Part shown: positions 1 through 32,864 of the stretch, piece after piece
How the letters are laid out: every line of letters starts with the position of its first letter
Numbering within the stretch: the first letter of the stretch is position 1
IMG/VR virus record: IMGVR_UViG_3300048588_000170
Span: 1-32,864 of that record
Direction: 5' to 3' (one strand)
DNA from: a virus
Length of the DNA: 32,864 bases
Made by a program: the position numbers and the translations under genes
Notes under the pieces: generated by a model
Told to the model about the DNA's origin: nothing
The model's database searches: none
The model's input: only the letters and a program-made list of their open reading frames with translations

Positions 1-87
1 AAGGACGCCCGGACGACGGCCAGGTACTACTCACCGGAGGCGATCCGGGTGGATCTTGGAGAGGGGCGCAAAAGGCGGAAAAATTAG
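1..87 (+). CDS. int: Tyrosine integrase, C-terminal fragment (cut by window edge)
   Basis: The first frame is open from base 1 to a TAG at 85-87 and gives 28 residues. They contain KDARTTARYYSPEAIR, which fits the end of a phage tyrosine recombinase: the LGHxDxxTTxRY segment with the catalytic tyrosine (fragment residue 9 or 10), followed by a short basic tail. The enzyme would integrate and excise the phage at the attachment site. The active-site Arg and His boxes lie upstream of the window, so the call rests on this short stretch alone. The gene converges on the lysis operon across a 207-base non-coding stretch, the usual neighbourhood for int and attP. GC-rich codon use matches the rest of the phage. 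Confidence 0.62.
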   Translation, partial: KDARTTARYYSPEAIRVDLGEGRKRRKN

Positions 88-294
88 AGGAAGGATTAGA
101 GGAGACGGGCTGGAACCCGCGCCGTTACTGGCCTGTCATATATTGCCCATGCAGACCACGAGAACGCGGATAACGCCCTGATTTTGTTTGCGAAACAGCC
201 GCATAAAACGCCTCTAATATTGCGCCGCAACCGCATTATAACCCCCTGAAAACGCTACAACCGGGGTCAGGATTAGAGGCGCTTTTTGCCGGGA
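88..294. other. Non-coding int/lysis junction with ATTAGAGG repeats; candidate attP region
   Basis: No credible gene lies here. The octamer ATTAGAGG occurs at 83-90, 95-102 and 272-279, and inverted (CCTCTAAT) at 211-218. The first two copies are 12 bases apart and overlap the integrase stop. Repeated short sites of this kind beside int resemble integrase arm-type sites, so the stretch is a candidate attP. The middle part (about 170-240) is AT-richer than the rest of the window. No tRNA or tmRNA end could be recognised, so the core sequence and host target are unknown. Confidence 0.4.
207..286. terminator. Possible bidirectional terminator between convergent genes
   Basis: ACGCCTCTAAT (208-218) and ATTAGAGGCGC (272-282) form an inverted repeat flanked by AAAA on the left and TTTTT on the right, so either strand would give a stem followed by U residues. 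The loop is about 53 bases, long for an intrinsic terminator, but it holds a smaller inverted repeat (CCTGA/TCAGG). The convergent position of int and the endolysin gene makes a shared terminator plausible. The same repeats may instead be integrase binding sites. Confidence 0.28.
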
Positions 295-852
295 TCACAC
301 CCGCGCGAACCAGCCCGTATATTTTTCGTTTACCGGTCGCGCCTCCATCCGCTCCAGGTAGTAGCACCCCTGCTGCGACTTGATGGCCGTCAGCAGATGC
401 GGGATCAGCCCGTGCCCCTGAGCAGCCTCGATGGCGGCGATCGTCTGCGGCCCGCACTCGCCGTCCCTGAGCAGGTCGGGCCAGCGTGCCTGCTGGTTGT
501 TGAGGCAGTTCAGCGCCCGCTGCAGATGGCTGACGGCCCGGTGGACACCTAGGTTGACCGCCTGGTCGAGGAGCTCGTCGGCCAGCGCCTGACTCGGGAT
601 CTGGTCGCCCTGGAATCTGTCCCAGAACTGCGCCCGATAGAAGGCCTCGACCAGCCCGCCGGGCCCGAGCAGCAGTTTGTCGTTGATCGGGCCGTGCTTG
701 CGCATGGCATCGATGATCGGCCAGCCGCCCCATGAGGGGTGGTAGCGTCGGCTGATGCCGGCGTAGGTCTCGCCTCCCGGATCAGCCGAATCGTTGACAT
801 ACCCGCCCTCGATGGCGAGCAACCCGGGCAGGGATTTGCTGAGGTCAGCCAC
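295..852 (-). CDS. Endolysin, GH108-type N-acetylmuramidase with peptidoglycan-binding tail
   Basis: This 185-residue protein should cleave the peptidoglycan sugar backbone at lysis. Residues 10-30 hold the glycoside hydrolase 108 signature EGGYVND...DPGGETYAGIS, with Glu15 the expected catalytic acid. The C-terminal part (about 105-185, with GECGPQTIAAIEAA) resembles the PG_binding_3 module that follows GH108 domains. There is no signal peptide, so release should depend on a holin. The GTG start at 852 overlaps the end of the Rz gene by 8 bases. A longer reading from 885 would intrude further into Rz and lacks family similarity. It is the last gene of the late operon. Confidence 0.88.
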   Translation of the reverse strand: MADLSKSLPGLLAIEGGYVNDSADPGGETYAGISRRYHPSWGGWPIIDAMRKHGPINDKLLLGPGGLVEAFYRAQFWDRFQGDQIPSQALADELLDQAVNLGVHRAVSHLQRALNCLNNQQARWPDLLRDGECGPQTIAAIEAAQGHGLIPHLLTAIKSQQGCYYLERMEARPVNEKYTGWFARV

Positions 853-1372
853 TGCAGCGCGCCTGCAACGACCGCAGCCGCTCACTGACCAGCATGGCCT
901 CCGTGGTCAACGCTCGGATGCCGGATGCGTCAAGGTCTCGATAGCCTGTCGCTCCATCGCCTGCCACTCCGCCTGCGTCGGTGGTGGTACCAGCAGAGCG
1001 GCCGGGATCACTGGCCGGACGATCTCTGGCGGTGGACACGGCAGCGGCTGGCGGGCACTGCACCCGGACAACAGGATTATCAATCCGGCGGTTTTTGATA
1101 GCTTCGATGATGGCCTGATAATCACGGGCGACTTCCTCCGCCTGAGTCCTGTCCTGGTCCCTGAGTGCCTGACCGTCCTGCTCCGCCTTCAGCGCGGCAG
1201 CCGCATACTCGGCCCGGATCGCAAGCAATGCAGACTTCCCGCGCTCGAGCTCGGCCTCGATCTTGTTGCTCTGCCAATTCCAGGCTGTCGCGAAGCCGGC
1301 AGCAAAGACAACGGCTACTGCACCCAAGATCGCAGCAGCTCGTGCGCCCGGCCACAGTGATGCCGGGATCAC
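845..1372 (-). CDS. Rz-like inner-membrane spanin
   Basis: A 175-residue protein with one membrane segment near the N-terminus (about residues 11-30, ILGAVAVVFAAGFATAW), then a charged, Ala/Glu/Arg-rich helix (about 33-95) that should form a periplasmic coiled coil. This is the layout of Rz-type i-spanins, which with Rz1 fuse inner and outer membranes at the end of lysis. The GTG start at 1372 is chosen because it shares GTGA with the stop of the preceding gene. A nested lipoprotein gene in another frame (907-1125) is the strongest support. The C-terminus after residue 115 is low-complexity, as expected where two frames are under selection at once. Confidence 0.8.
   Translation of the reverse strand: MIPASLWPGARAAAILGAVAVVFAAGFATAWNWQSNKIEAELERGKSALLAIRAEYAAAALKAEQDGQALRDQDRTQAEEVARDYQAIIEAIKNRRIDNPVVRVQCPPAAAVSTARDRPASDPGRSAGTTTDAGGVAGDGATGYRDLDASGIRALTTEAMLVSERLRSLQARCSG
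907..1125 (-). CDS. Rz1-like outer-membrane spanin lipoprotein nested inside Rz
   Basis: This 72-residue product begins with GTG and lies wholly inside the Rz gene in a different frame. The N-terminus is a lipoprotein signal: basic residues, hydrophobic LIILLSGC and a lipobox cysteine at residue 22. The mature part is proline-rich (PLPCPPP, VPPP), as in known Rz1 proteins. It should be lipidated, anchored in the outer membrane and bind the Rz C-terminus. Nested Rz/Rz1 pairs are typical of lambdoid phages of Gram-negative hosts. Confidence 0.8.
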   Translation of the reverse strand: MIIRPSSKLSKTAGLIILLSGCSARQPLPCPPPEIVRPVIPAALLVPPPTQAEWQAMERQAIETLTHPASER

Positions 1373-1722
1373 TGAATCCACCAGAGCGCCAGCGCAGCGA
1401 GCAGCATCAGCGGCAGGACGTGGGCATACTTCGTGTCCTTCGACCCCCACAGCACCGGGCCGGAGTTCGCGCCGTGGTGATGTTCCACGTGGTTCAGGAG
1501 TCGGTCGCAGAACTTGGCCCATCCGTAGCGGTCCCGGTTGTCATAGAACCACCGGCTCCACGTGACGACGGCGCCGCCCATCAGGCAGCGCGTTCCGTGG
1601 TCGAACAAATAGAGCACCCGCCATCGGAGCTGATCCCCGCTCCAGCCTTCGTCAAATAGCAGCTCGTCGAACTTCTGCCAGCCCAGCGCCCACAGCTTCA
1701 GATTCTCGATGTATTGCGCCAT
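1369..1722 (-). CDS. Unknown lysis-cassette protein with C-terminal membrane segment
   Basis: A 117-residue protein, rich in Trp, Tyr and His, that I cannot assign to a named family. It has charged N-terminal helices, a central NHVEHHHGANSG stretch and a hydrophobic C-terminus (LPLMLLAALALWWIQ, about residues 103-117) that looks like a tail anchor. The start has an excellent ribosome site, AAGGAGG seven bases before ATG. Its stop overlaps the Rz start (GTGA), so the two are probably translationally coupled. The position between holin-type genes and the spanins suggests a role in lysis timing, which is inference only. Confidence 0.72.
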   Translation of the reverse strand: MAQYIENLKLWALGWQKFDELLFDEGWSGDQLRWRVLYLFDHGTRCLMGGAVVTWSRWFYDNRDRYGWAKFCDRLLNHVEHHHGANSGPVLWGSKDTKYAHVLPLMLLAALALWWIQ

Positions 1723-1862
1723 GCGCCTTCCTCCTTCGTCCGTTTGCCCATCTGCTCGGCCTGCTTACGATCCAGCGTCGTGCCGTGCAGCCGGTTCCAG
1801 CGTTCCCACCATGGCTCGGTCAGAGGTCTGCCCGGCTTCGCTCTCAGCCGCCGCTGGAACAC
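1698..1862 (-). CDS. Small unknown basic protein (54 aa)
   Basis: A GTG start lies three bases after the stop of the upstream gene and opens a 54-residue frame ending at 1698, overlapping the next gene by 25 bases. The product is basic and Trp-rich (LTEPWWERWNRLHGTTLD then KQAEQMGKRTKEEG). It fills an otherwise empty 143-base gap in a tightly packed operon, and the SD of the following gene lies inside its 3' end, consistent with coupling. No family recognised. It could be a non-coding spacer with a fortuitous frame. Confidence 0.48.
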   Translation of the reverse strand: MFQRRLRAKPGRPLTEPWWERWNRLHGTTLDRKQAEQMGKRTKEEGAWRNTSRI

Positions 1863-1865
1863 GCC

Positions 1866-2372
1866 TCAATCCCTCCGGCAGATCGCTATATCGCCGCCCA
1901 CCACGCCGTAGCCGTAGCTGTCCCAGATGCCCATGCCTTCGAGCAGGTGGCAGCGGACACCGCGCTTTGTCACGACACCGGTATCGACCAGCTCCAGATA
2001 GCCGTCTGGGGTCTCCGCGAGCCGGTAGAACGTCCGGCCCACCACCACCGCGTCTGTGGACTGCGGGCCGTCAGGGTCAACGCCAGCCGCTACCAAGGTC
2101 GGACCCGGCATCACTGGCAGCGATACCCGACCATCTTTCAGGACGGTGGAGAGCTTGTGGCAGTAGGTGCCGGGTGCCGGCAGCGTTTCAAAGGTCGCTG
2201 CCGGAGCTGGCACCGATGCACTCCCGACCGCCGCCCCGAACAGCCCCTCCGGTGTGCAGGTGCCCCACTCGATCAGCGTGCTGGCAATGTCAGCAAACGC
2301 CAGAGGCTTGCCGTCCGTGTAGGCCGTAGCGAACTGCCACGAGTACAGCAAACCTGCGAGCAGTAGGGTCAC
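1866..2372 (-). CDS. Unknown protein with hydrophobic N-terminus
   Basis: A 168-residue protein starting at a GTG that overlaps the stop of the preceding 27-residue gene (GTGA). The first 15 or so residues are hydrophobic (TLLLAGLLYSWQFATAY) and could be a signal peptide or anchor. The rest has beta-rich character (GTYCHKLSTVLKDGRVSLPV; VVVGRTFYRLAETPDGYLEL) with several cysteines. No family recognised. Its place in the lysis block and a likely export signal suggest an envelope role, which is inference. Confidence 0.68.
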   Translation of the reverse strand: MTLLLAGLLYSWQFATAYTDGKPLAFADIASTLIEWGTCTPEGLFGAAVGSASVPAPAATFETLPAPGTYCHKLSTVLKDGRVSLPVMPGPTLVAAGVDPDGPQSTDAVVVGRTFYRLAETPDGYLELVDTGVVTKRGVRCHLLEGMGIWDSYGYGVVGGDIAICRRD

Positions 2373-2452
2373 GCAGCCAGTCCGGCCAGCAGGACGAATG
2401 CCGCCACGGCTCCGAGCATGATCAGGGCCATCAGGAGCTTCTGGTACCTCAT
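2369..2452 (-). CDS. Tiny single-pass membrane peptide (27 aa)
   Basis: An ATG at 2452 with a strong ribosome site (GAGG seven bases upstream) opens a 27-residue frame: a short basic head, MRYQK, followed by a continuous hydrophobic stretch to the end (LLMALIMLGAVAAFVLLAGL). The stop overlaps the next GTG start (GTGA). A single hydrophobic helix of this size between holin-like genes suggests a lysis accessory or pinholin-like peptide, but sequence cannot decide the function. Confidence 0.6.
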   Translation of the reverse strand: MRYQKLLMALIMLGAVAAFVLLAGLAA

Positions 2453-2464
2453 GCGCTCACCTCG

Positions 2465-2785
2465 CTACTGCCCTGCGATCCTGACCAGTCGCCCGCCGAG
2501 GATGTCCGCCAAGCTGTTGCCGACGAACCCGCACAGGAACGCGCCGAATGCGGTCTGAGTCGTGCCGATCCCGAGTGCCGAGGCCAGCGCCGGGAACAGC
2601 ACCGGGATCTCTGGATATGCGAGGTACATCGCCAGAGCGCAGACCACGGCCAGGGCGGTCTCTGCCCACGACTGCAGGAAATACTCGCGCAGGGACACAT
2701 ACGTCCCCGCTCGCCTTGCGCCGACGATCTGCTTCAGCGCGTGAGCCGCGATTCCCAGCAGCAAGGCGATTACTGTCAGCATCAT
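2465..2785 (-). CDS. Putative holin (multi-pass membrane protein)
   Basis: A 106-residue protein with about three hydrophobic segments: residues 2-18, 44-60 and roughly 66-100 (the last Gly/Ala-rich, GTTQTAFGAFLCGFVGNSL). It ends with a short basic tail. Size, topology and place in the lysis cassette suit a phage holin that permeabilises the inner membrane and releases the endolysin. The start overlaps the stop of the upstream coiled-coil membrane protein by one base (TGATG). It is called from topology and context, not from a family motif. Confidence 0.62.
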   Translation of the reverse strand: MMLTVIALLLGIAAHALKQIVGARRAGTYVSLREYFLQSWAETALAVVCALAMYLAYPEIPVLFPALASALGIGTTQTAFGAFLCGFVGNSLADILGGRLVRIAGQ

Positions 2786-3009
2786 CAGTGCCCTGCCTTG
2801 CCATCAATCAACTGTTTCCAGACCAGCGACAGGAACGCCCACACCGCCGTCACCACGAACAGCGCGCCACCGAGAAACCCTTTGTAGGTGGTCAGGGTGT
2901 TGCTGAGTGCCTGCACCTTGTTGTTGAGGATGGCCATCTGGTTGCCGAGGTCATCGACCTTGGCCTCCAGGACCGCCAGATCGCTGTCAGTGTGTTGCTC
3001 AACTGCCAT
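2785..3009 (-). CDS. XhlA-like coiled-coil membrane protein, lysis accessory
   Basis: A 74-residue protein whose first 43 residues form a heptad-rich helix (DLAVLEAKVDDLGNQMAILN, then NKVQALSNTL), followed by one membrane segment (about 46-65, FLGGALFVVTAVWAFLSLVW) and a short basic end. This layout matches small XhlA/haemolysin-type phage proteins that work with holins. It is directly upstream of, and overlaps by one base, the putative holin, so the two are probably co-translated. Functional transfer from XhlA is by architecture only. Confidence 0.62.
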   Translation of the reverse strand: MAVEQHTDSDLAVLEAKVDDLGNQMAILNNKVQALSNTLTTYKGFLGGALFVVTAVWAFLSLVWKQLIDGKAGH

Positions 3010-3045
3010 TGCACCGTGTTCCGTTGTTGGTTGTTTTTGAGTACC

Positions 3046-5889
3046 TCATGCGATCGTCACCGCAATCGGGCCGGCGAGCGTTGTGCTTGCCCCGGTCAGG
3101 ACGTACAGATACCCGGTGCTGCCCGTCGTCAGGCCACCGCAGTTACCCTTGAGCGTGACGGAACTTGCTGACCATGCCGTATAGGGCTGAGGTTCCAGCA
3201 TCGTGCAGGCGGCGAGCGTGTTGGCGTTGCCGAGGACGATTCGGGTAGATGACCCAACATCGAGGAACAGGTCGGTGTGGTAGATCCAATTGTTGCCGGT
3301 GTCCCAGTCGCGGATGTATCCGCCGAAATGGAACGCGGCCTCACCATCAGCCGGCAGTGCGCCCGCGCTGAATCGCTCATCGCCGTCATCGTTCAGCACT
3401 TCACGGCGACCGAGGCCAGCTATCGCCGTCGTCTCGAATAGACGGAGGAACCCGTCCGAGGCGTGCCGCGCAACGTACTCAACCCGAACCCATCCCGCGC
3501 GAGGATTCGCGGCTTGCAGACCAGACAACCCAGCCGGCAGTGTGTCGCTGTATTGCCACTCGCCGGTAACCATATCCCCCGTCGATCTGACCCCATCGAT
3601 CCCGTGATACAGGTACGGAGAGTCCATGTAGTCGCCGCCGTGCCACTGGAATGAGCAGGGCTTCATCTGGTGGTCGTCTTCCCCTGCTCCGCCACCGTGG
3701 GCAGTGTCGTCCCACGAGGCATCCAAGCGCACGAGGAACGAGGCGTAGACTTCCTGCGGCATCGCTACTACGGGATAGCTCACTGAGCGCACGTTGTTGT
3801 ACGGGACGGCATCCGCATTCGCGCGCTTGCCGACCAGGTAGCGAGCGAGGCGTGCGTGGGGTGTGCTGGCACGCCAGCCGGAATTCTGGATGCTCTGGCT
3901 TGCCCCTTGCGTGTAGTCAAACGTGGGCGTCGTGCCGTCGCCGTTCCAGTGAAAATAGGGCGCATTGACCGGCGAGCCGTTCACGGTCTTCGTGCCGAAG
4001 ATTGAGCCCAAGCCATCCAACACGAAAGAACTGCCGTGCGTGAGAGTAAGCCCGACCGACACAACAGCTGCTGCCACATACTTGCTCGGCGTCGAAAACC
4101 AGCCCCGCCGCTCCCACGGCAGCGGTGATACCGGGCGATTGCTGCCGGGTTCATAGATTGCTTTCGCTACCACCTGACCATCGTTGTACAGTTGGCATAT
4201 CAGCTGCTTGGGTGACGTGCTGCCGTTAACGTCGATACGGAGGCATGAGACAAGTGGATCGTTCAACGGGTCGCCTATAACCTTCTCCGGCTCCCCGCTA
4301 TTGCTGATGTAGTGTATTTTGCTGCCGTCGTAGACACCGCCGTTGAAGGCATACGGGGCGAAGTCGCCATAGGTCGGCGGAACCTGCGGGTGATTGCTGA
4401 CAGTGCCGGTGAACCACGCGCTCCAGTTTTCGGCATGATTAGATCCGTCAGCTACGTCAGCATGGTGTACCCACATCTGCAAATGCACGTCGCCTGCCCA
4501 CGTCACCAGCACGCCGCTTGTGCCGTTGGTTTTCGAGTTCGCCATCAGCGACGCTGGCGTTCCAGAGTTGCGGGTAAACAACCGACTCCACTCATCAGGG
4601 CACCTTGGCTTCATCTCCTGATGATTCGGGTGCCCGGTCACCGCTGGGTAGGCATCGCAGTACGCCTTATCGCCAGCGGCCTTACCGAGAATCGTGAACG
4701 GTTTTGCTGCTGTATCTATTGCAGTGAGGATGTCATCTATCTGGTCATCGCCGTACCACGGAGAGACGCTACTTGCGTACAGTGCAGCCGGGTTGCTTGC
4801 AGTTGCCCGTGTTTCTGTTATCCCGTCCCATCCCATCTTGGTCTTGTCGTCTGGCGAAACCAGAAATGCGTCGCCGAAGCTGATCCCGACATGACGGGAA
4901 TCAGTATCGAGATTGTTCAACGTGGCTGTGGAATTGAGATGGTCAAATAGCTGCCCCCATGCCATGGTAGCAGCGGCCCATAAATCGGGCTGGTTTTCTG
5001 GGCCGGTGCCAATGTTATAGGCGAATTGGTCGGTGAATTCGTGATCGCCCCATTGCGTGAGAATCATGTTGAAGTTTCGCAGCGCCCACGCCCGGTTAGG
5101 CTCTCGCCCGCCCTTCATGGGCAGGGTGGTAGCATCTTCGCCCATACCGAGCATTCCGTGGCTGTAGAACAGTCCAAAGTCGTAACCGTTTTGTGTGGTC
5201 TGCGGGGCGAGCGGGGTGCCCGGTGCGGCAGCCGTCCCGGCGCTCTTTTTTGTGGTGTCAACAACGACCCCAGCATCTGCGTAACCAAAATCATCCACGA
5301 ACCAGATATAAGCCAACTCGCTCGGATTCTGCGATTGCCAGCGTTTCATGTAGCCATAGGCGTTGATGTAGCGAGTGCCTGCTGCCACTGCACTGTCATC
5401 GTTATCGTGGCCTAGCGCCCGAAGCTGATCGCAGCTCAGGCACCACAGCTTGTAATCATCGCCGGGTGCTGGGGCGGTGCATGTCGATATGCCATCCGTT
5501 GAACTGGCTCCTTCCACCACACCGCCCTGCGTGAGCGTGATGTAGTAGCGGGTGCCTGAGGTCAGGTCGGTCAGCGTGTGCCGCCCAATCCAGCAGACAT
5601 ACGTATTCCCCAAAGCGTCAGGCTGATCGGCGGTTCCACCAAACACCTTAGCGTCAGTGCGGTCGTCACAGTATTTGGTCAGCAGGCCGTTTGTTGCCCC
5701 GCTGCCCGGATTTGTGCCGCCGCCAGTCGAAGCCGTGACCGTGCGCGTGCTATGCAGACTCGTCAAGGCCGCATCGGTGTACACGCTGATCGTGATAGCT
5801 GCGTCAGTATCCGACAACACCACAACCGGAATACTGGTCGTGGTCGGCGTGCCGGACAGCCAGCCAATCAATCGGCGTGGAGCTGCCAT
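3046..5889 (-). CDS. Tail fibre/spike protein with a PhoD-like metallophosphoesterase domain
   Basis: A 947-residue protein. An N-terminal beta domain (about 1-140) precedes a region with motifs in the order seen in PhoD-type phosphodiesterases: LSCDQ (151-155), FVDDFGYAD (197-205), WGDHEFTD (280-287) and AGDVHLQMW (465-473). The PhoD equivalents are SCQ, GDxIYE, WDDHE and SGDxHW; the second box here has DD where PhoD has GD. The C-terminal 350 residues look like a carbohydrate-binding beta sandwich (FHFGGYIRDWDTGNNWIYHT). Placed after J and before lysis genes, it is probably a virion adhesin able to cleave a phosphate ester in surface polysaccharide, which is inference. It is visibly less GC-rich than the head genes, suggesting acquisition. 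ATGA overlap with the upstream fibre gene. Confidence 0.68.
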   Translation of the reverse strand: MAAPRRLIGWLSGTPTTTSIPVVVLSDTDAAITISVYTDAALTSLHSTRTVTASTGGGTNPGSGATNGLLTKYCDDRTDAKVFGGTADQPDALGNTYVCWIGRHTLTDLTSGTRYYITLTQGGVVEGASSTDGISTCTAPAPGDDYKLWCLSCDQLRALGHDNDDSAVAAGTRYINAYGYMKRWQSQNPSELAYIWFVDDFGYADAGVVVDTTKKSAGTAAAPGTPLAPQTTQNGYDFGLFYSHGMLGMGEDATTLPMKGGREPNRAWALRNFNMILTQWGDHEFTDQFAYNIGTGPENQPDLWAAATMAWGQLFDHLNSTATLNNLDTDSRHVGISFGDAFLVSPDDKTKMGWDGITETRATASNPAALYASSVSPWYGDDQIDDILTAIDTAAKPFTILGKAAGDKAYCDAYPAVTGHPNHQEMKPRCPDEWSRLFTRNSGTPASLMANSKTNGTSGVLVTWAGDVHLQMWVHHADVADGSNHAENWSAWFTGTVSNHPQVPPTYGDFAPYAFNGGVYDGSKIHYISNSGEPEKVIGDPLNDPLVSCLRIDVNGSTSPKQLICQLYNDGQVVAKAIYEPGSNRPVSPLPWERRGWFSTPSKYVAAAVVSVGLTLTHGSSFVLDGLGSIFGTKTVNGSPVNAPYFHWNGDGTTPTFDYTQGASQSIQNSGWRASTPHARLARYLVGKRANADAVPYNNVRSVSYPVVAMPQEVYASFLVRLDASWDDTAHGGGAGEDDHQMKPCSFQWHGGDYMDSPYLYHGIDGVRSTGDMVTGEWQYSDTLPAGLSGLQAANPRAGWVRVEYVARHASDGFLRLFETTAIAGLGRREVLNDDGDERFSAGALPADGEAAFHFGGYIRDWDTGNNWIYHTDLFLDVGSSTRIVLGNANTLAACTMLEPQPYTAWSASSVTLKGNCGGLTTGSTGYLYVLTGASTTLAGPIAVTIA

Positions 5890-7037
5890 CAGGTGATATT
5901 CCCTTCGTCGAGGTCAAACGCACCTAGCGTGCCCCTGTTCGTCCCCGCGTTCCACTCGCTCGGCAGTTGACCGCGACCGAAGAACACCTCCGGCAGCACA
6001 CCGCCAATCGCACCTGTCGCGCCGGGGTCTTCGTCTGCCAGCACCGCCTGCAACTGCGCGGCATCGTATGTCTCGGTGGTGTATGAAATAGTGTCACTGA
6101 CGGTCAGCGCGCCGGCCGACCACGCGCCAGTCGTCACGACGCCCGTGTCGGGATCGAACGTGCTGACAGTTGCGGTTGCTGCCGTCGTGCCGTTCGTGAT
6201 CGTCGCGCCGACTACTATCGAGGCGCCGGGGTTAACAGTGAAATTTGTGTCGGTTGTCTTGGCAGTGACCGTCGCAAAGGCACCAGTCTGCGCGGTAACC
6301 AGCTTGATCGGATGACAGTCATCGGTCAGCCAGAGACGAATCTCCGACAGCTTGCCCCGGTAAAAGTTTGTACTCGAACCGGTGACAGCGGCTGCTGTCC
6401 CGCCGATTGCCAGGGTGTCACACGCCGCCAGCGGAACAGCGATGCCGGAAGAGAGCCATGAGACCGTAAAAGCCGGAGATGTCGCCCCGTTTTTATAGAA
6501 CTGCGCGTAGCCGTTATTGTCACCACTATTCAGCGACAGAATAGCGATGAACTCATCACCAACGTCAAGGGTATTCCCGCCTCCTGAAGTGGTCGCACCG
6601 CCGCCGAACTGGCAATTTGCCTGACCGACGGTTGCGGCTGCGGCCTGACGCCGTAGTCCAACGCGGGTAGTTGCCCCTTCACTGATTGCCAATATGTGCT
6701 GGTTGTAAGCCCCGACGGCCTGATCCGTGCCCTGATACATCGGATGGCCAGTGCCGGGGTTATCAATTACGATCTTCCCCTTGACAATCGCCCGCATCCG
6801 GTAGGTGTCAGACAGCAGACCGGTTATATCCAGTGACAACATGTCCTTGACGTTGCCTGCGCCGAACTGTACATAGCGCGGGGCGTAGGCAGCTTCGTAA
6901 AGCTCCGCGCTCATCGAGTTGATGTCGGCCATCCAGTCGCAGATCACCTGACCGCCAGCGCGGAGCTGACTGCCGGTGCCGTCGTTCGGCGTGGTGCCGA
7001 GACCAAGCTCGGACGGGACAAGGGGAATGCGGGCCAT
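5889..7037 (-). CDS. Tail fibre-like protein with shared RIPLV head and LamG-like fold
   Basis: A 382-residue protein. It begins MARIPLV, then LGLGTTPNDGTG, a motif seen at the head of many phage tail-fibre proteins and repeated in the gene upstream (7078-7422). Residues about 50-260 are beta-rich and look like a LamG/concanavalin-type sandwich (YRMRAIVKGKIVIDNPGTG; FYRGKLSEIRLWL). The C-terminal part has Thr/Val-rich repeats (TVTAKTTDTNFTVNPGASIV) typical of structural beta domains. Ribosome site AAGGAG five bases before ATG. Probably a receptor-binding or fibre subunit; no enzymatic motif seen. Confidence 0.65.
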   Translation of the reverse strand: MARIPLVPSELGLGTTPNDGTGSQLRAGGQVICDWMADINSMSAELYEAAYAPRYVQFGAGNVKDMLSLDITGLLSDTYRMRAIVKGKIVIDNPGTGHPMYQGTDQAVGAYNQHILAISEGATTRVGLRRQAAAATVGQANCQFGGGATTSGGGNTLDVGDEFIAILSLNSGDNNGYAQFYKNGATSPAFTVSWLSSGIAVPLAACDTLAIGGTAAAVTGSSTNFYRGKLSEIRLWLTDDCHPIKLVTAQTGAFATVTAKTTDTNFTVNPGASIVVGATITNGTTAATATVSTFDPDTGVVTTGAWSAGALTVSDTISYTTETYDAAQLQAVLADEDPGATGAIGGVLPEVFFGRGQLPSEWNAGTNRGTLGAFDLDEGNIT

Positions 7038-7077
7038 AAATGCTCCTTAGCCCGCGATGGACGGGCGATGATCCTGT

Positions 7078-7422
7078 TTAGGTGATGGTGCCGACGCCGA
7101 CGATGACGACATCGATCACGGCGGAAGCTGCGCCGGACGTGTTGGTCAGCAGCAGCTTGTCGGTGGTGTTGTTGACGACCGCCCAGCCGGATGCGGCCGG
7201 GTTGGCGAGCACGCAGAAGCCGCCAGCCTCGAGCTTGATGGTATCGCCAGTGCCGTCGTTCGGGGTCGTGCCGACGTTGAGCTGCGTCGCGCCGTTGTCC
7301 AGCAGGATCTGGTCAGCCGTCACTGGCAGGACCACGCAAAGAGCGGCCGCCACAGCCAGCAACAGCCGCTTGGCAACAGCGCCCAGGTTCAGGTCGGCTT
7401 CTACGAGAGGGATGCGGGACAT
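7078..7422 (-). CDS. Small fibre-like protein with an internal signal-peptide-like segment
   Basis: A 114-residue protein that opens with MSRIPLVEADLNLG, close to the next gene's MARIPLVPSELGLG. A hydrophobic run (about 19-36, LLLAVAAALCVVLPVTA) ending in a plausible signal peptidase site (VTA/DQ) comes next, and then LNVGTTPNDGTGD, again shared with the next gene. The C-terminus is a small beta domain (WAVVNNTTDKLLLTNTSG). It looks like the neighbour's head with an export segment inserted. It may be a minor fibre, a decoration protein or an exported lysogen protein. Stop is followed by a GC-rich inverted repeat (GCCCG/CGGGC) before the next SD. Confidence 0.6.
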   Translation of the reverse strand: MSRIPLVEADLNLGAVAKRLLLAVAAALCVVLPVTADQILLDNGATQLNVGTTPNDGTGDTIKLEAGGFCVLANPAASGWAVVNNTTDKLLLTNTSGAASAVIDVVIVGVGTIT

Positions 7423-7466
7423 GGTTCAATCCTCGGTGGTTGGGTCGATTATTGACCCGTAAAAGT

Positions 7467-7883
7467 TCACTTCAACTTGGCACGCAGGGCGGCGATTTCC
7501 GAATCGAGATCAGCGATCCGCTGGCGTGCGTCTCTGTCTGATGGCGTCAGCATCAACTCCCGGATGGCTCTGGGCTGCCGGGCCTCGATACGCTGGATCA
7601 TCGACTGCAGTGCCCGCTGCTCGGCTTGGGCGGCGATCACTGCATCGGGCAGCTTCCAGCGCTTTATGGCGGCGTCCCATTCGTGCTGGACGCTCGGGGC
7701 TGGTGGCTGGTAATCGACAACATCACCGGTCTCGATGTCCACGCGCTGCGACAGGTGGTCGAGCTTGCCCTCGATGCGGGTCAGTCCGGGCCGGGTGTTG
7801 GCTTCCGCCTGCCGCTCCGAGTGGGTCACGGTCTCTGCCGAAAGCTCGCCGGTCGCTGGGTCGAAAAAAGAATAGGTTTTCAT
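7467..7883 (-). CDS. Tail-associated protein with C-terminal coiled coil, unknown
   Basis: A 138-residue protein. The start (FFDPATGELSAETVTHSE) and the phrase ETGDVVDYQPPAP resemble short domains found in small proteins encoded after the J gene in many siphophages. The C-terminal half (about 75-138) is charged and helical and probably forms a coiled coil (DARQRIADLDSEIAALRAKL). The ATG shares ATGA with the stop of J, so it is co-translated with the tail tip. It may be a fibre assembly chaperone or a minor tail subunit; no enzymatic motif. Confidence 0.7.
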   Translation of the reverse strand: MKTYSFFDPATGELSAETVTHSERQAEANTRPGLTRIEGKLDHLSQRVDIETGDVVDYQPPAPSVQHEWDAAIKRWKLPDAVIAAQAEQRALQSMIQRIEARQPRAIRELMLTPSDRDARQRIADLDSEIAALRAKLK

Positions 7884-10800
7884 CGCTTCACCGCCGTCAG
7901 GCTGATTTCAATTTCGCCCACACTGAGCGTTGTTGGCTCGGTTGTGGCTCCTGCAATATAGACGTGCACATCTATGCCGAAGTAGGCGGAAAATCGCTTG
8001 TTTGCTGGCAGCGTGTAGGTTGCATTGAGAGTTTTGAATATCGGCCACGTCTCGCCGCTGTGGTCTGTCGGGTCCGATACCTGGCCAATGGGCACAGGCA
8101 CTGCCCCGCTCCAATCCGCGTTGTGCTGGTAACCGACCGCATAGACCGTGTGATTGGACGATGCGATGCCCGCAGAAACTGCGGCATTGCCTGAGAACAT
8201 GGCCGCAATCTGCAGCTCCACAGACTCGCTGCTATCGTTGTAGTAAGAGGCCGTGCCGGCCGGCAGGAAAAGCGCATTGGTATTGATTGGCCCGGTACGA
8301 TTCTCGACCAGCGTCGATGATCCGGCGTTGGTGCGCACGATGCTGGTAGCTGCTTCGCCGACAAGCTGCGGCGTATCCACCTCATCCAGATACGCCAGCG
8401 CCCCCTGCGGTGACAGCAGCGTCTGAATCGTGGCTTCGTTGCCGGTGATCGCCTCAAAGCGAGGCTTGGCGAAGTAGACCAGGCAGTAGAAGTCGTTGGT
8501 GTAGTACTGATACACCCGCTGCATCTGCGTGGCCTGCGCTGAGTAGCGCATTTTGAACTCGGTGCCGTCGTAGATTTTCAGCCCGGTCTCTGGGTCGTAA
8601 AGCCCGGCAATCCCCGAATCACCGCCCGAGTAGCTGTAGCCGTGGATCACGCCTACTGACAGATACCACTTGTCGGCAACAATCCCGAGCGTCGCCGGTG
8701 CGCCGTACATGAAGTAAGGGTTGCTATCGACCGCCCCGGCCAGCGTGAAGGTGTTGTTCGGGTCGCAGCCGTGGTAGAACTGCGGCGTGCCGAGGCCGTT
8801 CCAGCGAACCCAGACGACCGACCGATAGCTCTTGCCGGGGTCGATTCCGGTGATGTCGCCGCTGTTGTCCCAGCCGCCATTCCCGGACGTGCCGTTACCG
8901 ATGGTCCGCCACAGTGGCTCGCTCTGACCATATGGGCCGAGCGGGTGGCCCGTCGCGCCACCCAGCACGATGCTGCTTGGCGTGGGGCTAGTGATAGCCA
9001 CGAAGTTTCCGACCGTGCCAGAAGCCCCGGCCCGCCAGCCGTCCACGTTGAGCTTGTTCGGGCCGGAGTGGAAACCACCAGCCACCATGCCGAATTTCAC
9101 GGTATCGAGCTGACCGCCAACCGTGACCATGATCGCCTTGGCCCGCATCGGCAGGCCGTTCGCTGGCGAGGCATAGATCAGCACGCCGTCCATCAGGTAA
9201 CGCACGGACAGGCCGTCATTGGTGATGCTGAATACGGTCTCGCGGGTGAAGGTCGGCACGGTCACTGTGCGCTGCGTGCCGAGCTCCCAGACCTGCGCGG
9301 TGCCTGATGTCGTCGTCAGCCGCCATGCATATTCGAGGGCGGAACTGGCCGTGCCGCTGGTCGCCGTGGTCAGTCCGATATAGGCCTCTTTCGCCAGCAC
9401 CGAGCACCGGAACGACAGCGCACTCGACATGCCCTGCGTTTCCTTCGTGGTCGCTGCCGAGTCTTCGGCATTCGACCCCGACGCCTTGAAGATCGATTGG
9501 CCGAATACCGATGCAGTGCCGGCAACGGTCCAGATGTTCTCGGCGTTGTCCTGGTAAGACCCATCGAGCGGCAGGACCGTGGTGTATGGCGAGACCGCCG
9601 ACAGATCCTGCTCGCCGCGCCCGTAGATGTTGAAGCTGGTGAACTTGAGGTACATCGTCGTGCCGGCGAGACCCGGATCGTAGGGAATCGCAGCCAGCCG
9701 GTCATCGATGCGCGCGAACGCCGCCCCGCTGCTGTGGCTTGCCGGGGCCGAGCCGTACAGGCCGCGTCGCAGGTAGGTCAGCGTGTAGGCTCCGGGTGCA
9801 GTCAGTGAGGCATCGCGGAAGGCCATGATCTCGCCGCCCACATAGATCATGTTGGCGCGCAGCCCGTCCACGTCTGCCTGCGTGCCGCCGGTCAGTTGCA
9901 TGGTCGTGGTGGCCATGGTCACCGCAACCGTGCCGGCAGTGTCCGGGTCTGCATGGCTGGCGGTCGATGCGCTCAGGACGCCATAGCGGGATTCACCGCT
10001 GATCGAGCCGATCAGCCGATAGTCCAGGTCATCGAACGACGCCCACACCGAACAGCCGCCCCAGTTGGCGTCCGCTCCGGTGATGGCCACCCAGATTTCC
10101 GACCCGCCAGCCGGGCCGACCATGCGCGAAGGCGCGGCAAAAATCAGCGGGGCAGAGACATTGCCCGGCGCCACGTTGTAGTTGGCGGCGTAGCCCTGCG
10201 CCAGCTCCCAGTTGTACTGCGGGGAAGAAGCGATCCCGAGCGGCACCTCGTCCACCTCGATGGTCAGCACGTCATCCGGGTCATCCGTGATGGATGTAAT
10301 CCGCACAAGCTGGTTGTCCAGCCCCAGTGTGCTGTCAGTGATGGACAGCAGGTCCATCGGTTCCAGCAGCGAATAATCCGGGCGCAGGCGGAAGCGGTAG
10401 GCATTCACCGTGTAGAGCTGGCGCTGCAGGATGATCTGCGCCACCTGCTTGGCCAGCGTGCCGGTCTTGATCGCGTGCAGGTTGATGGTCGGCATGACCC
10501 GCTCGCCGTTCAGGGCGATGTCGGCATCGTCCCAGGCTTCGGCAACGGCGGTGTTGTACTGGTGGCTGCGGTCCAGATACTCGATGCGAACCCGGTTGTA
10601 CCGCTCGCTCTGCGGCTTGCGGATCAGCTCGACCGGCGGCTCGCCCGGCAGAAAGTCGTCATCGGTCAGCGCATAGACCGGTGCCATGTTCGGGGTATAG
10701 GTCTGGCCGTTGCCGGTCACCGCCTCGTCGGCATACGGGAGCACCTTCAGCACGCCCGCCGACCAGACAACCTCCGAGTTCGTGACGGCCATCAGCTCCT

Positions 10801-11488
10801 TCAGGAACTCCGCCGCCTGCCGCTGCGTCGTTTCTTCCGGGCTGATGAAGATCCCGCGCGCGATGCAGTAGGTCTGGAAGGAATTGGCCCCGGTGATCGT
10901 GCCGAGGTACGGGAACTGCGCGCCATGGCTGGCACTGCCGAGATAGTCGGCAAGGATGGCGGCCGGCTCTGCGTCGTCGATGCCGGAACCGTAGGGCAGG
11001 AAGCCAGTCACCTCGAATGACAGCGTTGGGAGCCCGGCGGAGTGCCCGAGTTCCAGCCCGCTCGATGCGACGTAGGCCGTGTGATCGTAGGGAATCGCCT
11101 GCGATGGGTTGTAGGTCGACAGGAATGACCAGGTTGCCTGTCCGCCAGCTCCGCTGAACAGCGTCAGTCCCAGCTCCGCCAGCGAGGTGATCGCCTTGTC
11201 TTCGTAGACCGTACCGACGGCCGTGATCGGCCCCTCGGCCAGCGCCAGCATGACGGCGGTGCGGTAGATGTATGACGTGCTGGTGACCCCGCCGCCGCCC
11301 TTGCCGCCCTGCTCCTGCACGATGGCGGTTGAGCGGAAGTTCCCATACCAAATCAGCGCACCCGGCACGCGGGCCTTGCCGTAGACCAGCGGGATCGTGT
11401 CGCCGTAGACCGACCGCTGAAGCTGGATGCCCTGCAGCCGCTTCTCGGAGGTGGACTGGGTTTTGGCCCCGCCGATCAGGCCGCTCAT
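7880..11488 (-). CDS. J-like tail tip / host specificity protein
   Basis: A 1202-residue protein in the position of lambda J and gene-transfer-agent ORFg15. The N-terminus (GAKTQSTSEKRLQGIQLQRS, then GDTIPLVYGKARVPG) and the segment FRLRPDYSLLEPMDLLSITD fit the phage tail tip family that forms the hub and central fibre. The last 600 residues are Gly/Ser/Thr-rich beta domains with lectin-like stretches, probably contacting the receptor. It overlaps the NlpC/P60 gene upstream and the small tail gene downstream by ATGA. The large plus-strand frames opposite it are shadows of its GC-rich codons. Confidence 0.9.
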   Translation of the reverse strand: MSGLIGGAKTQSTSEKRLQGIQLQRSVYGDTIPLVYGKARVPGALIWYGNFRSTAIVQEQGGKGGGGVTSTSYIYRTAVMLALAEGPITAVGTVYEDKAITSLAELGLTLFSGAGGQATWSFLSTYNPSQAIPYDHTAYVASSGLELGHSAGLPTLSFEVTGFLPYGSGIDDAEPAAILADYLGSASHGAQFPYLGTITGANSFQTYCIARGIFISPEETTQRQAAEFLKELMAVTNSEVVWSAGVLKVLPYADEAVTGNGQTYTPNMAPVYALTDDDFLPGEPPVELIRKPQSERYNRVRIEYLDRSHQYNTAVAEAWDDADIALNGERVMPTINLHAIKTGTLAKQVAQIILQRQLYTVNAYRFRLRPDYSLLEPMDLLSITDSTLGLDNQLVRITSITDDPDDVLTIEVDEVPLGIASSPQYNWELAQGYAANYNVAPGNVSAPLIFAAPSRMVGPAGGSEIWVAITGADANWGGCSVWASFDDLDYRLIGSISGESRYGVLSASTASHADPDTAGTVAVTMATTTMQLTGGTQADVDGLRANMIYVGGEIMAFRDASLTAPGAYTLTYLRRGLYGSAPASHSSGAAFARIDDRLAAIPYDPGLAGTTMYLKFTSFNIYGRGEQDLSAVSPYTTVLPLDGSYQDNAENIWTVAGTASVFGQSIFKASGSNAEDSAATTKETQGMSSALSFRCSVLAKEAYIGLTTATSGTASSALEYAWRLTTTSGTAQVWELGTQRTVTVPTFTRETVFSITNDGLSVRYLMDGVLIYASPANGLPMRAKAIMVTVGGQLDTVKFGMVAGGFHSGPNKLNVDGWRAGASGTVGNFVAITSPTPSSIVLGGATGHPLGPYGQSEPLWRTIGNGTSGNGGWDNSGDITGIDPGKSYRSVVWVRWNGLGTPQFYHGCDPNNTFTLAGAVDSNPYFMYGAPATLGIVADKWYLSVGVIHGYSYSGGDSGIAGLYDPETGLKIYDGTEFKMRYSAQATQMQRVYQYYTNDFYCLVYFAKPRFEAITGNEATIQTLLSPQGALAYLDEVDTPQLVGEAATSIVRTNAGSSTLVENRTGPINTNALFLPAGTASYYNDSSESVELQIAAMFSGNAAVSAGIASSNHTVYAVGYQHNADWSGAVPVPIGQVSDPTDHSGETWPIFKTLNATYTLPANKRFSAYFGIDVHVYIAGATTEPTTLSVGEIEISLTAVKR

Positions 11489-11895
11489 TCGAGCACCGTC
11501 CAGTAGCTGTGCAGCCGGTCTTCAAATGCGCGGCGCTCGACCACCTCAACACGGCCGGCGGGCTGGTAAGCATGGATCATGAGCAGCTCGTCGATGATGA
11601 TGGCGCCATGCGACGCGGTACGCCCGAAGCGGAACATGGCCACGTCGCCGGCTTGTGGGGACTCGGTGCGCCGGGACTGGTCCAGCAGGAAGCCCATGAA
11701 GCGTTCTTCGTCGCGGTGCAGATACCAGGCACGCGGGTATGGTCGGGGGTCGAAGTCCGGCGCCACCAGACCCACCGCGCGGTAAACCTCCACCAGCAGC
11801 ATGGCGCAGTCGACGCCGGCCGCCTTGACGCTCCCGGCATGGTGATACGGCGTACCGAGCCACGTCAGCGCCTCGACAACGATTGCGGCCCTCAT
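11485..11895 (-). CDS. NlpC/P60 peptidoglycan hydrolase of the tail tip
   Basis: A 136-residue cysteine peptidase. GVDCAMLL holds the nucleophile Cys30, SHGAIII holds the general-base His96, and His108 in LMIHAY is the likely third polar residue. The fold and place match GTA ORFg14 and the peptidase part of lambda K, which open the cell wall during DNA entry. I chose the ATG at 11895 because it overlaps the upstream stop (ATGA); a longer reading from 11907 lacks this coupling. Followed directly by J. Confidence 0.9.
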   Translation of the reverse strand: MRAAIVVEALTWLGTPYHHAGSVKAAGVDCAMLLVEVYRAVGLVAPDFDPRPYPRAWYLHRDEERFMGFLLDQSRRTESPQAGDVAMFRFGRTASHGAIIIDELLMIHAYQPAGRVEVVERRAFEDRLHSYWTVLE

Positions 11896-12854
11896 CCGAG
11901 ATACCACGCCGCCTGCTCGCTCTTGTTCTCCGGGCGCGGACGCATGTTTGACGGCAGGGTGGTGGTACCACCGTCATAGACCGTTTCCGGGGTTGGCACG
12001 TACGGGAAGCCGCGAAAGTGCGCGAGGTTGCCGAATTTGGATGAACAGGTGGCCTGCTTCTTGTCGCAGCCCAGCCGCACGCTGAAGGTATCGGCAGCGA
12101 CCACGCCGGGCGGCAACGGCTGGATGAACGTCAGCCGGCCGAATGATGTCGTGTACCGCTTGACCATACGGGTCACGCCGGAGCACACCCCGGAGGTGAA
12201 GGTCAGCACGCCCTGATCGAAATGCCCGTTGATGTCAGTGAGGCCGGTATCGATGTACGTCCGGTCAGTCGCGACAGCACTCACCGCTCCGGCGGTCGTG
12301 TGGCTGGCTGGATTGAGCGTGCAGCTTGCATCGTAGAGCCGATGCACACAGCCGGTCTGGATGATGTTGCGCGGCATCTGCACGTTGAGCAGGGCCAGGT
12401 CGCTATCCAGCATCAGCTTGACGCTCATGCGGCCCGCCTGCACGTCAGCCACTCGCCCTTGAAACCACGGCACAGCACCCGCCGACACATCGCCCGGCGT
12501 GGCCATGAACAGCTTGTCCATCCGCACCCGGCAGGAATCCAGAAAGCCCCACCGGCACGCCTGCAGGAATGGTTGGCCGTTGACCAGCACCGGGGCGGAG
12601 GGGTGATCGATCTGCGGGGTTATCTCCAATTCCAGCGTCTGCACCTCGACCCCGCGTTTCGTGGCGATGCTGCCGCGCTTGATGAGCAGGCCCGTGCTGT
12701 AGGTGTTTCCCGAAACGGTCAGCGGGACATCGAAGGAGGTAAAACGGGCGGTGGCTGCAACCGGCTGCGCATAGTCGAAGGTGAACAGCTCCGCCTTGAC
12801 GTACTGCCCGCCCGCCAGCACCAGACCCGGGGCGCTACCGCCGGCCATCTTCAT
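11892..12854 (-). CDS. DUF2163/BR0599 tail hub protein (GTA ORFg13-like)
   Basis: A 320-residue protein starting at an ATG that overlaps the previous stop (ATGA). The N-terminal DUF2163 part (about 15-165) forms a tail hub, and the C-terminal part ends with the conserved KFGN-HFRGFPYVP segment of the BR0599 domain. Four cysteines, C169-x8-C178 and C263-x6-C270, show the same within-pair spacing that I recall for the iron-sulfur cysteines of lambda gpL (173/182 and 205/212). The protein should close the end of the tail tube and carry the peptidase and J. Confidence 0.88.
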   Translation of the reverse strand: MKMAGGSAPGLVLAGGQYVKAELFTFDYAQPVAATARFTSFDVPLTVSGNTYSTGLLIKRGSIATKRGVEVQTLELEITPQIDHPSAPVLVNGQPFLQACRWGFLDSCRVRMDKLFMATPGDVSAGAVPWFQGRVADVQAGRMSVKLMLDSDLALLNVQMPRNIIQTGCVHRLYDASCTLNPASHTTAGAVSAVATDRTYIDTGLTDINGHFDQGVLTFTSGVCSGVTRMVKRYTTSFGRLTFIQPLPPGVVAADTFSVRLGCDKKQATCSSKFGNLAHFRGFPYVPTPETVYDGGTTTLPSNMRPRPENKSEQAAWYLG

Positions 12855-13468
12855 AGCTTCACCGACAGGAAATCGATGGCCTTCGACTGCCACATGTAGG
12901 TCATGAACTGCGTCAGGTCCATCTGCCCGGACAGGAACCGGCAGCGGTAGTAGAAAGAGCCGGTCCAGGTCAGCGCCTGCCCGCCCAGCGGCGCAGAGGT
13001 GAAGGTGATGATGCCGGTCGGTCCCACCGTGTAGTGCGTGGAGACGGTCTGCAGGACGCCCATCTTGTAGATCAGGGGGGCGCCGTTGAGGTTCTGGATC
13101 AACTCCGCGACGCCTGGCCCGCCGCTATTCTGGTATCGCGCCACCAGTTGAAATGCGGTTGTTGTGCCGTCACCAGTGCCGAACGGTTCAGCCGTCACGG
13201 AGTTGAAATCAGGATCGTTGTACAGGAACGTATCGAACTCGCCCCGGCAGGCGTTGAATAGCCCTGCAATGGCCTTCAAATCGCTGGTGACGCCCGGGCG
13301 ATCGTTCAGGTACTCGAAGGCAAGGCTGAACTTGATGCGCGGATACAGCGCGTGTCCGATGCGCGACTCCTTGCCGCTCAGCGCCTCGATGACGGTGGAT
13401 TTCCAGACGGGAGACCGTCCCCGGTTCCATGACAGCCCGGGGAGCGCGGGGAAGACCAGTGAGGTCAT
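12851..13468 (-). CDS. DUF2460 distal tail protein (GTA ORFg12-like)
   Basis: A 205-residue protein of the DUF2460/TIGR02217 type. Supporting stretches are PALPGLSWNRGRSPVWKS near the N-terminus, FNACRGEFDTFLYNDPDFN (about 71-89) and YRCRFLSGQMDLTQF near the end. In gene transfer agents and related siphophages this protein forms the distal tail ring between the tube and the hub. It lies between the tape measure and the DUF2163 hub and has ATGA overlaps on both sides. Confidence 0.9.
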   Translation of the reverse strand: MTSLVFPALPGLSWNRGRSPVWKSTVIEALSGKESRIGHALYPRIKFSLAFEYLNDRPGVTSDLKAIAGLFNACRGEFDTFLYNDPDFNSVTAEPFGTGDGTTTAFQLVARYQNSGGPGVAELIQNLNGAPLIYKMGVLQTVSTHYTVGPTGIITFTSAPLGGQALTWTGSFYYRCRFLSGQMDLTQFMTYMWQSKAIDFLSVKL

Positions 13469-15759
13469 GTCGCAAAGCCGCGCCGCGCGTGGCCACGGAC
13501 CGCGCCAGCCAGCAGGGCCGCGTTACTCGGGCTCTTCAGCCACGACTCCACGCCGCGCGCGTCCCATGCGCTGATGTTGATCACCGGCTGCACGGCACCG
13601 CCACCACCGCCACCAGTCATGTCGCGCACCGCGTCGGCCAGGTCGGCTGGTAGCACCATTTCCCGCTGATGCAACTGGGTTACCGGGTTGACGCCGGCCG
13701 GAATGTCGAAGCCCTTTGCCGCCGCAACCGATGCCTGAAACGACATCGCGCCGGCATAGGAGGCCGCGGCCGCGCCCGGTGCCAACGCCGGACCGACAAA
13801 CGGGATGGCAGCCGTGGCTGCATAGGCCGCCGCGCCCGCCTCGGCCGCGTGGCCGGCAATGATCGACGACGCCGTGACCTTGCCCATGATCAGCTGCTTG
13901 ACCATCGAGGCCACCCACTGCACGCCCATCTGCACGAACATCTGGGTGATCGAATCCACCACCGAGACGAACAGACCGCGGACCCCGGTACTGAAGGTCT
14001 GCGTGCCCTTGAGCATCGCGTTTATCGAGCTGCTGAAATTGCCCTGGATGGCATTCGACAGGCTGCCCCAGTTCTTGCTCTGCTCGACGGTGACCTGGTT
14101 GTTCAGTTCGCGCAGCCGCTGGTTGTGCCCGCGTGTCAGTTCCTCGATCTGCGCGTGCAGTTGCGCAGTCTTCACCGGGTCGTCAGTCCCGACAAGCTGC
14201 AACTGCTGCTGTAGCGCCTGCTCGCGGATCGCGTACCGCTGCGCCTCGAAGGCCTGCTGCTGGGTGAGCAGTTCCGCCTTCGTGGCCTGGTTCAGCTCGA
14301 CTTCCAGCCGGGCCGCGCTCTCGCGGGCATCGACTTCGGCAAGGGCTGCATTCTGGACCGTCTGCGCCCGGATCTGGTCGATCTGGGCAATCTGGTCAGC
14401 GGCCTCGCGCTTGAGCTGGACGATGTGGTTCTGGGCTGCCGCGTAGGCTTTGGACTCGAGCCCGTAGAACTCGCCGATCCGCTGCGCTTCCTTCTCGGCC
14501 AGAGCGATCTTGATGTCGTAGTTGTTGCGGGCGGCAGCTTCCTGGCCCTTCAGGTTCTCGATCTCGGCATCGAAGGCGTCCTTGGCGGCCTTGGCTGATG
14601 CTTTGGCCGCAGCGCGCGACGCCGCTGAATCACCAGAGCCGCCGGTCGATGTACTGCCCCCGTCTGGCGGCTTGATCGCGGTCTGCTTGCCGAACGCGCT
14701 CGACATCGCGTCAGAGACGCGGAGCTGGGCAGACTCAGCGGCCTTCACAACCCCATCGAAATAGGCGGAGCCGATGTCCATCATCTGCTGCGTGCCGGTC
14801 TGCCATGCGGCTTTGGCACCTGCGAAGTCGAAGCGCAGCGCCTTGCCGGCTACATCAGCTAGCGTAAGAAACAACACCACAATCTGTTGTACGTTCGCTT
14901 TGACGGCGGTCCAAACGGTGAACACCGCCACGCGCACGCCCTCAAAGGCTGCGATCAGCGCGATCATTGTGCCCTTCATGACCATAACGGCCTGTGGGCC
15001 GATGCTGGCAAACCAGTTGGCCAGCTCGGTCAGGATGGGCAGCAGGGCGTCGCCGATGGCCTTCTGCAGACCGTCCATCACGTCGCCTGCATCGTTCATC
15101 GCGGCCCGGTAGGCCTCGACGGCAGCGGTGTTTTCCTCACCGACCACCATGCCCAGCTCTTCGGCCTTCTTCTTGGCCGCGTCCTGCGCCTCAGCGGTCA
15201 GGCGCAGCGTGGGCGCAACCGACTCCCAGGCCTTGCCGTAGATCTTCACGCCCTCGATGTTGCGGTCCGTGCCTTCCCGGAAGGTCAGCAGCTTCGCGTT
15301 GACATCGGTCATGATGTCCATCGTCGAGCGGAAGTTGCCGTTCGCGTCGCGGGTCGCCACGCCCAGACCACCGAAAGCCGCTTCGTTGCTGTTCAGCTTC
15401 TGCGTGATCTTGCCGGCCGCGTTGGAGAGCTGTTCCTCCGTGACGTAGACATCACCGAGCGCCATCTTCAGGACTGACGCCTGCGTGGCCGAAATGCCGA
15501 GCTGCTTGCCGAGCTTGGTGGACTCAACCGCCAGATTGACCGACGCGGCGACAGACTCACGGAACGCGGCACCACCCGCAAGCACGGCAGCGAAGGCCGC
15601 CATGGCCACCTGCGCCTTGCCGAGCGCCGCCTGCAGGCTGCCGAAGCTCGACTGCATCTGACCGACGGCATTCTTGACCGAGGCCTGCGCACTCGCCAGA
15701 GCCGCATTCAGCCCGGTCGGATCGCCGGTAATGCCAAGGCTGATGTCTTTGTCGGTCAT
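13465..15759 (-). CDS. Tail tape measure protein
   Basis: A 764-residue protein with the expected make-up: long Ala/Gln/Glu-rich helices, hydrophobic patches near residues 240-300 and 630-690, and a Gly-rich end. The N-terminal stretch (SLGITGDPTGLNAALASA) is typical of lambda-like tape measures. It sets tail length and may help DNA cross the membrane. Scaling from lambda gpH (853 residues, about 135 nm) gives a tail of roughly 115-120 nm, which is an estimate. It follows the frameshifted chaperone gene and shares ATGA with the end of its -1 frame. Confidence 0.93.
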   Translation of the reverse strand: MTDKDISLGITGDPTGLNAALASAQASVKNAVGQMQSSFGSLQAALGKAQVAMAAFAAVLAGGAAFRESVAASVNLAVESTKLGKQLGISATQASVLKMALGDVYVTEEQLSNAAGKITQKLNSNEAAFGGLGVATRDANGNFRSTMDIMTDVNAKLLTFREGTDRNIEGVKIYGKAWESVAPTLRLTAEAQDAAKKKAEELGMVVGEENTAAVEAYRAAMNDAGDVMDGLQKAIGDALLPILTELANWFASIGPQAVMVMKGTMIALIAAFEGVRVAVFTVWTAVKANVQQIVVLFLTLADVAGKALRFDFAGAKAAWQTGTQQMMDIGSAYFDGVVKAAESAQLRVSDAMSSAFGKQTAIKPPDGGSTSTGGSGDSAASRAAAKASAKAAKDAFDAEIENLKGQEAAARNNYDIKIALAEKEAQRIGEFYGLESKAYAAAQNHIVQLKREAADQIAQIDQIRAQTVQNAALAEVDARESAARLEVELNQATKAELLTQQQAFEAQRYAIREQALQQQLQLVGTDDPVKTAQLHAQIEELTRGHNQRLRELNNQVTVEQSKNWGSLSNAIQGNFSSSINAMLKGTQTFSTGVRGLFVSVVDSITQMFVQMGVQWVASMVKQLIMGKVTASSIIAGHAAEAGAAAYAATAAIPFVGPALAPGAAAASYAGAMSFQASVAAAKGFDIPAGVNPVTQLHQREMVLPADLADAVRDMTGGGGGGAVQPVINISAWDARGVESWLKSPSNAALLAGAVRGHARRGFAT

Positions 15760-16303
15760 GGTTTCTTCGATGCTCCGGAAAATGCCGCCAGCGTGGCCAG
15801 CAGCGATTCAGCGTCGTCCTTCTTGTTCCGTCTCACGGGCTTGATGCCGAGGTAGGCCTGCACCATCAGGTTCAACGGCGGGCACTCGTCGCAGTACTTG
15901 TTCCAGGCCAACAGCCGGGGGATGTCCCACTCGTTCCAGATCTGCGCCCACGAATGGCCGGTTGTAGCGACCAGGTGAGCGCCGATATGGTCCCAGTCAA
16001 CCGGCCCTACGCTTTTCCCTTGCTGTCGCCCTCCGGGAAGGAGACGCCCATCAGGGCATCAATCACCGGCTTCGTGTTGCGCAGGTCGATCAACTCCCCG
16101 ACATCCGCCGGGGTGATCTCGGGGTAGTTGCGCTTGAGTGCTGCGTGCACGAGGTCGATGACCGCCGGGGCCATGTCCGCGATGTCCATGCCGCCCGCCT
16201 GAATGGCGGACAGCTTCGGGCCAAGCCGGATCACGTCGCCCAGCGACAGCGCGGGGATCACCCGCACATCGCCGCCAAAGTCGAACTCCACACCTGGGAA
16301 CAT
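15756..16303 (-). CDS. Tail assembly chaperone GT fusion made by -1 ribosomal frameshift
   Basis: Starting at the same ATG as the 98-residue G protein, a -1 slip at G GGA AAA (16013-16019) moves ribosomes into a frame open to 15756. The fusion has 182 residues. The extension reads WDHIGAHLVATTGHSWAQIW and later WNKYCDECPPLNLMVQAYLG, clearly protein-like and unexplained by any other gene. Its stop overlaps the tape measure start (ATGA). In lambda, G and GT bind the tape measure and recruit tail tube protein, and are never found in the virion. No ATG with a good ribosome site opens the T part, so frameshifting is the simplest way to make it. Confidence 0.82.
16007..16303 (-). CDS. Tail assembly chaperone G
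   Basis: A 98-residue protein just downstream of the major tail protein gene, in the place of lambda G. It is helical (MDIADMAPAVIDLVHAALKR) with the beginning FPGVEFDFGGDVRVIPALSL typical of phage tail chaperones. The zero-frame stop is TAG at 16007-16009, two codons after the slippery heptamer. It should be the abundant partner of the rarer GT product in tail tube polymerisation around the tape measure. Confidence 0.85.
   Translation of the reverse strand: MFPGVEFDFGGDVRVIPALSLGDVIRLGPKLSAIQAGGMDIADMAPAVIDLVHAALKRNYPEITPADVGELIDLRNTKPVIDALMGVSFPEGDSKGKA
16013..16019 (-). promoter_or_regulatory. -1 programmed frameshift slippery site (G GGA AAA)
   Basis: On the minus strand the heptamer GGGAAAA lies in the required X XXY YYZ phase relative to the G frame (AAG GGA AAA GCG TAG). 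Both tRNAs can re-pair after a one-base backward slip. Lambda uses the closely related GGGAAAG at the same place. The zero-frame stop two codons later limits read-through, so only slipped ribosomes reach the T region. Confidence 0.82.
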
Positions 16304-16306
16304 GCG

Positions 16307-17098
16307 TTACTCCGAGGTGCCGTAGGTCATGACGTTGCCGGCCGAATCCGCGAAGGCCTCAAAGTCGAACTCCGGGATATTGAAGTCGTCCTGCTTCGTG
16401 GCGATCGACAGCTTCGTGCTGATGCACTGGGGCAGGCTGATAATCAGGTTCTTGCCCTGGTACGGCAGCAGCAGGTCGCACCGGAACGCCGGGGCATACC
16501 CCATCGGCTGATTGATGATGGTGCTGTTGGTCGCCGTGGTGGACGTGGCGGTGTACTTGTAATCGATGAACACCGTGTTGCCCGTGTCGGCTGCGGCAAA
16601 CACGTACACGCCAGCCGAGACGGTGTACTGGCCGGTGGTCGGAGCCGAAGCCACCCGCACCATCGGCAGACCGCTGGAATTGCGCACGCCCAGGTCGGCA
16701 GACCAGGTGCCGGAGCTGGGGATCTGCACATGGGTCGCATCGGCTGCGGTTGAACTGACCGTCAGAGTGAACGGCGTGGCCGGAATCGCCTTGCCGACCG
16801 TGTCATAGATGTCGTTGACGATGCCGGCATTCAGCGTCTGGCCGAAGAAGATCGAGTTCCACATGCGCCCGGAGATCTGCGCGGCCTTCGCCTTGCCGCT
16901 GACCTTGCCCTTGCCACGACCGACCGCAATCGGAAACTGGTTCGAGCCGTGCAGCATCTTGTTCTCGAAGCTGATGTCGAGCGACACGTCCTGCAATGCG
17001 CCGAACTGCACCGGGGTCGGGTTGCTGATCGCCGTGCCAGACGAATCAGAAAGCGGCGTGCCCCAGAGAATGCCGGCACCAAAACTGTATTGCGCCAT
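16307..17098 (-). CDS. Major tail tube protein
   Basis: A 263-residue, beta-rich protein directly upstream of G/GT, the position of lambda V. It begins MAQYSFGAGILWGTPLSD and ends in an acidic stretch (DFNIPEFDFEAFADSAGNV). The middle has an Ig-like run (PFTLTVSSTAADATHVQIP; VFIDYKYTATSTT). The ATG at 17098 has AAGGAG eight bases upstream, a strong start. The same frame is open further to an ATG at 17197, with GAGG seven to eight bases upstream, adding 33 residues that begin MTTFDQTDVTFDSTVYTWDG. The shorter form is preferred for its ribosome site. Confidence 0.84.
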   Translation of the reverse strand: MAQYSFGAGILWGTPLSDSSGTAISNPTPVQFGALQDVSLDISFENKMLHGSNQFPIAVGRGKGKVSGKAKAAQISGRMWNSIFFGQTLNAGIVNDIYDTVGKAIPATPFTLTVSSTAADATHVQIPSSGTWSADLGVRNSSGLPMVRVASAPTTGQYTVSAGVYVFAAADTGNTVFIDYKYTATSTTATNSTIINQPMGYAPAFRCDLLLPYQGKNLIISLPQCISTKLSIATKQDDFNIPEFDFEAFADSAGNVMTYGTSE

Positions 17099-17207
17099 GT
17101 GTAGTACTCCTTCCTCGATGATTGGCGGGGGGCCGTAGCCGTCCCAGGTGTAAACGGTAGAGTCGAAAGTAACGTCGGTTTGGTCGAAGGTCGTCATTTA
17201 CCGGCCC

Positions 17208-17633
17208 TCACGCCTGCACCGCGAGGGTGCTGGCAGGTGTCATGTAGCGGACGACATAGCGCAGCTCCACGGCCAGCGCGGTCTGGTCGGCCTGCTCAAA
17301 GTCAAACTTGGTGGACGCCTCGATGATCCGCGCGCAACGGCCGCCCAGCGTCTGATTGGCCATCAGCGCAGCGTGCACGGCCTCGATGACCGGGTCTGAT
17401 ACCTGATCGGGTATCGCGCCCCTGCTGATCACCGTGAGCGTCACGGTCAGATCGCGAACCGACAGCCCAGGGGCTGCACCGCGCAGCTCCACGGACTCAT
17501 CTTCCGGTCGGATCACGAGCACCACGCCTTCAGCCCGCGTGACCGGAGCCTCGCGGGACCGGTACGCCGTCGCGCCGGCAACGCCATCCAGCAGAGTCTT
17601 GATCTGCGCAAGGATGGATTCCCGAATCGTCAT
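17208..17633 (-). CDS. Tail terminator, gpU-like
   Basis: A 141-residue protein. The N-terminal helix (MTIRESILAQIKTLLDGV), the stretch EGVVLVIRPEDESVEL and VRDLTVTLTVISRGAI, and the C-terminal FEQADQTALAVELRYVVRY fit phage minor tail U/tail terminator proteins, which cap the tail tube and join it to the head. The start shares ATGA with the FII-like gene upstream. The lambda order FII-Z-U-V is kept except that no Z gene lies between FII and U here. Confidence 0.78.
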   Translation of the reverse strand: MTIRESILAQIKTLLDGVAGATAYRSREAPVTRAEGVVLVIRPEDESVELRGAAPGLSVRDLTVTLTVISRGAIPDQVSDPVIEAVHAALMANQTLGGRCARIIEASTKFDFEQADQTALAVELRYVVRYMTPASTLAVQA

Positions 17634-17902
17634 GCCTGCAAGGTCGCCGTGCTGAATACGCCATCGTCAATGGCTATGACCTGCTGCACCGTGAAGGCTC
17701 GCCCGTCCACTGTGATCGAGTCGCCGTACTTCAGGCCCGGCAGGCTGGTCGTGACGAACTGCATCAGGTAGTCCGTGGTCTGCGCACCACCGGCGAACAG
17801 CTCACGGTCGGCCGCATCCAGAACGACCGTGGCCACGACTGCGCCATAGACGCAGACAACGCCGAAGTCGTCGAGGAATACGTCCAGCGGCTCGGTGAGC
17901 AT
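17630..17902 (-). CDS. Head-tail joining protein, FII-like
   Basis: A 90-residue protein with the compact beta fold expected of lambda FII-type connectors. LDVFLDDFGV near the start, VVLDAADRELFAGG in the middle and the closing KYGDSITVDGRAFTVQQVIA resemble the small prophage family once labelled 'ATP-binding sugar transporter'. It should sit on the portal complex and offer a surface for tail docking. Its stop overlaps the tail terminator start (ATGA). Confidence 0.76.
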   Translation of the reverse strand: MLTEPLDVFLDDFGVVCVYGAVVATVVLDAADRELFAGGAQTTDYLMQFVTTSLPGLKYGDSITVDGRAFTVQQVIAIDDGVFSTATLQA

Positions 17903-17905
17903 CGG

Positions 17906-18280
17906 TTATGAGGCGTATTTGGCCGTCGCGTGCATCGATGCGCTGGCAATCGCCGGGCCTGTGACGATTGTCCCCACGTACCGGACATAAGCCTTTGTGA
18001 CGGCCTTGCGCGGGACGGTGATCTTCTGGATCCCGGCGCCTGTCGCGGCCGTGAACGTCGCGCCGGTGATGTCGGCTGCGCCCGTGCCGCCTGCATCGTC
18101 GCATTCCTGGATCTTGCCGGTAATCGAACCGGTCAGCGCCCCGAGATGCTGGGTAAACAGCAAATCACCCTCGATGCCGGTGACCGCCACACCCGTGCCG
18201 GTGGCGGCGGCGGTGTTGGCCGCGCTGGCCGGGGCAAGCAGGACAACGGCGGTACAGGCCTGTGCTTGGTTATTCCGCAT
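17906..18280 (-). CDS. Unknown Ala/Gly/Thr-rich structural protein (decoration-like)
   Basis: A 124-residue protein, strongly enriched in Ala, Gly and Thr (ANTAAATGTGVAVTGIEGDL), with beta character throughout and a likely folded end (VTKAYVRYVGTIVTGPAIAS). It lies between the capsid gene and the head-tail connectors, where lambda-like phages encode decoration or connector proteins. A head decoration or structural role is inferred from position and composition only. It overlaps the upstream small gene by 11 bases. Confidence 0.66.
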   Translation of the reverse strand: MRNNQAQACTAVVLLAPASAANTAAATGTGVAVTGIEGDLLFTQHLGALTGSITGKIQECDDAGGTGAADITGATFTAATGAGIQKITVPRKAVTKAYVRYVGTIVTGPAIASASMHATAKYAS

Positions 18281-18488
18281 TTGAGTCTCCCCTGGCGCGA
18301 GCTACCCGCTGCGCCGGCTTCGGTTGTTCATCTTCCGGCGTTGCGCGCCGGGCCTTGTTCGCGGTGATGAGTTCGACCGCAAGGCTGGAATCCTCATCAA
18401 GGACTGTTCCGGCCTTTATGACGGTGGTCTGCCCTTCACCTGTTCGCTTGATGTAGGACAGCAGCACCCTGATCCGTATGGTCTTCAT
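18270..18488 (-). CDS. Small unknown protein (72 aa) after the capsid gene
   Basis: The start at 18488 (MKTIRIRVLLSYIKRTGEG) has GAGG a few bases upstream; a reading from 18503 would put coding sequence in the U-tract of the preceding terminator. The N-terminal half is beta-like (VIKAGTVLDEDSSLAVEL) and the C-terminal half is charged and probably disordered (DEQPKPAQRVARARGDSNAE). Similar small genes are common after siphophage capsid genes and their function is unknown. Confidence 0.68.
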   Translation of the reverse strand: MKTIRIRVLLSYIKRTGEGQTTVIKAGTVLDEDSSLAVELITANKARRATPEDEQPKPAQRVARARGDSNAE

Positions 18489-18501
18489 TGATACCTCGGG
18501 C

Positions 18502-18538
18502 AAAAAAATGGGGCCGGCGGCGATGAGCTACCGGCCCC
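18502..18538 (-). terminator. Intrinsic terminator downstream of the capsid gene
   Basis: Minus-strand reading gives GGGGCCGG (18538-18531), a 13-base loop and CCGGCCCC (18517-18510), then A and seven T. The eight-base-pair GC stem with a U7 tract is a textbook rho-independent terminator. It lies in the 65-base gap between the capsid stop and the next start, inside the late operon, so it should reduce expression of downstream genes unless transcription is antiterminated. Confidence 0.85.
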
Positions 18539-18553
18539 GAGGGTCTCAGGGGA

Positions 18554-20632
18554 TCAAGTGATCGACGTTGCCAGGCTGAACGCGGCACCGTAGCGGAGCG
18601 CCACGTCGATGCTGGTGATGGCGCGGATGCCGATGATGCCGGCCTGGAAGTTGGCATACGGGTTCACGTCAACCTGCAGCACACCCCACTCGCCCACGAT
18701 CACCTGCGACCAGTCACCGAACAGCATGTTGGCCGTCGGGAGCTGCAGGGACGACATGGCCTGGAAACCGGCCATCGTGCCGTCCCAGACGTTGCCGGCC
18801 CACAGCGGCGTGTCGGTGTTGCTGAACCGGGCGCGCTGCATCATCAGCGCCGCGACGGCAGGCGTGGTGACGTAACCACCAGCCGCCGGCATGACGTTGG
18901 CTGCAGCGACATCAGTCTGGAACTCCAGCACGCCCGCGTAGGCGAGCGAGGTGCCCGTGACTGAGCCGACGCCGGAAGTCCCGATGATGCCCTGCGGCTG
19001 ACCGCTGCCACCCGAACCCGAGATCACGCCGCTGTCAACCGCCGTTGCGGTAACGGCCGCGAGATCAGCGGTAACCAGCCCCTCAGCACCCGGAGACGAC
19101 TGCAGCAGAAGCTGCCGGCTGATCTCGGTGTAGGCGCCGACCGACTTCGGCGAAAGCGCGACCTGTTGGAAGGTCTGCGCCGACTCGGTGATGGTCGAGG
19201 CTTCGTTGGCGAGCCAGACCGCAGTTGCAGCACCACTCTGGCGCGGGATCGTCACATTGCCCTGCAAACCGGGCAGGCGACGGGCGCCCATGCGATATGC
19301 GACCGACCGATTCCGCAGGATGTCGATGAAGCCGACGTTTACGGTATCGACCAGGTAGCCACCGGCACCAGCACTTGCGGCCGTCAGGTCGCGAGACAGG
19401 CGCGACACCGGCACTTCGACCGGACGGGTCATCACATCGTAGGGGATGAAGAACGTGTTGGGGTCGGCCATCTTCTGCAGGCGCTTGGCGATCTCGCGGG
19501 TACACTCCAGCTCGAAGCCAGCCTGCGTCCAGTTCTTGTCGGCCGCAGCCTGCACAGCCCGGAACAGGCTGAACTGACGAACCTCACGCGGCGACAGGCC
19601 GAGATCGGTGACGGGCTTGGCGTTGACCTGCCGCTGCTCGACGATCTTGAGCAAATCCTCGGCGACTTCATCGATGCTCTGGCCAGTGCCGACCCAGTGC
19701 AAACGGACGCTTTCGTCGATCTTGTTGGCGCGACAGAGCTTCTCGATGGCACTGATGCGCTGTTTCTCGAACTCGCTGCCGGCACGTGACTGCTCACCCG
19801 CTACGATGCGGGTATCTTCGGCGCTTACGCCCGCCGAGGCATTGGTTACTTCAGGCATGGTCGTGGTCTCCTCGGCGATTTCCGCCAGTTGTTTACGTCG
19901 TGTGAGCCAGGGCGCGGTATGCGCCTCAGCGGTTTTGGTTTCTGTCGTGGATACAGCCGCGGGCTGCGCCTGCGTTGGCGCGCCTTCCGCCTCGCGGCCG
20001 ACACCGACGGTCGGATCAGCAGGGACGGTGACGAGGCTGTTTTCGTAGGGTTCCCAGTCCATCACGCGGAAAACTGGTGTTTTGTCGGCCGCCCGCTCAA
20101 TCGGCTGCCCGTGCGCCTCATCGAGCGCACGCAGGAACGCGGCCCGGTCATGCGTGCCGGTCTCCGCGAAACGCCGCATGACGCTGCGGAACTGGCGGCA
20201 GTCGTGCTCGATGTGAAGCTCGGCGCCGTCCTTCTTCGTCGTGACCTCAACGATCTTGTGGATGATGTAGCCGACAGATGCTTTGGTCAGGACACCGGAC
20301 TTGACCAGCGCGATGGTGTCGCGGCCGTCCTGCGTGGCCGCCGTGAGGCGCACGGTGCCGCGCACCTTGCCATCCTCAGCGACGACCGAACCGCCGACAT
20401 GCACGCCGCGCAGTTGGTTCCAGTCATGGTTGAAGAGCACTGGCGCGTCATCGTTCAGCCGGTCCAGGCGCACCGATCCCGGCTTGCAGTCCAGCACCTC
20501 GATCCCGAACCAGCGTTCATAGGGCTGCTCGGACGCGAAGGCCATGTCGACAAGGCGGTCGCCATCCTCTGAATCAGCATCTGTCGCCCGCGCCTCGATC
20601 TTCGCGAACCGGTTTAGCGTGAGTTGCTTCAT
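18554..20632 (-). CDS. Prohead protease - major capsid protein fusion (HK97 type)
   Basis: A 692-residue fusion. Residues 1-210 are the S78-type prohead protease: NHDWN supplies His69 and LTKASVGY supplies Ser119. The family's C-terminal phrase appears as WEPYENSLVTVPADP (193-207), after an insert of roughly 55 residues following the serine. A polar linker (210-258) precedes Met259, from which a delta-like helical region and an HK97-fold capsid protein run to the end (GGYLVDTVNVGFIDILRNRS; VWLANEASTITESAQTF). GAGGAG lies nine bases before Met259 (19858), so a separate 434-residue capsid protein may be made. It overlaps the portal stop and is bracketed by two terminators. Confidence 0.92.
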   Translation of the reverse strand: MKQLTLNRFAKIEARATDADSEDGDRLVDMAFASEQPYERWFGIEVLDCKPGSVRLDRLNDDAPVLFNHDWNQLRGVHVGGSVVAEDGKVRGTVRLTAATQDGRDTIALVKSGVLTKASVGYIIHKIVEVTTKKDGAELHIEHDCRQFRSVMRRFAETGTHDRAAFLRALDEAHGQPIERAADKTPVFRVMDWEPYENSLVTVPADPTVGVGREAEGAPTQAQPAAVSTTETKTAEAHTAPWLTRRKQLAEIAEETTTMPEVTNASAGVSAEDTRIVAGEQSRAGSEFEKQRISAIEKLCRANKIDESVRLHWVGTGQSIDEVAEDLLKIVEQRQVNAKPVTDLGLSPREVRQFSLFRAVQAAADKNWTQAGFELECTREIAKRLQKMADPNTFFIPYDVMTRPVEVPVSRLSRDLTAASAGAGGYLVDTVNVGFIDILRNRSVAYRMGARRLPGLQGNVTIPRQSGAATAVWLANEASTITESAQTFQQVALSPKSVGAYTEISRQLLLQSSPGAEGLVTADLAAVTATAVDSGVISGSGGSGQPQGIIGTSGVGSVTGTSLAYAGVLEFQTDVAAANVMPAAGGYVTTPAVAALMMQRARFSNTDTPLWAGNVWDGTMAGFQAMSSLQLPTANMLFGDWSQVIVGEWGVLQVDVNPYANFQAGIIGIRAITSIDVALRYGAAFSLATSIT
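19856..19872 (-). promoter_or_regulatory. Internal ribosome binding site and start for free capsid protein
   Basis: On the minus strand GAGGAG is followed by nine bases and the ATG of codon 259, MPEVTN. The start lies exactly between the protease part and the capsid part. An independent start would supply capsid subunits in excess of protease, as lambda does with C/Nu3. The SD spacing is slightly long, so the evidence is suggestive. Confidence 0.45.
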
Positions 20633-22254
20633 GGGTTCCTCACAAAAGAAAAAACCCGCTTTTGCGGGTTCTGGGCTTGTGCGTCTGTGTCGTCCGCCTC
20701 GTCGGGCGGGTCATCGTCTGGCGGGGGCGGCGGTGGGTCTTCCTTCGCGTACATCTCCGGACTGGTCTCAAACACCAGCCCGAGGCCGTCCATCATTTCC
20801 AGTTCGTCGGCCCGCTCGGTCATCACGTCTTCGATGTCCTGGCCGCCCGCCGTCTCAGCGATCACCTGGCTCACGGTCTTGAAGCCGGCAGTGACGGCTT
20901 CACGATAGGCGGTGACCTCCTTCGTCGGATCAACCCACGACCAGCCGCGCGGCTTGAACCGCACCTGCTCGTACTTCTCGATGTTCATCGCGTACCCGGC
21001 CGGGGTGATGCCGGGGATCGCCTTCGACAGCGCCGCGGCCTGCATCCACTGGCGATGCAGCGGCTCACGGAATGAGCGGATCCACCAAAGCTGCAGCGCC
21101 CGCCAGCAGTCGCGGTCATCCAGCAAGGCCAGCCGCGAAGAGCTGTAGTTGCTCTGCGAGTAGTCGCGCGACAGTGATTCGTATGACACGTCAGAGCCGG
21201 CAGCAACCTCCCGCAACATGTAGCGCATGAAGGCATCCATCGCCGCATTCGGGCGATTGGGCGCGATCATCTGGAACTTCTCGCCGGGTCGCAGGCGCAG
21301 ATTGATGCCAGGCTCGATCTCGTTCTGGTAGGTGCCATCGTCCTGGAGCTCGTCGCCGGCTCCGGTCGTGTCTTCAGACTCGGTGACGCCGAGGTAATTG
21401 GCAGCCCCGCGCGCGGCGATGATCTCGGCCTCGCTGTAGCCGTCCATGTCGTTCAGCTTGCGGGCAACGGCGTGCAGCCATGGCTCTCCGCGGGTCTGCG
21501 GCCAGCGCGTCACGACGCGAACATGGAACATGTCGGCGGCCGGGACACGGATGATCTGCTCCGGGCCGACATCCCGCAGCCAGCGCACCTCGTTCGGGTG
21601 GCGGGATCGGACGTAATAGGCCACCGGGCGATAGAATTCGTCCATCTCCACGCCCATGCGCACGCTCGCATTGGCCACGGATGGGCTCTCGTATTCCTCG
21701 GCGATACGCTCCGCCTCGATCAGTTCCAGCGCGAGCGGGATACCCGATCCGCCGAAGGGCCGACGGTGGATCCGGATGAAGGCCTCGCCGGTCTCGAACA
21801 CTTGGGCCATGGCTGCCCGCTCGAGGTCAGCAAAGTGCAGCGTCCCGCCCGTGTGGCAGTAGTCCGCGCGCGACCAGGCCCGCCACGCGGTTTCGATTGC
21901 CGTATTGACGCCCTGGTGCATGGCGCTGCGCGTGTTCTGCACCTTCGCCTGCAGGCCGATGCCGGTCCCGATCACGTTGTTGACGATCAGGGTCCGGGCG
22001 CGGCGGCCATAACCGGCATCTCGCACCAACTGCCGCGACCGGGCACGCAGCAAGCGCAGGCTGGTCACCAGCTCTGAATCTGCTGATCCGTTCGATGTCG
22101 TCCAATCCGCGGTCAGCCGGGACTGACGCGCGGCTGCGTACATGCGGCTGTTTCCGCGCGGTTCGGTGTGCTTGTGCTCCGCTGGCGTGCTTTTCCGCGC
22201 GGGAGTGCTCAGGACTGCTTGGCCGAGCGGCGTCTCATACCAGGGTTTATCCAC
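20629..22254 (-). CDS. Portal protein, lambda gpB family
   Basis: A 541-residue lambda-type portal. Supporting stretches are RRARTLIVNNVIGTGIGLQA (about 84-103), GVEMDEFYRPVAYYVRSRHP, RVPAADMFHVRV, YLGVTESED and YESLSRDYSQSNYSSSRLAL. Portals form the dodecameric vertex through which DNA is packed and leaves. It follows the gpW-like gene (8-base overlap). The C-terminus (QNPQKRVFSFVRNP) is encoded by DNA that also forms an intrinsic terminator hairpin, and the stop overlaps the protease-capsid start (ATGA). Confidence 0.95.
   Translation of the reverse strand: MDKPWYETPLGQAVLSTPARKSTPAEHKHTEPRGNSRMYAAARQSRLTADWTTSNGSADSELVTSLRLLRARSRQLVRDAGYGRRARTLIVNNVIGTGIGLQAKVQNTRSAMHQGVNTAIETAWRAWSRADYCHTGGTLHFADLERAAMAQVFETGEAFIRIHRRPFGGSGIPLALELIEAERIAEEYESPSVANASVRMGVEMDEFYRPVAYYVRSRHPNEVRWLRDVGPEQIIRVPAADMFHVRVVTRWPQTRGEPWLHAVARKLNDMDGYSEAEIIAARGAANYLGVTESEDTTGAGDELQDDGTYQNEIEPGINLRLRPGEKFQMIAPNRPNAAMDAFMRYMLREVAAGSDVSYESLSRDYSQSNYSSSRLALLDDRDCWRALQLWWIRSFREPLHRQWMQAAALSKAIPGITPAGYAMNIEKYEQVRFKPRGWSWVDPTKEVTAYREAVTAGFKTVSQVIAETAGGQDIEDVMTERADELEMMDGLGLVFETSPEMYAKEDPPPPPPDDDPPDEADDTDAQAQNPQKRVFSFVRNP
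20648..20670 (-). terminator. Intrinsic terminator inside the 3' end of the portal gene
   Basis: Minus-strand reading gives AACCCGC (20670-20664), loop AAAA and GCGGGTT (20659-20653), then further T, C and TTTT. It is a compact seven-base-pair stem with a U-rich tail, all inside codons for the last portal residues and about 20 bases before the protease-capsid ATG. Together with the terminator at 18502-18538 it brackets the capsid gene. Confidence 0.72.
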
Positions 22255-22789
22255 GGCTGAACCTCACATAACTGCGCCGGCTGTCGGGTCGCCCTGCCGC
22301 GCCTTCCTCGGCTTGGCACTCGAACTTCAGCCGCGCCCGCTCGGCCAGCAGGTCGCTGCGGTCCCATCGGTCGAGTGAGCGACCACCAATCTGGTATCGG
22401 GCCGCGGTCAGATTGTTGGCGTTCAGCAAGTAGGCTTCAATTGCATCCAGCATCTGCCGGGCAATCGAACGAGACTCGCGGGCGCCAGCGGCACTGAAGT
22501 CCGGCTGAACCTGCACTTCGCCGGATGCGGCCAGGAATCGCGTGCTGCCACTGGTGACGTATGCCTGCCAGCCATAGCGGCCCGCCGCAATGCTGGCGGT
22601 GGCGGCAGCTGCTTTGGTGATGACGAACGACGACCCGCTGGCAACAATGTCCGCACCGCTGACGGAAAACGACGAGGCGGCGTTCTTGAAGTGATAGGCC
22701 AGCGTCCACGTCACGGCCGGATAACCGGCGAACTCGCGCGTCCACGTCCACGTGTTGCCTGCGCCAAGTTCAAGCGGTTCGGTGTTCAT
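22247..22789 (-). CDS. Unknown head protein in gpW position
   Basis: A 180-residue protein between terminase and portal, where lambda encodes the head-completion protein gpW. Residues 1-95 look like a beta domain (TWTREFAGYPAVTWTLAYHF; YGWQAYVTSGSTRFLAASGE). The C-terminal part (about 105-180) is helical, with LDAIEAYLLNANNL, a short hairpin (YQIGGRSLDRWD) and LLAERARLKFECQAEE. That order, helix, hairpin, helix, is similar to gpW. A connector role is therefore plausible but not proven. ATGA overlap with terminase. Confidence 0.72.
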   Translation of the reverse strand: MNTEPLELGAGNTWTWTREFAGYPAVTWTLAYHFKNAASSFSVSGADIVASGSSFVITKAAAATASIAAGRYGWQAYVTSGSTRFLAASGEVQVQPDFSAAGARESRSIARQMLDAIEAYLLNANNLTAARYQIGGRSLDRWDRSDLLAERARLKFECQAEEGAAGRPDSRRSYVRFSRG

Positions 22790-24645
22790 CGCCAGTTGGT
22801 TGTCCAGTTACGTCTGTGCGTGACCGGCTGCCGCTGTGGCTGCCGGAATGTTTCAGCCGGTGACTGGTTCACAGTCTCGGCCTGGTCGGGTGTCTGGGGC
22901 GGCCCGGCGCTGTCGAGGTTGGCCGCCCGCCGTCCCAGCAGGGCCGCACCACCGCGACCGATCATCGCCGCGAAGGCATAAACCCAGCAGTCAAGCGCCT
23001 CCTGCCTGACGCCGGTCGAGCGCGGCTTCCACGCCTTCACCTTGCGGCCATTGACCTGCCGGTAAACAAGCGTCTCGCTCGTGAGCTGGTCCAGATATTC
23101 TTCGTCGGTCGCCGCATCAAAGTGCGTGTAACCCGGGCCGGGTTCCTTCCCGTGCTTCAGTTGCCCGTAGAGCACATCCTTGATCGTGTCGACACCGACC
23201 GGCCACACATCGAGGCGTTTCTTCCCGCCCCTGCTGGCTCGCTTCGGCCACGCCATCCGACCCGGCCCACCGATGCCCTTGATGGCCCACACTCGCCGGC
23301 CCTTCCGGGCTGCGCAGTACGTGTAGACCTGTTCGGTAAAGTGGCCGCCGGAGTCCACCGCGCAGGCCTCGCAGATCAGCGTTCGGCCGTCGTCGGTCGT
23401 GAACCGTTCCGCCAGTAAGCCGTCGTGATCTGACCAGACGCTGCCGGATCCGGTATTACCCGGCCCACCGCGCAGGATGTCGTGCTTGATGCGCCATTTC
23501 TCGCCGTCGCGCCCCCACCCCCAGAGCGTCGACTCCAGGCGGTCGTCCTGAACGTCGGTTCCGCGGGTCAGCATCACGATTCCGGCGGGCAGGCTGGCAG
23601 CGGTGTAGCTTTCCCGTCGTGCCGCCAGCCCCTTCGCGTCGACCATCTCGCCGCGATCTTCCCAGGTCTCCCCGAGCGCGGTGTTGATGAAGGTCTGCAG
23701 GGTCTCCGGCAGCTTCTTCGCCTCAAGGAACGACCGCGCCATCTCGGCCCACGTCACCCAGGGCGAGTACAGTTCCGAAATATGGAACCCGGCGATGCCC
23801 GTCGACGGCCTCGATGCCCGCCACTCGCCGCGGCGGAGCATGTCCAGCTTGTCCGTATCCACAATCAACGCCGCGCAGTGCGCGCAGGCATAGGCTGCCG
23901 TCTCCGGCCTGTCGTCCGTCCAGCGCACCTGGCTCCAAACCAGTCGCTGAAACTCGCCGCAGTGCGGGCACGGTACGAAGAAGTACCGCTGATCTGACCC
24001 CTCGAAGCCGGCTTCAATACGGCTCGATCCCTTCACGGTTGGCGTCGATCCTGCCAGCAGCTTTCTGTTCCAGAAGGTCGCCGCCCGCTTGCGGCCAATA
24101 CTTACCGGGTCACCCTCTGTCCCTGCGGAGGTCGGGAAGCGGTCAACCTCATCGAACAGCAGCACCCTGATCGGCCTCGACGCCAAGCCGCTCGGCGAAT
24201 TCGCCCCGGCCATCGTGATGTGGCCGCCGGGGAACGATTTATGCAGCAGCGTGTTGCCGGAGTCCCGCGATCGCGGGTCTGCCACCTTTCCCTGCAGGCA
24301 CGGCGTATCCCTCAGCATCGGCGCCAAGCGGTCCTTTGACCACGCCTCTGCCATCTCCAATGTCGGCTGAACCAGCAGGATCGGGGCCGGGTCTTGATCC
24401 ACGTGGAACCCGATCACGTTGCCGAGGATTTCGGTCCAACCGACCTGCGCCGACTTCATGACCCAGATCTCGCGGATCAGTGGATCGGCGACAGCATCCA
24501 TGATGCCGCGCTGGTAGGGCGCTCGGTCAGTGCGCCACTGCCCCGGCTCGGCGCTGCTTTCCCGACTTAGCCGGCGCCTTGCGTCTGCCCACTCGCTTAC
24601 GGTCAGCCGTGGTGGCGGCTGCAGAATCCTCGCCGCCCGACTCAT
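22786..24645 (-). CDS. Terminase large subunit, GpA family
   Basis: A 619-residue packaging motor and nuclease. The family opening LTVSEWADARRRLSRESSAE is followed by WRTDRAPYQRGIMDAV, a deviant Walker A (MKSAQVGWTE), Walker B (VLLFDEVDRFP) and the two-cysteine pairs CPHC and CAHC of GpA proteins. TRGTDVQDDRLE begins the nuclease domain and ALDCWVYAFAA lies near its end. I chose the ATG at 24645, just before the conserved opening, although it overlaps the small subunit gene by 119 bases; a reading from 24744 adds residues with no family likeness. GpA-type enzymes package from cos sites. Confidence 0.92.
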   Translation of the reverse strand: MSRAARILQPPPRLTVSEWADARRRLSRESSAEPGQWRTDRAPYQRGIMDAVADPLIREIWVMKSAQVGWTEILGNVIGFHVDQDPAPILLVQPTLEMAEAWSKDRLAPMLRDTPCLQGKVADPRSRDSGNTLLHKSFPGGHITMAGANSPSGLASRPIRVLLFDEVDRFPTSAGTEGDPVSIGRKRAATFWNRKLLAGSTPTVKGSSRIEAGFEGSDQRYFFVPCPHCGEFQRLVWSQVRWTDDRPETAAYACAHCAALIVDTDKLDMLRRGEWRASRPSTGIAGFHISELYSPWVTWAEMARSFLEAKKLPETLQTFINTALGETWEDRGEMVDAKGLAARRESYTAASLPAGIVMLTRGTDVQDDRLESTLWGWGRDGEKWRIKHDILRGGPGNTGSGSVWSDHDGLLAERFTTDDGRTLICEACAVDSGGHFTEQVYTYCAARKGRRVWAIKGIGGPGRMAWPKRASRGGKKRLDVWPVGVDTIKDVLYGQLKHGKEPGPGYTHFDAATDEEYLDQLTSETLVYRQVNGRKVKAWKPRSTGVRQEALDCWVYAFAAMIGRGGAALLGRRAANLDSAGPPQTPDQAETVNQSPAETFRQPQRQPVTHRRNWTTNWR

Positions 24646-25132
24646 CAATGTCAGGGCCGTCGAGATCTGCAGGCTCCGCTCGATGAGCGGCGGCCTCGGC
24701 GAGAATTTCAGTGATCTCGTCGGTAAGGCGTGATCTGATTGCATTCGAGTCCTGGATTACCGCCAATTCAGCAGCCAGCTTTGTCGGTACGGACAACATC
24801 CGCGCCCGAATGCCCACCAGCAGCATCTCCCAGGCCCGATACACCAGACCAACATCGAGGAGCTGCCCGCTCCTGACGGCGTTTTCGAGTGCCGTCTTGT
24901 TCGCCTGCTCGAACCGTAGCCGGCCCAGCTCGGCTTCAGCGTCGTAGCCATCCGCCTGGCTCCTGCTGCGGAGGTGGTCGACCACGCGCGACAACAGCCA
25001 GCGGCGGTCAGCGCGACCCTTGCCCTGGCTGACAATGTCTGGATCCAGCCCTTCCAGCTCACGGGCCAGCGTGCGCCGGTCGACGCGCAGCTCGACAGCC
25101 AACCAGCTCAGCGTGCGGGGCTCGGCGATCAT
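24527..25132 (-). CDS. Terminase small subunit, Nu1-like
   Basis: A 201-residue protein. The N-terminal winged-helix motif (LSWLAVELRVDRRTLARELE, then GKGRADRRWLL) matches Nu1-type DNA recognition of cos. A helical middle part (AEAELGRLRFEQANKTALEN; VYRAWEMLLVGIRARMLSVP) resembles the Phage_Nu1 family and should oligomerise. The basic, disordered end (RKRVGRRKAPAKSGKQRR) overlaps the large-subunit start and may be the region that binds the large subunit. A 108-base non-coding stretch directly upstream is the expected place for its binding site. Confidence 0.85.
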   Translation of the reverse strand: MIAEPRTLSWLAVELRVDRRTLARELEGLDPDIVSQGKGRADRRWLLSRVVDHLRSRSQADGYDAEAELGRLRFEQANKTALENAVRSGQLLDVGLVYRAWEMLLVGIRARMLSVPTKLAAELAVIQDSNAIRSRLTDEITEILAEAAAHRAEPADLDGPDIDESGGEDSAAATTADRKRVGRRKAPAKSGKQRRAGAVAH

Positions 25133-25240
25133 CCGCCTAGTGGTGGCGCCTCAGCGCCTCTGGCGCTAGACGAAAACCGCGGTCTTCGTACCCGCCCCCC
25201 CCTGACGGCAGGAGGGACCCGTCGAATTTATGAGCGGCGA
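25133..25240. other. Candidate cos / packaging site
   Basis: A 108-base gap, large for this packed genome, directly upstream of the Nu1-like gene. It holds a perfect inverted repeat AGCGCC-TCT-GGCGCT (25153-25167), a preceding partial copy (GGCGCCTCAGCGCC), a GC palindrome CCGCGG (25177-25182) and a run of eight C (25195-25202) next to CTGACGGCAGGAGGG. In cos phages with GpA-type terminase, cosN and the small-subunit binding sites lie here. Overhang and cut position cannot be read from sequence alone. Confidence 0.4.
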
Positions 25241-25819
25241 TCACTTCCCAAGCCCAACCGCCCGCAACTCCTGCATCAGCACAACAGGGAAGCGAGCCTT
25301 GATCGCTCCCTTCAGTGCTGCTTGCACGGTGTTGTTCACGAAAGCCTGCGGAATGCTCGGGCCGAACAGTTCCCTGATCGGCAGCCTACTGCGCACCCGC
25401 TTGCCATTGCGCATGACCCAGCGATTGACCTCGCCTTTGTGCACGAACACGCCCCGGTGGCCGGTTGGCATGGTGGCGATAAAGCCGCCGGGGATCAGCT
25501 TGCGCCCCCGTAGCACGGATACCGTGACGCCCTTGCGGGTCTGTCTTGCGCCGTACTCGATCAGCGGTATCGGGCTGCCGCTGGCCCTGACGATCGCCGT
25601 GAGGTCGTGCTTGGTGGCACGAATGGTCTTTATCGCTTTCTTGATCGCGCCGACCTTCAACCCATAGCCCGCCTGCTTGATCTCGCGCGCAGCCTCGGCA
25701 CGGGCCGTTGTGGCAACCTTGTTCAATGCGCGAGGGATTGCCTTGCGTGCCTGCTCTGCGGTCACGTTCAGCTTCCTCAGCGCCCCGCTGATGTCGGCCT
25801 GCACGCTGATCTTGATCAC
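25241..25819 (-). CDS. Minor tail protein, gpZ-like, displaced upstream of terminase
   Basis: A 192-residue protein of the Phage GPZ family type: ARKAIPRALNKVATTARAEA, AREIKQAGYGLKVGAIKKAI, KLIPGGFIATMPTGHRGVFV and the final VVLMQELRAVGLGK. Lambda gpZ acts at the head-tail joint and is needed for infectious virions. In lambda it lies between FII and U; here that interval has no gene and the gpZ-like gene lies before the candidate cos site. The GTG start at 25819 has only a weak SD (GGTGAT). It is the first gene behind the candidate late promoter. Confidence 0.74.
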   Translation of the reverse strand: MIKISVQADISGALRKLNVTAEQARKAIPRALNKVATTARAEAAREIKQAGYGLKVGAIKKAIKTIRATKHDLTAIVRASGSPIPLIEYGARQTRKGVTVSVLRGRKLIPGGFIATMPTGHRGVFVHKGEVNRWVMRNGKRVRSRLPIRELFGPSIPQAFVNNTVQAALKGAIKARFPVVLMQELRAVGLGK

Positions 25820-25853
25820 TCGATCACCATGCCCGCACTGCCGCTTGTTGTCG

Positions 25854-25881
25854 AATATGCATGGTCAGATATTCACATCAA
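25854..25881 (-). promoter_or_regulatory. Candidate late promoter after the Q-like gene
   Basis: On the minus strand TTGATG (25881-25876), a 16-base spacer and CATATT (25859-25854) give a fair sigma-70 match. The 68-base gap is clearly AT-richer than its surroundings and lies between the Q-like gene and the first late gene, where lambdoid phages place the Q-dependent late promoter. The leader to the GTG at 25819 would be about 25-30 bases. No further Q-binding element could be identified. Confidence 0.38.
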
Positions 25882-25887
25882 GTTATT

Positions 25888-26286
25888 TCACGCGGTCACG
25901 TTGAGCGCGAAATGCAGCGCCCAGCGCGCCCGGTCGAGTATCCGGCAATACTGTCCACGGTGCATGTGAGCCATCCGGGCTTTGACCTCCAGCGGTTCGG
26001 CTCGGAAGTATTGGACCAGGATCACGCGGCGCTGTGGGCTGGGCAGTTTGGCGACCAACTTATCGATGGTCCAGATCGGTTCTGGCACGTCGATGCTGAT
26101 GCTGCCATTGGTCACGCGGTCTGGCCTGATGCCCAGCTCGTGCCACTCAGCCATGCGCGCGGTGAGTGAGACTGCTGGCCAGCCGATGTTTGATGCTTCC
26201 CGCCGTGACCATGTGGCCCAGGCACACAGCCTGTCTTCGAGTTCATGGAGTTCCGGTGACAGTCGCCGGCGGCTCTCATCAGACAT
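25888..26286 (-). CDS. Late transcription regulator, antiterminator Q-like
   Basis: A 132-residue helical protein. It opens with ELHELEDRLCAWATWSRREA, a beginning seen in small phage regulators at this place, and ends in a helix-turn-helix-like region: LVAKLPSPQRRVILVQYFRA, then MHRGQYCRILDRARWALHFA, similar to sigma-70 region 4 and to Phage_antitermQ proteins. It is the last early gene before the late operon, so a Q-like role in late gene expression fits. Two intrinsic terminators in the late operon would be natural targets. The assignment is by layout and position. Confidence 0.6.
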   Translation of the reverse strand: MSDESRRRLSPELHELEDRLCAWATWSRREASNIGWPAVSLTARMAEWHELGIRPDRVTNGSISIDVPEPIWTIDKLVAKLPSPQRRVILVQYFRAEPLEVKARMAHMHRGQYCRILDRARWALHFALNVTA

Positions 26287-26664
26287 TCAGCGGCTCCCTG
26301 CGTCGACAATGCGTTGAATCTGGTTGACCGCTTCCGCGCTTCTGACCTGGGCGGGCACGAAGCGCAGCACGCGCCAGCCCGCCTCTGCCGCGGCGTTGTA
26401 CTTGTCGCAATCTTCCCGGAAGCCGCGCGGCTGGGTGTGCCGGCCCTGCACCCACTCACCGCCCTCCACTTCCACGGCCAGCTTCAGCGCACTGAACGCG
26501 AAGTCAAACCGCCAGCGCCGGCCGAGATGCTGGGCGAACTGATGCTCGCGCTCCCAGCCGGTGATCCCCTTGAGCTTCAGGTGCGCTTCCAGCAGGTTCT
26601 CCCACCGCTCGCGCATCGCCTTGCGCCGGGCTCGGGTTACCGCTGATGCCGTGGTGGGCTTCAT
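26287..26664 (-). CDS. DUF559-type endonuclease, PD-(D/E)XK fold
   Basis: A 125-residue protein resembling DUF559/Vsr-like nucleases. FDFAF holds Asp54 and LAVEVEGG holds Glu65 and Glu67 in the order D-(10)-ExE expected of PD-(D/E)XK metal sites. CDKYNAAAEAGWRVLRFVPA is the typical C-terminal strand and helix. Such genes take the place of Holliday-junction resolvases (RusA-like) in early regions of many siphophages, so branched-DNA cleavage before packaging is a fair guess. Overlaps the gene upstream by ATGA, and its stop abuts the next ATG (TGAATG). Confidence 0.78.
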   Translation of the reverse strand: MKPTTASAVTRARRKAMRERWENLLEAHLKLKGITGWEREHQFAQHLGRRWRFDFAFSALKLAVEVEGGEWVQGRHTQPRGFREDCDKYNAAAEAGWRVLRFVPAQVRSAEAVNQIQRIVDAGSR

Positions 26665-27017
26665 CCCTGCGCGCTCTCCCGCAGGCGGAAACCGAGCAGC
26701 GGCCAGACCTTCTCGACCGCCTTCTTGCGGGCAATCTGGCGACCGATCTCGGCGTCGAAGTTCTCGGGGCTGGCGCAGGCCGACTCGCCGGTGACGGTGA
26801 AGCCGTTGCGCAGGATCAGTACGCAGAAGGTCAGCAGAGCCAAGGGGGGGAGCGGATCGCAGCCGTATCGGGCGTCATCGCCGGTTCGAGCACCGACAAC
26901 GCCGTTCGCCGCCGTGAAGTAATACTCGCTGGCGATCTCCGCCTCGATGTCAGCCGCCGTGACTCGCGGGGCGGTCAAGCCCTTGGCCTCGATCAGCTCT
27001 CCGATGGTCTTGTTCAT
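26661..27017 (-). CDS. Gp49-family protein, Acb2-like anti-CBASS candidate
   Basis: A 118-residue protein with the family core IEAEIASEYYFTAANGVV, LLTFCVLILRNGFTVTGES, ACASPENFDAEIGRQIARKK and the closing VWPLLGFRLRE. This is the phage Gp49/66 family (PF13876), in which Acb2 of Pseudomonas phage PaMx33 binds cyclic di- and trinucleotides and so blocks CBASS immunity. The ATG at 27017 is chosen because it overlaps the preceding stop (ATGA) and fits the family's usual length. The resemblance is to the whole family; whether this copy binds cyclic nucleotides is inference. Confidence 0.85.
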   Translation of the reverse strand: MNKTIGELIEAKGLTAPRVTAADIEAEIASEYYFTAANGVVGARTGDDARYGCDPLPPLALLTFCVLILRNGFTVTGESACASPENFDAEIGRQIARKKAVEKVWPLLGFRLRESAQG

Positions 27018-27781
27018 GGTCGTGTCTCCCGTTTGTTGTTGGTAAGCATCAGTTCGAGCCGAGCCAGCGCATTCCATGCGAGGTGGGCGGCGTGAGGCAG
27101 TCCGGATCCAGCGTCGGCCGGCTCGATCGGTTCCGCAAGGAAATGGCGAAGCATCGCTTCGGTATAGCGGGCCTGACCGTCGGGCACTGACTGCCAGCCG
27201 TTCGGTGAATACTTCGCCGCGCCATGCGTGGCTACCCTGCCAACCATCTCCAGCGCGCGAGCAAAACCGTGGAACACCAGACTGAGCTGGGTCTTGCCAG
27301 CGTCGAGCTTCGCGCCGGGAACATGTGCCGGCGTTCCACGTGGATCAGCCTCGGTCTTCCGGACCTGAATGTCCTTCAGGGTCTTCGGCTTCGTTGGCGG
27401 GATCGCCTTGCTCTTGCAGTCCTGGCATGTGCGCTGTGCGTTGCCGGTTGGCACGTAGTCCTTGCCGCACTGGAAACAGCGGCGGGTCTTGCGGGCTTCC
27501 GGTTTCGATGCCGCCCTCGTGGTGGCCAGCTTCATCCGCCATCGCTCCTGCTCGGCGACTTTGGTGCCGTGATCCGCGCAGTATTTCCGCTGGGCGTTCG
27601 ATGGCTCGAAGACCGTGGTGCAGCCGGGATGCTGGCAGGTCTTGCGCGTCTGAGCCGGCGCGTCTTCGTACTTCGGGAAACCGGGATCTCCGGGCCGCAG
27701 GATCTTCACTGGACCCGCGCCATTGGTAGCCCTGCTGGACTGACCGGCCGACATATCCGAGTCTGGCAATCCGCTTCTCAT
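27014..27781 (-). CDS. Zinc-ribbon protein fused to dATP/dGTP pyrophosphohydrolase-like domain
   Basis: A 255-residue protein. The N-terminal half has two cysteine clusters, C49/C54/C68/H71 and C102/C105/C119/C122, that should each bind zinc. The C-terminal half (from about 155) has GAKLDAGKTQLSLVFHGFAR, VATHGAAKYSPNGWQ, YTEAMLRHFL and GLPHAAHLAWNALARLEL. This fits the phage dATP/dGTP diphosphohydrolase N-terminal family (PF18909), with Glu178, His187, Glu209, His230 and His233 as possible metal ligands. It might adjust the nucleotide pool or bind DNA through its ribbons. No PurZ-like gene is in the window. ATGA overlap with both neighbours. Confidence 0.72.
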   Translation of the reverse strand: MRSGLPDSDMSAGQSSRATNGAGPVKILRPGDPGFPKYEDAPAQTRKTCQHPGCTTVFEPSNAQRKYCADHGTKVAEQERWRMKLATTRAASKPEARKTRRCFQCGKDYVPTGNAQRTCQDCKSKAIPPTKPKTLKDIQVRKTEADPRGTPAHVPGAKLDAGKTQLSLVFHGFARALEMVGRVATHGAAKYSPNGWQSVPDGQARYTEAMLRHFLAEPIEPADAGSGLPHAAHLAWNALARLELMLTNNKRETRP

Positions 27782-28065
27782 CGACTATCCCTCGTGGTTT
27801 TCTGGTCTTCACTGCGGCGCATCCGCACGGTGTACTCGGTGAGTGATTCGCCCGTGAGCTTCTCGAATTCCTCCGCCCACTGCGCACGGCTCGGCCATGC
27901 GTTCCTCACCAGCATTCGCACCGCCAGGTGATACCGGCGTTCCTGGTCGTTGGCGTGGGTGTAGAACCGGGTGCATTCTGGGCAGGTAAACACCCCGCCT
28001 CGTTCGGGTGTGGCGGTCTGCATCAGCGTGGCCATGCCAGCGGTGTCGAGCTCGCTGCCGGTCAT
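27778..28065 (-). CDS. Small unknown protein with a CxxC motif
   Basis: A 95-residue protein. FTCPECTRFYTHANDQERRY contains one CxxC pair followed by histidines at 38 and 46, perhaps a small zinc-binding knuckle. The rest is helical (RAQWAEEFEKLTGESLTEYT). No named family recognised. It lies in the middle of the early operon and overlaps the start of the nucleotide-hydrolase fusion by four bases. Confidence 0.7.
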   Translation of the reverse strand: MTGSELDTAGMATLMQTATPERGGVFTCPECTRFYTHANDQERRYHLAVRMLVRNAWPSRAQWAEEFEKLTGESLTEYTVRMRRSEDQKTTRDSR

Positions 28066-28068
28066 CGC

Positions 28069-28311
28069 TTACTTCGCCACCGTGAGCACGGGCGGCTTCT
28101 CGATCGCCCGGCCCTGATCGGCGATGAACGGGGTGCGCGGTATATCCATCACCTTCATGGCCTCCACTTCCACCTTCGCGGAGTTGATCAACACCTGGGC
28201 GACCTCGGCGATGGTCTTGGCGCGGTCCAGTTCCATCGGGGCATCGTTGTCGCGCAGGCTCTCGATGGTGGCGAACAGGTGGTCCCTGAGATCACTGATC
28301 TTGTTTTTCAC
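28069..28311 (-). CDS. Small unknown early phage protein (80 aa)
   Basis: An 80-residue, mostly helical protein: KISDLRDHLFATIESLRDND, then ELDRAKTIAEVAQVLINSAK and VEVEAMKVM. This pattern is common in short conserved proteins of siphophage early operons, where the function is unknown. It overlaps the HNH gene upstream by 20 bases and is separated by three bases from the next gene. Confidence 0.75.
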   Translation of the reverse strand: MKNKISDLRDHLFATIESLRDNDAPMELDRAKTIAEVAQVLINSAKVEVEAMKVMDIPRTPFIADQGRAIEKPPVLTVAK

Positions 28312-28939
28312 GGCGTTCCCTCTTGTTGATTTGGCGCACCAGAACAGCCCTTGTCCGCACCAGAGAAACGATCTCCTTCGGGTAGCGGTGGACGCTGTTG
28401 CGGCGCATGTTCTCTGCCCTCGATAGCAGCTCGAGGTTATCCAGGCAGACGTTCAGGCGGTTCCCATCTTTGAACACGACGATGTGCCCTTCTGGGATCC
28501 GCCCGTGAGCCTGTTCCCACACAATGGCGTGAACGGCTTTCCAGTCGCGTGGTGTGTAGCCGGTGTCAGTCAGCTTGCGCTGCAGGATGCCGTCCCTGGT
28601 CACCCGCTCGCTACCAATCGGCAGCCACGTGTGCGGCCTGGTACCAGGCTTGAATTGCGTCGTGACGGAGAGGCCACCGGATTGCCAGCCCTTCATGCCG
28701 GCATTCCACGGACGCTGGCCCTTCGCGAACCGGCAGGCGGCGCCGGTACTGCCATCGAGGCGGTTTGCCGCCGGGCTCGACAGATACTCGGGCGTTTTCC
28801 GGAGGCCCAGATCGTTGGCACGACGGTAGATCGCCAGGACCGTGCAACCGATTTCCTCCACCAGAGCCTTCGTGACCTCGTGCGGATACCGTCGACGAAG
28901 GATCGCGTCCTGCTCCGGTGTCCACCGCACGCCCCTCAT
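28292..28939 (-). CDS. HNH endonuclease with N-terminal DNA-binding domain
   Basis: A 215-residue protein. The N-terminal 50 residues (RWTPEQDAILRRRYPHEVTK, then LAIYRRANDLGL) look like a SANT/Myb-type helix-turn-helix. The C-terminal part has the HNH_3 signature: WKAVHAIVWEQAHGRIPEGH, IVVFKDGNRLNVCLDNLELL, SRAENMRRN. This build is typical of free-standing phage HNH nucleases, some of which act as homing enzymes. I chose the ATG at 28939, which overlaps the Ref-like stop (ATGA), over a GTG three codons upstream. Confidence 0.83.
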   Translation of the reverse strand: MRGVRWTPEQDAILRRRYPHEVTKALVEEIGCTVLAIYRRANDLGLRKTPEYLSSPAANRLDGSTGAACRFAKGQRPWNAGMKGWQSGGLSVTTQFKPGTRPHTWLPIGSERVTRDGILQRKLTDTGYTPRDWKAVHAIVWEQAHGRIPEGHIVVFKDGNRLNVCLDNLELLSRAENMRRNSVHRYPKEIVSLVRTRAVLVRQINKRERREKQDQ

Positions 28940-29310
28940 GCCGCGCACCGCTCATACGCCGCAATCAGGTCGTTCTGCATCTCGAGCAGCACCTGCTCAG
29001 TACCAAACCGCGCCTCGAATTCTGGCCGGTCGTGCGCGAGACTGGGGCCGTAGATCCGGGTGGCTGCTGCGATCGTCAGTTGCGCGATATGCCCTGCAAT
29101 CCGGGTGGTCGGTGGTTCGCCAGCGTGAAACCACGGGTGCAGGTAGATCGTGGCGTCATGCCCGATCCGTCGACCACCCCGGAGCAGGTGGTGCACATGT
29201 CCCGGTGTGCCAGGTCGCTGGAAGTACACCGAGCAGATCACGCAGCCGATTTCCTGCATCGCTGCAAACCGGGCGCGGTGCGCGGCGGTGATTTTCTCCG
29301 TCGGTCCCAT
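28936..29310 (-). CDS. Ref-family RecA-dependent nuclease-like protein
   Basis: A 124-residue protein. It has MQEIGCVICSVYFQRPGTPG, then HVHHLLRGGRRIGHDATIYL, HPWFHAG and a closing YGPSLAHDRPEFEARFGTEQ. These match the Ref family (PF16786), HNH-like enzymes that cut DNA in RecA-made displacement loops and raise recombination. The two cysteines of CVIC and the histidines of HVHH and HPWFH are expected metal or catalytic residues. It lies directly after the replication initiator, in place of a helicase loader, and its start touches the initiator's stop. Confidence 0.84.
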   Translation of the reverse strand: MGPTEKITAAHRARFAAMQEIGCVICSVYFQRPGTPGHVHHLLRGGRRIGHDATIYLHPWFHAGEPPTTRIAGHIAQLTIAAATRIYGPSLAHDRPEFEARFGTEQVLLEMQNDLIAAYERCAA

Positions 29311-30080
29311 CAGGCCACCGCCGCCTGATGCTGGCGCTTGCTCGCCTCGACTCTGGCGAGCTGCGCCACGCCGATCCGCGCGTCGAGCTGCGCGAGCGTT
29401 TCGCCTGGTCGCATCGGATCGATGCCGAGGTTTCGTGCCGAGCTGTTGGCAACGCGCACCTCCCTCTCGTCCGGGCTCGTGTCAGGCCGGGCCGGCCTTG
29501 AGCCGGGCCCGTGCCGGGCACTAACCGGTTCAGATACTTGGTTAGTAAGGATAGGATTGTCCGAACCCCGTTCACCCCTCAAAGGGCCTCCGTTCACCCG
29601 TACCCCCGAACCCCGTTCGCCCCATGTGTCGTTCCGTTCACCCGTTGGGGCCGAAATCACGGGCGAACCCTGTTCAGGGGTCAGGGGTGAACGTGGTTCA
29701 CCTGTGGCCGGTTCTTGATGTTTTTCCCCAACAGTGGCGCGGTCTGCAGAGGCACATTCCGCGACAGGTGAACGTGGTTCACCCCTGAACTCATCCGGCA
29801 TGTCGGCGGGCAACTTCTCGATGTAGATCTGGAAGATCCACACGTAACCCCGATTGACGGGCTTCTTGCCAACCCGGGCGGTTACACCCATCTGCTCCAG
29901 GCGCAGGATCACCTTCTGGGCACCCCGCACACTGCACGAGGCACGCTGTGCGATCCGCTCCAGGGACAACCAGCACTGGTCATCCTCCCTGCTTGCGCTC
30001 TCTGCGATGGCGAGCGCCACCAGTTTCTCCGCGGCCGGCAACCACGACTCGATCACCGCCGATACATGCTTAAAAGCCAT
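29310..30080 (-). CDS. Replication initiator, O-like, with winged-helix domain
   Basis: A 256-residue protein starting at the ATG at 30080 (GGGGTG upstream). Residues 1-95 form a winged helix-turn-helix of the phage replication O/DnaD-like kind (VIESWLPAAEKLVALAIAES, WLSLERIAQRASCSVRGAQK, VILRLEQMGV). The middle (about 100-195) is polar, with repeated GEPRSP and GERGS phrases; its DNA holds the iteron-like repeats. The C-terminus (LDARIGVAQLARVEASKRQH) may contact the host machinery. Lambda O has the same plan: N-terminal DNA binding, origin within the gene, C-terminal partner contact. No P- or DnaC-like gene follows. Confidence 0.8.
   Translation of the reverse strand: MAFKHVSAVIESWLPAAEKLVALAIAESASREDDQCWLSLERIAQRASCSVRGAQKVILRLEQMGVTARVGKKPVNRGYVWIFQIYIEKLPADMPDEFRGEPRSPVAECASADRATVGEKHQEPATGEPRSPLTPEQGSPVISAPTGERNDTWGERGSGVRVNGGPLRGERGSDNPILTNQVSEPVSARHGPGSRPARPDTSPDEREVRVANSSARNLGIDPMRPGETLAQLDARIGVAQLARVEASKRQHQAAVA
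29521..29784. repeat. Iteron-like repeats and AT-richer element: candidate replication origin
   Basis: GTTCRCCC occurs as direct repeats at 29570-29577, 29592-29599, 29615-29622 and 29636-29643, spaced 22, 23 and 21 bases, about two helical turns. An inverted copy lies at 29661-29668, and two identical 17-base palindromes GGTGAAC-GTG-GTTCACC lie at 29686-29702 and 29767-29783. Next to the direct repeats, 29521-29562 is AT-richer and has an inverted repeat CTAACC/GGTTAG. Iterons beside an AT-rich element within the initiator gene mirror the lambda origin. Confidence 0.66.
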
Positions 30081-30149
30081 CTGACACCCCAACAAAAGAA
30101 CGACGGGGCCCCGCTGATAGACTGGATGGTGTCAGCCATATCCGGTCCA

Positions 30150-30470
30150 TCAGGAGGCCCCGCCGTGATTAAAATCAGCACTACGGTCACCGTCGACACC
30201 GCAGCTCTCGACGCTAAAACCATGCCCATCCGCTGCCCCGAATGCGGCCACGAGACGACGCAAACGTTCGGTTGGCTGAAAAGCCATGACGAGTTCACCT
30301 GTCGGTGCGGTGTGCGCATCAACATCGAAGAGGTCAGCCGGGCTATCCGGGCTTTCGTGGAGGGCCTCAGCCAGCTGGGCGGGCCGGGGGGATGACCGCA
30401 GCAGGTCGAGCAACCGCTCAAGCTCTGATGCCTCGACCCTGACCTGCAGGGTGATCTCCAGCGATCTCAC
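30150..30470 (-). CDS. Unknown early protein (106 aa) with an opposite-strand gene over its 3' part
   Basis: GTG at 30470 overlaps the upstream stop (GTGA) and has GGAGG seven bases before it, so translation from here is well supported. The N-terminal part (SLEITLQVRVEASELERLLD, then LLRSSPRPAQLAEALHE) is amphipathic and protein-like. The C-terminal part, opposite the zinc-ribbon gene at 30165-30395, is less convincing, and its stop lies over the SD of that gene. No family recognised. Either both strands code here or the true product is shorter. Confidence 0.5.
   Translation of the reverse strand: MRSLEITLQVRVEASELERLLDLLRSSPRPAQLAEALHESPDSPADLFDVDAHTAPTGELVMAFQPTERLRRLVAAFGAADGHGFSVESCGVDGDRSADFNHGGAS
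30165..30395 (+). CDS. Small zinc-ribbon protein encoded against the early operon
   Basis: A 76-residue protein starting at GTG with a perfect SD (AGGAGG at 30152-30157, seven-base spacing). IRCPECGHETTQTFGWLKSH and EFTCRCGVRINIEEV form a treble-cleft zinc ribbon (CPxC...CxC), followed by a helix (AIRAFVEGLSQL). Short proteins of this kind recur in proteobacterial phages, without known function. It is the only plus-strand gene inside the leftward early region and lies wholly opposite the 106-residue minus-strand frame. The upstream DNA has a perfect palindrome CGGGGCCCCG (30104-30113). Confidence 0.72.
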   Translation: MIKISTTVTVDTAALDAKTMPIRCPECGHETTQTFGWLKSHDEFTCRCGVRINIEEVSRAIRAFVEGLSQLGGPGG

Positions 30471-30649
30471 TGCAGATCCTCCCAATGCGTATCAGGCAGC
30501 TGCGGATCCGGGCCGGTCGCCGCGGTGGTCCAGAGACCTTGCCACCAGGCCTTTATCTCAGCCCACAAAGGGAGACCCGCCCCATCGCCAGCAGGAGGGG
30601 GTGAACTGCTGTTGGGCAATTGCGAGGGGCGGGTCATTTGATCGGTCAT
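30467..30649 (-). CDS. Small unknown Pro/Trp-rich early protein (60 aa)
   Basis: A 60-residue protein: polar, Pro/Ser-rich first 25 residues (RPSQLPNSSSPPPAGDGAGL), then LWAEIKAWWQGLWTTAA, an amphipathic Trp-rich helix. The start overlaps the upstream stop (ATGA) and its stop overlaps the next start (GTGA), so it is part of a coupled chain of early genes. No family recognised. Confidence 0.6.
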   Translation of the reverse strand: MTDQMTRPSQLPNSSSPPPAGDGAGLPLWAEIKAWWQGLWTTAATGPDPQLPDTHWEDLQ

Positions 30650-30843
30650 GCGTGGCCACCGGGCACGAGGTGCTTCAGCGATGGCAGACGCTTGCGCAGG
30701 AACTCGGAAAGCCGGCCGGGGTACTCAGGCGGGTTCGTGAAGTCCACGCCGGGCTTGAGGCTCAACGTCCCGTCGGCATGGCGCCGGACCAGCCTTCTGG
30801 TCTCCCGCTCGTTTATGTCTACTCGGCAGCTTTTCCCCGTCAT
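30646..30843 (-). CDS. Small unknown basic early protein (65 aa)
   Basis: A 65-residue basic protein (RETRRLVRRHADGTLSLKPG, then YPGRLSEFLRKRLPSLKHLV), first gene after the cro-proximal terminator. A purine-rich stretch (AGGGG) lies about ten bases upstream of the ATG. The high Arg/Lys content would suit nucleic acid binding, and the position matches where lambda places N or cII, but no motif supports either. The product remains unknown. Confidence 0.58.
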   Translation of the reverse strand: MTGKSCRVDINERETRRLVRRHADGTLSLKPGVDFTNPPEYPGRLSEFLRKRLPSLKHLVPGGHA

Positions 30844-30894
30844 TCCGTGCTACCCCTATCGTCATGCGCCCCTGCGCTCTACCCTCAGCAGGTG

Positions 30895-30920
30895 AAAAAG
30901 CCGGGTTGCTTGGCCCGGCT
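30895..30920 (-). terminator. Intrinsic terminator directly after cro (tR1-like)
   Basis: Minus-strand reading gives AGCCGGG (30920-30914), an eight-base loop and CCCGGCT (30905-30899), then TTTT. The seven-base-pair stem with U-tract lies ten bases after the Cro-like stop. In lambdoid phages tR1 lies at the same place and limits early transcription until antitermination. No N-like protein could be identified. Confidence 0.8.
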
Positions 30921-30929
30921 GGTGGTGTG

Positions 30930-31142
30930 TCATGCGGTTTTTCGGGGCTTGCGCGCCCGCCTGTGGAACTCGATGATGGCCGCCCCGACCGAGTACGCCG
31001 GATCGGCGATCACCCCGGATTTGATCCGGTTGATGCTCGACTGGCTGACCGTGACACCGGCCAGCGCACCAACTTCCGCAGCTATGCGGGTCTCCGAATA
31101 ACCACGGGACACAAGGTCTTTAACAGCTTCGCTGACTCTCAT
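30930..31142 (-). CDS. Cro-like helix-turn-helix regulator
   Basis: A 70-residue protein starting at the ATG at 31142 (MRVSEAVKDLVSRGYSETRI). The helix-turn-helix is SETRIAAEVGALAGVTVSQS followed by SINRIKSG, and the C-terminus is basic (FHRRARKPRKTA). It diverges from the repressor gene across a 76-base operator region, the usual cro/cI layout, so it should repress the lysogenic promoter. The predicted -10 box is only about seven bases from the ATG, so the mRNA may be nearly leaderless; no SD is visible. Confidence 0.8.
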   Translation of the reverse strand: MRVSEAVKDLVSRGYSETRIAAEVGALAGVTVSQSSINRIKSGVIADPAYSVGAAIIEFHRRARKPRKTA

Positions 31143-31149
31143 TCGGGCG

Positions 31150-31177
31150 AGTGTATACGATCCTGCATAATCGTCAA
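31150..31177 (-). promoter_or_regulatory. Early leftward-reading promoter in front of cro
   Basis: On the minus strand TTGACG (31177-31172), a 16-base spacer and TACACT (31155-31150) match sigma-70; an overlapping TATACA (31157-31152) is an alternative with a 14-base spacer. Start of transcription would fall close to the ATG at 31142. The region is AT-richer than its surroundings. Confidence 0.6.
31157..31174. promoter_or_regulatory. Candidate operator between repressor and cro
   Basis: ACGAT (31157-31161) and ATCGT (31170-31174) form an inverted repeat with an eight-base centre, an 18-base site lying between and over the promoter boxes of cro. Dimeric repressors of this kind bind such sites. 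No clear second or third copy was found, so operator status is tentative. Confidence 0.42.
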
Positions 31178-31218
31178 GTCTGTTCTGTATCTTCGGCCAG
31201 CGGTGGGAGAATGCGGAT

Positions 31219-31707
31219 ATGGATAAGCCGGGCAGAGTGCGAGAGCTTTTGATTGCCGCTGCAGCGGCGCGCGGTCTTGTGCACACCACTGGCGCGCGAA
31301 GCGGAAAGGTCAACGAGTCCGGCCTATCCAAGCTGCTGGGAATTCCACAGCCAACCGTGCACCGGTTCATCACGGGTGAGATTCGCAAGCCATCGCCGGA
31401 GCTGCTGGACGCGATGCTGGCAAAGCTCGGGGTATCGCCCGACGATCTGCTCGGGCACGCCACCGTGACGGTGACGGCAGAGGCGGCGGCCATCGCATCC
31501 CGGATCGCCGCCCTCCCCCCGACCGCCCGGCAGTGGTTCGAGCGGCACCTGTCGGCCTATGAGCGGTTTGCCACCAGCAGTCCACAGCTCGCGGAGCTAC
31601 TGGTAACACCGCAGAAAGGTGACTATCTTGCGCACGAGAAGCGCATGGAGTCCGTCAGCGCGCATATGCGCGCCGGCTCAGGGCATGTGGCGAAGCGCGC
31701 GAAGTAA
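31219..31707 (+). CDS. CI-type repressor, XRE helix-turn-helix without a cleavage domain
   Basis: A 162-residue regulator, with GGAG about ten bases before the ATG. The helix-turn-helix spans about residues 33-70: LSKLLGIPQPTVHRFITGEI, RKPSPELLDAMLAKLGVSPD, DLLGHA. The C-terminal half (TAEAAAIASRIAALPPTARQ, WFERHLSAYERF) is helical and lacks the Ala-Gly cleavage site and Ser/Lys pair of LexA/CI S24 repressors. It probably maintains lysogeny but induction would not use self-cleavage. Divergent from cro. Confidence 0.85.
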   Translation: MDKPGRVRELLIAAAAARGLVHTTGARSGKVNESGLSKLLGIPQPTVHRFITGEIRKPSPELLDAMLAKLGVSPDDLLGHATVTVTAEAAAIASRIAALPPTARQWFERHLSAYERFATSSPQLAELLVTPQKGDYLAHEKRMESVSAHMRAGSGHVAKRAK

Positions 31708-31721
31708 CCCCCGGAGGAATC

Positions 31722-32258
31722 ATGGCTCTCATCACCTGCAAAGACTGTGGAACCGACATATCACCGAGCGCGGCAGCCTGCCCGAAATGTGGCGCGCCGA
31801 TCATCCAGCCGAAGCCGAAGCAGAAGACCCGTTGGTATACGTGGGTCTTTGGGGCTTTCTTCACCGCTATGGTTATAGGCATGGTCGTCGGCGGAACTGC
31901 GCCGCAGAAGAAGGAGCCGCCGCCGACACCAGCAGAAGCCGCGCAACGGGCCCAAGAAAATACGCTGGATGCTGCGGCCACCGTCGCTCTTCGTGCCTTC
32001 AAGGCAGAGACAAGGAACCCGGAACGATTCAGCGTCGATCAGGTTCTGTCGATGGACAAGACCCAAGCCGTGTGCATGAAGGTCAGGGCCGAAAACGGAT
32101 TCGGCGGGCTGAATGTCGTGCAGATCGTGGTCGCTACGTCGCCGGCCTTCCGCGTCGCGACCGACGAGGACGCCGGGTTCACGAAGCTCTGGAACAAGAA
32201 CTGCGCCGGGCAACCCGGCCGTGACATCACTCAAATCAGCAACAGAATGCTGAGATAG
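31722..32258 (+). CDS. Zinc-ribbon membrane protein in the lysogenic operon
   Basis: A 178-residue protein with a good ribosome site (GGAGG before ATG). ITCKDCGTDISPSAAACPKC (4-23) is a zinc ribbon of the zinc_ribbon_2 type, followed by one membrane helix (about 37-58, TWVFGAFFTAMVIGMVVGG), a Pro-rich linker and a C-terminal soluble domain with two cysteines (AVCMKVRAENGFGGLNVVQI; WNKNCAGQ). It lies just after the repressor and ends at a strong terminator, so it is likely expressed in the lysogen. Such genes are often lysogenic-conversion or superinfection-exclusion factors; that is inference. Confidence 0.8.
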   Translation: MALITCKDCGTDISPSAAACPKCGAPIIQPKPKQKTRWYTWVFGAFFTAMVIGMVVGGTAPQKKEPPPTPAEAAQRAQENTLDAAATVALRAFKAETRNPERFSVDQVLSMDKTQAVCMKVRAENGFGGLNVVQIVVATSPAFRVATDEDAGFTKLWNKNCAGQPGRDITQISNRMLR

Positions 32259-32294
32259 TCCGACACGCTGGGCATGGTGCCCGGTGTGGAACGA

Positions 32295-32327
32295 AACGAA
32301 AGCTAGCGCCCGCTAGCTTTCGTTTTT
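32295..32327 (+). terminator. Strong intrinsic terminator of the repressor operon
   Basis: AACGAAAGCTAGC (32295-32307), loop GCCC and GCTAGCTTTCGTT (32312-32324) pair perfectly over 13 bases, followed by TTT on the plus strand. It ends the repressor/zinc-ribbon transcript before the AlpA-like gene. The upstream A-rich side could also work, more weakly, in the other direction. Confidence 0.9.
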
Positions 32328-32370
32328 CCGCTTCCGCGCTATTCACGCTGGGACGCGGTTGGTATTTACT

Positions 32371-32396
32371 GCACTCCCCTGCTTTACCCGGAGTGC
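32371..32396 (+). promoter_or_regulatory. Inverted repeat covering the ribosome site of the AlpA-like gene
   Basis: GCACTCC (32371-32377) and GGAGTGC (32390-32396) pair perfectly around a 12-base loop. The second arm holds the SD GGAG (32390-32393), six bases before the ATG at 32400. As RNA the hairpin could mask the ribosome site; as DNA it could be an operator. No clear promoter was found between here and the upstream terminator. Confidence 0.55.
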
Positions 32397-32399
32397 GAC

Positions 32400-32609
32400 A
32401 TGAAAGAAGACCCCACGATTTACCTGCGGGATACCGACCTGGCCCGCCGCTTCAACGTCCATCGGGCAACAATCTGGAATTGGGTGCGCGAGTACGGGTT
32501 CCCCCGCCCCGTCAAGTTGACAGACAGTTGCACCCGCTGGCGCGCATCGGACGTTGCCGCTTGGGAAGTCCAGCGCAGCACGCAGTCTGGCGAACTCACT
32601 GCTACCTGA
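32400..32609 (+). CDS. AlpA-family DNA-binding regulator / excisionase-like
   Basis: A 69-residue protein of the AlpA/MerR-like kind: YLRDTDLARRFNVHRATIWN, WVREYGFPRPVKL, RWRASDVAAWE. These match the AlpA family (PF05930) of small phage regulators, which include excisionases and activators of integrase. It is transcribed toward the integrase if the genome is circular, which suits a role in int/xis control. A terminator follows at 32637-32672. An SD-masking hairpin precedes the gene. Confidence 0.86.
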   Translation: MKEDPTIYLRDTDLARRFNVHRATIWNWVREYGFPRPVKLTDSCTRWRASDVAAWEVQRSTQSGELTAT

Positions 32610-32636
32610 TAACACCCCGGCCAGCTACCACCCCCG

Positions 32637-32672
32637 GGCCGCGTGGGCAATCCCTTCGCGGCCTTTCTTTTT
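32637..32672 (+). terminator. Intrinsic terminator after the AlpA-like gene
   Basis: GGCCGCG (32637-32643) and CGCGGCC (32657-32663) form a seven-base-pair GC stem with a 13-base loop, followed by TTTCTTTTT on the plus strand. It separates the AlpA-like gene from the next promoter at 32695. Confidence 0.82.
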
Positions 32673-32694
32673 CTCTGGTCTATGCGCTCCCGTA

Positions 32695-32722
32695 TTGACA
32701 GCCATGCGGATTCGTATATGCT
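32695..32722 (+). promoter_or_regulatory. Sigma-70 promoter for the rightmost gene
   Basis: A perfect TTGACA (32695-32700), a 16-base spacer and TATGCT (32717-32722). It lies just after a terminator and about 120 bases before the ATG at 32849. The leader has a small inverted repeat (GCCTC/GAGGC near 32742-32756). Nothing gene-like lies in the leader. Confidence 0.68.
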
Positions 32723-32848
32723 CCCCTCCCATGCCTGCCGCCGGCCTCGCTCTGAGGCACCAGAGACGGACGGCAGCGAGTGGAGACGAAACGCATTGGC
32801 TGGCCCGGCCGTTCTCCTCGGGGCACCGATCAACCGGAGGAGGTGCTG

Positions 32849-32864
32849 ATGGACGCTGACAATA
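32849..32864 (+). CDS. Start of an unknown gene cut by the window edge
   Basis: ATG at 32849 follows a strong purine-rich ribosome site (GGAGGAGG, 32836-32843). Only MDADN is visible, so the product cannot be named. It is the first gene behind the TTGACA promoter and would be read away from the immunity region. Confidence 0.6.

Follow-up and report, generated by a model that had tools for sequence, protein, structure and literature searches.

The window, meaning the whole stretch of DNA analysed here, is a complete IMG/VR virus record of 32,864 bases. Its minus-strand gene order begins with terminase, portal, capsid/protease, further head and tail genes and the tape measure. Next come a gene matching phrog_2913 ('glycoside hydrolase'), a baseplate hub gene, an NlpC/P60-like minor tail gene and a gene for a J-like tip protein, followed by two small genes, a gene for a 382-aa fibre protein (5889–7037, minus strand) and the gene that is the subject of this report. 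That gene (3046–5889, minus strand) has its ATG at 5889 and its stop at 3046, and consists of 947 codons plus the stop; the plus strand across the same interval has many stops. A preliminary description of the window had placed a 947-residue protein in tail-fibre position at these coordinates. The ORF was confirmed, with its strand corrected to minus, and the position is borne out by the gene order from the tape measure through the fibre gene. Beyond it lie small membrane-type genes, a spanin-like gene and an endolysin gene, making it the end of the tail cluster. Similar tip proteins occur in phages of Pseudomonas, Acinetobacter and Brevundimonas; these hosts, together with the spanin-like gene, make a Gram-negative host likely, and the virus is probably a siphovirus-like phage of such a host.

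The stop codon of the 382-aa fibre gene overlaps the start of the gene under study (TGATG), and overlaps of 1–4 bases with the upstream gene are also present in the relatives L014, L015, L017 and L005. The upstream protein of the window is homologous over its body to the upstream protein of L005, while its first 48 residues share 67% identity with the upstream protein of L014 and the remainder differs from it – a conserved start with a differing remainder is typical of fibre modules. A related pattern occurs in the window itself. The consecutive minus-strand genes at 7078–7422 and 5889–7037 both start with M-[AS]-RIPLV and both contain GTTPNDGTG; L014 has the M-[AS]-RIPLV N-terminal segment too, and the segment resembles an attachment part that can be exchanged. 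In the tip protein (7880–11488, minus strand), the first 640 residues match other phage tip proteins and residues 851–1025 match a Vibrio virus SBP1 tail protein, which suggests a grafted C-terminal part.

PhoD is a bacterial enzyme that cuts phosphate links in teichoic acids. Four motifs of the 947-residue protein had been reported to lie in PhoD order, and all four were confirmed: SCDQ (C153), VDDFGYAD (D199, D200, Y203), WGDHEFTD (W280–D287) and AGDVHLQMW (D467, H469). All are encoded on the minus strand. In motif I (S-C153-D154, 5428–5436), C153 aligns with the iron ligand Cys-180 of PhoD. In motif II (D199-D200-F-G-Y203, 5281–5295), D200 and Y203 correspond in the alignment to the Asp and Tyr in the PhoD GDxxY, and D199 stands at the place of an invariant Gly. 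Motif III (W280-G281-D282-H283-E284-F-T-D287-Q288, 5026–5052) has G281 for Asp-265 of PhoD and D287/Q288 for Asn-271/Asn-272, and in motif IV (G-D467-V-H469, 4483–4494) D467 aligns with Asp-436.

Relatives were sought by a DNA-pattern scan of viral contigs for W-G-D-H-E-F-x-[DN]. Of the ten stretches found, five code for unmistakable relatives of full length (L005, L006, L008, L009 and L010). These align with the window protein from the first residues to approximately residue 590, with 27–45% identity; over the catalytic part the identity is 26–44%. All six members share C153, D154, D199, D200, Y203, W280–F285, D467 and H469 without exception; for W280–F285 this is not independent, that stretch being part of the search pattern, while for the other residues it is. 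Chance occurrence of the motifs was rejected, as permuted-alignment controls were negative. Scanning for the patterns WDDHEF.[DN] and VDDFGY added no member, hence no intermediate between the two motif states. A set of 50,697 phage records, searched by tblastn with the window protein and with two relatives, contained no match, and neither did plasmids searched by tblastn with the window protein. Viral contigs scanned with the catalytic part as a single sequence yielded nothing either, and no relative emerged when 84,980 bacterial and archaeal genomes were scanned with the alignment.

The window protein alone had no match in Pfam, NCBIfam, PHROGs or the PDB sequences. PF09423 (PhoD) was the only Pfam family matched by members of the phage family, weakly in four of the six (best E 0.0034) and below the curated Pfam cut-off. 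A stronger relationship was seen with cellular PhoDs, gathered by pattern from bacterial and archaeal genomes. Profile-profile alignment (hhalign) of the phage family with 45 of these covered 443 columns with a probability of 98.7%, an E value of 2.1e-16 and a score of 133.9, compared to 11.0–23.1 for 30 reversed or column-shuffled versions. When the family was aligned with 54 PhoDs, motifs II–IV fell in the same register under all four MAFFT settings and motif I under three of four. The family model, run on 398 Pseudomonadota genomes, had a single match below E 0.001, and this was a cellular PhoD; the sole bacterial ORFs that it matched in these genomes and a few others were PhoDs with GDYxY, WDDHEF and GDxH. 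When the family profile was searched against the PDB, the one match, non-significant and annotated as a secreted alkaline phosphatase, was aligned at WDDHEF.

Structure prediction and comparison with PhoD, as the preliminary description had proposed, agree with the profile result. An AlphaFold2 model was built from the six phage sequences alone, with no PhoD sequence included (mean pLDDT 48, pTM 0.62, low pLDDT in the motif loops). Its single significant PDB match by Foldseek was 2yeq, the PhoD structure (E 6e-7). By VIA-align the model reached Z 18.1 with kidney-bean purple acid phosphatase (PAP) and Z 17.2 with PhoD 2yeq (373 residues aligned, rmsd 4.5); the first unrelated structure scored 8.5. 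Beta strands are predicted at residues 146–151, 192–197, 274–278 and 460–465, with one motif directly after each, as the PhoD/PAP fold predicts. For the convergence of the Asp/His motifs on a metal site, the point on which the preliminary description had staked its reading, this placement in a model aligned along its full length to PhoD and PAP is indirect support. The VIA alignments to 2yeq and to the PAPs begin at model residue 1, and Fn3 domains occupy lower places among the VIA matches; residues 1–140 (5470–5889, minus strand) are assigned on this basis to the Fn3-like N-terminal domain of the fold. Residues 141–592 (4114–5469, minus strand) are assigned to the metallophosphoesterase domain by the profile and structure matches. 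The PhoD-like domain of the preliminary description is thus upheld in its fold and enlarged in its extent, to residues 1–592 with the Fn3-like domain included. From the profile alignment and its controls, the motif register, the structure matches and the bacterial matches of the family model, homology to PhoD is established across the Fn3 and catalytic length, although the Pfam cut-off was not reached.

According to the report on B. subtilis PhoD (PMC4223295), that enzyme holds one Fe3+ and two Ca2+, with Cys-180 at the iron site; C180A, D265A, N271A, N272A and D436A abolish activity, and D207A and D266A cut it drastically. The Tyr and His ligands of PhoD were matched here by position within the motifs, and not by published residue number. 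The iron-site set is present in the phage family: C153, D200, Y203 and H469 align with those of 54 PhoDs and are invariant in six of six members. Overall, the phage proteins retain the motif I Cys, the Asp of motif II with its Tyr, the second of the two Asp residues of DDHE, and both the Asp and the His of GDxH. The set of calcium ligands (D265, D266, N271, N272 and D436) is incomplete, with D266 and D436 kept as D282 and D467. The equivalent of D265, the first Asp of WDDHE, is Gly281 in six of six members, WGDHE having been part of the search pattern; the preliminary description had overlooked this Gly. At the N271/N272 positions the window copy has D287/Q288, and the relatives have N and N/D. 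By sequence, then, the iron half of the metal site is intact and the calcium half altered.

These changes bear on whether the protein cuts at all. The D265 equivalent is Gly and D265 is needed in B. subtilis PhoD, so a protein with this altered calcium site need not be active. Non-enzymatic tail fibres are common, and the protein could be a binding-only relic whose PhoD fold is a scaffold for recognising a phosphorylated surface glycan, perhaps with metal bound, and not for cutting it. The lost D265 equivalent fits such a relic, as does the absence of both Asn ligands from the window copy. On the other hand, the iron-site ligands, the motif II Asp and the GDHE His are invariant across divergent members, whereas a relic should have lost some of them. 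The DD of motif II had been put forward as a possible sign of a relic, a reading that is weakened by its invariance: the Gly preceding the motif II Asp is present in 54 of 54 PhoDs, and Asp (D199) takes its place in six of six phage members. Damage in one copy is rejected as the source of the DD for the same reason, and an equally invariant new Asp resembles remodelling more than decay. The relic has an appreciable but clearly minor share of our expectation. The pattern of conservation makes an enzyme the more likely of the two, and the putative activity of the PhoD-like protein somewhat more probable than its absence.

D199 may, we suggest, compensate for the missing D265. A bolder extension is that the family makes up a clade of its own, virion phosphoesterases with a rewired version of the three-metal PhoD site, D199 spatially replacing the WDDHE Asp, to give a different metal set and a specificity for a phosphodiester-linked Gram-negative surface polymer. 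This extension is speculative and on balance doubtful. If it were true, the rewired site would represent a depolymerase chemistry not described for tail fibres. The changed metal motif is also a natural test of which PhoD calcium ligands matter.

The remainder of the protein, residues 613–947 (3049–4053, minus strand), is a C-terminal all-beta module in a low-confidence model (pLDDT 40, best Z 7.8), possibly a ConA-like jelly roll. Sequence searches with the module gave no match of weight. Its best structural neighbours, all sub-threshold, are mostly ConA-like jelly rolls, of lectins as well as alginate lyases, and the model also matches two viral proteins of uncertain name. The lectin-like end of the preliminary description is therefore plausible as a predicted fold, its matches lying below threshold. 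The module closes a different protein in L148, L149 and L001; in L148 and L001 this protein is encoded directly after a presumed tailspike gene ('tailspike' being a reading with no family match of weight behind it). At L001:4521-5968 the module continues by tblastn past the stop of a 370-codon ORF, which may reflect a frameshift or misassembly. The many PL7 alginate lyases among the sub-threshold matches, and the occurrence of the module in its own protein beside a presumed tailspike gene in other phages, could mean that the module is the active depolymerase (a lyase-type jelly roll, for example) and the PhoD domain an accessory. Lectins and galectins share the same match rows of a model with such low pLDDT, however, and no lyase family was matched by sequence; an active depolymerase in this module is improbable.

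Position does not point to the tail in every member. In L006 the gene sits in a replication/methyltransferase block, outside any tail cluster. This copy (L006:6222-7844, contig IMGVR_UViG_3300009537_000132) is a 540-codon family member between replication-type and DNA-methyltransferase genes, and it overlaps a small upstream ORF of ~71 codons, as read by eye. Such a location would suit a phosphatase with an auxiliary role, releasing phosphate for use by the infected cell – a cargo gene and no part of the tail – and the authors of the cyanophage YongM study relate their own PhoD to DNA anabolism. Several observations argue the other way: no signal peptide is apparent by eye at the N-terminus, where the PhoD fold begins directly; the gene overlaps the fibre gene in the window, and in four relatives it overlaps the gene upstream of it in a structural region; the C-terminal module otherwise ends tail-region proteins; and the YongM PhoD ranks high in a phage-concentrate proteome. 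A role as cargo is very unlikely for the window protein.

We favour, with some confidence, an active phosphoesterase fibre of PhoD fold, its catalysis being deduced from the conserved site. The gene product would be a tail-tip fibre protein of the virion, with residues 1–592 acting as a metallophosphoesterase of the PhoD/purple acid phosphatase type, built of the Fn3-like domain and a catalytic beta-sandwich. By analogy with PhoD, an iron-type metal would be coordinated by C153, D200, Y203 and H469, and a second metal by D200, D282 and D467. The attacking group would be a hydroxide bound to metal, its target a phosphodiester or phosphomonoester in capsule, O-antigen or phosphorylated LPS core, and the C-terminal module (613–947) would hold the enzyme at that surface glycan. 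The putative role is probably to help the virus attach to or cut a phosphate-containing coat. Counted against the enzyme are the Gly at the D265 position in all members, the D/Q at N271/N272, the lack of a Pfam match for the protein alone, the L006 copy outside a tail cluster, the mean pLDDT of 48 and a C-terminal fold that is putative. Of the preliminary interpretation as a whole, the fold and the tail position stand; the domain is larger than described, and the case for the DD as a mark of a relic is weakened.

Tail enzymes help determine which bacteria a phage reaches. A phosphoesterase of PhoD/PAP fold would widen the chemistry of the depolymerases usually described, and would be a potential tool against phosphate-linked capsules. 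The six-member family is missed by standard annotation (the window protein has no Pfam, NCBIfam or PHROG match), and such enzymes may be under-counted. Within the searches made, the clade with the changed metal motif is new to annotation. No paper on a PhoD-like phage tail fibre was found in a literature search whose coverage lay mostly outside subscription journals.

The closest known system is B. subtilis PhoD itself (PDB 2YEQ; PF09423). Both proteins join an Fn3-like N domain to a metallophosphoesterase (Z 17.2), and the Cys of motif I, the Asp and Tyr of motif II, the Asp and His of DHE and the Asp and His of GDxH are in register with 54 PhoDs. They differ in that identity is 15%, motif II has changed from GD to DD, motif III from WDD to WGD, and N271/N272 to D/Q; the phage protein is also virus-borne, apparently lacks an export signal and has a C-terminal module fused to it. 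Purple acid phosphatases (kidney bean, PDB 4DHL/1KBP) share the overall fold (Z 18.1), but have no sequence-level match, and at the iron site the phage protein has Cys where they have Asp. The GDHE of the phage protein, with Gly as its first residue, is reminiscent of the GNHE of these enzymes. The PAP site has an Asp iron ligand and a second metal held by His2-Asp-Asn, as given in PMC4223295. This ligand set is absent from the phage protein, with Cys at motif I, Asp for the GNHE Asn and GDxH at motif IV.

With cellular PhoDs as queries, phage precedents were found that have canonical PhoD motifs. P1312_022 of a Thermobifida phage (ALA06393.1, 'phosphodiesterase', 1,096 aa) has an N-terminal PhoD domain (PF09423, E 4e-14) and a weak carbohydrate-binding match, and its gene comes directly after the tape measure and tail protein genes. 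Unlike the window protein it has GDLHY, WDDHD and an Asp-type iron ligand, and tblastn from the window protein misses it as too divergent. The YongM 'alkaline phosphatase D' (QLF85062.1) combines a PhoD domain (E 7.8e-25) with a C-terminal extension and has counterparts in Anabaena Elbi and Dolichospermum Dfl-JY23; in YongM and Dfl-JY23 the gene adjoins that of a 'capsid fiber protein'. This group differs from the window protein in its canonical GDIHY and WDDHD and in its C-terminal part. Mass spectrometry of the phage concentrate detected the YongM PhoD and placed it seventh (PMC8875764); this distant PhoD is the one protein in the comparison with proteomic evidence. A YongM UV mutant with a one-base loss (frameshift) in the QLF85062.1 PhoD gene was viable (PMC11356776); the mutation lies beyond the catalytic part, and the C-terminal part at least seems dispensable on the laboratory host.

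Two further sets of records touch on this comparison. The 'hydrolase' of Streptomyces phage Paradiddles (gp144, L146) has a PhoD-type motif II (HLGDVHY) and HGDSH, with YSDNDF replacing WDDHE – another altered motif III – and its gene has tRNA genes and non-structural genes around it. Records labelled 'Acinetobacter phage MD-2021a' (CAKLQH020000021.1, CAKLQF020000019.1, CAKLQH020000001.1, CAKLQF020000001.1) reach 328–378 kb, others of that set include a 'phospholipase D precursor' with PhoD similarity, and these records may be bacterial contigs filed as phage.

Tail phosphodiesterases of another fold, GDPD, are described in phages of Gram-positive hosts, for example in an enterococcal phage (PF03009; PMC10194240) and, as cited in PMC6116005, as a tail/baseplate glycerophosphodiesterase of Lactobacillus phage Ld17. 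Like the proposed fibre they are phosphodiesterases of the phage tail, and these accounts take them to act on teichoic acids (PMC10194240, PMC6116005). They are unlike it in fold, catalytic residues and hosts, and the window protein has no PF03009 domain and no Pfam match of any kind. Given P1312_022, YongM and Dfl-JY23, a PhoD-type tail protein is not new as such, and the window protein would be a divergent variant of a tail-borne PhoD-like phosphoesterase.

Follow-up and report, generated by a model that had tools for sequence, protein, structure and literature searches.

The virus record analyzed here (32,864 bases, referred to as the window) very probably contains a replication origin of the lambda O type that is embedded within its own initiator gene and whose DNA sites are under selection. 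The evidence is computational and covers the identity of the gene, its sites, their codon bias, the conservation of their DNA in relatives and their behavior in different reading frames. We further consider it reasonably likely that the winged-helix initiators of phages hold a dual code. In this reading, palindromic iterons are fixed in the DNA at intervals of about 22 bp, the linker peptide is passively translated from them, and the step between neighboring sites (21-24 bp) is picked per site such that any stop codon of the iteron stays out of frame. With half-sites specific to each initiator lineage, origins and initiator specificities would be readable in bulk from the DNA of phages.

The initiator gene (29310..30080, minus strand) encodes 256 aa from an ATG start. 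Its N-terminal winged helix matches HTH_36 with E=5.5e-8 and 32.9 bits, i.e., above the Pfam cut-off of 25, at residues 14-65 (29886..30041, minus strand), while the predicted structure extends the winged helix over residues 1-98 with a mean pLDDT of 90.4. With regard to PHROG, the protein matches phrog_391 ('replication initiation O-like', 6.9e-10) as well as phrog_270 ('replication initiation protein', 6.3e-8). PF04492 (Phage_rep_O) is not matched at E<=0.1, and the search against profiles of solved structures returned general winged-helix regulators only. Most fold matches of the model are common winged helices with tied Z scores; among these is 4pt7, titled 'Structure of initiator' and presumably a RepA (Z 8.7, rmsd 3.8 over 87 residues). 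Using the whole protein as query, we found a single near-identical viral locus, no relatives in genomes and no plasmid matches. The gene downstream of the initiator (28936-29310) matches the RecA-dependent nuclease family RecA_dep_nuc. Neither a helicase nor a helicase-loader (P-like) gene was recognized among the genes scanned with Pfam and PHROG; the record may be incomplete.

Two further genes of the window were noted in passing. A single ORF at 18554-20632 has its stronger PHROG match to a family of major head proteins and, nearer its front, weaker ones to families of head maturation proteases, such that its sequence would be compatible with a possible protease-capsid fusion. The gene at 27014-27781 combines a weak zinc-finger/HNH-like front with a dATP/dGTP diphosphohydrolase N-terminal domain, and its best PHROG name is 'endolysin; inhibits RNA polymerase'.

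Several iterons are located within the coding sequence of the initiator, as in lambda-type origins, namely in the linker about 300-520 bp inside the gene. The octamer GTTCRCCC is found on the plus strand at 29570, 29592, 29615 and 29636 (steps of 22, 23 and 21), inverted at 29661 and 29685, and once more at 29777. In the whole window it occurs 9 times compared to 3.0 expected, a count reached in 0/100 shuffles. An earlier note on this DNA had described four direct repeats with these steps, an inverted copy and two identical 17-base palindromes, all of which we recovered at their places. It kept the octamers apart from the palindromes, whereas both belong to one palindromic site, GGTGAAC-N3-GTTCACC. 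The octamers are arms of imperfect palindromes, so that it would be wrong to treat them as plain direct repeats separate from the 17-mers. The unit is perfect in two copies, i.e., at 29767..29783 (translated as GEPRSP) and identically at 29686..29702, and is imperfect or reduced to a half-site elsewhere. The remaining sites are found at 29662..29678 (11/14 consensus positions), 29636..29643 (plus strand, half-site only, peptide GERN), 29605..29622 (10/14, GERGSG), 29582..29599 (half-site, 9/14, read in another frame as VNGG) and 29560..29577 (11/14, GERGSD); the four clustered sites are degenerate. Palindrome scores range from 9 to 14 (of 14) at the centers 29568, 29590, 29613, 29670, 29694 and 29775.

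On their 3' (gene-distal) side, the iterons are adjoined by an AT-rich stretch at 29521..29560, a candidate unwinding element. Its GC content of 0.40 is among the lowest 0.16% of all 40-bp stretches of the window, which bears out the AT-richer element described previously. The inverted repeat that had been attributed to this element does exist, although its hairpin is no more stable than those of shuffled sequences (z -1.2). The AT-rich stretch is flanked by a GC-rich inverted repeat at 29483..29522 with a DNA fold z of -2.6 (1/200 shuffles as good). GC skew, which had been proposed as a check, shows no clear switch at the iteron site.

Together with the O-like profile, the linker repeats beside an AT-rich stretch support the previously suggested plan of the lambda origin inside O with a different iteron. 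We infer the following mechanism. The N-terminal winged helix would bind each palindrome, probably as a dimer. A dimer suits an odd-length palindrome with an N3 center; lambda and Stx phage O proteins are dimers according to PMC7466680. The four sites spaced by about two helical turns and the three sites upstream in the gene may then be wrapped into a nucleoprotein complex, which would melt the adjoining AT-rich stretch, while the C-terminal part of the initiator would recruit the helicase machinery and the region would act as origin.

We also searched for the iteron by DNA alone. A single perfect palindrome is found at >=119 loci of viral contigs. Among the matches listed, 13 loci show at least two cores or at least six half-sites nearby, and 13/13 are located in a winged-helix initiator-type ORF (two of them, L011 and L053, assigned by near-identity to L069). 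When two palindromes are required, 42 viral loci are left, half of which (21/42) lie inside ORFs matching a winged-helix profile with E<0.01. Three more have weaker or other initiator-type Pfam matches, all below cut-offs (L125 for Phage_rep_O, L114 and L132 for HTH_36); L114 also matches Phg_2220_C above its cut-off. The rest comprises one initiator identified by eye only (L152), two ambiguous loci (L139, L154) and 15 collagen-like fibers. The latter are GxQGFQG fiber genes (L126, L128, L130, L134, L136, L138, L141, L142, L145, L146, L149, L153 and L156-L158), in which the palindrome pair probably arises from the codon repeats. In alignment A1 of 43 proteins, which includes Burkholderia phage KS9 as well as the ambiguous L139, 36/43 match HTH_36, 38/43 phrog_270 and 37/43 phrog_391.

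To assess generality, homologues were collected by four protein-homology searches within bacterial groups plus one further search (profile cut 1e-8). A repeat was considered significant if reached in <=5/100 codon shuffles, taking the maximum over spacers in data and null alike. Repeated palindromes are observed for 26/43 distinct homologues compared to 1/43 neighboring ORFs used as control; six of the 26 (L241-L246) stem from genomes already found via the palindrome, and without them the fraction is 20/37. The other 17/43 homologues show no significant repeat, and some of these may not be phage initiators; the plan is therefore not universal by the palindrome test. Iteron arrays in relatives comprise up to nine sites stepped by about 22 bp. 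Half-sites vary widely among homologues (e.g., CCGCAG, GTCCAG, CGGCAC, CCGAAC), which suggests an iteron specific to each initiator lineage. By eye, no clear signal was found for recognition-helix residues tracking the half-site.

The palindrome GTACAG-N3-CTGTAC had been chosen as a negative control and was rejected, since initiator-type or winged-helix Pfam matches are found for the genes at 5/6 of its loci. These loci (L236, L237, L238, L239, L240) are Phage_rep_O, HTH_36-like and DnaB_2 genes, where L237 and L238 match HTH_36 below cut-off. We therefore read GTACAG-N3-CTGTAC as a separate iteron class. Two loci with another palindrome match PF04492 above cut-off.

In genome contigs, two palindromes are found at 75 loci. 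Many of these look intergenic or operator-like, and the palindrome alone is therefore not diagnostic outside phages. For instance, one Deltaproteobacteria MAG shows the pair at L160, L164, L181, L189, L190, L194 and L219, all outside winged-helix ORFs, and the same holds for Rhodococcus loci such as L178 and L205 with regard to winged-helix profile ORFs; both look as if they were regulon operators.

Given such loci, the window sites might be autoregulatory operators, i.e., by binding within its gene, the initiator would repress transcription or regulate the copy number, while the origin is located elsewhere. Palindromes with N3 centers are typical of operators, too, and the genome-contig pairs are mostly found outside initiator genes (6/75 within winged-helix profile ORFs, plus L170 added by eye). 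Against this, the window sites are placed deep inside the gene, away from the promoter, and adjoin an AT-rich stretch; relatives carry the long, regularly stepped arrays described above; and the genes match replication-initiator families, as the A1 statistics show. We thus consider operators an improbable explanation.

Codon choice also speaks for selection on DNA level. The GC content of third positions is 0.47 for the iteron codons, compared to 0.82 for the winged-helix codons, 0.76 for the remainder of the gene and 0.78 for 6,282 codons from 11 other genes of the window. The codons at the sites run against the bias of the genome (P=1.1e-4 per copy). We generated 10,000 synonymous recodings using the window's own codon use. 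Neither the two perfect palindromes nor the seven octamers were recovered in any of them (0/10,000 each), and at least four sites of score 11 were reached in 10 of 10,000.

A close relative, L002, is 94% identical to the window over 1,979 aligned positions. Over bases 1-297 of the gene (winged-helix part) we observe 13 differences, all of which are synonymous. In the 224-base iteron segment there are seven differences, six of which change the amino acid, and all are located outside the half-sites, i.e., 0/85 half-site bases are changed compared to 7/139 spacer bases (one-sided p=0.033, from one relative only). A 401-bp block at 29213-29613 shows one difference (29361), while the aligned whole differs by about 6%; the block includes the last iterons and the AT-rich stretch, together with the initiator's 3' part and the beginning of the following gene. 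This block may result from recent recombination or from a larger DNA-level constraint; beyond the iterons, its near-identity is not by itself required by the origin model.

These observations bear on the question whether the peptide repeat GEPRSP/GERGS is selected, e.g., as flexible linker or protein-binding motif, with the palindrome as a by-product. The window contains GEPRSP at exactly two places, and relatives show similar peptides. Nevertheless, the same DNA becomes VNxVH or TTFT in relatives, the site codons oppose the genome's bias, and the spacer changes of L002 mostly alter amino acids while the half-sites are intact. Selection for the peptide is thus highly improbable. The earlier note had held that the repeats set the GERGS/GEPRSP linker peptides and that kept peptides over synonymously varied DNA would speak against it; the reverse is seen, i.e., in relatives the DNA repeat is retained and the encoded peptide differs. 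Since the same sites are read in different frames in unrelated phages, the sequences suggest a DNA signal, not a peptide, as the preserved unit; GEPRSP and GERGS would be its translation. Chance, or a GC-rich codon run that was simply duplicated in tandem, is hardly credible, since the octamer counts are reached neither by shuffling nor by recoding and neighboring sites differ in frame and spacer, even though several sites are degenerate and duplication could give exact repeats.

The use of reading frames was studied on distinct initiators (<80% protein identity), which reduces the 43 proteins of the GTGAAC class to 31 and the 68 of the GGCAC class to 36. For the 31 GTGAAC initiators, frame 0 (VNxVH) is used by 53 sites, frame 1 (xExxSP, i.e., GExxSP) by 70, and frame 2 (TxFT, e.g., TTFT) by only 9; 27/31 use more than one frame for their iteron DNA. 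Frame 2 turns the TGA within GTGAAC into a stop codon, such that the TGA has to be altered in frame-2 sites. This is what we observe: among six frame-2 sites compared, it is changed in 6/6 while the remaining site bases are largely kept.

The same restriction manifests in the step lengths. Considering steps of 20-24 bp, those leaving frame 0 are 22 bp long in 26/31 cases, while those leaving frame 1 are 23 bp long in 17/26 and 22 bp long in 1/26 (22 vs. 23 by starting frame, p=2.8e-10). The resulting rule for the GTGAAC class is thus a step of 22 after a VNxVH site and of 23 after a GExxSP site. In gene direction, the window's steps are +21 (frame 1 to 1), +23 (1 to 0) and +22 (0 to 1) and obey this rule; the odd 22/23/21 spacing results from keeping the TGA out of frame.

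For the stop-free class GGCAC-N3-GTGCC (seen in KS9, L283 and L259), we predicted before its loci were analyzed that the restriction is absent. Scanning revealed 107 loci, 68 of them in winged-helix ORFs, which provide the 36 distinct initiators. As predicted, the restriction disappears: all three frames are in use (31, 46 and 82 sites), and among the steps leaving frame 1, 22 bp is the commonest (19/27) compared to 1/26 for the GTGAAC class. Accordingly, 39/79 steps land in frame 2 for GGCAC but only 2/62 for GTGAAC (p=3e-10).

We would call this stop-avoiding spacing rule, tested on two iteron classes, the newer part of our results; within the titles and abstracts of the open-access literature, we found no published description of the iteron or of frame-dependent spacing. 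With our results, a likely origin is assigned to an uncultivated phage, and initiator-embedded origins become findable from DNA alone. The frame-and-spacing rule provides a cheap genome-wide iteron readout for thousands of uncharacterized initiators, and such bulk iteron sequences are needed to match residues of the winged helix to the bases that they recognize.

Phage replication modules were reportedly treated by Weigel and Seitz in 2006. Among plasmids, RepA_N initiators (pSK41-type) are winged-helix initiators with the origin inside the rep gene; the window is from a phage, and its initiator shows no plasmid sequence match. Initiator-embedded origins with lineage-specific iterons are already known, while we found no description of the window's iteron in the open-access literature searched. 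For lambda O and ori-lambda (and the Stx phages P27 and 933W), PMC7466680 reports that iteron changes without a change of the O protein abolish replicon transformation. As in lambda, an AT-rich stretch adjoins the window's sites, which are spaced by about two turns. In contrast to lambda and the Stx phages, the iteron sequence differs, the initiator matches HTH_36 instead of Phage_rep_O, and there are about seven sites, two of which are set apart, rather than four or six. According to PMC8022706, the origins of lambda, P22 and L are located within the initiator gene, each with different iterons; P22 and L likewise carry them within the coding region of gene 18, each with its own initiator, but differ from the window in repeat sequence and length (11 bp in L). 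The nearest annotated phage relative of the initiator is gp46 of KS9 (29.9% over residues 13-152), whose linker also contains a palindrome, CTGGCAC-N3-GTGCCAG, with a different half-site of the GGCAC class.
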